Shown: in pieces, positions 1 to 64,000 of the stretch
Position numbering within the stretch: position 1 is the stretch's first letter
Layout: each line of letters opens with the position of its first letter
Source: Muscardinus avellanarius
Lineage: Eukaryota; Chordata; Mammalia; Rodentia; Gliridae
Assembly (NCBI GenBank): GCA_963383645.1
Contig: OY726571.1
Location: forward strand, 25,598,616 to 25,662,615
Reading direction: 5' to 3'
Length of the DNA stretch: 64,000 nucleotides
Made by a program: the position numbers and the translations under genes
The notes under the pieces: generated by a model
The model's database searches: none
What the model was told of the DNA's origin: nothing
Seen by the model: the letters and a program-made list of their open reading frames with translations, nothing else

Positions 1-354
1 AGGATCTCCCCCAAGAAGAAAGAAGGAGTTTGGCTCAGTGACAGGCTCAAGGCCAGGGCTTAGAGGTTTATGGGGGGGAACAGCTTGTCCTAGGTACTGT
101 GTGTGGCTGTGTTTTAAAGCCAATTATACCTGGCCACTTTGACAAGCAGTCATATTTAGGGAACACTAGCTGATTGTGTGAGTCCAACCAGCTGTCATCC
201 TGGACGTCCACGTGCTCAGTGCTACCCTGCCGCCTGCACAGGGTTCTATAACAGCAAAGGGCATCCTTACAGCAGGGCAAGGGCTCACTGAAGCCCACCA
301 GAGCCAGTTTCAACACTGGACCCATCTAGAAGTGATGACTAAAACCAGAACCTG

Positions 355-440
355 CAGACTGTGGATGAAGCTCAGTGGTAGAGTGTCTGCTTGGCACTAT
401 GAGACCCTAAATTCAATCCTCAGCATCACAGAACAACAAC
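355..440 (+). mobile_element. ID-type SINE, diverged
   Basis: The tRNA-like core GAAGCTCAGTGGTAGAGTG and the B-box-like ATTCAATCCTCAGC mark a free-standing ID element with no B1 head. An imperfect A/C-rich tail follows. It is clearly mutated, so it is older than the B1-dID copies nearby. Confidence 0.7.
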
Positions 441-772
441 TAAACCAGAACCTGTTAGTGGATCAGTCAGTTCTTTCTACACTGAAACCCAAACAAGACT
501 ACTCCCTTTAAATAAAGTTCCCAAAGTTCGTGATCCACTTTTGGGGGATGAGGGGATTCCCTAAGAAGAAGATAACTGAATTGCCCACAACTTGGAAAAA
601 TGGAGGCTTGAGCAAGTACTTGCAACAATGAAGAGAGATGCCCAAGTTATGAATCCAAACAGATTGAATGGGCTAGTTTGTCATGAATCTCTAAGAGCTG
701 AATTGTGCCAAATTTGACTATTGAACTCTGTGTGTGTGTGTTACATGTATTGCATAATCTTAGTAAAACAGC

Positions 773-852
773 GGTGCTGGGCATTGAACCTAAGGCCTCC
801 CTCATGCTAAGCATGCAATGCTTGCTATCACTGTCCTACACCTTCAGCCCAG
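773..852 (-). mobile_element. ID-type SINE (antisense)
   Basis: GGTGCTGGGCATTGAACC followed by a degenerate CTACACCTTCAGCCC is the reverse complement of an ID element, including the CATGCTAAGCATGC stretch present in full-length ID but lost in B1-dID. It abuts a younger SINE immediately downstream. Confidence 0.65.
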
Positions 853-856
853 GACT

Positions 857-1049
857 CTTTTTTTTTTTTTTTGGTACTGGAGTTTCTGGAAACCCTTCTA
901 CCTCCGGGCTACACTCCCAGACCTATTTTATATTTTTTATTTAGAAACAGGGTCTCTTAAGCCAGCAAGGCTGGCTTCGAACCCGCGTAATCCTTCTGTC
1001 TTCACCTCCCAAGCGCAGGGATTACAAGCATGCGCCACCACCCCAGGCC
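857..1049 (-). mobile_element. B1-dID SINE, subfamily B
   Basis: A poly-T run (tail of the minus-strand copy) is followed by GGTACTGGAG, the subfamily-B signature CAGGGTCTCTTAAGCCAGC, and the complementary B1 head ending in ACCACCCCAGGCC. It is full length. Confidence 0.85.
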
Positions 1050-1608
1050 CTTTTTTTTTTTATTTTTTTAAACAAACTAAACATCTAAAAAAATTGGATT
1101 CCAAACAACCCTTGGAAAATGCTTCTTAAATGACAAAATTCGAGGTGCTCAGTAACTGTTGAGTGAATGGGTTTCTGGCTTATCACTGTTTGAGCAGTTA
1201 CTGAAAATGAACAGCCGTTTCTTTTGCACAATTCATACTTTACAGTGTTAGAGCAGGTGTCTGCAGAAGGTCCAGGGAGTGTGAGAAAAATAATGGCTGG
1301 GAATTCTTGAGCAGGTCTGGTAGCCCGTCTTCAGATGTAAGTGGTAAATGACACTTCATCTGTAAGTCAAGGGAAATTCATGTTTTTCCCAACTCCAACT
1401 AACGAGAATAGGGTGTAGCAGTAGCAGGCCATCTCAAATCATGCCTGCTGAACCACTATCCCACCCAGCTCCCCCTTGCCCAGTTTGAAGATGATGTGCT
1501 ACACATTTAATAACCTGCATGACTGCAAACCTCTTATTAAAAATGTATGTCATTAATTAGTATTTAAATTAAAAATTGAAGCACTTCTTTCCTGTTTTCT
1601 AACTAAAA

Positions 1609-1660
1609 TTATATATATACACACCATATATATATATATACACACACACATACACACACA

Positions 1661-1702
<42 letters not shown>
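1609..1702. repeat. (AT)n/(AC)n compound microsatellite
   Basis: Alternating AT and AC dinucleotide runs, with an uninterrupted (AT) block at the right end. No SINE precedes it, so it is not a SINE tail. Confidence 0.9.
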
Positions 1703-1706
<4 letters not shown>

Positions 1707-3506
1707 AAAATTATATGCAATGTAGCTTGTAAGGCAAAATGTTCATGAGATCATTCTAAATAATTTCTAAGTTATTACTGATTTTTTACACATTACTATT
1801 GTGAGCTTATGTTTGGTAAGTTTTCATCAAACTAACTGCTGCTTGTCTCTAAGCTACAGTTTTATAGAAAGAAATTCACCAAACCCTTCCAATGACTATT
1901 CTGTTAGATTGATGGTCATTAGGTCTGGGACTAGGCACTTGCTTCAGCAAGAGTGTGACTTGGTAGGCTGGCTGCTGTTCACATTTTGGGTGCTAGTGCT
2001 TCTCAGTAGCCTGTACCTGGAGGGCTTTCACCATCAACTACATTGCTGCCAGCCTGGCTTGCCCCACTCCTACCAGCCCTAGGCTCCTACCTCCTGAGCA
2101 GTAAGCAGCCGCTACGTTGGTCTCAGCTACCACCTTGGCCTGCTCCTCTCACATTCTGAGGTAGATGGACAGTACCAAGTCCCTTTGTTGCCTACACATT
2201 GACCACTGGATGGTTTTGTTTGATGGCATGTGGTCTAGCATAAGGTATTTACCAACCATCAATGCAGTATTTCTGCATGTTAGCTTGTAACACCACCAAG
2301 GCAGTGTGTATTAGCTGAATATCAGCCATGGCTTATCTCCTCTGAGTAGTTTAGAAAGTCTCAAAGTCTTCTCCCATGACTAGAACAAAGCCACCAATGA
2401 TATTTTCTTCTATGTCATGATTTATACCATTTCATCTTCTCTCACCCTCAGGAAATGACTCCCATATTTATGTGTTGATACCTAGAAGCAGCTACTTGTT
2501 TTTGCTTTACTTCTTAACGTCACTCAAGTGATGTTGTCCTTACTGATCTCTAGATCTGAGCTGAAGTAGGAGAAAATTCCCTCCATTGGCATGAGCACCC
2601 AATGGCTGAGAGGCAAGGATGCCTCGTTCTCTTAGTGACTTCTTTCTACACTCTCAGCTGACTGTTGCCCACCTTTCACCATCTTCTGGGTTAAGACGAT
2701 ATTTCACACTTTATTCCCTGGGTAATTTTTCCTGCAATAGCTTGGGAACTTAAGAATATGCCTTTTATTCTCAGTGGCTTAGAAGAATTATTGTCAATAT
2801 GGCTGGGTGTTAGAAGCAGCCAGCTGAATGAAGCAGCATGAAGATAAGAAACCCCACAGGTGAGTCAGATTTGTATCCACGGTTGAGAATCTTAGGCTTG
2901 GGGGGTCTCTTTGGGATTTTAAGCAAATACCTAATCTTCTCCTCCATCTTTCAGCCCCCTTTCTAGATCTATATATACACTCAATGGCATTCTCTCAGGA
3001 AAGTCATATACAACCTACGTGTTTGCTTTGGGACTCCTGCCGCTCTGTGAGTTGCTCCTGTGGGCACGGTGCACAATTTCTTTTAGGTTAATTCCATAAG
3101 TTGCATTTCAAAAAATAAATAAATAACCTGACATTACAAGAAAACCACTTTTAGTTACTCCGTTTCCTGGAGCCTACAGCTGGCAAAGTGCCTAGGACAA
3201 GATGTATTCAACTCGAGTCAAAGCAGAGTTGTTAAAAGAGAAGCAGATGGCCCACCTAAGGTGAAAAAAATGACTTTCTTGTGGGGAAAGGTGGGTGGTT
3301 TATTCACCTCTCCTCTAAGAAGGTGGGAATGCATGGAGGCAAAAATAAATAGAACGCATTACAAATGTATTCCACAGATGAGCAGAATAATTGTTGCTGA
3401 GCAAGGCTACGGGAGGCATCTTTCTGCTTCTGGGTAGGCTGGAGGAACTTGGCATACATGTTAAATGCTCTCAAAACTTGAAAATGGTTCCCTCAGAAGA
3501 ACTAAT
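1703..3506. other. Unique-looking DNA with no recognisable gene
   Basis: I see no SINE, L1 or LTR hallmark and no open frame of convincing length. The longest forward frame (1801-2082, 93 codons) resembles no protein family I know. Older diverged repeats could be hidden here. Confidence 0.5.
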
Positions 3507-3517
3507 AAGAACCAACA

Positions 3518-3779
3518 TGCCATGGGCATGGTGGCGCACGCTTGTAATCCCAACATTTGGGAGTCTGAGACCGGAGGATCACGGTTTGAGGACAGCTTCA
3601 GCTACAGAGTGAGGTCCTTTGCAACTCAGTGAGACCCTGTTGCAAAATAAATAAAAAATAGGGCTGGAGATGTAGCTTGAAGGTAGAATGCTCCTTGGTT
3701 CCATCCCAGTACCACAAAAAAAAAAAAAGAAAAAGAAAAAGAAAAAGAAAAAAAGAAAGAAAGAAAAGAAAAGAAAAGA
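3518..3779 (+). mobile_element. B1-dID SINE, subfamily A, with A-rich tail
   Basis: The full head-to-tail element (GGGCATGGTGGCGCACGC ... CCCAGTACC) ends in an (AAAAG)n-type tail. It is flanked by the direct repeat AAGAACCAACA at 3507-3517 and 3780-3790, so the tail tract belongs to the insertion. Confidence 0.9.
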
Positions 3780-3942
3780 AAGAACCAACACACAGTTAAA
3801 CAGACCAACCACCAATGAGCCTTTCTGAGGTAGCAAAGAGCTGAAAGGACTGGAGATACTTACAATGAGCCACTATAGGCTCAGGAAAGTGACAGGATGT
3901 GTAACAAAGCAGGAAGAATTTTTCTCTGTCTGAAGAAAAATG

Positions 3943-4056
3943 GGATTGGTATGGGGGGAGGCGCAGGATTGGTATGGGAGGAGGCACAGGATTGGTATGG
4001 GGGAGGCGCAGGATTGGTATGGGGGAGGCGCAGGATTGGTATGGGGGAGGCGCAGG
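3943..4056 (+). repeat. 22-bp minisatellite, five units
   Basis: Five tandem copies of a unit GGATTGGTATGGGGGAGGCG + CA. The first two units are 23 bp long and the last three are identical 22-mers. The G-rich strand is the plus strand. The array lies in otherwise unique DNA and is not a SINE tail. Confidence 0.95.
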
Positions 4057-4545
4057 CGTTAGATGATCTGCATTCGTCTGGGAAAGAGATGAAGAGGCAG
4101 CGTGAATTTCCTGCTGATTATTGACCGCTTTCCAAATCGGAGAGATACTTTTCCCGAGTTGTGTTCGGATTACCTGGAAAGCACATTTCACTCAGAAGAC
4201 TTTTCCAATCCGTGGATTAAACACTCCCTAAGATCACACAATTCATTTGCCCTGCATCCTTGCTCCCAGCAACTTTCGGATTGTGAACTTGTCCTCCAGG
4301 TATCGCTAATGGTAGGATGTTAAGGAAACGAGTTTGGAGGTCACCAGAAAGGTATGTTGTACACTTGTTCTGCATAAATATGAATTTTGTTTGATATGTC
4401 AATCTCTTAAGGGTTTGATTAGCATGGGTTAGGCCCACAATCTAATCACCCAGCAACATAGAATCTACTCTTTACACTTGTAGCACTCCTCTGTACTGCC
4501 ACCCTGTGAGTGTCCATCCACCTGTCCCAAGTCTTCTGCCCTCGC

Positions 4546-4547
4546 TG

Positions 4548-4580
<33 letters not shown>

Positions 4581-4781
4581 TTCAGGTCTGGGGATGGAAC
4601 ACAGGGGCATTCGACCTCCAAGCTACACTCCATGCCCTATTTTTTATTCTTTATTTTGAAACCAGGTCTCAGTGAGTTGCAGAGGACCTCACTAAGTAGC
4701 TGAGGCTGTCCACGAACTGCGATCCTCCGGTCTCAGCCTCCCGAGTGATGGGATTACAAGCGTGCACCACCACGCCCGGCT
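4546..4781 (-). mobile_element. B1-dID SINE, subfamily A, with (CT)n at its tail side
   Basis: A (CT)n block and poly-T precede GGGGATGGAACACAGGGGCA, and the element ends with the complement of the B1 start (CACCACGCCCGGC). TGTCTCTCT-like sequence on both sides is a probable short target duplication. Confidence 0.85.
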
Positions 4782-5157
4782 GGTGTCTCTCTTAAATGCA
4801 ACACAAACCACCGCAGGAAGTCTTCTCCCTACTGACATCCTTAAAGTCAGCAGAGGATAATTCTAAATGGTCTTCTCTGTAGTGCATTCTGGTGTCTTAC
4901 AGCCCCGAACCTTAGGAAACAAGTTCTATTTCACATACGATGACCATAGAGTTTCATCAAGTAGAAAACTGACAGCTTCCTACAGTGGTCTTTGCTGTCC
5001 TCTTTATCTTGAGGGGGTGAGCTGAGAGGAGGTCACAAGAGGATGCCCCTAACATCCCTAAGCAAGGATCGGGAAAGGAACGGTTATCCTACCACGCACA
5101 GTTCTTACCAAGAGCCTCTTGTGCCCTTTGGTAATATAACTTGAAAAGAGAATCATA

Positions 5158-5375
5158 GCTGGGCAGTGATGGTGCACACCTACAATCCCAGTACTTGGGA
5201 GGCTAAGACAAGAGGATTGTAGGTTTGAGGCCAGCCTCAGCAACTTAGCAAAGCCCTTAGTTACTTAAACTGAGATCTTGTTTCAAAATTTTTAAAAAAG
5301 GGTGAGGGTGGGAAGAGGAAGTACATCTTAGAGATAGAATGTCCCTGGGTCCCATCTCCAGTACCACCACCACCA
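5158..5375 (+). mobile_element. B1-dID SINE, subfamily A
   Basis: AGCTGGGCAGTGATGGTGCA through to CATCTCCAGTACC, followed by CCA/AAG-rich tail sequence. AGAATCAT before and GAATCAT after are a possible short duplication. Confidence 0.85.
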
Positions 5376-5458
5376 AAAAAAGAAGAAGAAAAAAAAGGAA
5401 TCATTTAGGTTAAATGAGGCAGGGTATTCTCACAAGAATAGAATTAGATTGGTACAAA

Positions 5459-5565
5459 ATAGGGCTAGTGGTGTAGCTGGGAGGTAGGATGCTCCTGGAT
5501 TCAATCCCCAGTACTGAAAACAAAAACAAAAAACAAAACAAAAACAAACAAACAAACAAAAACAC
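5459..5565 (+). mobile_element. Truncated B1-dID: ID half only, A/C-rich tail
   Basis: It starts at TAGGGCTAGTGGTGTAGCTG with no B1 head and ends TTCAATCCCCAGTACTG plus a (CAAAA)n tail. It is either a 5'-truncated SINE or a free dID unit. Confidence 0.75.
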
Positions 5566-5798
5566 TTCAAGTACTTACATTTAGTTGTCACCTTTCCAGG
5601 CGCTAAGTGGCAGACATCACGCACCCTGCAGGCAGACAGTACGTATAGTTTGCTCTAATACATTTTCCCATTGGTATTTTGGCGACCAATTTTTGCCTAT
5701 CTGCAGAAAGAGATGGAAGAAGCCCAACTCTAGAAATTATCTACCAGCCTCAAATGCAAGAAACTGTCCTGTATTCTTTGAAAAAAAAAAGGAATTGT

Positions 5799-5990
5799 CA
5801 GGCAGGCATGGTGGCACACGCTTGTAATCTCAGCATGTGGGAGGCTGAGACAGGAGGATCACGGTTCGCAGACAGCCCCAGCTACTTAGTGAAGACCCTT
5901 TGCAACTCAGTGAGACTAAAGAATAAAGAATAAAAATTGGCCTGGGGGTGTCGCTCGGAGGTAGAATGCCCCTGGGTTTCATTTCCTTTT
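5799..5990 (+). mobile_element. B1-dID SINE, subfamily A
   Basis: Head AGGCAGGCATGGTGGCACAC and tail-side ID half CGCTCGGAGGTAGAATGCCC are both present. The 3' end is cut short after the B-box-like GGGTTTCATT and has no A tail. Confidence 0.85.
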
Positions 5991-6565
5991 GAGTGTAAAA
6001 TAGAAGCATAAATATTATGTAGTGTATTCATTTCTCATTTTCTCAATTTGGAGAGTGGGCAGGACTAATAATACTGATGATCGTAAAGATCCTCTCAAAA
6101 CAGTCACTTTGTAAACAAAATTAGATATGCATCTGCTGCAGCTGAGATTTATGAAGGTTCTGTGGGGTGGCAAGATGGGATTTGCAATGTTGGATGTTTA
6201 TTGCTCTCAGGGCTGTGGGCAATCTCTTATGAAGCAAGGTTTCAGTTGGGTCAGGATTGAGTAATTAGAACAGAGATGCATTGTGAAACTCCTTCTTCCT
6301 CTTTATTTCCTGTGGACCAGTGAGTATCCTGTCTCAAGCTATACACCAGTTTCAAAGATTTAATTTTGGAGTGTCTTACATTTACTGCAGAAAAAAAAGT
6401 GGTCATAGGTAATCATGGAGATTATATCTGTGTATGTGCAGATACTGAATTTGTCTGACATATTCACACAAGAATATCCTCCTAGACTTTTCTTTAAAGG
6501 GAGAGAGAATTAGCATTTATTAATTACTAATTATGTAGCTACACCACTTTTATTTTTCATGGCAC

Positions 6566-6768
6566 TTTTTTTTTTTTTTTTTTTTTTTTTTGGTGGTACT
6601 GGGGTTCCTGGAAGCCCTTCTCCCTCCGGGTTACACTCCCGGACCTTTTTATTTACTTATTTGGAAACAGGGTCTCTTAAGCCAGCGCGGCTGAATACAA
6701 ACCTGCGCAATCCTCCTGTCTCTGCCTCCCAAGCACGGGGATTACAAGCGTGCGCCACCATGCTCGGC
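6566..6768 (-). mobile_element. B1-dID SINE, subfamily B
   Basis: A clean poly-T run leads into GGTGGTACTGGGGTTCCTGG. The diagnostic GTCTCTTAAGCCAGC is present. CATGGCAC occurs on both sides (from 6559 and from 6768) as a short target duplication. It looks young. Confidence 0.9.
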
Positions 6769-6899
6769 ATGGCACATTTTTTCAAATAGGTAGTTTTCCT
6801 TCTAATATGGATGGGGATAGAAGTTCCAAAGGATTAACTTGTTCAAGGAAGCAGTGAACCTTAGAAGCCTGAAACAAGTTCTTTTCCAGTTGATTTTAT

Positions 6900-7012
6900 G
6901 TAAGAGTAGCAAGGTGATGATACTGGAGAACTGGGTTGTAGGATTCAGACTCAGGCCTGTCTGACCTCAATTCCAGTGCTCCTTCCACTGGGCCAGGTTG
7001 CCGCACTAACAC
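6900..7012 (+). repeat. MIR-like ancient SINE remnant
   Basis: GGATTCAGACTCAGGCCTGTCTGACCTC... followed by CTCCTTCCACTGGGCCA follows the 3' half of the MIR consensus as I remember it. It is strongly diverged, as expected for a mammal-wide repeat. Confidence 0.5.
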
Positions 7013-7650
7013 ACAAGGGCCTAGACAAAGGCCACAGGATTTTCAGGTGCCGCAGATAAAATCATGTGTAAGAAAACATTCAGCTCAACCGAGCCCATGA
7101 GAGTCGCAGCTGACACACAGTTAACCTGTACCCTCTTTGAATGAGAACAAGAAGTATTTGTTTTTCAAACCATGCGGCTGATTGTCATACCAGAGCACCT
7201 CCGTGCTCTCCACAGCAGGCCAGTCTCCAGGGGAGTCTCTTTTATGACCAACATTTGCACACCAGGGGGTAATCTCAGACAGAAAAAGGCAGAAACCCGC
7301 TGGTCTCTACTCTGTGGATGAGCAGTACAGGGATGACAAGAAAAGCAGGACTGCGGCACAGAGCCATCTTCCACTCTCTGCCCTGTTTATCTACAAGTCA
7401 TCTTCTGTGATAAGCTGTCCTACTGGAAGCTTCTTTATTTCCAAGATCTAAAGAGTCTAGTGCTTTGCTTCTAAGTTTCCAAGTTTCTAGAGAGTCTAGT
7501 GCTGCAACAGCTAACCACTTCTGTGGTCACTCCTGTTACGCCAGCGGGCCAGCGTATGTGGATTCTGGCCCATTGTAAGCACCCCTTGAACAATATCCAC
7601 ACCTTGCCAATCCTTCTTAGCTTAGATATATTATCAAAAAGCACTGCTCT

Positions 7651-7857
7651 AAGCCGGGTCTGGTGCCACACACCTGTAATCCCAGCATTCGGGAGACTGA
7701 GACAGGAGGATCGCAGTTTGTGGACAGCTTCAGCTACTTAGTGAGGCCCTCTGCAACTCAGTGAGACCCTGTCTCAAAATAAAGAATAAAAAATAGGGCT
7801 GGGGGTGTGGCTTGGAGGTAGAATGCCCCTGGGTTCCATCCCCAGTACCTCAAAGAG
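7651..7857 (+). mobile_element. B1-dID SINE, subfamily A, with target duplication
   Basis: A complete element flanked by AAAAAGCACTGCTCT at 7636-7650 and AAAAAGCACTGTTCT at 7858-7872 (15 bp, one difference). The boundaries are therefore exact. Confidence 0.93.
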
Positions 7858-8526
7858 AAAAAGCACTGTTCTGGTTATCTCATAAGCACTGCTCTGATTA
7901 CCTCCTTTATCACTCCTGCTGTAAAGGAGAGAAATTTTCAAATTCAAAGTCAAACCCTAGGAATTATCTGGAATCAGTCACCAGCCTCTGGGGCCCTCTA
8001 CTCACGCCTAAGACTGGATGCCATTTCTTGAGAATGGTGGTTTATATTAGATGCAAGTTCTGCTTTATAACAACATTATAGGAAAAAGGTTAAAAGAAAA
8101 AAAAAAGTCTTGAACTCCAAATTTCACCACCAAGAAAGCTGCATCTTTTTACATTAAGTTGTTGTCTAGCGCCACCTGGTGTTAAAACTAAACAGCCGCT
8201 CTAGAAAAAAAATAAGGTCCTACAGTAAACATTTTATCCCAAATTGAAGATGTTTAGCACTGGAAGGAACCTTCATATCATTTAGACTACTGCCTTATTT
8301 GATAGATTAGTAATTTATTCAGGATTTGGAGTCAGAACTCAATCCATATTTCTCCAATTCCAGGCTTCTTCAGTTTTTCGATGTGTCCCGATTGTCTCCT
8401 AAACCTCCAAAGAAATTAGGACAGACTGATGCCACCTGTGGAAAAAGACCTTTGTCCTTACTCCTGTTTCATAGCTGAACAAAGCAGGATTTAGTGGCCT
8501 GCAACTTATCCTGGACCTGCAGCCAC

Positions 8527-8528
<2 letters not shown>

Positions 8529-8576
<48 letters not shown>

Positions 8577-8781
8577 GCTGGGGATTGAAACCAGGGGCAT
8601 TCTACCTCCAAGCTACACCCCTAGCTCTATTTTATTATTACTTTTTGTTTGTTTGTTTTGAAACAAGGTCTTGCTAGTTTTCTCAGTGTCACTACTTGCT
8701 GAGGTTGTCCTTAAACCTGTGATCTTCCTGTCTCAGACTCCCAAGTACCGGCATTACAGGCATGTGCCACCACACCCGGCT
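8529..8781 (-). mobile_element. B1-dID SINE, subfamily A, with (TG)n at its tail end
   Basis: An uninterrupted (TG)n stretch lies where the poly-T tail should be, followed by GCTGGGGATTGAAACCAGGG. The head ends CACCACACCCGGC. A GTTT block inside the element is an extra small expansion at the internal A-rich linker. Confidence 0.88.
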
Positions 8782-8984
8782 TCATGTCTGTGTTTATACA
8801 AGGAGCTATGCACTCTAGATGTTTCTTGATCAGTATAGATTGCCACATTAACAATTTGGTTGTAGCAGTTGGCATAGTTTCTGAAAATTAAAGATAATGA
8901 GTAATGCATTAAGGTTATATTGTATTATTTATTCACAATTATTAATTCACTACTTACCCTTATGGTACACTTCTATGTAGGCAA

Positions 8985-9310
8985 AAATACACTTCCCTGC
9001 CCCCACTGACTTTGGGTTGGCTAGTCCCACTGCCTGTGGTCAATAGAATGTGATGAGATTTGATGTGTGCCACGTGTGAGCACGAGGTTTAAATTGTGTG
9101 GCTTGATTAGGCTGCTTCAGCCTTGACCTTCTGCATGAGAACAGCATGCATTGAAGAGTCACCATTCCTAAGCCCTGGCTCCTGGAACGAGATGACACAT
9201 GTCACCATGCTGAACCCAGCCAAGCTGAGTCCATCAGAGTCACAGCTGACCTGCAGTCAACATGCCTGCTCATGAAATATGAGCAAGAAATATTTGCTGT
9301 TTTTAACATT
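8985..9310 (+). mobile_element. MaLR (MLT1-like) LTR fragment
   Basis: The run TGACTTTGGGTTGGC ... CAATAGAATGTGATGAGATT ... CACGTGTGAGCACGAGG ... CAGCCAAGCTGAGTCC ... TGAAATATGAGCAAGAAATA follows the internal order of ancient ERVL-MaLR LTRs. No internal retroviral gene is present. The exact subfamily cannot be given from sight. Confidence 0.45.
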
Positions 9311-9316
9311 TCCCAG

Positions 9317-9763
9317 TTCTTTCTTCCTTCTTCCTTCCTTCCTTCCTTCCTTCCTTCCTTTCTTTCTTTCTTTCTTTCTTTCTCTTTCTTTCTTTCTTTC
9401 TTTCTTTCCTTCTCTTCCTTCCTTTCTCTCTCCTTCCTTCCTTCCTTCCTTCCTTCCTTCCTTCCTTCCTTCCTTCCTCTCTCTCTTTCTCTTTTTCCCC
9501 CTTCCTTCCTTCCTCCCTTCCTCCCTCCCTCTCTTTCTTTCTTTCTTTCTTTCATCTTTTTGTTTTCGGTACTGGGGATGGACCCAGGGGCATTCTACCT
9601 CTGAGCTACACCCCTAGCCCTATTTTGTATTCTTTATTTTGAAACAGGGTCTCACTGAGTTTCAAAGGGCCTCACTAAATAGTTGAGGCTGTCCTCAAAC
9701 CGTGATCCTCCTGTCTCAGCTTCCCAAATGCTGGGATTACAAGTGTGCACCACCACGCCCGGC
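9317..9763 (-). mobile_element. B1-dID SINE, subfamily A, with a giant polypyrimidine tail
   Basis: The element body (CGGTACTGGGGATGGACCCA ... CACCACGCCCGGC) is preceded by 237 consecutive pyrimidines (9317-9553) made of CTTT, CTTC and CT blocks. The tract sits where the A-tail belongs and CAGTT(C/A)TTTC occurs outside both ends, so it is an expanded tail rather than a separate repeat. Confidence 0.88.
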
Positions 9764-9798
9764 TCAGTTATTTCCTTTTTTAAAAAAAAGAATTTTTA

Positions 9799-9976
9799 AG
9801 CTGTGCATGTGGTGCATACCTGTAATCCCAGTGACTCAGGAGGCTGAGGCAACAAGATTGAAATTTTGAGACCAGCCTGGGCAACTTAACAAGACTCTCT
9901 CTCAAAATAAAATACAACAAGAGGCTGGGGATGTCGGTCATGGTAAAGTAGCCCTGGGTCAAGTCCCCAGTACTGC
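9799..9976 (+). mobile_element. B1-dID SINE, older diverged copy
   Basis: It contains GCATACCTGTAATCCCAG, the B1-like GAGACCAGCCTGGGCAACTT and an ID half ending CCCCAGTACTGC. The B1 portion is closer to the generic 7SL consensus than in the young copies. Confidence 0.8.
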
Positions 9977-9989
9977 AAAAATATATTTT

Positions 9990-10585
9990 TTCTTTTTAAT
10001 ATTTAAATATTTAATTATGGTAAAAAATACAGACCAAAATATATTATTTAATCATTTTAAGTGTATCTTGGTGGCATTAAGTCCATTCATGTTGTTCAAC
10101 CATCACAGCTATCCATCTCTATAACATTTCATCTCGTGAAACTGAAACTCTGTATGCATTAGACAACCACTCCCTATCCCCCCTTGCCTCTAGCCCCTGG
10201 AAAACACCATTTTCCTTTCTGTCCCTAGAAATGTGGCTCTTCTAGATACTTGATATCAACGGCATCGTGCAGTATTGGTCTTTCTGTGACGGCATTGCTT
10301 CATTTGGTAGGAAGTCCTCAAAGTTCATCCATACTGTAACATCTGCCAGAACTCACTTCCTTTTTTGAGGCAGAAGAATATTCCTCTGTACATGCATGCT
10401 GCGTTTTGTGTGTCCGTTCATCCGGTGATGGACACTAGGGTTGCTTCCAGCTCTTGGCAGTTGTGGAGAATGCTTCTATAAACATGAGTGCACCAACATT
10501 TTTTTCAAGTTCATGTTTTCGGTTCTTTGGAGTGTATACTCAGGGGCAGAATTGCTGGATCAAATGTAATCCTACTTCCAGGTGT
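9990..10585 (-). mobile_element. Ancient L1 3'-end fragment (antisense)
   Basis: Antisense landmarks of an old mammalian L1 occur in order: AGTTCATCCATACTGTAACA, ATTCCTCTGTACATGCATGC (a mutated 'ATTCCATTGTGTAT' block), GATGGACACTAGGGTTGCTT, and GGGGCAGAATTGCTGGATCA. All frames are broken. Confidence 0.75.
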
Positions 10586-11140
10586 TTTTGTGCATTATAA
10601 TTATACATCACATTAGGATACAGAGTGATAGAAACACATATGCCCCCAAATCTTGGAGCACTTTCCTCCAAGTCCCGCTCCCCTGCCTTCCCTCCCAGTG
10701 TACATCTTTGAGGTCGGGATTAGTAATTTTGTACATATACATGGCATTATTTCAGCTGTTAGGCCCTTAACATCTTCATCCTCCCTTCCTCTTTCCCTAA
10801 ACCCCCTCAATGTTTCTACCCGGAGTTACCCTTATTTCTGTATTTCTCTTTAGTTTCCACGTATAAGAGAAAACATACATCTATTTGTTTTGGGGGGGAC
10901 TAATCTTATTTAGTATAATAGTCTCAAGTTCCATCCATTTTTCTGCTAATGACATGGTTTTATTTTTCTTTACGGCTGAGCAAAATGCATAGTGTGTTTC
11001 TGCCAAACTCACTGGTCCACTTATCTGTTGATGGACACCATGCTGTTGTCCCTAACAGCCATGTCATTTGACATTCCCAAGAGCAGTGCACATGGATTCC
11101 AGTCTGACCGCATCCTCGCCCACACTAGTTATTTTTTTTA
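10586..11140 (-). mobile_element. Sciurid-type L1 3'UTR and ORF2 C-terminal relic (antisense)
   Basis: It begins with GCATTATAATTATACATCAC, runs through a C-rich tract (complement of the G-rich L1 3'UTR), then CACGTATAAGAGAAAACATA and GTTGATGGACACCATGCTG. It is a younger L1 than the fragment to its left, and the two lie head to tail. Confidence 0.75.
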
Positions 11141-11379
11141 TTTATTTATTTTTTAATAGAAATCATCCCAAATGGGCGAGAGGTGATAGCTCATTGTGGC
11201 TTTGGATAAATATTTGTTTCTTCAGCCAGGGTGAATTTGGATTGTTTGTTGCTGCAAGAAAAGCTGACAAGTAGGATTTGAACAGGTCTCAGCCTTTTCA
11301 AAACTCTGAAAAAGAGCCTGGCTTCCCGGAGGATGTCTGACTTAACTAATTTGAGAACCTCCTAAGCATTAGGTCTAAG

Positions 11380-11700
11380 TCGTTGAGGTGCTTCCCTCCT
11401 TCAAGATTTACTTAATCCCACTCTCGCTGTCTGGGTCCTGGGCATCTCATTCCATCCTGAAACCTGCTTCTCTGACTCTGCTTCTTCCATACTTTTGATT
11501 CCCTTTATCTTGCCCCCCCCCTCTTTCCTTAAAACCACTTCTAAAATACGACACAATACACTTATTTATAACGGTTACAGTTTCAATGCCTCCCTGGCTG
11601 AATTTAAAAGGAAAAAAAGGGCTTTTGTCCATTTTGTTTACTGTCATCCCTTAAACAGAGTCTGGCACATAGTAGGTGCTAAAAATGTTAAATGAATAAA
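11380..11700 (+). repeat. L2-like ancient LINE remnant
   Basis: The end CAGAGTCTGGCACATAGTAG + GTGCTAAAAATGTTAAATGA matches the widespread L2/MIR 3' motif 'GGCACATAGTAGGTGCTCAATAAAT'. The upstream extent is uncertain because divergence is high. Confidence 0.45.
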
Positions 11701-11899
11701 TGAAATTCGAGAACGCTTCTGGATGCTAGTGGTTGTATTTTAGGAACATGGCCAGTAGAGGTCAGAGATGAGTTCTTTAAATACTTGGACCTGCAATTAC
11801 TTTTATGTCTGTATTTATCCAAGGCTCTGCTCACTCTAGATGTCTCTTGATCAGTGTCAGTGGTGAAAGTTGGCATGAAAAGTGTTGAAAGGGACACAT

Positions 11900-13030
11900 G
11901 GGTGATGCCTCACATTGGCTTCCCTGTCATGTAGGACCTAGATGGAGGAGCCATGCAGGAAAACAAAACCCAAAACAAAACACAAAATAGAAAGTAAGAA
12001 TGTTCTTCTGTAAGATTAAACAGAAAAGTGTTGGCTCTCAGTTATTTAAGTAGACCTGTTTAAGTTGCTTGTGAAAGTTAAATTAAAGGAACTAGAGAAA
12101 ATAACAAATGCTTATTTTCAATAACAAAGTTATTTGCCTAGATCAATACCTCCCAAGAGTCTGTGCATGTGAGTGTGTGAGTGTGTGTGTTGTATACAGA
12201 TAAAGCTTATTAATACAAGGATATTCAACAACCTTTTTCTTTTCTCTTTTTTATTACAAAAAAATAACAAAAATGGCAAACCAAGAGACCCAAGCCATAA
12301 TTCTGCTTGAGCCTAGTTTTTTTTCTCCCTGGCTCAATAAAAAAAATAGCTTGTGTCTAAATGTCATAGTATGTAACTACGTATAGAGAGGTTAGGAAGG
12401 AATAATGACACTGATCAGAAGGGAGTCGATTTTTTGTTGTATTGGTTTTGATTAATTAATTAGTTAAAGGATAAACATTTGGGAAAAAAGGAAAATTTTC
12501 ATTTATTGATGACTTCCCATAAGAGCGCGCTGTGATAAGTAATTTTACATGGCATCTCACTCCCTGAAGTGAGCAATGTCCACAGAGCATCTAGAACTTA
12601 GTAGAAGCTCAATCATTGAATAAGCAAGTAAGATAGTAAAGAACTCTTAGAAGGGTTCGTTTCTTTGCTTTGGTTTGAGGGAGGTTGATCTGTTGGATTT
12701 CTATGATAGACCTGTGTCCACTCTGGCGTCAGAATGTGGATACATGTATACTCAGTGACCCTTATTCATTACAGGTGTACATTTCTTAGGTACTGAAAAG
12801 TAGAAGCAGAAGATGGCGCTTGTCAAAAACACTTGAAAGTGGGCATAGGTGGAGCTCTAAGAGGAAGGGCAGTCAATTCTGGTCCTGCTGTGGCAAGTGA
12901 CAATTCCCTTCAGTTCTGTACAATGGAAATATAATTGCACATTTTATACCTTCCCTACTTCACAAAATGCTATGAAATAAATATATGCCCTATTTGGAAT
13001 GGTTTTGTTTTATGGGGGTTGGGTTTTTGT
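11900..13030. other. Unique-looking DNA
   Basis: I see no young repeat, no long frame and no recognisable gene. A weak MIR/L2-type motif (CTAGAACTTAGTAGAAGCTC) lies near 12590. A short (GT)n is at about 12170-12192. Confidence 0.5.
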
Positions 13031-13040
13031 CATTGTTGTT

Positions 13041-13232
13041 TAGGTACTAGAGGTTGAACCCAGGGGCTTTCTACCTCTGAGATACACACCCAGCACTATT
13101 TTATTATGAAACAGGATCTCACTAGGTTGTGGAGGGCCTTAATAAGTTGCCAAAGCTGTCCTGGAAACTTTGATCCTCCTGTCTCAGCCTCCGCAACTAC
13201 TGGGATTATAAGCGTGCACCACCTTGCTTGGC
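13041..13232 (-). mobile_element. B1-dID SINE, subfamily A
   Basis: From GGTACTAGAGGTTGAACCCA to GCACCACCTTGCTTGGC. It lacks a long poly-T and is moderately diverged. The next SINE begins 18 bp further on in the opposite orientation, forming an inverted SINE pair. Confidence 0.85.
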
Positions 13233-13249
13233 AATAAATGAAGGTTTAA

Positions 13250-13505
13250 TCTGGGCATAGTGGTGCAAGCTTGTAATCCCCGCGCTTGGGAGGCGGAGAC
13301 AGGAGGATCACGCAGGTTCGAAGCCAGCCCTGCTGGTTTAAGAGACCTGTTTCCAAAACTAAAAAAAAAGTATAAAATAGGTCTGGGAGTGTAGCTCAGA
13401 GGTAGAAGGGCTTCCAGGAACCCCAGTACCACCAAAAAGAAGAAGAAGAAGAAGAAGAAGAAGAAGAAGAAGAAGAAGAAGAAGAAGAAGAAGAAGAAGA
13501 AGAAG

Positions 13506-13560
<55 letters not shown>

Positions 13561-13563
13561 AAA
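13250..13563 (+). mobile_element. B1-dID SINE, subfamily B, with (AAG)n(AAAG)n tail
   Basis: The body ends CCCCAGTACCACC at 13433. From 13434 to 13563 there are 130 consecutive purines, first (AAG)n then (AAAG)n. B box GGTTCGAAGCC is perfect. The tail is the largest (AAG) expansion on this strand. Confidence 0.9.
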
Positions 13564-13898
13564 CTTTTCTGGAATGCCCATTAGGAAGGATGACTGTCAG
13601 GAGCCCCATCCACTAACACACAGTGCTGTAGCTGGCCTTGTCTAAGTGAAAAGATAAATAAGAGATAGTATCAATACCACACTATTCTGTCTCTATAGAT
13701 GGTATGAATTTCCAGACTGAAGAGCTCCTTTGTGTTGGAATATTAGGAATGATGGTTTGCTTCAGCTTAGTGTTAGTAGAGAGCCAGATAATGTAGAGTT
13801 TATTATGAGGCTTTTAGTTAGGCAAATGCAAGAGTAGATTTTCTTGTGGGATGGCTTGAAGGAGATATAAAAACTACTCAAAAATATTTTAGTGTGGG

Positions 13899-14157
13899 AG
13901 CTGGGTGTGGTGGCGCACACTTGTAATCCCAGCACTTGGGAGGCTGAGATAGGAGGATCACACAGGTTCGAAGCCAGCCTCAGCTACTTAGTGAGGCTCT
14001 CAGCAATTTAGTGAGACCTTGTTTCCAAATAAAGTATAAAATAGGTCTGGATGTGTAGACCAGAGGTAGAAAGCCTCTTGGTCCCATCCCCAATACCAAA
14101 AAGAAAAAAATGAAAGAAATAAAGGAAGGAAGGAAGGAAGGAAGGAAGGAAGGAAGA
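13899..14157 (+). mobile_element. B1-dID SINE with (GGAA)n tail
   Basis: Head AGCTGGGTGTGGTGGCGCAC. It mixes subfamily-B sequence (GGTTCGAAGCCAGCC) with a subfamily-A middle (CAGCTACTTAGTGAG). The tail is A-rich and then (GGAA)n at 14123-14156. It may be a recombinant or an intermediate subfamily. Confidence 0.88.
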
Positions 14158-14159
14158 AA

Positions 14160-14913
14160 ATTAGTATGTGATAGGTGGGGTGAGGGGGTAAGGTCATCAC
14201 AGGAAGAATTCCCTCCAGAGCATGTGGAAGTTCATTCTCACACAAACAGAAGTGAAGTAGAGTTTCTTTCTTCCCCTTCTCTTTCTTTCCCTCCTCTACC
14301 AGTGCTTAAACTTTAGTTGCTTGTCAGACACATAATATATAAATTGCAAGCATAATCGCCACGCAGAATGTAAAGATGCCAAGTGCACATGAATGAATTA
14401 GAGGTTCTTAGTCAAATCCAAACAAATGTATACCTGATAATGGCTTTGGCTGAAATGTATTTTTATATTTTATAGCATGTTCACATTTGCCAGTGGTTAG
14501 CAAAGATTAAGCTTGCCAAACTTTAATGTGGTACAAATGCCATGTTCAAGGCAAAGTCAGTAGACTGTTAGAGGATCTGGCAAATCAAAAGCATTATCAA
14601 CAGCTGTGGCTTTCAAATGTTTTGTGAGACTGAAATAATAAAGCCATGTGCATTGAAGTGGGCATTAATTCTACCATTTGTTTTCTTAGAATATAACATG
14701 ACCGTTGGTAACTTTACATGGCATTACAATCAACTTTTGATTAGATGTGATGATGGCCAGAAGGCAAATGTGGGCTGGGATCCTCACTAACTAGTTAAGA
14801 ATTTATTGAGTGATTACTATATTCAGGATCATATACTTGGTGCTAATTATAGCCAATAACGTCACAACCCCTCCCCATCTATACTTTTGCCAGAATTGAT
14901 AAAAAGTGTTATT
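14160..14913. other. Unique-looking DNA
   Basis: No repeat hallmark or convincing coding frame was seen between the two SINEs. Confidence 0.5.
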
Positions 14914-14930
14914 AGAATTTCACCTATTTC

Positions 14931-15098
14931 GCTGGGTGTGGTGGTGCACGCTTGTAATCCCTGCACTTGGGAGGCAGGGGATCGCATAGGTTCGAAGCCA
15001 GCCTCGCTGGCTTAAAAAACCCTGTTTCCAGATAAAATATAAAATAGGTCTGGGAGTGTAGCCTGGAGGTAGAAGGGTTCCATCGCCAGTACCACCAA

Positions 15099-15136
<38 letters not shown>
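14931..15136 (+). mobile_element. B1-dID SINE, subfamily B, with (AATA)n tail and 17-bp duplication
   Basis: Flanked by a perfect AGAATTTCACCTATTTC at 14914-14930 and 15137-15153. The tail is (AATA)n. Two small internal deletions (after GGGAGGCAGG and before GGTTCCATCGCC) distinguish it. Confidence 0.95.
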
Positions 15137-15137
<1 letters not shown>

Positions 15138-15264
15138 GAATTTCACCTATTTCTATTTGTCACCCCTAGTGGACACATCTTTATAAATGGAAAGTCAAAA
15201 GGAAAAAGAATCATCATAGGATTACCGAATAATAACAGAAATTCTAAATTGTCAAACAACTGAC

Positions 15265-15312
15265 CAGGTGTAGTGGCACAGGCCTGTAATCCTAGTGACT
15301 GAAGAAACTGTT
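15265..15312 (+). mobile_element. SINE head fragment
   Basis: Only CCAGGTGTAGTGGCACAGGC ... CTGTAATCCTAGTGACTG is present. The rest of the SINE is missing. Confidence 0.6.
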
Positions 15313-15604
15313 CAAATTTAGTTCAAACAATTAGTAATTAGAAAATATTATATTTTTACCTTCTTTACTATGAACAACACACATTCGTATATTTTCATTC
15401 CCTTTTGGTGAGATTTTCCTTATAGTGTTTTGACTATGCTCTCTAAAAGAATCCTAAAACACAATTAGTTTATATTATTGGGTGTTCTTAGAGAAAAACT
15501 TTGGCAGATCACAAAGACTTTAGATATGTGAGCATAAAATAAATGGTTTGTTTAGCTGTGCTCTAGGGTGATTTCATATGATTAGCATTTAGTTATTTAT
15601 TTTG

Positions 15605-15844
15605 GTCTCTTTTATTTTTATATTTATTTATTTATGTATTTATTTATGTATGTATTTATTTATTTAGGTGGTAGTGGGGATGGAACCCTTCTACCTCCGG
15701 TCTACACTCCCAGACCTATTTTTTATATATTTTTATTTGGAAACAGGGTCTCTTAAGCCAGCAAGGCTGGCTTCGAACCTGCGCGATCCTCCTGTCTCCG
15801 CCTCCCAAGCGCAGGGATTACAAGCGTGTGCCACCATGCCCGGC
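15605..15844 (-). mobile_element. B1-dID SINE, subfamily B, with (TTTA)n tail
   Basis: TTTA/TGTA repeats (about 15605-15665) take the place of the poly-T tail. GTCTCTTAAGCCAGC and GGCTTCGAACCTGCG identify subfamily B, and the head is CACCATGCCCGGC. Confidence 0.9.
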
Positions 15845-15849
15845 TCTTT

Positions 15850-16050
15850 TTTATTTTTATTTTTTTGCGGTACTGGGATTGGAACCCAGGGGCATTCTAC
15901 CTTTGAGCTATACCCCCAGCCCTATTTTTTATTTTTTATTTTGAAACAGAGTCTCGCTGAGTTGCAAAGGGCCTAAGAAGCTGAAAATGTCCACCAACGA
16001 TGATTCTCCTAAATACTGAGATTACAAGTATGTGCCACCATGCCTGGCTG
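15850..16050 (-). mobile_element. B1-dID SINE, subfamily A
   Basis: It follows the previous SINE tail-to-head in the same orientation. GCGGTACTGGGATTGGAACC through to CACCATGCCTGGCT. Part of the middle (GTAGCTGAGGC) is deleted. Confidence 0.85.
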
Positions 16051-16127
16051 GTCTCATTTCTTTTTTCATTTCATATCTTTTCTTTTGAGTGCAATTAGGT
16101 ATGATTATTTTAATATTTTGTAATTTT

Positions 16128-16186
16128 TTGTGTTACTAGGTATTGAGCACAAGGATGTTCTACTCCTGAGCTATATCCCCAGTCCA
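16128..16186 (-). mobile_element. ID-half fragment inside the L1
   Basis: TTACTAGGTATTGAGCACAA through CTGAGCTATATCCCCAGTCC is the antisense dID tail only, without a B1 head. Confidence 0.6.
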
Positions 16187-16219
16187 ATAAAAAAAAAAAA
16201 AGTTATTGGTGCATTGTAC

Positions 16220-16443
16220 TTTTTTTTTTTTTTTTGCGGTACTGGGGATGGAACCCAGGGGCGTTCTTCCCCTGAGGTATGCCCCCAGCCCTACTTTTTT
16301 TTTTTATTCTTTATTTTGAAACAGGGTCTCATTGAGTTGCACAGGGCCTCACTAAGTCATAGCTGAGGCTGTCCGCAAACCACAATCCTCCTGTCTTAGC
16401 CTTCCAAATGCTGGGATTACAAGCGTGTGCCACCACTCCCAGC
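16220..16443 (-). mobile_element. B1-dID SINE, subfamily A, nested in L1
   Basis: It interrupts the L1 3'UTR between GTGCATTGTAC and GTAGTCATACATC. Poly-T then GCGGTACTGGGGATGGAACC; a second T-rich expansion sits at the internal linker. Confidence 0.9.
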
Positions 16444-17115
16444 TGTAGTCATACATCTTAATGGAGTACAAGATGGTGGAGGCATACATGCACACATCAC
16501 CCAATTAGCCCTTCCCCAATTCCTGCCTGCCCCATTCCCTCCCCCTCCTTCCTTCTTATATTTGTCTTAGTGATTGGCTTTGATATGTTTCTTAATGTAC
16601 ATCATGAGGATTAGAGAATTTTCCTCTTTCCCCTTCTATCCTCTCAGGTCGCCTTATTTGCTCACCTATAGAATCTCCTTCTTCATCTAGAGTTCCTCCT
16701 ATGACCCATTTTCTCCCTAGCTTTCGCATATTAGGAAGAGCATTAAATTTCTTATTTTTTGTGACTGGCTAATCTCACTTAGCATAATGTTCTCCAGTTC
16801 CATTCTTTCCCTGTAAACAACGTAATTATGGTTTTTTTTAATGGCTGAGTAAAATTCCATTGTGTTCATATCCCATAGATTTGTAATCCATTCATCTGTT
16901 GGTGGACATCTTGGCTGATTCCATAGTTTGGCCATGATGAATTGTACAGCTATGAACATAGATGTGTATGCATTAGTTTGGTAGTTAGTTTTCATTCTTT
17001 TGGGTAGATACCCAGAAGTAGTACTGCTGGATCATATGGTAAGTTCATTCCCATTCTTCCTTTATACTGTTTTCCAAAATGGTTGTACTAATTTACAATC
17101 CTGGTCTCATTTCTT

Positions 17116-18600
17116 AACAAAGTGAAAAGTATATTTTTTCTCAAAAGGGTAAAACAATGATGAAAGTGTTTACAAGGCAATAATTACTCTATTACAAGTA
17201 GATACCTCCATTATATATCAATCTTATCACTATAAAATAAAAAAGTTATTAGTTGCTTCTTTCACAGTAGTCTCATTAAAAGCCAGTGGGATTAACCTTG
17301 GAAGTCCAGCGTGCATCTGACTGGCACCAAACATTGCTCTAAAGAGCAATGGATACAGCGCTAAACTTCTGAACCATCAATACACAAGGCTGCTCTCTAT
17401 AAGCACTGAATCTAAGAAATGTGTGTAGCCCATCATGTTGAATGATTTTACCAAAGTAGACAAGATGCTATGTAGAAATTCTCAACCATTCTCTATTTCT
17501 GCCAACTTTTTTGAGTGCAACTTTCGAAGTTCCTCTGTCAATCATCAGGAAGAAAATAACATATACATATTAGGATTTCTTAGCTGACAAAAATTTAATT
17601 CAATGAAAAGTTTCATGGTTCTTTAATAATATTTGAAAATTTGAAGATTGAACAACTCAGAAGTTAATTGCATATTTTCAATGGAAAAAAAAAAAACAAG
17701 CAAATTTACCAGTTGTCAATTTCGTTACAATTTTAACTTTTTAAATTGGTTTTGGGAAAATTATTTTCCAAACAAATATTATTACTAATTGGGAGGATTT
17801 AGCCACACACAGAAGGCAAAGATGTTCAAAAAGAGCAGTGTATGCTTTTCTTGAGGGTGATTCAACAGTAACAAATTTTTTGGTCATTTTAATTGGTAGC
17901 TGGCTTTCCCACAGTTATCCAGTGTCACTCTACTTAATTTAAAAGATAATCCACTTCTGTCTCTCTCACATATCTACTGAATCTCTTTCCATTTACCCTA
18001 AGGGGAGAATACGGTGATCTGCTATATTTGAGGCCTACAGTTTCTTATACCTTTAGAGCTCTATTCATTTATTCCACTGGCTCAAGGACCAATGACACTC
18101 TCTGATCATCAAAAGGGCCAATTCATAAACATTTAGTTCTAAAGCCAGCATATCTCCTCAACCTTTTTTTTTTTTATCTACTCTGAACCTTTCCAGTGCC
18201 AATCCACTCTAGAAATAATACTACTAGCCCTATTTCTTCTATTCTTGCTTGCTGCTTTCACATTTTTCTCTTGCCCTCCACACCTTCTCCAGGGATCTAA
18301 GAAGGTGTTTCACTAGCTGCTATAATGATAATAACATGTAATAATTATGGAGCACTTATTATGGGCTATATAATCCAAGATATGTAGGTGTGAAGCAAGA
18401 ATGCCTCTTTACGCCTAGCTATCAAATCTCCTGCTGCTGCTTCTTGTGCCATGGAGGCTTAGGACCCACACCAAAAGTTCTCCTGGTATAGGGTTGCCTG
18501 ACTTAGCAAGTACAGGAAGCCAGGTTAAATGTGAATTTCAGATAAAAAATGGAAATTAGCTTATATCCCACACTGTACGAGAGGTACTTATATTAAAAAT
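17116..18600. other. Unique-looking AT-rich DNA
   Basis: No young repeat or coding frame was seen. Around 18325-18385, AATAACATGTAATAATTATGG + AGCACTTATTATGGGC resembles the MIR/L2 motif 'ATTTATTGAGCACTTACTATGTGC', so a fossil repeat is likely there. Confidence 0.5.
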
Positions 18601-18607
18601 TATTTGA

Positions 18608-19030
18608 GCCAGGGGTGGTGCACACTTGAGAGGCTGAAACAGGAAGATTGCAGATTCTAGGTCAGCCTCAGGTACTTAGTGAGACCCTTCACAACTTAGT
18701 AAAACTCTGTTTCAAAATAAAGAAGAAAAGCTGGGCGTGGTGGTGCACGCTTGTAATCCCAGCACTTGGGAGGTAGAGACAGGAGGATCGCATGGGTTTG
18801 AAGCCAGCCACACTGGCTTAAGAGACCCTGTTTCCAAAAAAAAAAAAAAGTATAAAAGTATAAAATAGGTCTGGGAGTATAGCCCGGAGGAGAAGGGCTT
18901 CCAGGAACACCAGTACCACCAAAAAAACGAAGAAGAAGGAGGAGGAGGAGGAGGAGGAGGAGGAGGAGGAGGAGGAGGAGGAGGAGGAGGAGAAGAAGAA
19001 GAAGAAGAAGAAGAAGAAGAAGAAGAAGAA

Positions 19031-19062
<32 letters not shown>

Positions 19063-19136
19063 AGAGGAAGAAGAAATAGGGGTGGCGATGTCACTCAGAA
19101 GTAGAATGCCCCTGGGTTCAATCCCCAGTTCTGCCA
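18608..19136 (+). mobile_element. Old B1-dID SINE split by a younger one
   Basis: The B1 half (18608-18729, ending CAAAATAAAGAAGAAA) and the ID half (19077-19136, GGCGATGTCACTCAGAAGTAGA ... CCCCAGTTCTGCC, first 20 bases cited in part) are in the right order, separated by a subfamily-B SINE and its purine tail. Confidence 0.85.
18730..19076 (+). mobile_element. B1-dID SINE, subfamily B, with (GGA)n(GAA)n tail, nested
   Basis: Body AGCTGGGCGTGGTGGTGCAC ... CAGTACCACC, then 148 consecutive purines (18929-19076): a (GGA)n block followed by (GAA)n. GAAGAAA on both sides is the likely short duplication. Confidence 0.9.
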
Positions 19137-19139
19137 AAA

Positions 19140-19440
19140 CAAAACAAAACAAAACAAAAAACATTTCTTGTTCAACTGAAACTCAGTTCAATTGGACTTT
19201 CTGTTGTTTATTTTTCAGCCCTGTTTGGGAGTCTTTCTGTACAACATGTGTGGCAATAATGCGGAACATTTCACAGTTTTTCCTCTTTTCCAACTACCAT
19301 GCAGTGAGCAGCATCCATGACTACCCAAAAGCAATGGGGCCGACCAACATCAACTGAAAGCACTGACACTATGTGCCAAGGTAAACCTTTTCTCTTATTA
19401 AGCTCATTATCTCAGATGTTTGTTATAGTAACAGAAAGTT
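19140..19440 (+). repeat. Possible MaLR-type LTR 3' end
   Basis: The order GCCAAGGTAAACCTTTTCTC ... CTCATTATCTCAGATGTTTG + TTATAGTAACAGAAAGTTAACAC resembles the 3' end of rodent MaLR-like LTRs ('aataaacctt...ggtatttgttatagtaacagaaa'). The 5' limit is uncertain. Confidence 0.4.
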
Positions 19441-19773
19441 AACACCCTACAATGACCATCAGGCCCTGCTCTTTTCTACGTCCTGTCTGAGGATGATCTT
19501 GAGATGATAATATCATATATGGGGTCACTGTGGCCTATGGGATGACTTTGTGTAAATTAGAAAAAGGCACCTTTTGCATCAGGCACAGCACAGCTCTGTG
19601 GCACACAGCTTGGTAGGAAAAATGCAAGCTGAATTTCAGCTCCCATGTGTCACCTCGCCAGGCACCCTCATAGGTTGACCAGTCTATATCTCTATATGTC
19701 ATGGTGTCATTCTTGGTATATCTGGTCCCTGAGTCTGAGTTATGGCCATAGTAGCTATTAAAAACTTAAAAAT

Positions 19774-19965
19774 TAGCCAGGGATGGTGTTGCATGCCTGT
19801 AATCCCAATACTTAGGAGATAGGAGGATTGCAGGTCTAAGGCTATGTTAGCAATTTAGTGAAGCCTTCATCAATGAGTGAGATCCTGTTTCAAAATAAAA
19901 AAATAAAATGGTACTGGGGGGGTGTAGCTCAGAGATAAAAGACTCTGGGTTCAATTCTCAGCTAC
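19774..19965 (+). mobile_element. B1-dID SINE, subfamily A, diverged
   Basis: AGCCAGGGATGGTGTTGCAT ... GGGGTGTAGCTCAGAGATAA ... TTCAATTCTCAGCTACC, followed by a C-rich and (CA)n tail. Confidence 0.85.
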
Positions 19966-20214
19966 CCCCCCACACACACAAGTTGAAAAATCTTTTTTTT
20001 TTTTCTCCCTCTTAGTCCTATCTCTTTTTAACCTCCTATTCTCTGGATTTCTTATTGTCTTCCTTCCAACTTGAGCTCTTCAGTTAGATATAAAATATCC
20101 CCTAAAGAACTCATTTATTAATATTCAAGGTTGATAGAGTTGTAATCTCATCGATGGATGAGCCATAGTGTGATATCATCATTTAATGAATTTATGTCAC
20201 AGATTCTCACTTTG

Positions 20215-20620
20215 GGAGGGGCTGTGGTTAGACACAGAGTGCCTTCCCCAAAAGAGCTCATGTATTAAGCTCAGGGTTGGCATGTAAAGGATTTATCTAG
20301 GTGGGAATCTAAGCTGGTGGGATGTGGTTGGAGAAGTGGGTCCCTGGGGGTGTGGCCTGAGGGATTCTGTGTGTGTCTTTGAATGCCTTATTTGTTGGCT
20401 CTCTAGCCTCTGGCCTCTGTGATGTGAGAAGCAGTGTCTTGCACTCTCCCTCTCTTTACTTTCTGCCACCATGCCCTGAGGTCCATGGTCTCTGGATTTA
20501 CATGGACTCAACCCAATAATCTCTAAGGAAATCATGAGTAAATAAACCTTCCTTCCTCTAAATTGTGTGGTCAGGTTTACTGGGCTACAGCAGTGAGAAT
20601 GTTGACTAGACACCAACCAC
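20215..20620 (+). mobile_element. MaLR-like LTR remnant
   Basis: CCCCAAAAGAGCTCATGTATTA, GGTGGGAATCTAAGCTGGTG, GTGGGTCCCTGGGGGTGTGG, TTTCTGCCACCATGCCCTGA and GAGTAAATAAACCTTCCTTC occur in the order seen in MST/ORR1-type MaLR LTRs. It is non-coding and no internal region accompanies it. Confidence 0.5.
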
Positions 20621-20948
20621 TAGATCCTCTTTGAGGAAGATCATTCCATTTCCATTCATTCCCATGTCCAACCCAATAAGGAAGACAAACACAAGCTCAG
20701 CTTTCTAAGGCCTGGTTTCACCTTTCTAATTCCTGCTGACTTTCAGAGCAAAGTATCAGATAATGTTTGGCACCAGTAACGACCTTGCCTTTCCCAGGCC
20801 AGATCAATGGCTCTTCAAACCTTTTAAGCTTCCTATTATAACTCACTCCTCCAAGACAAGAAACGGTCTTCAGAAAGTTCTCCTCAGAATAAACAATGTA
20901 AAAATATCTTGACTGTATAATTCTAGTGATATTTCGTAGGCCCATGTG

Positions 20949-20996
20949 CAGTGTGTGTGTGTGTGTGTGTGTATGTGTGTGTGTGTATGTGTGTGT
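20949..20996 (+). repeat. (GT)n microsatellite
   Basis: GT dinucleotides with two or three TATG interruptions. No adjacent SINE. Confidence 0.9.
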
Positions 20997-21177
20997 TTTC
21001 TTCTACATATAAGTGAAAAACATAACAAGTTAAGGCAGTACAAAATGAATTTAGAAGCAGCCTGATACAATGGAAAGAACGCCAGCTTTAAACAAAACAA
21101 GTCCAGATTCAACTTAAGCTTCCTCCTTTTGCCTTGCTTTATATATTAAAAAGAGTAAGTCTTAAATCAGAGGGTTG

Positions 21178-21575
21178 TATGTTAGTTTTCTAGGATTGCC
21201 ATATCAAAGTACCACAAATGGTATTTGGGGTTTATGCAACAGAAATTTATTGTCTCACAGTTCTGGAAGCCAGAAGTTTGAAACCAAGGTGCCAGTAGGC
21301 TTGCATCCCTCTGAGGGAAAGGCTCACTCCAGACTCGCTCTTTGGCTTCTATGTGGTGGTCTTTAGATTCACGTGGATTTCTCCTTATATGTATGTGTCT
21401 GTGTTAAAATTTTCTCTTTTTGAAGACACCAGTGATACTGGGTTAGGGACCACTCTATGACTTTAACATAATTATCTCTGGAAAGACACTATCTCCAAAT
21501 AATGTCATACTCTAAGGTACTGAAGTCAGAACTCCAGCACTTTTTAGGGGTACACAATTAAACTCATGACATATT
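21178..21575 (+). repeat. Old interspersed repeat, family 'X' copy 1
   Basis: TGTTAGTTTTCTAGGATTGCC, CAACAGAAATTTATTGTCTC, CACAGTTCTGGAAGCCAGAA, AGACACCAGTGATACTGGG and ACACAATTAAACTCATGACA define a mammal-wide repeat I recognise by pattern but cannot name securely. A second copy lies at 41195-41600. Confidence 0.6.
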
Positions 21576-21614
21576 GCTAAAAAGAGCAAATAACTTTTAT
21601 AAAGCACCTAACAG

Positions 21615-21695
21615 AAAGTCTGAGGATGTAGTTAAATGGTAGAGAGCTTGCCTAGAATGCACAAGGCCCTGGGTATAAATTTCCAGTGCCATTAA
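21615..21695 (+). mobile_element. ID-type SINE
   Basis: GAGGATGTAGTTAAATGGTA + GAGAGCTTGCCTAGAATGCA then CAAGGCCCTGGGTATAAATT. The full ID with its TTGCCTAG...GCAC segment is present, moderately mutated, with a weak A/T tail. Confidence 0.8.
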
Positions 21696-22090
21696 TTAAT
21701 CAGTTAAAGCACCTAACAGCAATCCTGGAACATAAATAGTTAACAATTTAGTAGCTATTATAGTTAATAATTTTGTCTTCTGGTCCTTTAGAATGATCTT
21801 ATAAAAATGTAGTTATTTTCTTGGATTAATAGACATATAAAGAGGATCTATCAGGGAAAAATGAAGTGTAAAAGTACAAATATTGGGATATATTAGGCAT
21901 AACACTCAATTATTGAAGATAAAAGACTTTGTAAAAGTTTTGGGGGTAGAACGGAAAGAAAGATCAGGGATATAAGATAGGTAGCAAATACAGGTGATAG
22001 AATTTAATTCAAACTACATTGACTGATTTTGAATGAACACTCTGGAAAGAGAGTCAAAGAGAGACAGAGATGGAATAAAAGTTTACTCTC

Positions 22091-22253
22091 AGCTGACTGT
22101 GGTGGCACACAGCTGTAATCTCAGTACTTAAGAGGCTAAAACAGGAGGATGGGCAGGTTCAGGGCCAGTCTCAGCAACTTAGTGAGACTCTATTTCTAAA
22201 CAAAAAAGTAAAAAGGGCCAAGGGTATAGCTTGGAGGTACCAGTGCCCACCCC
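22091..22253 (+). mobile_element. B1-dID SINE with short duplication
   Basis: CAGCTGACTGTGGTGGCACA through AGCTTGGAGGTACCAGTGCC. The ID half is shortened. AAAGTTTACT flanks both ends. Confidence 0.85.
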
Positions 22254-22971
22254 CAAAGTTTACTTTTAAAACAATATAATTTGTGCCAGAAATGGTCAGA
22301 GCTGTTTTGTAGAGAAAAGGGGGCATCAAATATCAGCCATTTGATTTTATGGCAGAAAACCTCAGACTGTAATTATTCAACAAATGGCATTACTTAGAAA
22401 ATCTTACTAGGGTAACATTTTCAAGCCTCTTTGGGACTTAACAGTGATACATTTTCTGCGGCATCATTAACTTCAATGTGTTATTTGAAGAGATATTCTC
22501 ATCGTTAATAAAACTTGAAAGGAAAAAAAATTATACTTGTTAGTTCAAGAAGAGTGAAGTCTCGTTTGATCTTGAACTTTTTTCCCTTCAGGATCTCCTC
22601 GCGGGCGGCTGGGTAACTGAGACAATGCAGTGGAATGCATGGACGAGAGGGTGTCTTCAGGAAGATGAAGGGTGATTCAGAAGAATCTGGTCTCCATTAA
22701 GAAAAGAGCAAGAGGAAATATGTCTGAATTGCAGGAGGAAGAATTTAGCCCAAATCCAAATATTTTCTGACTGTGTTGGTAATCAGTAAAATAGACCAAG
22801 AGAGGCTACGCAATACCATTCCTAAGATCTGTAGAACTGTGATAGATGTTACATGGCTGTTTTCAAGAATCATAAGGCCTTATGAATATTCTCTCTTGCA
22901 TATGAAATATATATCATTTGACTCCCTTTTCCATTATCATGTTTTTCTTTTTCTTTTTCTTTTTTTTTGGG

Positions 22972-23040
22972 GGGGATGGAGGGCTGAAACCAGGTCTTAC
23001 TGCCAAGTGCTTTTACCACTGAGCTACGTCCCCAGCCTCC
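22972..23040 (-). mobile_element. ID-type SINE (antisense)
   Basis: Poly-T/G-rich start, then GGGCTGAAACCAGGTCTTAC, GCTTTTACCACTGAGCTACG and TCCCCAGCC. A full ID with no B1 head. Confidence 0.7.
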
Positions 23041-23518
23041 TTAGCACTCTGTCTGATTACTATTACTCAAGTCAATAAAATATTTTTACAAAGTGATTGT
23101 TGGGTTTAATTAAATGGACCTTCTAATGTCCCCCACTCAAAGATTTCAATGAAAGCCAAGCCAAAGAAAAATAGAAAATGAAAAAAAAAATGTTTCCAAT
23201 GTTAGATTTAAGACCTAAGTCTTGATTTCACAGAAAAAAAACTGATCTTTTTTGAGAATGGAATTTTCTCTTTTTCTTCCAAAGCTGATTTCTAATAAGA
23301 AAGCCATGTCATGGATTCATTTCTGAGAGTCTGAGAATATTCTAGAACCATGTTTGCGAGACCTGAGTCTCAGCAGGAGGAGCTGCCCTCTCTATACTGA
23401 TTGTTTCTGTTGAACTAAATTGGCAGATTAATGTTCAAATCTTCTTTTCACTTCTTTGCCTAAGGAGATATTTTCACCTAAATCTGTACAAGAAAAAACG
23501 TGGTTATCAAGCAAGTAT

Positions 23519-23658
23519 TTTTTTTTCTTTTTAAAAGACAGGGTCTGGCAATCTTGTCCAGGCTGGCCTGGAACTCCCAGACTCTGGGATCAAGTGATCT
23601 TGTAGCCTCAGCTTCCCCATTGGCTGGGACTATAGACGTGAGCCACCATGCCCAGCTC
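23519..23658 (-). mobile_element. 7SL-derived monomer SINE (PB1/FLAM-like), antisense
   Basis: Poly-T followed by AGACAGGGTCTGGCAATCTT, GTCCAGGCTGGCCTGGAACT, GATCAAGTGATCTTGTAGCC, GGCTGGGACTATAGACGTGA and GCCACCATGCCCAGCT. This is the long 7SL-like core without the rodent B1 deletion and without an ID half, so it predates the B1-dID family. Confidence 0.75.
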
Positions 23659-23689
23659 AAACAATTCCATTTTCAGAAGTGAGTTAATC

Positions 23690-24275
23690 TTCAAAGGAAT
23701 CGTGATATAGAACAAGAACAGAAATGTTCAAAGTGAAATACACAAAAAATTACAACATAAGGCTTTGATTTCCAGCAATATTGCTGACTATGTAATCTGA
23801 AAACTCTCTTACTACAAATCAGTTAGATACTGGATAAAAATATACAACATGCCTGCTTTTTAATGCTAATATGAAAGTCAGGAACGTGATCTGGAAACTG
23901 ATATTTTGGCTAATCTGGATTTACTTTTTTGCTAGCCTGGTTAATGATGGCTTTGTGTTTCAGTGATCATGAAAGTACTTGACATGTCTTTGAGCTCAGG
24001 AGGGGCAAAAATTTGGATATAAACTCTTGGAAAACAAAACAAACTCTTGAATGACTGTAGATCTGTGAAATCATGGAACTGAACATGTTTATCCCTTCCT
24101 GCCTTAGTGAGCATTCTCAAAGACCTGACCATGTAACTAAGATGAAGGGAGATTTAATTGCTCACAGTTTCCCTGGGGTTTTTGTGGTTTGGTCCATGTG
24201 AGGTGGGGGACCTTACATCTCAGGGCATGGCAGCCGGGAGAGGGAGTGCTTAAGTCTCACATCATGGAAGCCAGA

Positions 24276-24280
<5 letters not shown>
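23690..24280. other. Unique-looking DNA
   Basis: No clear repeat and no convincing coding frame was seen. Confidence 0.45.
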
Positions 24281-24342
<62 letters not shown>

Positions 24343-24479
24343 AGGAGAGAGGAGAGAGGAGAGAGGAGAGAGGAGAGAGGAGAGAGGAGAGAGGAGAGAG
24401 AAGAGAGAAGAGAGAAGAGAGAAGAGAGAAGAGAGAAGAGAGAAGAGAGAGAGAAGAGAGAAGAGAGAGAAGAGAGAAA
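24281..24479 (+). repeat. (GA)n / (GGAGAGA)n polypurine tract, 199 nt
   Basis: 199 uninterrupted purines: (GA)n, then a 7-bp GGAGAGA register, then a GAAGAGA register. Open frames on both strands here are artefacts of the repeat. It is not attached to a SINE. Confidence 0.95.
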
Positions 24480-24683
24480 CAAGCTCGCGCAGGGGAGGAG
24501 GAACCATACACCATATATACCAAGGACACCTTCACCAGCCACAGACCCTACCAGCCTGAGCCACCACCCAGAAAAATCCATTAAATCTCAACCCTGAGTT
24601 TAACAAGTGAGCTCTTCAGGGGGCACTCTATCTAACCTTGAGTCCCCCCAAAGTGAGGATTTAGGGGATTTTCAAGCTCAGCC

Positions 24684-24694
24684 CCCCCCCCCCA
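24684..24694. repeat. Poly-C run
   Basis: A short uninterrupted C homopolymer in unique DNA. Confidence 0.8.
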
Positions 24695-24802
24695 CTGGGG
24701 ATAGCATAAGGAAAGGAAAATTCTGAAAGTAAAAGAAACTTGAGAACTTCAGGCTTTCCTCTCCCTCTCAGGTTGAGGGTTTGAAATCATCCTGTCCAGA
24801 GG

Positions 24803-24852
24803 GCCTAGGAACCCCAGTACCACCAAAAAAATAAAAAATAAAAAATAAAAAG
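24803..24852 (+). mobile_element. SINE 3'-end fragment, subfamily B
   Basis: GGCCTAGGAACCCCAGTACC + ACC and an (AAAAAT)n tail. Only the last part of a subfamily-B element remains. Confidence 0.65.
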
Positions 24853-24947
24853 CGATTTTAGGCTGATAACAATACGGTGTCCCAAATAGGAGTAATTCAA
24901 AGCTTTTTTTTTTTTTTTTTTTAGAAAGATATATTTTTCTTTCTTTG

Positions 24948-25126
24948 TGTGTGGTGCTGGGTATTGAACCTGGATGTTCTCTGCCACTAAACTTTATCCT
25001 TAGTTCTTTTTATTTTTTTATTTTGAAACAGTCTTCCTACATTGCCAGGCTGGTCTTGAACTTGAACTCCTCCTATCTCAGCCTCCCAAGCACTGGGATT
25101 ATATGCATACACCAATGTACCCAGTC
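24948..25126 (-). mobile_element. B1-dID SINE, old copy
   Basis: GGTGCTGGGTATTGAACCTG through ACCAATGTACCCAGT. The B1 part (CATTGCCAGGCTGGTCTTGA) is closer to ancestral 7SL. Confidence 0.8.
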
Positions 25127-25129
25127 CTA

Positions 25130-25645
25130 GAAAGACATATTTTCATCCCAGGCTGCATAGTATCTCCATAGATAAAGTCCCACCAAACATGAATTTCCAA
25201 TTCTAAATTGTAAAATACATATACACAAAGAAATAATCCAGAGTCATTAGAAATAAGAGTCAATATAATTAGATCCTAATTCAGAAATAGGCTATAATAT
25301 TAAATCATTTTAGACATATTTAAAGTTGTTAAAAAGAAAAGGCAAGCACTGCTAAAATATTTACTGGGAGCAAAATAAAAATTCCCAGTGAAATTTTAGT
25401 ATATAAAAGGAGTAATTTTTCAGGCCTACCAGAGGGTTGATTTGTGTACTGTTCCTGGGTTATTTTCTTTATAAAACGAATCAGGGCCAGAGTTCTGCTT
25501 TTGTGGCAGGAGATACTCCATGTTAATTTAGACCATTCTTTCTTACATATGCTGAGGTTCAAGAAATGAAGCTGATCATGAAATTGAGAGGTTGGGGTGC
25601 TGCCCTTTAATATTGGCCACTGAGCAAAGGGAATTTTTTTGTTTG
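25130..25645. other. Unique-looking DNA with a chance frame
   Basis: A 123-codon minus-strand frame (25329-25700) overlaps SINE sequence at its start and matches no family I know. I judge it non-coding. Confidence 0.45.
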
Positions 25646-25648
25646 TTT

Positions 25649-25852
25649 GTATTTGGTTTTGGAGATTAAACTCCCAGGGGTGTTTTAGCTCTGGGGACAT
25701 CTTAAGCCCTCTTTATTTTTTGTTTTGAAACAGAGTCTTACTCGGTTGGTAAGAGTCTCACTAAGTTGCTGAGGCTGTCCTTGAATCTGTGATCCTCCTG
25801 TCTCAGCCTTCCAAGTACTGGGATTACAAGCATGTGCCACCATGCCTAGCTG
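25649..25852 (-). mobile_element. B1-dID SINE, subfamily A, diverged
   Basis: TTTGGTTTTGGAGATTAAAC through CACCATGCCTAGCT, without a long poly-T tail. Confidence 0.82.
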
Positions 25853-25861
25853 CAAAAGGAA

Positions 25862-25908
<47 letters not shown>

Positions 25909-26108
25909 ATGGTAGTGGGGGTGGAACCCAGGGGCTTATCTACGTCTGGGATATACCTCCAGACCTATCTAATACTTTATTTGGAAACAGGGTCTCACTA
26001 AGTTGCTGAGAGCCTCACTAAGTAGCTGAGGCTGGCCTTGAACCTGTGTGATCCTCCTGTCTCAGCCTCCTAAACTCTGGGATTACGGGCGTGTGCCACC
26101 ATGCCTGG
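25862..26108 (-). mobile_element. B1-dID SINE with (CTAT)n tail
   Basis: (CTAT)n at 25862-25908 replaces the poly-T, then ATGGTAGTGGGGGTGGAACC through CACCATGCCTGGC. CAAAAGG(G)AAAT-like sequence occurs on both sides. Confidence 0.88.
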
Positions 26109-26109
26109 C

Positions 26110-26796
26110 AAAAGGGAAATTTAAATGTATATTCCAACTAAAGTCAAGTTTGGAAAGCAGACTAATTACAAGGATGGAGAGAGAGAATCAAATGAAAGAG
26201 AAATAAGAAAAACCAGTGAATTAAGAAGGTGGAGGACTGGTATTCCATAAAGCAAAAGAGCATACATACCAGGAACCACTTATAGGCCCTCTTCTTTGGA
26301 GAAGCCTGTTCCTGAATCCTAACTTGGGCATTGTTTGGGAACATTGCTTTACTAGTGAAATGATGCCAGATCCGATAAAATAAATCTAATTTCAAAAAGA
26401 AAATTCTGAATTTGGCTAGGATGTTAAGAGGACATTTTAATATCTGGAACTATAGATATTTAACTGGGCTTGGTTTCTCCTATGTCTGTTCCAAGAACTC
26501 CTGATCTTTATTACATGAATGTTGGAAACAAGTTGTTCAGCCTCTATTTCAACTGATTAACTTCCAAATGAGTGGTATAGAAAGGTTCTTGGCACTAGAA
26601 TCAGGCCTCAATGTTTATCTTGGTATGAATTTAGTATTATGTTAGGTCTACAGGTAGCACATTTTGATGAAAGAGATACATTGAAATTGTGTAATGTGGT
26701 TACTTTCACCTATATTCAACTGGTTGGAACCTTTTGATACCGGTGTTCAGAGTAGGGAATGAAAAAAGAATAACATATAAGATCAATTCAAATTAA
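26110..26796. other. Unique-looking DNA
   Basis: Nothing recognisable was seen apart from short AT-rich stretches. Confidence 0.45.
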
Positions 26797-26982
26797 ACCG
26801 GGCGTGGTGGCACACACTTGTAATTCCAGTACGTGGAAGGCTGAGACAGGAGGATCACAGGTTCACGAAGAGCCTCAGCTACTTAGAGAGGCCTTCTGCA
26901 ACCTAGTGAGACCCTGTTTCAAAATAAAGAATAAAAAATAGGACTGGGGGTGTGGCTCACAGGAAGAATGTCCCTGGTACTG
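26797..26982 (+). mobile_element. B1-dID SINE, subfamily A
   Basis: CCGGGCGTGGTGGCACACAC through GAATGTCCCTGGTACTG. Part of the ID half (GGTTC...CCCC) is deleted at the 3' end. Confidence 0.88.
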
Positions 26983-27135
26983 AAAAAAAAATTTTTTCTT
27001 TGAATTATCTTTGTTTAAAAAAATTCTAGAGTTCCAGACAGAAGTCAGTTGTCTTTGTGAACAAAATCCATCTCTGAGGTAAAAGCCAGATTTATATAAT
27101 TTGATGAGGCCGTTTTACTATTTGGACATCATGCT

Positions 27136-27350
27136 TTTTTGTGTGTGTGTGGTACTGGGGGTGGAACCCAGAGGCTTTCTACCTCTGGGCTATACTCTCA
27201 GACCTATTTTATGTTTTTTATTTGGAAACAGGGTCTCACTAAGTTGCTGAGAGCCTCATTAAGTAGCTGAGGCTGGCTTTGAACTTGTGCGGTCCTCCTG
27301 TCTCAGCCTTCCAAGCGCAGGGATTACAAGCATGAGCCACCACGCCCGGC
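27136..27350 (-). mobile_element. B1-dID SINE with 14-bp target duplication
   Basis: TTGGACATCATGCT is repeated exactly at 27122-27135 and 27351-27364. A T/TG tail precedes GGTACTGGGGGTGGAACCCA, and the head is CACCACGCCCGGC. Confidence 0.95.
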
Positions 27351-27404
27351 TTGGACATCATGCTGTTTTAAAAACAAAATTTTCTCGTTAAATAAGAAGA
27401 ATTT

Positions 27405-27685
27405 ATTTATTTGTACTTTCATTGGTGCACTGTAACTATTTATCGTAGTGATATTCCAAGTGATCTAAACGCACATGCACACACCCCTTGGTGTATTTCT
27501 CTCCATGTATCTGCCCTTCTTCCTTCTTCCTCCCTCCCCTTATGTGTGAGATTGGTAGCAAAACTTTCTTACACAAATGTAATCTTATTTGAACTGTTCC
27601 TTTCTTCAGTCCTCATTTTTCTCCTCCCTACTTCCCTCTCCCAATCACCGTCCACAATCATATTCTTCTCTCTCCTCATTTGACT
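27405..27685 (-). mobile_element. L1 3'UTR fragment (antisense)
   Basis: ATTGGTGCACTGTAACTATT, GCACATGCACACACCCCTTG, a C/T-rich tract and CTCCCTACTTCCCTCTCCC follow the antisense order of the sciurid L1 3'UTR seen elsewhere in the window. No ORF2 code is left. Confidence 0.55.
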
Positions 27686-28394
27686 GAACGACCTTTTGCT
27701 TCAGACAGGAAGAATTTAGAACCCGTCCTCACCAGGTCTGAAAAATTAGATCTATCTGTCCCTTCCCTTCTTTCCCACACCCTGATGATCATTACTTTCT
27801 CTCAGTATTCATCTTTGCAGATAACTTCTTCTACCCACTCACCCACACCTGCCCAGTGGTGGCTTCATTTCCTGTGTCTACACAGCCTTCTAGTTCAGGT
27901 CGTCTGAGTAGACTGCACCGCACTCTGGCTTCGCTCTGTCAGCGTCAGGCGTTACAACTGGGCCCCTCCAACCTGAGGTAGCGTGGAGGGGTAGAGATAA
28001 TATCAGCCCTGACACTTAATGGTAAGAGAAAGAAGAGTTTCTTTTTAGCTCCTGAATAAAAACAAGACCACTCTGCCCTGTAGGATAGTTTTCAAGCTCC
28101 TCTGTATGTTTAAGGAAGCTGGGCACCTGGCAATGATCTGCACAAGTCCATGAAACACTGCCTGCTTCCTCTCTGGTTTTATCGAGCCTGAGGTCTTTAC
28201 AGCAGTGATTCTTCTGATGCTGAGTGAGGAATTTTCCCCCACCAGTACAATAAAGAGCAGACAAGAACCTCCATTTTATAGACATCAGGAAGCATGAAAG
28301 AGAAATAGAGTACTAGTTCTAGTCTTCTCGTCTTCTTCCCAATTATTTGACTTCATTTGGATAGATTGCTTTCCTTTTTACTCCCAACTTTAGA

Positions 28395-28687
28395 TGCTAA
28401 TAGATACATGGACTTATGTAATATTGTGCTAAGTGAGATTAATCAGTCACAGAAAGTGGATGGTCATAGGTTTTCTCTCATATATGGAAAGTAGGGAGTA
28501 ATCGGGATGGCAGAGAGACTTCAGATAATGGAGGAGAAACCTCAGTGGAGCCCGGAAGGTGGTCCACGGGGGAGAGATGGGGGAGAGGATCAGTGAAGGA
28601 ATCACTTCCATGGACATCATGTCAATCTGAAAACTCTGTGTGGGGAAGAGGAGGAGTGTGGAGGGAGCCGGGGAAAAGCCCACCAAG

Positions 28688-28735
<48 letters not shown>

Positions 28736-28783
28736 CTTTATGAACTGCATTATGATATGAGCCCATAATGCACCAATGAAAGT
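28395..28783 (+). mobile_element. L1 3'-end fragment with internal (GT)n
   Basis: GCTAAGTGAGATTAATCAGT + CACAGAAAGTGGATGGTCAT (ORF2 end), a G-rich 3'UTR, a (GT)n block at 28691-28732, then ATGCACCAATGAAAGTATTA. The ORF1-only element starting at 28802 inserted at its 3' end. Confidence 0.7.
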
Positions 28784-28801
28784 ATTAAAATACTTTTTAG
28801 C
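28784..28801 (+). repeat. Left target-site duplication of the ORF1-only element
   Basis: ATTAAAATACTTTTTAGC, identical to 31544-31561. The TT/AAAA step inside it fits the L1 endonuclease consensus. The last C could instead belong to the element. Confidence 0.93.
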
Positions 28802-29579
28802 GAGACTTCCGGGAAGATGGCGACCGAGAAAAGCGGGGCTTAAGAGCCCCGCTAACAACCAATCTCCATTACCACAAAACCAGTGCCTTTCATAGCCAGA
28901 AAACACCATCACCAGAAAAACAAAAAAAAACCACCAGGCTCCAGAGAGAAAGCGGACTGAGAACAGAGCTCAGGGCCACAGAGGAGACACACGTGCCCGA
29001 GGACGCTGCCGCAGCGTGGCAAACTCAACGGACGGCTACAGCAAGCCGAGGTGAGCCACTGCGGAACAGCCAGGCGGGATTTCTCCACGCAGAGAGCGTC
29101 TAAAGCTCCCAGTGGCCGAGTTCAGCACACGCTGCAGGGATTCAGAGTGGAAATCAAAACCAGAGAAGAAAAAATACGCCAGCCTCACGGCCGAGGGTGT
29201 GGCAGAGGCGCCATATTGCCACCGGCGGCGGCAGCAGCAGTGAATTCACCGAGTCCAGTACAGCTACATCTGCGTACTCAAGAACAGTGAGTCAAATTGC
29301 GGGCCACAGAGGAGAAATCCCAGTACTGTACCTCCTGGGACTTGACCCAGTGAGGGAGTGGTGGTGGCAGAGATATCACACCATAGGAGAACGTGCAACC
29401 TGGCACCCCCCATAGTTTAAAGCAGCCTCTATCGACTCCCTGGGTCGGAGACTCTGTGATACAACCCAGTAAAGGAGTAGTGGGGTCTGAGATAATACAG
29501 ACTCGAGATCCAGAGCACATTAAGTGAAGCCATAGTGACCTAAGGGAAGAACCCAGAGAAGGCACAAACCTCCGAAATC
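28802..29579 (+). promoter_or_regulatory. L1-type 5'UTR / putative internal promoter
   Basis: A 778-bp leader in front of ORF1, CpG-rich relative to its surroundings. It opens with GACTTCCGGGAAGATGGCGA, which contains an ETS-like CCGGAA relative (TTCCGG) and a YY1-like AAGATGGCG close to the 5' end, where L1 promoters usually carry one. A second YY1-type core is in GCGCCATATTGCCACC. Promoter activity is inferred from position and family, not shown. Confidence 0.6.
28832..28853 (+). promoter_or_regulatory. Perfect 9-bp hairpin near the 5' end
   Basis: AGCGGGGCT, loop TAAG, AGCCCCGCT. The stem is 7/9 G+C. Copy 2 lacks everything up to and including this hairpin and begins at the base equivalent to 28855. 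Confidence 0.9.
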
Positions 29580-30497
29580 ATGGGAAAGAGGAATAACACT
29601 GGAGTAATGAATGCGCACAACCCCACAACATCAGAACCCGATAAAACAGAAAATCAGAGATTTCTAGAAGATCAAATCAGGAAAATAACTGTAGAAATAA
29701 TAGAGGTGCTTCGAAAAGAACTCAGAGAGAGCCAAAAAGAGATAAAGGATGCAATTAATGAAGTAAAGGCCTCAATTCAAAGCACAAACAACCGATTAGA
29801 ACACATGGAGAACAGAATCTCGCTCTTAGAAGATGAGCAATCCAAAAATGAACGCATAGTTTCTAATCTAGAAAAAAATATCCAACAGCAGGAATCTGAC
29901 ATGGAAGAAATATGGGCCCATCTTAAGAGAGCTAACCTAAGAATAATTGGAATAGAGGAGGGAAAAGAAAGTGAAACCAAAGGGATCAACAATCTCTTCA
30001 AGGAAGTAATAGCAGAAAATTTTCCAAATATAGAGCAAGAGGTTGATACACAGATCCAGGAAACTTATAGAACTTCCTTTAGACAGGATCGGAGAAGAGG
30101 ATCCCCACGCCACATAATTGTCAAAATGACCAATGTGGAAGCCAAGCAGAGAATCTTAAAGGCAACAAAAACAAAGGGCCAAGTGACATTCAGAGGCAAA
30201 CCAATTAGAATCACTCCCGACTTCCCAAACCAAGTCATGAGAGCCAGAAGGGCTTGGAGTAACATATTCCAAACTCTGAAAGAAAACAACTTCCAGCCAA
30301 AAATTTCCTATCCAGCAAAACTTTCTATCAAATTAGATGGAGAAATAAGAAGCTTCCATGACAAACAGAAACTGAAGGAATTTATGTCTTCAAAACCAGC
30401 ACTAGATAAAATACTCAAAGAGATTAACTACAAAGAAGAAATAGGTAACACTCATCAGAACCAGAGAAACAAGATTTTCCATCCAACAGACAACTAA
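29580..30497 (+). CDS. L1 ORF1 protein (RNA-binding chaperone), intact, 305 aa
   Basis: In the L1 family ORF1p is a trimeric RNA-binding protein that coats element RNA in cytoplasmic particles and is needed for retrotransposition. Seen here: a charged N-terminus (MGKRNNTG), a heptad-rich coiled coil at about residues 25-110 (KITVEIIEVLRKELRESQKE, ENRISLLEDE), an RRM-like domain starting around ANLRIIGIEEG, RRGSPRHIIVKM, then the C-terminal domain with KGQVTFRGKPIRIT, RARRAWSNIF and PKISYPAKLSIKLDGEI. It is shorter than human (338 aa) or mouse (about 360-370 aa) ORF1p, mostly in the coiled coil. An in-frame TAA lies just upstream, which favours this ATG. The stop falls where the sense L1 sequence ends and the chimeric region begins. 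No frameshift or premature stop was seen. A companion ORF2 is absent. Confidence 0.9.
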   Translation: MGKRNNTGVMNAHNPTTSEPDKTENQRFLEDQIRKITVEIIEVLRKELRESQKEIKDAINEVKASIQSTNNRLEHMENRISLLEDEQSKNERIVSNLEKNIQQQESDMEEIWAHLKRANLRIIGIEEGKESETKGINNLFKEVIAENFPNIEQEVDTQIQETYRTSFRQDRRRGSPRHIIVKMTNVEAKQRILKATKTKGQVTFRGKPIRITPDFPNQVMRARRAWSNIFQTLKENNFQPKISYPAKLSIKLDGEIRSFHDKQKLKEFMSSKPALDKILKEINYKEEIGNTHQNQRNKIFHPTDN

Positions 30498-30599
30498 GAT
30501 TGGTTATCTGTGGAGATTCATTATTTTTGTTAGTCTTTACCTATCTCTAAATTGTATTGTTTGCCTTTATTGTTGTTAATTTTTAGGATTTCTAGTTGG

Positions 30600-31215
30600 A
30601 ATATTAATATACCTTCAGATATAGCATTTGGAAATATTTTATCCCATTCTATTAGTAACTTTTAACTCTGTTTACATTGTCTTTGGATATACAATATTTT
30701 TATTTTTTAGGGAGTTTGTATATTCTTCTGTTGCCTGTGCCATTGAAATCATAACCAAGAAATCACTGCCAATTTCAATGTTGTGAGATTTTATGACCCA
30801 GATTTTCTTCTAAAAGTTTATAGTCTTAAGATTTATATTTAGGTCTTTTATCTATTTTGAGTTAATACTTGTATGTGGGATTAGGTAAGGGTCCAATTTT
30901 ATTCTTTTCCATGTAATTATTATTTTTCAACAATATTTAGTTAAAAGATTATTATTTCCACCACCAAATGTTCGTGGAAACCTTGTCAAAAATAACTTGA
31001 CAATATAGGGAAGAATTCAGCTCTAGGCTTGTATTTAACTCCAATGGTTTATATATCTGCCTTTAGAACAGTATTACACTGTTTCAATTATTGTAGCTTT
31101 ATATGGTTTGAAATCAGAAAATATATATCTGCTAGCTTTGTTCTTTTTCAAGATCGTTTTGGGTATCTAGAATTCATATTCCATATTAGGATAGATTTTT
31201 TTCTGAAAAATAAAT
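30600..31215 (-). pseudogene. Antisense relic of an old L1 ORF2, internal to the element
   Basis: Antisense landmarks: CTGTTGCCTGTGCCATTGAA, GAGTTAATACTTGTATGTGG + GATTAGGTAAGGGTCCAATT, TCCATGTAATTATT, TTGTAGCTTTATATGGTTTG and GCTAGCTTTGTTCTTTTTCA. These match the ORF2 reverse-transcriptase region in reverse. It is heavily decayed, much more than ORF1 beside it, so it was already a fossil when captured. Confidence 0.75.
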
Positions 31216-31394
31216 ATATGAATATATGATAGTTTCACCTAAAAAAACAGAAAAAATATTCTCTGGTAAGAAAGAAAGCAAAAAGAAATATTGAAATGTT
31301 ATCTTTAAGTTATCAAAAGCTTGGTATCAGACAAATGAAACTGTTATGTGAGATTAACATTTTTAATTTTGGATAAATTGCTATAATACTAGAT

Positions 31395-31543
31395 GTCAAC
31401 CACTAAGCCAAGCATGGGAAGGAGGGATGGGGAGGGAATGGGGTGGGGATTGGGTGGGGGCTGACTGGGCGATGTGTGCATGTATGTCTACAAAAGTTTG
31501 TATCCCACTATGATGTATGAATACAGTGCACCAATAAAATAAA
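31395..31543 (+). promoter_or_regulatory. G-rich L1-type 3' end of copy 1
   Basis: AAGCCAAGCATGGGAAGGAG, then several runs of three to five G (GGGGAGGG, GGGGTGGGG, GGGTGGGGG) and GTATGAATACAGTGCACCAA + TAAAATAAAA. A G-rich, quadruplex-capable 3'UTR is a conserved L1 trait. Here it is the likely recognition end for L1 machinery supplied in trans. Confidence 0.65.
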
Positions 31544-31561
31544 ATTAAAATACTTTTTAGC
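31544..31561 (+). repeat. Right target-site duplication of copy 1
   Basis: ATTAAAATACTTTTTAGC, an exact match to 28784-28801. Confidence 0.93.
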
Positions 31562-31599
31562 TTACTTTTTAAATTACATATAAATTTATTTTAACTTTT

Positions 31600-32672
31600 T
31601 TGCTTTTAAATTTTATTTTATTTTATTGGTACACTATAGTCTCACATCATAATGTGGATCCTGTTGACAATGGCATATATTCACACAGTACTTAGTGCCC
31701 CTCCCTCTGCTTCCCCTTTTCCCTCCCTCCCAATACTGAGTGTCCATGTTAACTATGTTATATTCACATATATACACATATTCGAATGTAGCTTTTCCAT
31801 TAATTAACCTCAGCCTTCTTCCTTACCTACACCTCCTTTCTGGCTTTGCTGAGGTTTCCCTCCCATTATCTGGAGTCCTTCTGGTATCCCTAATACTCCG
31901 TAGTTTGGGCATATTAGAGAAAACATATGTCCCTTCTCTTTCTGTGCTTGGCTGATCTCACTTAACATAATGTTCTCCAGGTCTTTCCATCTTCTTGCGA
32001 ATGCCATGATTTTATTCTTCTTTATAGCTGAGTAGAATTCCATTGTGTGTATTTCCCATAACTTTGCAATGCATTCATCTGTTGATGGAGACCTAGATTG
32101 GTTACATATTTTGGTTATTACGAATTGTGCTGCTATGAACATATGTATGCATATGTTACTGTAGTTCTCTGGTTTCAACCCCTTTTGACAAATACCCAGA
32201 AGTGGTAGAGCTGGATCATATGGTGGATCTATTCCCAGTTTTCTAAGGAATCTCCACACTGATCTCTATAGTGGCTGAACTAGTTTGCACTCCCACCAAC
32301 AGTGTAAAAGAGTTTCTATTTCCCCACATCCTCGCCAGCATTTGTTGTTATTTGATTTCTTTATGCTTGCCACTCTGACTGGGGTTAGATGGAATCTCAA
32401 AAAAGTGTAGTTTTGATTTGTATCTCCCTGATGGCCAGTGATGTAAAACATCTTTTCATGTATCTATTGGCCCTTTGTATCTCTTCTTTTGTGAAGTATC
32501 TATTCAGTTCAGTTGCCCATTTCTTAATTGGATTGTTTGTTCTGCTAGTGTAGAGTCTTTTGAGCTCTTTGTATATTTTGGATATTAGCCCTCTATCAGA
32601 GTGATAGCTGGTAAAGATCTCCCATTCTGTAGGCTTCCTCTTTAGATTCTTGATGGCTTCCTTTGATGATCA
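31600..32672 (-). mobile_element. 5'-truncated L1: ORF2 C-terminus and 3'UTR (antisense)
   Basis: The minus-strand translation shows the ORF2 C-terminal signature [20 protein letters not shown] (32451 to about 32270) and then, in the frame of 31810-32259, MWRFLRKLGIDPPYDPALPL and TMEFYSAIKKNK. One frame break separates the two segments. The copy is truncated at about 32672, within the ORF2 domain following the RT. It is non-functional. Confidence 0.88.
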
Positions 32673-32841
32673 GAAACATTTTTTTAGAACAATGTGTGCA
32701 GAGTTTGCAAGTTTTGAGTAATATTTTCTTTTCTGCGGAAAAAATTAATACCAAATAATATTTAGAAATAATTAAGCAAAGTAAAGATTCTTTATTGTAG
32801 GACTTCTCAGAACTTCTCAGATCCTTTAATATGCTAATGGA

Positions 32842-32920
32842 GCCGGGGGAGGTAGCTCAATAATAGGCACTTGATTAGCACATGTAAGCCCCTGGGTACC
32901 ATCCATCCTTCTATGAAAAA
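32842..32920 (+). mobile_element. ID-type SINE
   Basis: GGAGGTAGCTCAATAATAGG + CACTTGATTAGCACATGTAA + GCCCCTGGGTACCATCC with an A tail. Full ID length. Confidence 0.8.
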
Positions 32921-33161
32921 AAGCTATATATATACACACACATACATAGTTTTCATATATATTCATATATATGGAATGACTTAACTAATTAGAATGTGAC
33001 ACCATGGAATAAATTACAATCTAATTTTCCCAAATTTATTTGACAGTCCAAAAGAAAAAAAAAGTCATGAAAACAAAAGCTTTAACCATGTCAATTGAAC
33101 TTCCATTGCTCTCCTGACCCAAGGGACTTGTGACCCTGTGCTTGATTAATGTGCTGTCTTT

Positions 33162-33369
33162 GTTTTTTTGTTTGTTTGTTTGCTTTTGTTTGTTTTGCAT
33201 TGGGGATGGAACCCAGGGACGTTCTACCTCTGGGATATACCCCCAGCACTATTTTTTATTCTTTATTTTGTAACAGGGTCTCATTGAGTTGCAACAGGCC
33301 TCACTAAATAGCTGAAGCTGTCTGCAAACCGTGATCCTCCTGTCTCAGCCTCCCAAATCCTGGGATTAC
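33162..33369 (-). mobile_element. B1-dID SINE, head truncated
   Basis: (TTTG)n tail, then GCATTGGGGATGGAACCCAG through CCTGGGATTACA. The last part of the antisense head (AAGCGTGTGCCACCACGCCC) is missing. Confidence 0.85.
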
Positions 33370-33925
33370 ATGATACTGTCTTAATCAAGCTCAGCTACTT
33401 GGTGATTCAGAGGCCCAGGCTCTGGAAACCACATTTTGCTTTGGCCCTCTGCCTCCTCATAGGATGCTCTAGGAGACTGGGCAGCAGGAGGCATGGAGGG
33501 GAGTTTCCCCTCATTCTGTTTCGCTGGTCTTTCTAGGGGTCTCCCTTCCGATAGCCTTTCACAGGCGGGATTAGGCAGGTCCCATCTTCAGCATCTTCCC
33601 GCACTCTCAGAACCTAACCACAGTTGGTCTGAGGTCTACTACAGGAGCAGGAGCATCCTGGCAGTCCCCGCCTCAGATCAGAGCCCCAGATCCAAGAGGC
33701 TGTCTTCCACGGGGGTTTGGCAGTGCCCCATCCTCACACCTGGGCTCCAGCTCCACGTGGCCTTGGTCTATCTTTGAGTTCTGGTAGCTCCTGCCATGTC
33801 CCTAAGAGTGGTGGCTGCTTCCTGTCTGTCTCAGAGCTCATAATGTCCCTTAGTTCTTTGTCAGCTCTCCAACAGCTGTGACAAATTTCTCCAGTCACAT
33901 TCCCGTTGTTACAATACCTAGTGTG

Positions 33926-33968
<43 letters not shown>

Positions 33969-34156
33969 ACTGGGGATTGAATGCAGGTTCAATAACTCTG
34001 AGCTATGCTCCCAGCCCTACTTTAGTTTTTATTTTGATACGGGGTCTCACTAAGTCACTGATGGCCTTACTGAGTTGCTGAGACTGGCCGTGAACCAGGA
34101 TCCTCTCTCTCAGCCTCCCAAGCACTGGGATTCCAAGGGTGCACCACCACACCTGG
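33926..34156 (-). mobile_element. B1-dID SINE with (TG)n tail
   Basis: (TG)n to 33967 followed by AGACTGGGGATTGAATGCAG through CACCACACCTGGC. CTAGTGTGG occurs before (about 33920) and after (about 34157), giving a short duplication. Confidence 0.88.
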
Positions 34157-34159
34157 CTA

Positions 34160-34650
34160 GTGTGGTGTCAACTTTCCTGACTGGGCCTCTCTGGAAAGAA
34201 GTCAAACACAGGTGCAGCAAGGAGATGTGGGGAGGGCAGGGGAGAGAGGAGGAGAGTGGAAAGACTTGGGAATCTTTTCTTCAATGTCAAGCAGGGTTTT
34301 TTCCAACTTGAGCAATGAAGCAAACTCAGAGAAGTTTAGTTTCAAGAATTTCACAACATCCCGCGAGATAATCAGTGATAATCTTGGGTGTTATAAAAAT
34401 AGAATTATGAATTCCTTTCTGACTTAAAGAATTATGAAATCTTTATTAACTTAAATTGCCTAGTAAGCTTAGTGAAAATGGAACTAAACACACCCTTCTG
34501 CGGGCTATTTGCTGCAACTATAAACCATAGTCATTGGAAGAAAGTGGCTGGTGATAGTGCAACTTGGTGAAGTATTAGAGTTGATTAAAGTGCAAGCAAT
34601 AGGTCCTAAATAGACTCTCCAAAGACATACTTAAAAATACTTGGTTTAAA
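34160..34650. other. Unique-looking DNA
   Basis: Nothing recognisable was seen. Confidence 0.4.
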
Positions 34651-34662
34651 AAACAACTAGAA

Positions 34663-34700
34663 GCCTAGTTAGCGCAGTAGGTAGTGTGTCAGTCTCATAA
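34663..34700 (+). pseudogene. 5' half of elongator tRNA-Met(CAT), retrocopied
   Basis: 38 bases matching the start of elongator tRNA-Met: GCCTAGTTAGCGCAGTAGG + TAGTGTGTCAGTCTCATAA. The anticodon CAT falls at bases 34-36 in normal tRNA numbering. The match stops at the 3' edge of the anticodon loop and continues into an A-rich stretch instead of the anticodon-stem 3' strand, variable loop and T arm. AAAAAACAACTA lies before it and AAAAAACAACAACTA after it, suggesting a target duplication plus A-tail. It cannot make a functional tRNA. Confidence 0.8.
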
Positions 34701-34870
34701 AAAAAACAACAACTAAACAAAGCTTCTAGTTCTCAAATATGGCTTGTCCTTAGAATCATTTGGAAGCATTACGATTATAGATTGCTGAGTGAGACCCCAT
34801 GTCCAGGGCCTGTGAGCTAGGGACCCCAGACTTGTATTTAAAAACAAAAAAGTTACACAAAAAAACCTCC

Positions 34871-35320
34871 TCATGTGATCAAGGGAGTCTGATGATTAAC
34901 AGATTTTGGACACATTGTTGTATAGAATAAAAAATCTTTTAGTCTATAGAACTTAGGTTCATAATTCAGCTTCCCCCTCCCCTCCATTAAAAGCATGAGC
35001 TCAGAGCGGAGCACCACAGCGTTGACAGTCTCTATCTTGGTGGGAGACAGTGGGGAAAACACTGGGCTGGAAAAGACAAAAGACAATGGAGCTTCCCCTG
35101 GAGGCTGATTCTTGAAGGGCTTTTGATCCTCCTCCACCATGTCAAAGCCAATCATAATCCTTAGCGCCAAGTCAGTTGTGGCAGGTTCTCTCTCCACCAC
35201 AACGCACATCTCTGGGTGCCAGGGCTCCGAGGGGCGCCTTGCTGTCAGAATGCTTGGATACGAAGGTCTCAAGGGGGCCTTTCCCTCATCGGTGCAAAAG
35301 TGTTTAGGGGTTGTTACCAT
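34871..35320 (-). other. 149-codon open frame, unrecognised
   Basis: An uninterrupted minus-strand frame in DNA with no repeat hallmark. The translation starts MVTTPKHFCTDEGKAPLRPS and is rich in E, P and hydrophobic residues (for example LALRIMIGFDMVEEDQKPF). I recognise no domain. Possibilities are chance, an old processed pseudogene or an unrecognised exon. No codon-use evidence is available. Confidence 0.25.
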
Positions 35321-35419
35321 TATGTGATTTCTAAAACTTCACGTTCAGGCATCTGTCTGCTTGACACAGACAAATATGTCCATGGATACTGCCAGGAACT
35401 TACCAAGTAAGTGAAAAAT

Positions 35420-37148
35420 AAAATCGATGAAAGAACATAGTCAAGGTGAGCTGCAAAAAAAAAAATAAATAAATAAAAGAGCCGTGTTTGATTAATATGC
35501 ATCAATCAATTTTTAAAAAAATAAAATAAAGTTAGCCAGGGTCAGTTTTCTTGCTTTGTAACTTTAAAATGAAAGACACAGAGAAAGTCTAGGGATGTTT
35601 TAGGCACAGCTAGAAAGAGGGTGAAAAATGGTGTCTTTGGGGCTGTGCCTATCAGGACCCTCTCTGGTTGGCATACCTTGAAAATGAAGAAAACCCAGGA
35701 TTTTCTGTTCACAACTAAAAGGATGCCAAATCTTTAAAAATTAAGAAAAATCAAGACAATATGAAAAGTTTAATGCAGCAAATGCCTTCATACCTTGATC
35801 CCTGCCCCAGGCATGAGAGTTGAAAGAGTTGAAATTTAACTGTATTTAAAGCTACTTTTTAAAATTCAAACAAAATCCATTCTTTTTAAAAGGGTAAAAA
35901 AAAAAAAAAAGAACAACTAGTTGTGTTCTAATTGATCCAGTCGGCCAAACGCCCCGTGGAGTCTGGTTTGGGTAATATCGTTGGGTTACTTGGTGTTCCT
36001 TAAAGTGTCCTGGATTTGATCAGGAAATTCACCAGGCGTGTGGCTTTTCAATAGTAGAATCTGTTGACACGAAAAATCCTCAGCACTTTGGGCGATTCAA
36101 GTGCACTTTCATAATTTGCTCTCATTTCCCGCCCTTTGTTATTTCCACATTGCACAGGAATCTGTCACTTCTCTCTGAATTATGTGCTGCTGGGGACTGA
36201 TGCGCATACCACCCACTCAGAGAGGGCAACCCCGGCTTCTTGAACTCACAGAAGCTATTGTTCTGTTCCTTTCTTACCCAGTCCTGTCATTGCAGCCTGT
36301 TACCTCCAGCCGGGGAGGGCAGGGAAATGGCTCCCCAGAGAGCCATTGATCATGGTAATAAATGTTCTCTGCTCATTACTAAGTTCCATCAAAGTTCACC
36401 TACACACCGAGCAAAACAATCGTTCTCTGTACGTTCTTTTTTTTTTTTTTGTATAAACATGTGTATTGCCCATAAAAGTGCACACACCATTTGTGCTTAT
36501 ATGATGGGTAAACTTGGGGCTTGGCAGCAACTGTACACAAATCGTGTGTGTGTGTGTTGCGGAGGTGTGTTTGCCTTCAGGAAGCCCAAGCATCTGGTCA
36601 TAAGTTAGGGTGAGCGGAGACACCTTGCTGCCTGGCTGAGCCACCAGCTACATGGTCATCCCGAAGACACTGCAATGGCTTATATATTTGGATTTTCACT
36701 TCCTCTCCTCTCCTGGAGTGTTGGCTTCAGTTGCTGTACGTATGTGAGCATCTCCCAAGACTGTGAGCGGTTAGCTTCTGGGTTTCCCTACTCTCCCACC
36801 CTCTTCTGTTGCTCTCACACACCCCCCCCCAGATTAACCGGACACATTCATGGCTCAGTAATGAGGCTGGGATTCCTCTCCGCAGAGTCCAGGAAGACAT
36901 AAAAGGCAGCCCATCTGTGCGTTAACATCAACCTCTGCTTTCATCGTCTCCGCTCTCTTATATGGTTTCTGCTGACTTTTAGTTTAAAAAGAAGTAAATG
37001 TTACGTCAGCTCCTCAAAGCATAAAGTGGTGTTATTGAGCAACCTTTGAACAATTCGGTAAGCAAACACACACATGCACACACGCACGCATGCACACACA
37101 TACACAGTAGGTCAGGACAAAACAGTTTGAGTAACCTTTCCTTGTTTA
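35420..37148. other. Unique-looking DNA, no recognisable gene
   Basis: Contains short homopolymers and a small (GT)n near 36546-36557. The GC content rises around 36200-36900. A 122-codon forward frame at 36240-36608 has no recognisable similarity. Confidence 0.4.
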
Positions 37149-37158
37149 ACCTGATTTA

Positions 37159-37334
37159 GCCAGGCTTGGTGGTGTACACCTGCAATTCTATTACTTGGGA
37201 GGTTGACAGGAAGGTCACAGGTTTGAGGAAAGCCTCAGCGAGTACCGAGACTTATCAACCTAGTGAGACCGTTTCAAAAATAAAAATAGAGCTGGGGGTG
37301 TAAGTCAGAGGTAGAATGTCCCTGGATTCAGTCC

Positions 37335-37382
<48 letters not shown>

Positions 37383-37412
37383 GCATGCACGCGCACACAC
37401 ACACACACACAC
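37159..37412 (+). mobile_element. B1-dID SINE with (AC)n tail and 10-bp duplication
   Basis: ACCTGATTTA at 37149-37158 and 37413-37422 brackets the SINE plus the whole (AC)n/(GCAC) tract (37341-37412). The microsatellite is therefore the SINE tail. Confidence 0.92.
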
Positions 37413-37906
37413 ACCTGATTTACCCAACAGCATATTTAACAAAGCATATACTACTTATTATGTCTTACAGTATTTCACGAAGTAAATAATGCACAAAGAA
37501 AATCCCAAACATTTAACCACAGATGTCATCAAATAAGGGAAGGTTTGTAATAATGCGCTGTAATTTAACATTTAAATTTTAAGTGACGCCTTGTTAAAAG
37601 AAAACAAAAGGACTTATTAACTCATTTACTTTCCTTAATAACTATTTTTGAATTGAATAAGTGAATACCTAATTAGAGTGATAATTTATTAGGGTTATAC
37701 ATTAGCTGTAAAAAAAAAAAAAAGAGGAAAAAGAAAAGCTACAGCAGAAGTCAGGAATTACCAAAGGCTTACCTTGAGATGATATCCTTCAAGCAGGCTC
37801 ATGACGATCTGCCTCTTTACATATTTAAGATAACTTAGTTTCTGCCTTACTACATTAATCTTAATTGCAAGAAATAAAGAGGCACTAATTTTAAAAGAAC
37901 AACAAC

Positions 37907-37909
37907 CAA

Positions 37910-37940
<31 letters not shown>

Positions 37941-37945
37941 ACAAA
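37907..37945 (+). repeat. (AAAT)n microsatellite
   Basis: Tandem AAAT ending in AAAC units, without a SINE body. Confidence 0.9.
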
Positions 37946-38341
37946 CAAAAACAGCCTGTGCCAACTTACATCAGGAAAAAAAACATCTCCAAAGGTTATG
38001 CTGAATGTCACTTGCTTAAACTGACCCTAAGGCTTGCTCATCACTCCAAGAAAACACCAAGACGTTGCGGGGCTTGCTCAGGATCAGAAATAGCAATTAG
38101 TTTAATCAAAATTGTGCTTGCATAGGACCCAGCCATTTTCAAGGCAAAAATAGGCACCCGAAGGTTGATGACTAAGCGTTTTGTAAGGAAATCTGGAGTT
38201 TACAACTAAATGTCATTTTAAATAGCTGCCATTTATAATATTATATAGTTTTTAAAATTCTAAACTTTGAGATAAGAAAAAACGCAAATAGAAAATGTGA
38301 CAAATATATTAATTAACCACTAATACATTAACCACAAGCTT

Positions 38342-38552
38342 TTTTTTTTTTTTTTTTTTTTTGTGGTACTGGGGTGGGGATGGAACCCTTCTACCTCCGT
38401 GCTACACTCCCAGACCTATTTTTAAAATATATATATTTTATTTGGAAACAGGGTCTCTTAAGCCAGCGAGGCTGGCTTCAAACCTGCATGATCCTCCTGT
38501 CTCCGCCTCCTAAGCGCAAGGATTACAAGCGTGCGCCACCTCGCCTGGCTTG
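38342..38552 (-). mobile_element. B1-dID SINE, subfamily B, with 10-bp duplication
   Basis: CCACAAGCTT at 38332-38341 and 38553-38562. Poly-T, GTCTCTTAAGCCAGCGAGGC and head CACCTCGCCTGGC. Confidence 0.94.
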
Positions 38553-38675
38553 CCACAAGCTTAAAAGAAATATTAGAAGAATACCACTTAAATGTCTAAT
38601 TGATGAAACGCTTAAGTATCTGCAAAACCTGTTTCAATTAAGAGTTCATATTTTTAAGTAAATCTCATTTGTTTA

Positions 38676-38891
38676 TTTACACTGGGGATTAAATCCAGGT
38701 CCCTGGGTTTAATTCTACCTCCAAGTGACACTCCCAGCCCTTCCCAGCCCTTTTTATTTTTTATTTTGAAATAAGGTCCTAGTAAGTTGTTGAGGAACTC
38801 GCTAAGATACTGAGGCTGGCCTCAAACTTGCAATCCTCCTGTCTTAGCCTTCCAAGTATTAGGTTTATAGGCCTGTGCCACCAGACCCAGT
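38676..38891 (-). mobile_element. B1-dID SINE, diverged
   Basis: CACTGGGGATTAAATCCAGG through TGTGCCACCAGACCCAG. A small internal duplication (CCAGCCCTTCCCAGCCC) lies in the ID half. Confidence 0.82.
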
Positions 38892-38899
38892 GAATACAT

Positions 38900-39715
38900 T
38901 CTTTATTTTTAAATTAGGGTTTTTAAATTTTTAATTATTGCTTTTGATATTGAATAGATTTTCTTAATTCTTGTGACACTTGGACATACTTTGTTTTGCT
39001 TGTGTTAACAAGACTTCTTAATATTTTGAGGGGCCATAATCAATTATAAACTCATTGTTGTCCACCGTGAGACAGAGACTGTTGCTTGTTCGCTGAACCA
39101 GATACCTCTTCTCCCTGGGCACACAGTGTTCCCAGGGCGCCGATGCTATTAGAAGTGGCCTGAGACTGAGTCCCCATCAGTGGAAGGCGTGCGGAAGTGA
39201 CCTCCGAGACACTTCCGAGCCTGTCTCCCTGAGAGCTTCCGGGGAGCGGGTCTCTGGGATGTGTTTTTTCTTTTCTCTTCTGCCAGATTCATGGAAATAA
39301 GTTCAGGGTCCCTGGAATCCATGTGTTGACAATGTCAGAGTCACAAAGTGGAAGGAACTTGGGTTTCAAAAATTACCATGTGAAAGCACACATACCAGAA
39401 ATACACCTTCATGTGATCAAGGAAGAAGCTTTCTTTGTGTTAATGATTGCTGGAAATGTTCTATATGCATACATATACATGTTTATTTTATACATATATA
39501 CATGCATGTGTATACATATATCCACATATACATATATATACACACACGTACACTTTTTTTCCCTTCTCCTTGGTAGGAAGAGAATGGGCATGTGATCAGT
39601 CAAATGTTTCTGCCGAATCCTTTGACACTTAAGGGAAGTGACATGTTAAGTATTCTTGTTTCTTTGTTTTGAACAAAAACATATGACACTGTCTTCACAG
39701 AAGTGATTTTCCTCT
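38900..39715. other. Mostly unique DNA; GC-rich old-repeat-like patch
   Basis: 39060-39320 (GTGGCCTGAGACTGAGTCCC, GGAAGTGACCTCCGAGACAC) loosely resembles an old MaLR LTR body, but not enough to call. 39466-39550 is a degenerate ACATAT/ACAT microsatellite. Confidence 0.35.
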
Positions 39716-39716
39716 T

Positions 39717-39719
<3 letters not shown>

Positions 39720-39747
<28 letters not shown>

Positions 39748-39926
39748 GGTGGTACTAGGAGTGGAACCCAGGGGCTTTTTCCCTCCAGGCTGTACTCCCA
39801 GACCTATTTTATGTTTTATTTGGAAACAGGATCTCACTAAGTAGCTGAGGCTGGCTCCGAACCTGAGCGATCCTCCTGTTTCAGCCTCCCAAGTACTGGA
39901 ATTACCGGCGTGCGCCACCAGGTCCA
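39720..39926 (-). mobile_element. B1-dID SINE
   Basis: A long poly-T and GGTGGTACTAGGAGTGGAAC. It combines a subfamily-B-like 'TTTGGAAACAGG' with a subfamily-A 'CACTAAGTAGCTGAGGC'. Confidence 0.9.
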
Positions 39927-39989
39927 GAGCCTCTTGTATTCTAATATGGATACTTCTTGTGTGGCTCTAAATACAACTAATCAAATTCT

Positions 39990-40262
39990 CCTCTTCCTCC
40001 TCCTCCTCCTCCTCCTCCTCCTCCTCCTCTTCCTCCTCCTCCTCCTCCTCCTCCTCCTCCTCCTCCTCCTCCCGTGGTCCTGGGGATTGAACCCAGGAAT
40101 ATTCTATCTCTATACACCCAAACCTATTATTTTTATTTTGAAACAGGGTCTTACTAGGTTGATAAGATTCTCACTACTTGCGGAGGCTGTCCTTGAACCT
40201 CATATCCTCCTGCTTCAGCCTCCCAAGTACTAGGATAACAAATATGTGCCACCATGCCCAGC
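39990..40262 (-). mobile_element. B1-dID SINE with (CTC)n tail and 16-bp duplication
   Basis: CAACTAATCAAATTCT at 39974-39989 and CAACTAATCAACTTCT at 40263-40278 (one difference). The (CTC)n tract to about 40074 takes the tail position. Confidence 0.93.
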
Positions 40263-40679
40263 CAACTAATCAACTTCTGGACGCCTCTAGGTAATGTTGC
40301 AGAGAAGTGCTTTTGAGATATTAGCAGCATTTCTGCAAAAAATGTTGTGATATTTCTGACAAAATAAGGAGGCTCAGTGTTTATGGATTGTTTAAGCAAA
40401 CTTATCAGTTTCTTTTTTTATTGCCTGGCAAATGGTAAAATCTAATACTTTGGAATTTGAGGGCTTTTTCTTATTTTTCTTTTCTCAACACATTATGACT
40501 TAAGACAGTGTTTTTCAACATGTTTGACATGAAGAATTCAATTTCTAACTTTTGCTTTCTACAGAATATTTATAGACCCTAAAGGCTTTTATTAAATAAT
40601 AATAAATTTACTTTTTCATATTTTGTTACTTTTCTCCTCCTTGCCCTGGAATAAATGGCAGTATATGTGTGAGGGAAAG

Positions 40680-40879
40680 GGTCTTTCTTTCTTTCTTTCT
40701 TTTTGCAATACTGGGAATTAAACCCAAAGGTACTCTATCATTGAGTTACATACACAGCCCTCTTTATTTGATTCGGAGACAGTCTCACTAAGTTTCCCAG
40801 GCTGGCCTCAAACTTGTGATCCTCCTGCCTCAGCCTCCGAGCTAGCTGAGATTCCAGGTGTGTGCCCTGCTCCCAGCTG
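40680..40879 (-). mobile_element. B1-dID SINE, old copy, (CTTT)n tail
   Basis: (CTTT)n, then GCAATACTGGGAATTAAACC through GTGCCCTGCTCCCAGCTGG. Confidence 0.82.
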
Positions 40880-41194
40880 GGCGGGGCTATTTCTAGGGGA
40901 AATGAATATAGTTTTGACATGGATTAATAGGAAATTTGGAATTTTGCCAACATGGAACATTTGGATTTTTTTTAAGCATTAAGAATTGCCCATCCTTCCT
41001 CAATCAGTTTACTTTAATAACATTATTTTTTCCAGACATTCTATTGGGCTCTAAAGATACTGAAATGAATAAGAAGTGCTGTGTATCCCACAAATCTTGA
41101 TCTGGGAGAGGAGATATATATACACCAAAAAAGAGTATCCAGTATGATGTGGCAATGCTGTGTGTGGGTGGATATTAAGGAAAGGGGTTTTATA

Positions 41195-41600
41195 TGAGTT
41201 GCCTGGGACTGCTCTCACAAACCGAGTAGCTTAAAACAACAGAAATTTATTTCCTCACATTTTTGAAGACTGGAAGTCAAACTCAATGTGTTGGCAGGGT
41301 AGCATTCCCTCTGAAGGCTCTATGGAAGCATCCTTTGTGCCTCTTCTAGCATTTGGTAGGTGCTAACAATCCTTGGCATTCCAGTGTCTGCCTCCATCTT
41401 CTACGGCCCTCTCTTCTGCCTGTGTTCAAATTTCCCTCTCCTTATAAGGACACCAGTCATATTGAATTTAGTGCCTATCCTAATGCAGTATGATCTCATC
41501 TTAACTCGATTAGGTCTGAAAGAACTTTTTTTTCCAAATAAGGCCGCCTTCACAGGTTCCAGGTGGATACAGACGTTGGACACTACTCAACTCTGTACGG
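41195..41600 (+). repeat. Old interspersed repeat, family 'X' copy 2
   Basis: It shares with 21178-21575 the blocks TAAAACAACAGAAATTTATT, TTATAAGGACACCAGTCATA and the following ATTGAATTTAGTGCC. The second half is more degraded. Confidence 0.6.
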
Positions 41601-42074
41601 GAATCTAGCCCAGATGAGGTTAAGTCAGAAAGATCACCAAAGGGTGTTTCCAGGAGGAGAAGATGATAACCGAGCTGCATCTGCAGGTGGATGAAGTCAG
41701 AATAGAAGTAAGATGGGCCCTCCCCTATGCACGTGTGATACATGCAAAGCAGGTTTCAAAACACCTTCTACACAGAAAATTCGATCGTGTCACTTATTTT
41801 AGTCCAGATGAAGTTCTGCCTCACACGCTTACCTGTCTTTCCTTATAACAAGGCCCCTTTCACTGTGCTGATCCAGGCAGTCCTACTTTATTTTCAGCTA
41901 TGAAATACTTAGAGCCCATGTGCTAAATATATATCACATTAACACTCCCTGGTGCAAGAATCTCTCTGTAATCCTAGCTCCCTGGCCTAATTCCAACTGT
42001 GAACATGGAACACCTGTGGTTCTCCTATTTTTCTCTGATTTTCACTCATAAAGAAGTATAAAAGATCACTGCAT

Positions 42075-42255
42075 TTGGCTCAGAGCTGACTTCATTCAAT
42101 CAAGTCCTTCATTCATTCCACAAGCTTTTTTGGAGTATTAACTATGTGTAAACCACTGTGGTAGGTGTGAGGAGATTAAGAAGGTAAATACAATATTAGT
42201 CCTGTCCTCGAAAACTCTACCGTCTAATAGGGAGAAAGAAAACACAGGTAACATA
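42075..42255 (+). repeat. L2/MIR-like ancient repeat
   Basis: TCCTTCATTCATTCCACAAG, GGAGTATTAACTATGTGTAA, CTGTGGTAGGTGTGAGGAG and AAACTCTACCGTCTAATAGG follow the common 'ATTCATTCAACAAATATTTATTGAGCACC' repeat block order. Confidence 0.5.
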
Positions 42256-42689
42256 GAGGATGAACCATAAACTCCATGGGAAAAGAGTTGTCAACCTTGT
42301 TTATGACCATATCCCACACACACACTGTTCAATTTCTGGCCCACAATAATTGCTCAAGAAACAGTTATCAAGTCGAGTAAAAAGGTTTAAGCATTATTGA
42401 TCAGAAGGAATGATTTCTGATCCTAAACTGCCCAAGAGTTGGACTCTGGGCCCTTGCCTGTTAGGGTCTTTAAAATGTGCTGAATTCTTTAAGCCTTTGA
42501 TTCAACATCAGCTTCGAAATTCACTATTTCACCTTGGTGGGTTCTCCGCCGCCGTGCCTAATTTCACTGTGATTCTCATCTCTCTCTTAGGCTTAGAGTG
42601 GTCGTGTGCACCTTCCTAGGAGTGACCATGGCTCAGATGTGCCTCTTAGAGGTTCCTGCTAATGGTCTGAGAGTTGCTGGTGCGGCAAC

Positions 42690-42775
42690 TTTTTTGGGGG
42701 GCTGGGGCTAGAACCCAGGGCCTTGCACATGCTAAGCACAGGCTCTACTAGTGAGCTACACCCTCAGTCCCTGAC
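42690..42775 (-). mobile_element. ID-type SINE (antisense)
   Basis: GGGGCTGGGGCTAGAACCCA + GGGCCTTGCACATGCTAAGC ... GTGAGCTACACCCTCAGTCC. Full ID. Confidence 0.82.
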
Positions 42776-42968
42776 ACAGCATCTTTTTCTTCTTTTCAAA
42801 CTACTACAGCTATCTTATGTCTTGTTCTTGCCTCATCAAACTCATGTGAAATCTGAAGTCATCACCTCAACTTCAAACTCAGTGCTCTGAGGAGTCCTAT
42901 AGGACATGGAGGACAGGCATTTGAAGAATAATTCTCCATATTCTCATGGTCATTTAATATTTATCTTT

Positions 42969-43154
42969 CATGTGTATATATGTAGTACTGGAGATTGACC
43001 CACAGGCATACTACTTCTGAGCTATACTCCCAGCCCTATTTTATTTTTTATATGGAAACAGGGTCTCATTAAGTTGCTGAGGCTGGCCTCAAATCTATGA
43101 CCCTCCTATCTCAGCCTCCCAAGTACTGAGATTACAGGTGTGCACCCGGCTTTA
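42969..43154 (-). mobile_element. B1-dID SINE, later split at its head by the VNTR element
   Basis: AGTACTGGAGATTGACCCAC through GTGTGCACCCGGC. Its own duplication TTTAATATTTATCTTT is at 42953-42968 and 45425-45440, so its right-hand copy is now 2.3 kb away beyond the composite insertion. Confidence 0.92.
43141..43154 (+). repeat. Left target duplication of the VNTR composite
   Basis: TGCACCCGGCTTTA, identical to 45415-45428. On the minus strand the cut site reads TATT/AAAG, close to the L1 endonuclease consensus. Confidence 0.92.
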
Positions 43155-43440
43155 TTTTATTTTTTTATTATTATTTTTGTAATCATCCATCCCTTTGGAA
43201 TACAAGACTTGAGAGGATATACAAGCACATATCATCCAATAAGCCCTCCTCCCATTCCCTCCCCCACAATCCCATGCTTAATTGGTGATTATCTTTGATA
43301 TAACTGTTTACGCACCTCATGAGTTTTAAAGAAATTCCATACTTCCCCATCCCCTCCCCTCTGATTGGTCACCTTAATTGCTTTTCAATAGTACCCTTTC
43401 TACTACTCGACCTCCTCCTATTACCCCTTTCCTCCTAGTT
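43155..43440 (-). mobile_element. L1-type 3'UTR module and A-tail of the composite
   Basis: Antisense C-rich tract (CCCATTCCCTCCCCCACAAT, CCCCATCCCCTCCCCTC) plus the mixed T/A tail TTTTATTTTTTTATTATTAT. In sense this gives repeated G-runs followed by A-rich sequence, like the 3' ends of other L1 copies in this window. Confidence 0.75.
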
Positions 43441-43509
43441 CTTGCTAATTAGGGGCAGCATCTGGATTTTATTTTCTGTGTTATCTCTCTGTGCATGCCG
43501 CATTGCAAG

Positions 43510-44610
43510 TTCTGATCCTACTCTTGACAGCCCCAGCAGTGGCCTGGCCACCCGGAGAACTCTTATCCCAACCTCGCTGGCTCCAGCACTGGCTTTGCCA
43601 CATGGGAGGCCCCAATCCTGGCCTCGCTGGCCCCCGCACCGAACTAACCCCTTGGCTGGCTCATCTCCCGGCCTCAGAGGCCCCAGCACCGGCCTAGCCT
43701 CACAACAGGCTCCGATCCCGGCCTCACTGACCCTGGCACTGGCCTAATCGCTCGGCAGTCTCCTATCCTTGTCTCATAAGTCCCGGCTCCATCCTTGCCT
43801 CACAGCAGTTTCCAATCCTGGCCTCGCTGGCCCTGTCACTGGCCTTACCCCTCGGCAGAGTCCAATCCCAGCCTCGGAGGTCCCAGCACCGGTCTTGCCT
43901 CACAGCAGGCTCGTGTCCCGACCTTGCTGGCCCCGGCACCAGCCTAACCCCTCGGCTGGTGCCAATCCCGGCCTCGGAGGCCCCAGCACCGGCCGTGCCT
44001 CATGGCAGGCTCCGATCCTGGCCTCACTGGCCCCGGCACTGACCTCACCCCTCGGCAGGCTCTTATCCTGGTTTTAGAGGCCCCAGCACCGGCCATACCT
44101 CAAGGCAGGCTCCGATCCTGGCCTCGCTGGCCCCGGCACCAGTCTAATCCCTCGGCAGGCTCCTATCCAGGCCTTGGAGGCCCCGGCACCGGCCTTGCCT
44201 CACAGCAGGCTCTGATCCCGGCCTCAATGGCCCCGGCACTGGCCTAACCCCTCGGCAGGCTCTGATCCCGGCCTCTGGGGCCTCAGCACTGGCCTTGCCT
44301 CATGGCAGGCTTCTTTCCCAGCCTCGCTGGCTCTGGTACTGGCCTAACACATCAGCTGGCTCTGATCCTGACTTCGGAGGCCCAAGCACCAGCCTCGTCT
44401 CATAGCAGGCTCTGATCCCGGCCTTGCTGGCCCCGGCACTGGCCTAAACCCTTGGCAGGCTCCAAACCTGGCCTCAGAGGCCCCAGCACTGGCCCTTGCC
44501 TCATGGCATGCTCCAATCCCGGCCTCTCTGGCCCCAACACCCGCCTAACCCCACGGCAGGCTCAGATACCGGCCTCGGAGGCCCCATCACCTGCCTTGCC
44601 TCACGGCAGG
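43510..44610 (-). repeat. VNTR: 22 monomers of 50 bp in A/B alternation
   Basis: Aligned by eye, every monomer begins near CTCCGATCCCGGCCTC. Type A continues GCTGGCCCCGGCAC..., CCTAACCCCTCGGCAGG. Type B continues GGAGGCCCCAGCACC..., CTTGCCTCACAGCAGG. The last 20 monomers alternate strictly A, B (ten 100-bp dimers). The first two are diverged or hybrid. Total 1,101 bp. The overlapping open frames here are artefacts of GC-richness and the 50-bp period. Confidence 0.93.
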
Positions 44611-44639
44611 CTCTGCTCTGAGCCCCCTCTTCACCCAGC

Positions 44640-45125
44640 AGGTTGTCCCACATTCCTGAGGTGCGTGGTGGTAGTATTCTACCTCTGAGGTAATTTCTTC
44701 AAAAGTTCCAGGTATATTACATCAGATCTCTGCCTCCCCTGAGTACTTGCTGCTGCCAATGCGACTGCCTCCACCATTTCAAATCATTCCCAAGCTCTTT
44801 TCCCATACCACAAAATGTCCAGTGTTCCAAAGCATGCACAACGGTAGCATTCGACCTTTGGGGTAATTTCTTCAGAGGATGAGGGTGGGTTGGATCAGAT
44901 GTCTGCCTCTCCCAAAGACAATTCTCCACTGCCATCTCGGCCGCTGCTGCTGCAACCACCTTCCTCTTAGGTCTCCACTAGACTTACAGGTGATGTCCAG
45001 GATTAAAGATGTAGAGAAGCCTTAGTCCTCCTTCACGGGGAATTTTTCCAAAAGTTCCAGTTCAGATGTATATGTTTTGTCTGCATCTTCAATATTCTAG
45101 CTTCCGCCTCGGCCATCTTAACCCC
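44640..45125 (-). promoter_or_regulatory. Three degenerate tandem monomers (promoter-like 5' module)
   Basis: Each copy in plus orientation has a block like TAGCATTCGACCTTTGGGG or TAGTATTCTACCTCTGAGG, then GTAATTTCTTCA, an ATCAGAT(C)TCTGCCTC block, and a GCTGCTGC/GCCATCT block. Copies are near 44650-44785, 44835-44965 and 45010-45122. In sense the first begins TTAAGATGGCCGAGGCGG, which is L1-5'UTR-like with a YY1-type core. Function is inferred only. Confidence 0.55.
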
Positions 45126-45244
45126 TCTCGAGTATTTTTCTTCCCCCCCCCTTTTTTTTTAAATAAGAGAAGAGAGTATGTGTGGATTGGGGAGGATGTG
45201 GGATCAGGCACTTGGTAACAATGAAAAATTTTTTTCATTCTGGG

Positions 45245-45414
45245 TGTGTGGGGTGGGGGTCACTTAAGGGTGTCCCAACCAGGCCCTCCAACATGCCCAG
45301 GGTCGGGGCCTGGCGGCCCGGACCTCAGGGTCCTTCCAGGTGAGGAGGGGGTCGCCTAAGGGTGCCCCGCCAGCACCCATCCATCCACCCAGGGTCCTCG
45401 GGTCCCTTCCGGGT
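45245..45414 (-). repeat. GC-rich leader, two diverged repeats
   Basis: GGGGGTCACTTAAGGGTGTC and GGGGGTCGCCTAAGGGTGCC start two units, each later carrying a CCCAGGGTC block and CCTTCC near the end. It forms the 5' end of the composite in sense. Confidence 0.65.
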
Positions 45415-45428
45415 TGCACCCGGCTTTA
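45415..45428 (+). repeat. Right target duplication of the VNTR composite
   Basis: TGCACCCGGCTTTA. It overlaps the right-hand target duplication of the older SINE, which starts at 45425. Confidence 0.92.
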
Positions 45429-45440
45429 ATATTTATCTTT

Positions 45441-47350
45441 TAGCACAGTGCTGGGCCATCATAGGGCACATCTGAAGTATCACATTAAGAAAGTATCTAA
45501 AAGTGGTAGTTTTTGAGGATTACAAAAAGTAGTTATAGATTCCTTTTGCGTTTACTAAAGGAGTTGTCTAATCCTTTTTAATGTAAACCTTCTTGACTGG
45601 AGAGTACACAAAGCAAAGGCTCAATTACTAGCTTTAGTTGGCGCATCTGTGAAATTCTGCACCATGTTATTTGGGGCCTGAATCACTATGACTCATGCAC
45701 CATCCAGATAAAGATAAGAATCTTATTTAAGGTAAATCACGTTTCTTACATCACCTAACATTTGGTGTCTTACTAGGGGGACTTTTTTTTAACTCGAAAA
45801 CTCCTACAATCAAACCAGAAGGCTCAGTCACCCTACCTTACAGTGACCCAATTATAATGATGTGATTTCTCTTCATCTGTATTTGGTCTGTTTTCTCCAG
45901 CCACACCTACACATCTATAGACAACCAAAGTTGGATCCAGACATCTGTTGACCCCTCATCTGACCTGATGTGGATAAACAAGCCAGAATGAAGGGATTAA
46001 CTACGCAGAGACAGCTCCAAACCTAGAGCATGGCTATAATTTCCTCGGGAAGGCCGTGGAGTCATGCCTTGTGCACCCACTCCTTTTTAAGAAGGACTTC
46101 TTTTCGGGGTGATTCATCCCTTCTATTTTGCCCTATTACTTTCAGAAAGACAAAGCAATGAGACCAAAATAGCCCTCCTAAGAACAAGATTTCATGCCAG
46201 GACTCAATATGCCAGAGAATCTGTGCCCCTAGAAAAGAAGTCCTGGTTTTGACATTAACAACAGAAGGATTTGTTTTTATTTTTATTTTTTGCATTTAGA
46301 GGGGAATGATGGTTTCATCCTTGTCTTTAGACACTTCTCAATTTGTGGATATTTTTTCTTATTTTACTCTCTTAATTGGATGAAAGTATCCAGCTAATGA
46401 TTTATGGATCTCGTTGTGCCAGGCATCATTTTAAATGTGCACAGCTGCTCCGCAGTAGTTTAACTTGGCAGATAGTATTAAACCATTGAATTGTGTCATT
46501 TATTTGTATATGCGTACAATAGCCTCCTTGTACAGGTTCTTAAGAGTCCTTACAGGAGTGGTTTGGAGGGAGGCATCTAAGAAGTCTGAGAGAGCGATTC
46601 ACTCTTTTCGAAGATTTTCAGCGTCCCTGGAATGAAGAATGAGATAGCATTTTGTACCCCTGATAAGTTCCCAAGGGAATGACCAGGACAGGCTAAAGTG
46701 GAGTGAGGTTAAGAGAGCAAGAGGTCAGGAGCTTATGTTTGGGAACTCCAATTCCAGTAGTTGTCTAGGCAGAGCAGGACACGTTACTGCTGACAACAGG
46801 CTCGTTTTCATTATGATATGTCTCAGAGAAGCAGCTAAAAGAGGGGAGTGACCTAATCTAAGTCTTGCAGGCATAAATAACTTGAGAAGCTCTGTTGACA
46901 ATAAAAAATCTGGCATTCACAGTAGTTAACAATGCTATCTTCAAATTCAAAGGCCCCTGAGATTTATCGCTGTTGTTCTTTGTAGTCAGAGATGATACTG
47001 TTGACACCGTGGTTATCCCTGTACACAAGTGTGGCTCAAAATACCCGAATGTGACAGATGATAAGGCCTTTCTGCAAGAGTGCAGGAGGAAGATCTTTTT
47101 TTGGTTTGTGTCTGTTGGCCTCCCAGGGCATAGCTGGCTTCCTCGCAGATTCACCATGTCCTAGTCTACAGCAGATATACTGCCACCCTGGCCATTGCTT
47201 GAATGTCTCTCCTCTAGGATCTCGTGAGAATGACCCCTCCAACCTGGTCTGCTTCCGGTCTCCCATGCCAAAGCTGGCCAGGCCAGTGTGAGAGGATCAC
47301 TTTGAACTGTTATTCAATAGCTTTACTTATTGACGGGTTTTTTTTCATGC
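45441..47350. other. Unique-looking DNA
   Basis: No young repeat. A MIR-like motif (GTGCCAGGCATCATTTTAAA) is near 46419. A forward frame at 46973-47164 with the conceptual stretch DDTVDTVVIPVHKCGSKYPN is open but short and unrecognised. Confidence 0.4.
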
Positions 47351-47369
47351 CACTTGCAATTGTTTTCAA

Positions 47370-47603
47370 GAGCAAGATGTGGTGCTGCAGGCCTGTAACC
47401 CTAGGGTTTGGGAGGCTGAGACAGGAGGGTGGCAGATTAGAGATCGGTCTCAGCAGTTTAGCAACTTAGTGAGATCCTGTTTCAAAATAATAAAACAAAA
47501 AGAAAAGAATAAGGGGCTGGAGGTATAGCTCAGAGGTAGAATGTCCATAGGTTGAATCTCCTTTACCAAAAAAATCAAAGAAAAAGAAAAAAAAAATAAA
47601 AGA
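47370..47603 (+). mobile_element. B1-dID SINE with 12-bp duplication
   Basis: AATTGTTTTCAA at 47358-47369 and 47604-47615. Complete, with an A-rich tail interrupted by TC and G. Confidence 0.92.
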
Positions 47604-47768
47604 AATTGTTTTCAATTGGAAAGATCTGAGCCATGCTAAAAGAATTCCTCCATTCTGTTTGTCTTACAACAGAAAAAAAAGGGAAGAAAATACTTCTGGC
47701 CAAGGTATCCCTCTTCTTCTGGCAAATAAGTCAAACATTACAGGTTGCTATCTTTAAAAAAATGTTCT

Positions 47769-47965
47769 GCCAGGCATGGTAGCACAAGTAAGTAATCCCA
47801 GTCCTTGGAAGACTGCAACAAGATTGCAGGTTTGAGGAGAGCCTTGTCGACTTAGGGAGACCCTAACCCATTTCAAAATTAAAAAAAAAAAATAAAAAGA
47901 GCTAAGAATGTAAATTTGAGTTAGAATGGCCCCGGGCTCAATCCTTTGTACATTAAAAAAAAAAA
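47769..47965 (+). mobile_element. B1-dID SINE, diverged
   Basis: CCAGGCATGGTAGCACAAGT through GGCCCCGGGCTCAATCCTTT plus poly-A. Nothing clean flanks it. Confidence 0.82.
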
Positions 47966-48934
47966 AGTTTCCACACTAACCTATACTTATAACTTTTTTT
48001 TAAGGCTGAGAATCTCCAGATGTCATCTCTGTTAGTCTGATAATGGTGTTCCCAAGCCATGGTAAATATCCTAGTAAGTCTTTCTGTGCTGGGTGCTCAG
48101 AGGACCCGTCATGAGCAGCAGTTAGGCGAGAGTAGGTGCAACACAGCCAACAGCAAGCACTGTTTGGCAATTGATTACGTTGCCTCTTTGACAAATAAGA
48201 TTTGCTTTGCACGTGTTTTCAGGATGGGAGTTAGTAAAGGTGCTCCTGGATGGTGCCTTAGCCTCAAAGCCTCCTGAAGAAGGACCTGCAGATTCTCTTG
48301 GATAGGAAAATGCAGCAGCCCTTATTAGCTCACATACTGTTGAGTGAGCAGCCTTGCAGCTCTTTCAGGAGGCTCTGAACTGGTGGCTTCCTACATAAGA
48401 CAATTGTGATGAGGAGAGTTGAGAGAGAAGAGGAATGAGAGGGGAGATCCAGGCCAGCTCCATGGGCTTCCTCAGAAGGGAGAGGCCTGGCCCAGAGCAT
48501 CTATGAGTGGCAGAGAGACAATGAGTGTCTAGGAAACGATGTCCTCTCCGAAGTACAAGGGACCAGACATTAGGAGGGAAAGGAACTAAAGACATACTCT
48601 GCCTACCTCACAACTTTGTCTCTCTTTGACTTGAGGTTATCCAACAGAGTCTCATCTGATAATATTTTTTAAAGTTGTTTCTCCAAAGAATGTCTCAGAA
48701 TCAGATTTAGGCTTTCCTTGGTCTTCCAAGGACTCAAGAAGTAAGATGCAGATTGCTTGAAAAATCCAGTGTGTACATCAGTATGTGTATCCAGTGTGTG
48801 TGTCAGAGTGTGTATTCAGTGTCTATATCTGTGTGTGTCTCCGCCGTCTTTCTTCTCCCATTTATGCTTTTTGTGTTGTTCTTGTTTTTGAAGGAAATAA
48901 GAGGAAAAAGATGAAAAGTAACCAAATATCTAAT

Positions 48935-49022
48935 GGTGGACATTTTGTTATTCCCCTTTTATAGAAGAGGAGACTGAAGTTCAGTGGCTGGACCAGGATC
49001 ATTTAAGAGCTAAGCAGCAAAA
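48935..49022 (+). repeat. MIR element
   Basis: TTATTCCCCTTTTATAGAAG + AGGAGACTGAAGTTCAGTGG + CTGGACCAGGATCATTTAAG is the MIR core ('ATTATCCCCATTTTACAGATGAGGAAACTGAGG...'). Confidence 0.7.
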
Positions 49023-49440
49023 GTGAAAATAAAGAAGCGGCCCCTGTGATGGGTGAGCAAGGCCATAGGTCAGCTCAACTCAGAGAGCTCCTTGAAGTTT
49101 ATTTCTCCAGTTTGTTCTTCTCCAAAGTTCTGGCTGAGGACTTCACCAAGAAGATAGCAAGCTCTTCTCCTGAAGTTTGGGAGGCCACTGAATAAAGAAC
49201 GATTGCCAACTGGATCCCCGATTGGCCTATTAAGAGAGCCAATAGTAGTATGGCTACAATGGTGAATGTTGAGAACGTCAACTCTGTTCCTTGGTCATTT
49301 TGAAGGTACCATGAAAAACTGTTACTTTAAGACCGATTTCTAAATTTATTTTAATTAACCCTCATTTGATTTGTTGAATCAAAATAGTGCCCTTACCCTC
49401 CCCTACATGTGTTTGGCAAGAGATCAGAAAGAAATAGTTC
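49023..49440. other. Unique-looking DNA
   Basis: Short frames on both strands (for example minus 49099-49281, 60 codons) are not recognisable as genes. Confidence 0.4.
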
Positions 49441-49445
49441 CTCTG

Positions 49446-49596
49446 AGCTGGGTGTAGTGGTGTGTGCCTGTAATTCCAACTATTGGGGAAACTGAGGCAA
49501 GAGGATTGTCAGTTCAAGGCCAGCCTAGGCAATTTAGCAAGAACCATTCTCAAAATACAGAATTAAAATAAATTTGATTTATTTTAAATTAATTTG

Positions 49597-49628
<32 letters not shown>

Positions 49629-49916
49629 ACAGTACTGGGGATGGCACTCAGTGGCATTTTGATCTACACCCCCCAGTTCTATTTTTTATTCTTTATTTTG
49701 AAACAGAGTTTCAAACTCACTGAGTTGCAAAGGGCCTCACTAAGTAGCTAAGGCTATCTGCAAACCACCATCCTCCTGTTTCAGCCTCCCAAATGCTGGG
49801 ATTACAAGCATGTGCCAGCACATCTGGCTTATAAAGAATTAATTTAATTTATTTAATTAGTTCTGGGGATGTATCTCAGTGGAAGAGCACCCTTGGGCTC
49901 AGTCCCCAGCAACACA

Positions 49917-49958
<42 letters not shown>
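49446..49958 (+). mobile_element. B1-dID SINE with (CA)n tail, split by an antisense SINE
   Basis: B1 half at 49446-49575, ID half TCTGGGGATGTATCTCAGTG + GAAGAGC at about 49861-49910, then (CA)n 49916-49958. The antisense insert lies between, with AATTAATTT on both sides. Confidence 0.85.
49596..49829 (-). mobile_element. Nested B1-dID SINE with (ATT)n tail
   Basis: (ATT)n, then CAGTACTGGGGATGGCACTC through CCAGCACATCTGGC. Confidence 0.88.
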
Positions 49959-49960
<2 letters not shown>

Positions 49961-50598
49961 CAGAGGTAATTCTTCTGGGATGATCTTAATCAATTTGAGT
50001 TGCTTGGCATCTAAAAGGCTACTAATCATAAGGACTGCCTTCCGTATAAGATTAACATGTGCCCAATGGGTTTATTTCAGATGGGTTCCTTCCTTTTCTG
50101 TTGGATTTCTAAGTGTCAGGATTCCCCATCTTGATGACATGTGATGCAATGGGGTAGTTTTCGGTTTACAAAGCGCTTCTCATGAATAGTCTCATGAAAT
50201 TTTAGGGAAACCCAGAGAAGGACCAAAGCCTGAATCGCCCTTCCCTTCCTATCAGGTGAATAAATTCAAACAAACAAACAAAAAACAAACAAAGCACATG
50301 TTTTCTGGAAGACACCAGAATGAGAATCCAGAACTGCAGCACCCTTAGCATCGTCCCATCTCACTCCCTTCTGCACAGAAGTGTTTCTTAGGCGTCATTT
50401 GTTTGCCCACAGCAGCCTGATGGGCAGCAATGGGCATCTGAAACTGAGGTCTGAGATGGCAGAACTGATGGGATGTTAGCCTCAGCTGGCGCTGGTCCCC
50501 AGAATTTAAATCAAGGCTGAATGTGTGGCTGGAGTGCAAGAAAAAGGAAGCCAGGATGGAAGTGCGGCCTGGCCCGGCATGTGGCGGGGCAGGCATGC

Positions 50599-50925
50599 CA
50601 TGGTTTGAATGCACATGTCCCTCTAAAAGTCCTGTGTTAGAACCTGAGGCTCCATGTGATAGTATGAAGAACTGAGGGCTCTGGGGAGCTGATCATGAGC
50701 ATTTTGCTCTCGTGAGTTGGGTCAATGCCCTTATAAAAGAGGCTTCAGAGAGTAACTCCATGAGGCAACGTGCTGGAATCAGGGAGTGATCTTACCAACA
50801 AGCCTGCTGGTACCTCGATCTTGAATTTCCCAGCCACTGAACTGTTGGAAACAAATTTCTATGATTTATAAATTAGCCTATCTATGATGTTTTGTTATAG
50901 CGGCACGAATACACTAAGACATAGG
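50599..50925 (+). mobile_element. MaLR-type solo LTR
   Basis: It starts TGGTTTGAATGCACATGTCC and includes GTCAATGCCCTTATAAAAGA, CTGGTACCTCGATCTTGAAT + TTCCCAGCC and TTTTGTTATAGCGGCACGAA + TACACTAAGACA. This is close to the widespread MST/MLT-type LTR end. No internal genes. Confidence 0.65.
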
Positions 50926-51035
50926 GACACTTAATGTTATGAAACATTTTTAAAATACTTATGAAATACTATTTCTGATTGATGACATCTTTATGTTTAA
51001 ACCATCAGAAAATATTTTAAAAATCCATTCTTTAT

Positions 51036-51225
51036 GCCGGGCGTGGTGGCGCACACTTGTAATCCCCGCGTTTGGGAGGCGGAGACAGGAGGATTGCGCT
51101 GGTTCAGAGCCAGCCTCGCTGGCTTAAAAGACCCTGTTTCCAAATAAAAAAAAAAGTATAAAATAGGTATGGGAGTGTAGCCCAGAGGAAGAAGGGCTTC
51201 CAGTAACCCCAGTATCACCAAAAAC
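51036..51225 (+). mobile_element. B1-dID SINE, subfamily B, with 17-bp duplication
   Basis: AAAAATCCATTCTTTAT at 51019-51035 and 51226-51242, exact. Head GCCGGGCGTGGTGGCGCACA. It appears young. Confidence 0.95.
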
Positions 51226-51344
51226 AAAAATCCATTCTTTATTGGGTTAATACAAATATTCCTAAGACACACAACACACATGCATAAGTTTGACTAAATT
51301 CTTCATAAAATAGAATTGAATTTGATTGTTTAAAATGGCTTCTT

Positions 51345-51572
51345 AGGTGGGTGTGGAGGAGGAGCATGCTTGTAATCCCAGCATTTAGGAGGCTGAGACT
51401 GAAGGATCGCACTTCACAGGCAGCCTTAGTTACTTAGTGAGGCCCTTTGCAACTCAGTGGGACACTGTTTCAAAAATTTTAAAAAAAGACTAAAAAATAG
51501 GGCTGGGGGTGTAGCTTGGAGGTACAATGCCCTTGGGTTCCATTCCCAGTATGGCAAAATAAATAAATAAAT
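51345..51572 (+). mobile_element. B1-dID SINE, subfamily A
   Basis: TAGGTGGGTGTGGAGGAGGA through CCATTCCCAGTATGGC with an (AAAT)n tail. Confidence 0.88.
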
Positions 51573-51807
51573 ATATGTATAAAAGACTTTAATATTTGTG
51601 ATACAAAGTCAGAGAGCCAGCCTTATTTGGGTCAGTTCCTCAGGCCCTGATTCCTACAGGGGGACACAGACAAGCATGTGACACCTGCACTAAGTTGTGC
51701 TGTAGAAAAGGCTCCCTACACTTGAGGAACGCAAGTCTTCATCGACTGCAGGCACATCTGTCCTTTTTGCCAGACACTCTGTCTCTATTCTATAGCTCTT
51801 GCCTACA

Positions 51808-51810
51808 TAG

Positions 51811-51853
<43 letters not shown>

Positions 51854-52146
51854 GTGGTACTGAGGATGGAACCCAGGGGCATTTTCCCTCCAACCTACAC
51901 CTCCAGCCCTATTTTTTATTCTTTCTTTTTTTTTTTTTTAATGTACTGGGAATGGGATCCAGGGATCCAGGGGCACTCTACCTCTGAGCTGCACCCCAGC
52001 CGTAATTTTTATTCTTTATTTTGAAACAGGGTCTTACTGAGTTGCAAAGGGCCTCACTAAGTAGCCGAGGCTGGCCTCAAACCATGATCCTCCTATCTCA
52101 GCCTCCCAAATACTGGGATTACAAGCATGCGCCACCATGTCCGGCT
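51808..52146 (-). mobile_element. Two antisense B1-dID SINEs, the first truncated
   Basis: A (TTTA)n tail and an ID half (GTGGTACTGAGGATGGAACC to about 51925) are followed directly by a second tail and a complete SINE (about 51933-52146). It fits insertion of a second SINE at the internal A-rich linker of the first, whose B1 half was lost. Confidence 0.8.
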
Positions 52147-52580
52147 AAATAGACATTTTATGAAGATAGACCAGAACTAAGGAAGTCGGTATCTCTGCTT
52201 GCAAGATGTGCAGAAAACATGGTAGTCTCTTAGAGAATTGTCTTCAACAGATGCAAAGCAGTGTACACCAAGCTACACAAGGCCCAGCCACTAGCACTAC
52301 AGATGTTCTCCTCCTGCATGGGATGTGAGTACAAGAGGCTGAGCAGTCTGGAGAAGCAGCTGGACTTCCAAGGGGAGGGAGAACCAAGTACAAGAAGAAG
52401 ACTGCTTTTACATACGCATGTAGGGATGGAGACAGAATATAAGGATGCACTTGAAAACCTACAAGAAGCTGGGAGTGGAGGCACATGCCTGTAATCCCAG
52501 TGCTTGGGAGACTGAGACAGGAGGATTTCATGTTTAAGAACAGCCTTGGCAATTTAGGAAGATTCTCAGAAACTTAGTGA

Positions 52581-52779
52581 GCTGGGCATGGTAGCGCACA
52601 CTGTAATCCCAGCATTTGGGAGGCTGAGACCAGAGGATCACGGTTCATGGACAGCCTCAGCTACTTAGTGAGGCCCTTTGCAACTCAGTGAGACCCTGTT
52701 TCAAAATAAAGAATAAAAAAAAATAGAGCAGAGAGTGTAGCTTAGAGGTTGAATGCCCCTGGGCTCCATCCCTAGACCC

Positions 52780-52818
<39 letters not shown>

Positions 52819-52820
52819 AA
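52581..52820 (+). mobile_element. Nested B1-dID SINE no. 1
   Basis: Flanked by AGAAACTTAGTGA (52568-52580) and AGAAACTTAATGA (52821-52833). Long pure A tail. Confidence 0.93.
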
Positions 52821-52874
52821 AGAAACTTAATGAGACCCTATTTCAAAATAAAACATAAAAATAGATAAAGGTAT

Positions 52875-53080
52875 GCTGGGCATGGTGGCGCATGCTGTAA
52901 CCCCAGCATTCGGGAGGTTGAGACCCGAGGATCACGGTTCATGGACAGCCTCAGCTACTTAGTGAGGTTCTTTGCGACACAGTGAGACCTGGTTTCAGAA
53001 TAAATAATAAAAAATAGGGCAGGGGGTGTAGCTTGGAGGTCGAATGCCCCTGGGTTCCATCCCCAAACCCGCAAAAAAAA
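52875..53080 (+). mobile_element. Nested B1-dID SINE no. 2
   Basis: Flanked by exact AAATAGATAAAGGTAT at 52859-52874 and 53081-53096. Inserted in the linker between the B1 and ID halves of the host. Confidence 0.94.
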
Positions 53081-53154
53081 AAATAGATAAAGGTATAGCT
53101 CAGAGGTAGAATACCGCTGGATTCAATCCCCAGTATAGAAAGAAGAAGAATGAA

Positions 53155-53202
<48 letters not shown>

Positions 53203-53217
53203 GAAAGAAAACCTACA

Positions 53218-53800
53218 TGAGACCAATATGTTTCAAGAGTTTTTTTAGGAAATCTCTGAGAGGTTGGAACTTGTCTCTAGAAGACCAACGCCTAAGAAAC
53301 TTTCCTGTAATAATGAGGAGGAATAGTAACCATGCTAACCGGCAACCTGGCAGAGGATGGGCCAGATGGAAGAGATTAGAGGCAAGACCTGGAGACTAAG
53401 AGAAGGTTATTGGATGTTCTGGGCATTACGAGTGAGCTAGGTGATTGCTTTCTCCTTGGCAGAAGTAGGTACCTCCGTATTGATTTACGGAATCCTCATC
53501 TCCTTTACTATAGAGCACACAGTCAGATTTGATCTTTAAGGTAAGATCATTGCTGCTTCTTACCTTCAGTGGTGCTTTCAGACTTTCTCGTTCTGGATGG
53601 TGTCACCCAAGGGTGTTCAGTGCTGGATTCTCTAACCTATTTGGGGATCAAGACCTTCCCTGAGGTATTCAGGGTCAGGTCTAAAGGATCCTTTTCTTGG
53701 TCAAGAGGATTTTGGTGTTCAAGCAAACTAATAGCAGTGACACCAATTGTACATGGGAGACCAGTTACAGTAACTGTCAGTTCTCAAAGTGAAAGAAAAA
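53218..53800. other. Unique-looking DNA
   Basis: Nothing recognisable was seen. Confidence 0.4.
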
Positions 53801-53804
53801 AAGT

Positions 53805-54024
53805 TAGCCGGGCGTGGTGGCACATGCTTGTAATCCCCGCACTTGGGAGGCGGAGATAGGAGGATCGCGCAGGTTCGAAGCTTAAGAGACCCTGTTTCCA
53901 AATAAATATGAAATAGGTCTGAGAGTGTAGCCCAGAGGTAAAAGGGCTTCCAGGAAACTCAGTACCACCAAAAAAAAAAAAAAAAAAAAAAAAAAAAGAA
54001 AAAGAAAGAAAGAAAGAAAGAAAG
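53805..54024 (+). mobile_element. B1-dID SINE, subfamily B, with internal deletion
   Basis: GCCGGGCGTGGTGGCACATG ... GCAGGTTCGAAG joins directly to CTTAAGAGACCC, so the CCAGCCTCGCTGG segment is missing. Poly-A then (AAAG)n tail. Confidence 0.88.
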
Positions 54025-54029
54025 TAAGT

Positions 54030-54939
54030 TAAGTGGAAAGAGATAGATCCTCAAAGAAACACAGGGTGCTAGGTGAATGAAACAAGGGGATGCTTGATAA
54101 ATTGGCAGCCTCTTTAAGCAACTTTCGTTAACCTTCAGGTTGGAGATTGAAATTATGTGCCCTACAGTAGTTTCTTATTATTCTTATGTAATAGTCTTGG
54201 CTCCTTGTTGCAAGAAATGTGGGCAAGTCTCACACCTGCCTCTCCACAAATGAACGAAACCACACCTTAAATATTTCCCAGACTTGCATCACCCCGGGAG
54301 GGCCTCCCACAATCCTGGGTCCTCAGCACTCCTATACAGTGAGGCCGTCAGAATAGCGTCCAGGGCCTTGGCAGACCACCATGTAAGCAAAGTCCTAAAT
54401 ATTTTTAACAGGGCCTGAGGCTGACAGAAGTCAAGCTTCATATATTAAGGGAGTATTTAAAATGCAGCTATTTCCAATAATTTATTATGCACAAGCTCAT
54501 AAACACATTACACTTGTCACTGAACATATACCTGTAGCAGGCCTTCTAGAGGGAAATAAATTAACACTTACCTAATGAGAAGGCTCATGTTGTTTTGTGA
54601 GTGTCAAGCATGCCCAGGTCCCAGTGTGAAATGGAGTCAACTGCTGGCAATCTCTTCTACTGGGAATGCTTCCTGACAACTGGCCACATAGGGTATGAGG
54701 GCTACAGCTGGGAACCACTGCTCTTGGGGAAAGATCAATGGTCCCTATGGCCTTACTCAGACCAAGCATTAGATTGTTTCTGAAAAGCCTAGGATTTATT
54801 TTTAGTCTTTTAACTTATTTATTACTTATTTTAAAGTTTTTTTTTTATCCTGGAATTTTTCATAGTTACCAGCACAAGTCTCCAGGGAGAATTGAAGTGA
54901 ATGTCCAGGGCTCGTGTTGAAAGAAGCAATCCATCATCA

Positions 54940-54972
<33 letters not shown>

Positions 54973-55050
54973 AATCAGAGTGTAAATTTGCTGGCAGAAA
55001 ATCACCACAGTGATGCACTATTTGATTGTGGATGTCTTAAGTAGGACCAT
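54030..55050. other. Unique-looking DNA
   Basis: Only a poly-A run at about 54941-54970 stands out, without an identifiable retrocopy in front of it. Confidence 0.4.
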
Positions 55051-55055
55051 CAGCC

Positions 55056-55216
55056 AAGCGGGGCATGGTGGCACACACCTGTAATCTCAGTACTTGGGAG
55101 ACAGTGGGATCACAGGCCAGTCTCAGCAAATTAGCAAGGACATCTGCAATTTAGTTTTAAAATAAAAAATCATAAACTAGGGCTGAGGTAGAATTTCCCT
55201 GAGTGCAATCCCCTGT

Positions 55217-55260
<44 letters not shown>
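55056..55260 (+). mobile_element. B1-dID SINE, internally deleted, (CA)n tail
   Basis: AGCGGGGCATGGTGGCACAC through GTGCAATCCCCTGTAAAAC, then (CA)n at 55219-55260. Confidence 0.82.
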
Positions 55261-55261
<1 letters not shown>

Positions 55262-55265
55262 CAAA

Positions 55266-55670
55266 ATTGTGTCATTTTCAGGAAAATGGATGGAACTAGA
55301 GAAGATTATGCAAAGTGAGATCAGCCAGTCTCAGAAAGTCAAGGTTGTATTTTATTCTTTCATATGTGGAAGCTGGAAAAAAAATAGGGAAGAAAAAGAA
55401 CTTTGTGATAATAAGGAATGAGACCAAAAGACGAGTGGGAAGAGGTGGGGTGGAAGAGGAAGAGGCTGGAGGAAGGAAATGGGCCAAATAATAATATGTC
55501 CACATGTGAAGGGAGCACTAACGACCTCGCGAGCACGGAGGGGGAGGGAGGAGGGAAACACATCAGGCGATGCTGTGTGCAAATGTGAACGGATCACTTT
55601 GACTCTCGCTAAAATGTATAATCATATTGCACCAGTAAAATTCTAAAAAAAAGAAGAAAGAAAGAAAGAA
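55266..55670 (+). mobile_element. L1 3'-end fragment
   Basis: GGAAAATGGATGGAACTAGA + GAAGATTATGCAAAGTGAGA (the conserved 'LENIMLSEISQSQK'-type coding end), GGAAGCTGGAAAAAAAATAG, a purine-rich 3'UTR, and TAATCATATTGCACCAGTAA + AATTC with an A/AG tail. Confidence 0.8.
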
Positions 55671-55849
55671 AGCATGCTCAGTCCTTGAGGCCTGGCTGTT
55701 CTGCAGACGGTCTCGGCACCCACTTCTTACTGGGGTGTCTGTGTGTCTGTCCTCCCGGATGTTGGCTAGCAAGGCTTGTACAGTGACTGTGAGCTCCCCT
55801 GGAAACCTGGCCTAGAAACTAGATAGCTTTTACTCCTTTCTTTTTTGTG

Positions 55850-55902
55850 AGGGTCAGGGGATGGAACCCAGGGCACTCGACCTCCCAGCTACATCCCCTG
55901 CA
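55850..55902 (-). mobile_element. ID half of a SINE, left part
   Basis: GTCAGGGGATGGAACCCAGG + GCACTCGACCTCCCAGCTAC. Its probable other half is at 57766-57907. Confidence 0.7.
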
Positions 55903-55904
55903 TT

Positions 55905-57765
55905 TGTGCATTGTATTTATACATCATAATGGGGTAAAAAACTTGTGTAGACATAAATGCACACATCACCCAGCCAGCCCCCACCCAGTCCCCACCTCAC
56001 TCCCTCCCCTCCCCACCCCTCTATCCCATGCTTGGTTTGGTGGTTGACTTCGATATGAATAAGTACATCATGCTCCTTACACCATTTCCCTCTCCCACCT
56101 CCCATCCCCACAGTTAGGTTGCCTTATTTGCTCCTCTATAGGATCTCTTTTTTCACCTGGAGTTCCTCCTATGATCCCATTCACCCTAGCTTTCACATAT
56201 TAGGGAAAGCATCCGATTCCTTACTTTTTGTGACTGACTAATCTCACTTAGTATAATGTCCTCAAGATCCATCCATTTTCCTGAAAATACCGCAATTGTA
56301 TTTTTTTTATAGCTGAGTAAAATTCCATTGTGTACATATCCCACAGTTTTGTAATCCCTTCATCGGTTGATGGACATCTTGGCTGGTTCCATAGTTTGGC
56401 TATGGTGAATTGTGCAGCTATGAACATAGATACACATGCATTAGTTTGTTAGTTTGGTTTCCTTTTTTGGGGGGGTAGATACTCAGAAGTGGTATTGCTA
56501 GATTGAATGGTAGATTTGTTTCCATTCTTCTGAGGATTCTCCATACTGTTTTCCAAAGTGGTTGCACTAATTTACAATCCCACCAACAATGTTTTAGAGT
56601 TCCCTCTTCTCCACATCCTTGCCAGAATTTGTTATTGTTCATATTTTTGAATGATTGCCATTATAATTGGAGTTAGGTGAAATCTCAGGGTAGTTTTGAT
56701 TTGCATTTCTAATTGCCAATGATGTTGAGCATTTTTTCATGCATTTATTGGCCATTTGAATTTCTTCTTTCGTGAAGTGTCTGTTTAGTTCACTTGCCCA
56801 TTTTTTGATTGGATGATTAGTTTTTTTAGTGTTGAGTTTCTTGAGTTCTCTCTATATTCTAGATATTAGTCTTCTATTTGAGGGGTAGGTGGCAAAAATC
56901 TTCTCTCATTCTGTTGGCTTTTAAAGTTCTTGACAGTTTCCTTTGCTGAACAGAAGCTCTTCAATTTCATGCGATCCCACATATTGATTTGCCTTTTGGT
57001 TTGTTGTGCCTTTGGGGTCTTGTTGAGAAAGTTTTTACCTGTGCCTATGTATTGCAGTGTTGGACCTATGCCCTCTTCGAGGAGCCTTAAGCTCTCTGGT
57101 CTAATTTCCAAGTCTTTGATCCATGTTGAATTGACTCATGTGCAGGGTGAGAAAGTAGGATTAATTTCCAGTTTTCTGCATATGGTTAACCAGTTTTGTC
57201 AACACCATTTGTTGAAAAGGCTATCTTTTTTCTAGTGTATGTTTTTGGCCCCTTTGTCAAAACTCAATTGACTGAAAGTGTGTGGACCTGTTTCTGGGTC
57301 TTCTATTTTGCTCCATTGGTCTATGTATCTTTTTTTGTGCCAGTACCATGATGTTTTTATTACAATGGATTTGTAGTATAGTTTAAAGTCCAGTATTGTG
57401 ATTCCTCCTGCATAGCTTTTGTTGCTGAGAATTACTTTGGCTATTCTGGGCCTTTTGTTATTACAACTAAATTTAAGGACTGATTTTTCTATGTCTGTGA
57501 GGAATGATCTTGGTAGTTTAGTGGGCATTGCATTGAATCTGTAGATCACTTTTGGAAGTATGGCCATTTGTATAATATTTATTCTGCCTATCCATGAACA
57601 TGGAAGATCTTTCCATCTTCTAAGATCTTTGATTTCTTTTTTCAATGTTTTATAATTTTCTTTGTAGAGATCTTCTACCTCCTTGGTTAAGTTTATTCCT
57701 AAATATTTTATTTTTTTGTGGGTGATCTTGAGTGGAAGTGTTTTCTGAATTTCTTTTTCAGTGGG
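55905..57765 (-). mobile_element. 5'-truncated L1 with long ORF2 relic (antisense)
   Basis: 3'UTR, ORF2 C-terminus (56418-56642: QGCGEEGTLKHCWWDCKLVQ) and the upstream domain (57232-57798: [75 protein letters not shown]). Open for about 190 codons in one piece but broken elsewhere. The 5' end falls inside ORF2 downstream of the RT catalytic core. It is a dead copy. Confidence 0.9.
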
Positions 57766-57907
57766 CTTATTATTCTTTATTTTGAAACAGGGTCTCACTG
57801 AGTTGCAGAGGGCCTCACTAAGTAGCTGAGGCTGTCCGCAAACCGCAATCCTCCAGTCTCAGTCTCCGGAATGCTGGGATTACAAGTGTGTGCCACCACG
57901 CCCGGCT
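57766..57907 (-). mobile_element. B1 half of a SINE, right part
   Basis: TTATTATTCTTTATTTTGAA + ACAGGGTCTCACTGAGTTGC through CACCACGCCCGGCT. Together with 55850-55902 it makes one SINE interrupted by the L1. Confidence 0.75.
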
Positions 57908-57909
57908 CC

Positions 57910-58355
57910 TTTCCTCCTCTTTTAACTCAGGTATTATCTACAAAACCTTCCCATTTGTAATCTTTTAGGCAAACCTGCATGCTAAGAAAAGTGATCATAA
58001 TCTTGAAGCTAAGGAATGTATCAAAGTTAGACTTGCCTTACCTGGTAAATTTGATTCGCAGCTACTGATAATCCTGTATTTGTATCCTGTTGTCCCTCTT
58101 CCCCCATCATCCCAAACCCCACTCAGCATCCTTTCCCTGGGGGGGGGGTCTTCCCTGAGTGAGAGCATTCTGATGATGTGAGATGTGTGTCTAAAGCCAT
58201 GGTGAATAGTGGGTTGCTCTGGATTCTAGAGGAACCTGGCAGGCAGAGGGGCACTGTTAGGGACAGGCCTCCTCTGGACTAAGAAGAGAATGTCCTTGGC
58301 ATTCCCAAAGTGGGGATGGGAATTTCAGATCCCTCACTGCCCTCAGAATTGCAGG
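57910..58355. other. Unique-looking DNA
   Basis: Nothing recognisable apart from a G10-type run near 58140. Confidence 0.4.
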
Positions 58356-58359
58356 ACTG

Positions 58360-58536
58360 GCTGGGCATGGTGGAACACACTTGTAATCCCTGCTCTTGGG
58401 AGACGGAGACAGGAGGAGTGCGCAGGTTCGAAGCCAGACTCGCTGGCTTAAGAGACCCTGTTTCCAAATAAAAATATAAAATAGGTCTGGAAGTGTAGCC
58501 CGGAGGTAGAAGGGCTTCCAGGAACCCCAGTACCAC

Positions 58537-58567
<31 letters not shown>
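58360..58567 (+). mobile_element. B1-dID SINE, subfamily B
   Basis: GCTGGGCATGGTGGAACACA through CAGTACCACC and a pure A tail. (C)AGGACTG on both sides is a short duplication. Confidence 0.9.
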
Positions 58568-58569
<2 letters not shown>

Positions 58570-58744
58570 ATGCCAGGACTGACCAACATGACCCGAACTC
58601 AGTGGTTGAATGTGTTGTACCCCTAATAGAACCACGAGGGACCTGGGGTCAATCAGGGTGAGTCCAGCCATCCTGAGGGCACTGAAGAGGAATTTATGAA
58701 CATAAATATTAATCCAGTCAATGAAAACAAAAACCAGAAAACCA

Positions 58745-58855
58745 GAGTAGAGCTGAGGTAGCTCAGTTGTAACTCAGTTGTAGAGTGTTTATTTAGCGTT
58801 TTCAAGGCCCTGAGCTTAATCTTAGAACTGCCAAAAACAAAACAAAACCCCAAAA
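58745..58855 (+). mobile_element. ID-type SINE
   Basis: GCTGAGGTAGCTCAGTTGTA, with the GCTCAGTTGTA segment duplicated inside the element, then GTTTTCAAGGCCCTGAGCTT and a (CAAAA)n tail. Confidence 0.75.
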
Positions 58856-59109
58856 ATCAGTTCAAAAGCCTCTGTTGCTTAGTCCAAGGACTTGCACTCA
58901 GAAATGTAATTCAAGTCACATATGTAATTTTAACTGTTCTAGTAGCCACATCAAAAACAGCAAAAAGAAGCTGAAGTTAATTTTAGTATTATATTTTATT
59001 TAAACCAACGTACCTAGAATTATGGCATTTTAGCATATAATTAATATAAAATTATTTGCAGAATATTTTACATTTTTATACTAAGTCTTCAATGTCTGAG
59101 ATGCATTTT

Positions 59110-59850
59110 ATACTTGTCTTATGCATCTCCATTTAGACCTCAGGAGATATTTGTACAACAGTGTTCATAAAAGCATCATTCACAAGAGCCAAACGAGGGA
59201 AACAGTCCAAAGCCCATTGGCAGATGAATGGTTAAATGAAACATGGTAGGTGCCAGGCGTGATGGCGCACACGCTTGTAATCCCCGAGCTTGGGAGGCGG
59301 AGACAGGAGGATCGCGCAGGTTTGAAGCCAGCTGTGCTGGCTTAAGAGACCTTGTTTCCACATAAAATATTTAAAATAGGTCTGGAAGTGTAGCCCAGAG
59401 GTAGAAGGACTTCCAGGAACCCCAGTACCACCAAAAAGAAAAAAAAAAAAAAAGAAACATGGTATATTATATTGTATGCATAGTATTCTGTCTTAATCAC
59501 ATACTTCAACATGGTTGAATCTTAAAGACATTATGTTAAGTGAAAAAAAAATCTTAACAAAAGGACAAATATTGTATGATACTACTTTTATGACGTACCT
59601 AAAATAGTCAAATTCACAAAGTCAGAAAGTTGAATGAATGGTTGCCAGGGGCTGAGAGAACGAGGAAATGGAGAGTTTTATTTAATGGGTAGAGTTTCGC
59701 ACTGAGAAGGTGAAAGGATTTCAGTTTGGGATTGAGAAGGTGGAAAAGTTTTGGATAATGGTGATGATTGTACAGTGATGTTATTATATTTGAAGCACTA
59801 AGGTACACAATTAAAAATGGTGAAAACGTAGATATTCTATGATTGTACCA
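59110..59850 (+). mobile_element. Old L1 3'-end fragment interrupted by a SINE
   Basis: TTCACAAGAGCCAAACGAGG, AAGCCCATTGGCAGATGAAT + GGTTAAATGAAACATGGTA, then after the SINE ACATTATGTTAAGTGAAAAA, GAATGGTTGCCAGGGGCTGA and AAGGTACACAATTAAAAATG. The classical order of an old mammalian L1 3'UTR. Confidence 0.8.
59249..59453 (+). mobile_element. B1-dID SINE, subfamily B, with 11-bp duplication
   Basis: GAAACATGGTA at 59238-59248 and 59454-59464. B box altered to GGTTTGAAGCC. Confidence 0.94.
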
Positions 59851-60082
59851 CACTCTGTGTGTGTGTGTGTAAGTTCACAGAATCTTGGTCTTACCTTTTT
59901 AGGCATGGTCAGCTGGTCTGTCTTCCCAGGTTCGAGAGAAGTATCTTTTTCTTTACCTCCAAGCCTTCTTCTCAACAGAAAGGAAAATTACCAGCAATAG
60001 GAGACCCTTTGGCACCATCTTAAATTCAGGCCCACTCTCCACTGGTTTAGAGAACATTTATGCATGAACGCCTGACCAGTTA

Positions 60083-60098
60083 AAAATAAAATGTTGGA
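60083..60098 (+). repeat. Left target duplication of ORF1-only element copy 2
   Basis: AAAATAAAATGTTGGA, identical to 62827-62842. Preceded by TTA, so the cut fits TT/AAAA. Confidence 0.92.
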
Positions 60099-60823
60099 AC
60101 AACAAATATCCATTACCACAAAATCAGCGCCTTTCAAAGCCAGAAAACAACATCACCAGAGAAACAAAAAAAAATCACCAGGCTCCAGAGAGAAAGCGGA
60201 CTGAGAACAGAGCCACAGAGGATATCCTCACGCCCGAGGACGCGGCAGATGCGGCAGCAGCGCCATACTGCCGGCGAATTCACGGGACGGCCACAGCAAG
60301 CCGAGGGGAGCCGCTGCGGAACAGCCAGGCGGGATTTCTCGGCGCAGAGGACATCTAAAGCTCCCAGTGTCTGAGCTCAGCACACGCTGCAGGGATTCAG
60401 AGCGGAAATCAAAACCAAGAAAAAAAAAAAAACGCCAGCCCAACAGCCGATGGCGTAGCAGCGGCGCCATATTGCCACCGGCGGCAGCAGCACGGAACTC
60501 ACTACAGCTACATCTGCGTACTCAAGAACAGTGAGTCAAATTGCGGGCCACAGAGGAGAAATCCCAGTACTGTACTCACTGGGACTTGACCCAGTGGGAG
60601 AGGGGCGGTGGCAGTGATATCACACCATAGGAGAACGTGCAACCTGGCACCCTCCATGGTCTAAAGCAGCCTCTATCGACTCTCTGGGTCGGAGACTCTG
60701 TGATAAAACCCAGTAACGGAGTAGTGGGGTCTGAGATACTACTGACTCGAGATCCAGAGCACCTTAAGTGAAGTCATAGTGACCCAAGGGAAGAACCCAG
60801 AGAAGGCACAAACTTCCGAAATC

Positions 60824-61795
60824 ATGGGAAAGAGGAATAATACTGGAGCAATTAATGCTCACAACCCCACAACATCAGAACCCGATAAAACAGAAAATCA
60901 GAGATTTCTAGAAGATCAAATCAGGAAAATAACTGTAGAAATAATAGAGGTGCTTCGAAAAGAACTCAGAGAGAGCCAAAAAGAGATAAAAGATGCAATT
61001 AATGAAGTAAAGGCCTCAATTCAAAGCACAAACAACCGATTAGAACACATGGAGAACAGAATCTTGCTCTTAGAAGATGATCATTCCAAAAATGAACGCA
61101 TAGTTTCTAATCTAGGAAAAAATATCCAACAGCAGGAATCTGATATTGAAGAAATATGGGCCCATTTTAAGAGAGCTAACCTAAGAATAATTGGAATAGA
61201 GGAGGGAAAAGAAAGTGAAACTAAAGGGATCAACAATCTCTTCAAGGAAGTAATAGCAGAAAATTTTCCAGACATAGAGCAAGAGGTCGATACGCAGGTC
61301 CAGGAAACGTATAGAACTCCCTTTAGACAGGATCGGAGAAGAGGATCCCCACGCCACATAATTGTCAAAATGACCAATGTGGAAGCCAAGCAGAGAATCT
61401 TAAAGGCAACAAAAACAAAGGGCCAAGTGACATTCAGAGGCAAACCAATTAGAATCACTCCAGACTTCCCAAACCAAGTTATGAGAGCCAGAAGGGCTTG
61501 GAGTAACATATTCCCAAAAATTTCCTACCCAGCAAAACTTTCTATCAAATTAGATGGAGAAATAAGAAGCTTCCATGACAAACAGAAACTGAAGGAATTT
61601 ATGTCTTCAAAACCAGCACTAGAGAAAATACTCAAAGAGATTAACTACAAAGAAGAAATAGGTAACACATCAGAACTAGAGAAACAAGATTTTCCATCCA
61701 ACAGACAACTAAGATTGGTTATCTGTGGAGATTCATTATTTATGTTAGTCTGTTACCTATCTCTAAAGGGTATTGTTTGCCTTTATTGTTGTTAA
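60824..61795 (+). CDS. L1 ORF1 protein, copy 2, altered C-terminus
   Basis: Start chosen to match copy 1 (MGKRNNTG); an upstream in-frame ATG at 60779 would add 15 residues. Coiled coil, RRM-like and C-terminal domains are all present. Two lesions: a 27-bp in-frame deletion removing nine residues (QTLKENNFQ) between WSNIF and PKISYP, a segment strongly conserved in L1 ORF1p, and a 2-bp shortening near the end that shifts the frame so that the protein reads past the copy-1 stop into the chimeric region (ending LKGIVCLYCC). RNA-chaperone function is doubtful. Confidence 0.85.
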   Translation: MGKRNNTGAINAHNPTTSEPDKTENQRFLEDQIRKITVEIIEVLRKELRESQKEIKDAINEVKASIQSTNNRLEHMENRILLLEDDHSKNERIVSNLGKNIQQQESDIEEIWAHFKRANLRIIGIEEGKESETKGINNLFKEVIAENFPDIEQEVDTQVQETYRTPFRQDRRRGSPRHIIVKMTNVEAKQRILKATKTKGQVTFRGKPIRITPDFPNQVMRARRAWSNIFPKISYPAKLSIKLDGEIRSFHDKQKLKEFMSSKPALEKILKEINYKEEIGNTSELEKQDFPSNRQLRLVICGDSLFMLVCYLSLKGIVCLYCC

Positions 61796-61899
61796 TTTTT
61801 AGGATTTCTAGTTGGAATATTAATATACCTTCAGATATAGCATTTGGAAATATTTTATCCCATTCTATTAGTAACTCTTAACTCTGTTTACATTGTCTT

Positions 61900-62440
61900 T
61901 GGATATACAATATGTTTTTTATTTTTTAGGGAGTTTGTATACTCTTCTGTTGCCTGTGCCATTGAAATCATAACCAAGAAATCACTGCCAATTTCAATGT
62001 TGTGAGGTTTTATGACCCAGATTTTCTCCTAAAAGTTTATAGTCTTAAGATTTATATTTAGGTCTTTTATCTATTTTGAGTTAATACTTGTATATGGGAT
62101 TAGGTAAGGGTCCAATTTTATTCTTTTCCATGTAATTATTATGTTTCAACAATATTTAGTTAAAAGATTATTATTTCCACCACCAAATGTTCGTGGAAAC
62201 CTTGTCAAAAATAGCTTGACAATATAGGGAAGAATTTAGCTCTAGGCTTTTATTTAACTCCAATGGTTTATATATCTGCCTTTAGAATAGTACTACACTG
62301 TTTCAATTATTGTAGCTTAATATGGTTTGAAATCAGAAAATATATATCTTCTAGCTTTGTTCTTTTTCAAGATCGATGTGGGTACCTAGAATCCGTATTC
62401 CATATTAGGATAGATTTTTTTTTCTGAAAAATAAATATAT
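61900..62440 (-). pseudogene. Antisense L1 ORF2 relic of copy 2
   Basis: The same relic as at about 30600-31215 with scattered substitutions (for example TGTATATGGG for TGTATGTGGG). It starts and ends at the same places relative to ORF1 and the 3'UTR. Confidence 0.75.
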
Positions 62441-62826
62441 AAATATATGATAGTTTCACCTAAAAAATAGAAAAAAATAGATTCTCTGGTAAGAAAGAAA
62501 GCAAAAAGAAATATTGAAATGTTATCTTTGTCATCAAAAGCTTGGTATCAGACAAATGAAACTGTTATGAGAGATTATCATTTTTAATTTTGGATAAATT
62601 GCTATAATACTAGATGTCAACTACTAAGCCAAGCATAGGAGGGGGGGATAGGGAGAGAACGGGGTGGGGATCGGGTGGGGGCTGACTGGGCAATGTGTGC
62701 ATGTATGTCTACAAAAGTATGTATCCCACTATGATGTATGAATACAGTGCACCAATTAAAAATAAATATGAAAAAAAATAAATAAATACAATAAAAAAAG
62801 ATGAGGATACAAAAAAATAAATAAAT

Positions 62827-62842
62827 AAAATAAAATGTTGGA
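62827..62842 (+). repeat. Right target duplication of copy 2
   Basis: AAAATAAAATGTTGGA, an exact match to 60083-60098. Confidence 0.92.
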
Positions 62843-63259
62843 GTTGGGTATAGTGCGTACACTCATAATCCCAGTACTTGGGAGGTTGAGACAGGAGGAT
62901 ATCAGGTTTGCGGCCAGCCGTGGCTACTTAGTGAGGCTCTCTGCAACTTAGGACACTCAGTTTTAAAATAAAGAATAAAAAATATACCTAGGTATGCCGG
63001 GCATGGTGGCGCACCCTTGTAATTCCCGCGTGCTTGGGAGGCGGAGACAGGAGGATAGTGCTGGTTCGGAGCCAGCCTCGCTGGCTTAAGAGACCCTGTT
63101 TCCAAACTAAAATATAAAATAGGTCTGGGAGTGTAGCCCAGAGGTAGAAGGGCTTCCAGGAATCCCAGTACCACCAAAAATTAAAAAAAAAAAATAGGCC
63201 TAGGTATAATGTAGCATGCTGCTGGACTCAGTCCCCACTATTGCCAAAAAAAAAAAAAA
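62843..63259 (+). mobile_element. B1-dID SINE split by a younger SINE
   Basis: B1 half GTTGGGTATAGTGCGTACAC ... AAAATAAAGAATAAAAAATA, then after the insert the ID half (ATAATGTAGCATGCTGCTGG ... TCCCCACTATTGCC) with poly-A. The insert carries CCTAGGTAT on both sides. Confidence 0.85.
62996..63190 (+). mobile_element. Nested B1-dID SINE, subfamily B
   Basis: GCCGGGCATGGTGGCGCACC through AATCCCAGTACCACC with an A-rich tail. Lies in the linker of the older SINE. Confidence 0.92.
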
Positions 63260-64000
63260 AGTTGGGGGAGACAGGTTTATAAAGAAAAAGAAAAATCTTA
63301 TGCAACTTGAGGGTGGTTGTGGTCAGATAGAAGTTTCTTTTTTATTTGGTACATAAACTTGTCGTAAGCAAAGCACTCAGAGGGAAAATTCCCAAGCAGC
63401 GGTCCTGGGTTTGGGGTCATTTGTCAAATTAATCATGATCTATTTTCTTGCCTGGAATATGTTACATTCCATCCTAGGAAGTGAATCCAAGTGAACAATT
63501 CCCAACAAACAATTGTTCAGTCTAGAGAAGAGTGAACCTCCAGGTTCTTTATATTATTATTCACTTGAGTTTTCCATGATCTTCCAGGTGGGGAGATGTA
63601 GTTAAATGGAAGACTGAGGATTGGTACATCGTGCAGTGTTCTGAAACCAACACAGTGCGGAGAACAAGATTCTAATCAGATGTGATGCTGGGTTTGGTAT
63701 AAGAGAATCACTTAGGGAGAATGGAAAAAAATAACAAATTAGGCCTGATATATTTGACATAAACTTAAAGAAAAACCAAATGCTTAATTCATTTTTTTCT
63801 AGTACTGCATTTGAAACAAGTGGATTGTCTAATGACAAAATTTTAATATTTGCACATGCAATATTTGATGAAGTAATTAATTTAATACCCTAAGATGAAA
63901 ATGTGTAGTGAACTGTAAAACTGGATATCAATGTAAATACTACACCATATTAAAAATGTAAATTTGTAATTCTGAGATGTTATGCTTATGTCAGGATTCT
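63260..64000. other. Unique-looking DNA to the window end
   Basis: No repeat hallmark or convincing frame was seen. Confidence 0.45.

Follow-up and report, generated by a model that had tools for sequence, protein, structure and literature searches.

The closest described systems to the element presented here are the composite retrotransposons SVA, LAVA, PVA and FVA. A passage of PMC4432496 terms such VNTR composites specific to hominoid primates, and in the domain swaps described there it is the VNTR that sets how efficiently LAVA is mobilised. In a cell assay described in part of PMC7353768, SVA and LAVA are mobilised by L1 in trans. Human SVA has about 6,000 copies according to a section of PMC13174262 in which a VNTR is mentioned for SVA only. 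HAL1 (half-L1) elements are non-autonomous, have ORF1 and lack ORF2, and the SpIREs derive from splicing of human L1 mRNA, as a passage of PMC5860796 states. HAL1 names exist for guinea pig and marmoset in the part of PMC3183009 that bears on this work, where the squirrel row holds four LTR families and STRID3. We recognised no rodent element of the composite kind in our searches of the open-licence literature.

Our window, the whole stretch of 64,000 nucleotides of Muscardinus avellanarius DNA that was analysed, contains an element with the structural features of a VNTR composite retrotransposon. We believe it is very probably a member of an old, large, non-autonomous family that is mobilised by L1 and convergent with SVA and LAVA. 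Like the four hominoid families it is non-coding and consists of a 5' domain, a GC-rich VNTR with units in the 30-50-bp range, a foreign 3' domain and an A-tail. Unlike them it has a 5' end made of 89-94-bp and ~170-bp monomers, and it lives in a different host order. It is important to realize that the likeness is one of architecture, and that the 5' Alu-like region shared by those four families was not found in the composite. The best match of the composite to the flanking SINE has E=0.17 (11 bases) and a window-wide comparison gave no SINE matches to it, so there is no sign of an Alu-like region, the SINEs compared being those of the rodent only.

The window copy and its parts

The original prediction described a 2,260-bp minus-strand insertion with a 14-bp duplication, an A-rich tail, a G-rich L1-type 3' end, a VNTR of 22 x 50 bp, a multi-part GC-rich 5' module and no coding region, and all of these parts were found (Table 1). 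The 14-bp repeat is exact and directly bounds the element on both sides. Across the family the architecture reads 5'-[89-94-bp monomers]-[A/G-rich bridge]-[three degenerate ~170-bp monomers]-[50/100-bp GC-rich VNTR]-[last ~22 codons of L1 ORF2 + 3'UTR]-A-rich tail. The composite sits at the 5' end of an older SINE, which we take to be Alu/B1-like. This SINE has a 16-bp duplication of its own that lies outside the composite; therefore the SINE was already in place when the composite inserted, and the two insertions are nested. An Rfam scan gave one tRNA-like match, outside the element, but it also missed the flanking SINE, so we give it no weight.

Table 1. Features of the composite, its setting and the HAL1-like copies in the window
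Feature	Position	Strand	Basis
Whole composite retrotransposon, window copy (L001)	43155..45414	-	Boundaries and matches in own genome
TSD copy, element's 5' side (TGCACCCGGCTTTA on +)	45415..45428	.	Exact direct repeat
TSD copy, element's 3' side (TGCACCCGGCTTTA)	43141..43154	.	Exact direct repeat
Leader, short tandem stretch of 89-94-bp GC-rich monomer	45245..45414	-	TRF in other loci, 5'-end placement
Bridge, A/G-rich, with TTATTTAAAAAAAAAGGGGGGGGG run	45120..45244	-	Approximate boundaries
Three degenerate ~170-bp monomers, first starts TTAAGATGGCCGAGG	44619..45121	-	Monomers aligned in copy L002
VNTR, about 22 units of 50 bp as ~100-bp dimers	43496..44618	-	TRF and alignment with other copies and L1
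3' module start, remnant of L1 ORF2 (last ~22 codons), frame disrupted by indels	43437..43496	-	Alignment with window L1s
L1-type 3'UTR with G-rich stretch	43177..43436	-	Alignment with window L1s
A-rich 3' tail	43155..43176	-	Low-coordinate end is the minus-strand 3' end
Older SINE (presumed Alu/B1-like), received the composite at its 5' end	42969..43154	-	Many related copies in window
SINE's own TSD, low copy (TTTAATATTTATCTTT)	42953..42968	.	16-bp duplication
SINE's own TSD, high copy, overlaps composite's TSD	45425..45440	.	16-bp duplication
HAL1-like ORF1-only copy: 5'UTR, ORF1 ~337 aa, A+T-rich 3' part, L1-type 3' end	28806-31550	+	
HAL1-like ORF1-only copy: 5'UTR, ORF1 ~337 aa, A+T-rich 3' part, L1-type 3' end	60098-62778	+	

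The predicted VNTR stands, with about 22 units confirmed by alignment, but its description can be improved. TRF finds 21 copies of a 50-bp period at 43565-44613 with 67% match, and 10.5 copies of a 100-bp period at 43560-44613 with 75% match and a score of 1056. The better unit is therefore a diverged 50+50 dimer. The 5' module divides into the 89-94-bp monomer leader, the bridge and the ~170-bp monomers. Of 14 copies scanned by TRF, 9 have a leader composed of tandem 89-94-bp units, with up to 4.8 repeats in other loci. A 70-bp repeat inside the 5' module (44670-44739 and 44843-44912, 173 bp apart, 75.7%) is a trace of the ~170-bp monomers. As a separate observation made by eye, one copy (L065) has its leader joined straight to the last VNTR unit, the remaining 5' module and the VNTR being absent.

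The composite has no coding region beyond chance. The longest ATG-initiated frame of the window copy is 72 aa sense and 81 aa antisense, while 50 shuffles of the element gave a mean longest ORF of 77 and a maximum of 126; ten other copies have longest frames of 37-111 aa. Both ORF1 and ORF2 are absent by this ORF scan against shuffles. This separates the composite from LINE-1, and since it has no ORF1 it is not a HAL1 either.

A dispersed family with clustered 5' starts

The original prediction pointed to a shared junction, L1-type duplications and a shared 5' start as the things to look for at other loci, and they are there. Allowing up to 3 mismatches, the junction between VNTR and L1 sequence has 4,996 matches in the same genome (2.497 Gb, 104 contigs), the 3' module has 4,492 and the 5' module 870; reversed-pattern controls gave 0 for each. 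Searching with the whole element, we scored the best 40 of 15,307 candidates, every one of which matches. Leaving the window copy aside, 21 of these loci match at least 2,070 of the 2,260 bases at 83-89%. The best 40 of 4,446 candidates from a search with the 5' module all match at 90% or more. The best 40 loci, which were read with their flanks, are biased toward similar and complete copies, a bias from which the pattern counts are free. Copies are spread over many contigs. The VNTR pattern had 0 matches in each of the non-mammalian viral and genome contig collections, a result with no bearing on other sciurids.

Junctions outnumber 5'-module matches 5.7 to 1, so many copies are probably truncated at the 5' end, although mutation could also have removed the 5' pattern. 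A pattern for the edge between 5' module and VNTR matched 442 times, fewer than the 870 of the 5' module, and this may be put down to a variable edge. Some copies match no further than query position 1470, and we rejected the idea that these have a different 5' module, as the same 5' module is present wherever it aligned, with a longer VNTR in most.

Individual sites were sampled from both ends of the element. Twelve 5'-module sites drawn from the 100 listed perfect matches to a 44-mer are all composites. A 251-bp downstream piece was read at each, and a nearer 301-bp piece at the 5 with no match in the first. Ten show the composite 3' module directly, one (L054) reaches the conserved block that terminates the VNTR, and one (L055) is still in VNTR, with the junction matched on the same strand 2,936 bp downstream of its 5' module. 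We considered whether the sites without composite sequence at +1500 were L1 and rejected this, all 5 being composites with shorter VNTRs when re-read. We also sampled 20 3'-module sites on one contig (C1) that have no listed perfect 5' match nearby. The junction is present at eighteen, of which 17 were recognised by a pattern allowing up to 6 substitutions and 1 by alignment; at the other two the 3' module itself is cut short and different sequence precedes it. None of the 20 has ORF2 upstream of the 3' module.

The insertions have L1-type target site duplications at many loci. With windows set by BLAST tiling alone, without reference to TSDs, a duplication of at least 10 bp was found at 24 of 39 loci and in 22 of 1,482 mismatched flank pairs. 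At a threshold of at least 13 bp the figures are 15 of 39 and 2 of 1,482. The other 15 of the 39 loci have no TSD of at least 10 bp in these windows, and one locus (L035) was excluded because two copies lie there. An earlier test with hand-set 5' windows gave 23 of 39 and 18 of 1,482 and is superseded by this one. The duplicated sequences and the flanks differ between loci, and A-rich tails are present. An initial A on the sense strand is expected at an L1 endonuclease site, and 19 of the 23 TSDs from the hand-set windows start with A on the element's sense strand. The duplications and tails are consistent with mobilisation by L1.

The 5' ends that can be placed by a duplication, 23 in all, are clustered. 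Twenty-two of them fall within a single stretch of 45 bp in the 94-bp monomer of the leader; of 20,000 random draws, 1 was clustered as tightly. Inside this stretch is CCGGAAG, which seems to us to resemble an ETS-factor site. We read the 45-bp stretch as a likely transcription start zone carried by each monomer. The 5'UTR of mouse-type L1 has tandem promoter monomers and starts inside a monomer; the composite likewise has tandem monomers with starts inside a monomer, a likeness drawn from description rather than from sequence.

The number of VNTR units varies between copies. The span from 5' to 3' module runs from 727 to 3,490 bp, or roughly 7-62 units, at the 40 of 70 sites where it was measurable, those with both ends among the perfect matches listed (4 of the 70 were added for a listed junction partner); the longest spans may contain other insertions. 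Among the best 40 loci, 37 fall into distance classes near 896, 946, 995, 1047, 1140 and 1245 bp. The loci outside these classes have a partial 5' module (L027), a distance of 1,696 (L030), or a distance of 2,106 with a broken-up 5' module (L032). Within the array of one copy (L002) the 50-bp units are 71% alike on average, but their best matches in ten other copies average 87-90%, in the same order mainly in the 3' half. The array was therefore already diverged when it was amplified.

Copies differ from the column majority by a mean of 5.0% in the 3' module (n=40) and 6.3% in the 5' module (n=39), or 3.9% and 4.4% respectively when CpG-like columns are left out, the latter figures being a point of difference from SVA, LAVA, PVA and FVA. 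The closest pair differs by 6.2%. At a substitution rate of 2-3e-9 per year the family would be roughly 13-22 million years old. At several 5'-module positions the nine loci with long VNTRs (1,137-1,250 bp) share one base and most of the 995-bp loci another. This tracking of VNTR length by 5'-module bases suggests at least two subfamilies.

The L1 source of the 3' module

From sense position 1919 the element aligns with the end of ORF2 and the 3'UTR of two minus-strand L1 copies of the window, one within 16444-17060 (66.4%) and one within 55901-57000 (64.0%), as the predicted L1-type 3' end would have it. In the first of these the aligned part starts 22 codons before the ORF2 stop. The ORF2 assignment comes from the peptide of that copy, which matches LINE-1 ORF2p in the PDB (E=3.5e-18) to near the C-terminus. 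On these alignments the 3' module is derived from L1. The self-similarity of the VNTR stops a few bases from the start of the L1 similarity, so the fusion is clean, and the junction is aligned in 40 of 40 loci. The composite thus has a 3' domain from another retroelement, followed by an A-tail, with the same junction across copies.

Where the other parts came from is less easily argued. It is possible, though we doubt it, that the composite is an ORF-less deletion derivative of one L1 lineage, with the leader, the ~170-bp monomers and the VNTR being that L1's own 5'UTR. A single deletion or splicing event would have brought the VNTR up against the end of ORF2, and amplification of the short form would have followed. 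The 3' module does start inside ORF2 near the stop codon, as a deletion or splice would leave it, and the ~170-bp monomers, which look L1-5'UTR-like to us, begin with AAGATGGCCGAGG, presumably a start of the kind seen at L1 5' ends. However, the 5'UTRs of a young L1 (L041, L042) and of an older ORF1-only family (L043, L086) gave only short A/T-run matches to the 5' module. These cover two lineages, and the donor L1 may be extinct. The sampled sites also argue against this derivation, the 5'-module sites being composites in 12 of 12 cases and the 3'-module sites having ORF2 upstream in 0 of 20. Such an origin would be compatible with the family we propose; it differs on the origin of the parts only, which would not be foreign. 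The original prediction left room for both a convergent SVA-type element and an ORF-less L1 derivative, and it is supported by the thousands of junction loci, the locus-specific TSDs and the variable VNTR.

Two further explanations can be dismissed. A single-locus internal L1 deletion or local rearrangement without family behaviour, which the original prediction named as its possible undoing, is refuted because there are thousands of junction loci with differing TSDs and varying VNTR length and all 12 sampled 5'-module sites are composite. A GC-rich minisatellite locus spread by segmental duplication would explain why about half of the element's length is tandem repeat, but with copies on many contigs, A-rich tails, different flanks and TSDs and clustered 5' starts it is scarcely credible.

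The L1s of the same genome were searched for a partner. An ORF1 search (PF02994) scored the best 150 of 38,950 candidates, and more than 100 of these 150 loci have an identical score, most with a 329-aa open frame. So many equal scores point to a young L1 family, perhaps recently active. In the one young L1 whose 3' end was read (L044), similarity to the 3' module is limited to the final bases of ORF2 and the A-rich tail; its 3'UTR is unrelated, and is unlike that of the older L1s of the window. Among the L1s examined in this genome we found none with a composite-type 3'UTR. As a side observation, a young-type L1 3' end (31669-32383, minus, 82.5% to L044) lies directly beside the tail of one HAL1-like copy.

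Composite and HAL1-like elements as probable users of L1

We believe the composite family would work as follows. An RNA polymerase II transcript would start within one of the 5' 89-94-bp monomers, as the 5' ends of the copies indicate, and continue across the bridge, the ~170-bp monomers and the VNTR until it reaches the A-rich terminus of the borrowed L1 3' end. L1 proteins, ORF2p included, would then be supplied in trans and copy the transcript into new sites by target-primed reverse transcription. In this scheme the leader would be the promoter. The family would have evolved as a lineage of its own rather than by repeated re-creation from L1, and the VNTR presumably gives it an advantage. 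To our knowledge it is unsettled why a VNTR helps a non-coding RNA to win L1 proteins.

Several likenesses to the hominoid composites go beyond the order of the parts. Like SVA, with the number cited above for the human genome (PMC13174262, in part), the family has thousands of copies, as its 4,996 junctions attest. LAVA's name includes a LINE-1 part, as a passage of PMC4432496 has it, and the 3' module here is from L1. The same source, in part, is the hominoid side of another likeness, the conserved order of units at the 3' end of the VNTR and a change of length by whole units. We think it likely that VNTR composites arose at least twice in mammals, and that a rodent lineage independently built such an element, with about 5,000 junction-bearing copies, from a promoter of tandem monomers, a GC-rich VNTR and the 3' end of an L1. 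If this is true, exploiting L1 by way of a VNTR composite is something that evolution can repeat, and no accident confined to apes. An independently evolved family that has this layout and different 5' parts permits a comparative test of L1 recognition. What L1 recognises may lie among the features in common (a GC-rich VNTR, length change by units, a borrowed 3' end); those not common to both, such as the Alu-like region, are not generally required.

The likeness to LINE-1 itself lies in the 3' module, homologous to the ORF2 end and 3'UTR, and in the L1-type TSDs; the difference is the lack of ORF1 and ORF2. The composite resembles the SpIREs in being an internally shortened L1-related insertion (PMC5860796, in part), but its short form is present at thousands of loci and no parent L1 with its 5' module was found in the L1s examined.

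The older ORF1-only elements (L043 type) look to us like HAL1. Their ORF1 is mostly 337-338 aa and is 90-96% identical to that of L043 in 118 other scored copies; many of the 119 copies scored in the genome carry a stop. In two of them (L087, L088) an A+T-rich stretch and then an L1-type 3' end come after ORF1, all inside about 1.3 kb, which leaves no room for ORF2. We considered these elements as the autonomous partner of the composite and rejected them, as the regions read 3.5-5 kb behind ORF1 have no L1 3' end and the tail of L087 and L088 comes within ~1.3 kb. A fragment of an antisense composite at the start of one locus (L043:1-381), about 2.4 kb before its 5'UTR, is a separate neighbouring copy. 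HAL1 and the composite are alike in being L1-derived and non-autonomous, and the final ~120 bp of the HAL1-like family are of L1 type and resemble the composite, the match being 76-78% over 119 bp with copy L028 and 73-76% with copy L002. They differ in that the composite has a VNTR and no ORF1, and its 5' module is absent from the HAL1-like 5'UTRs examined. Two kinds of L1-derived parasite with related 3' ends can thus be compared in one host. At four loci (L046, L053, L057, L088) Alu/B1-like SINEs were seen by eye to adjoin or interrupt composite and HAL1-like copies, and such nested insertions could give a relative chronology.
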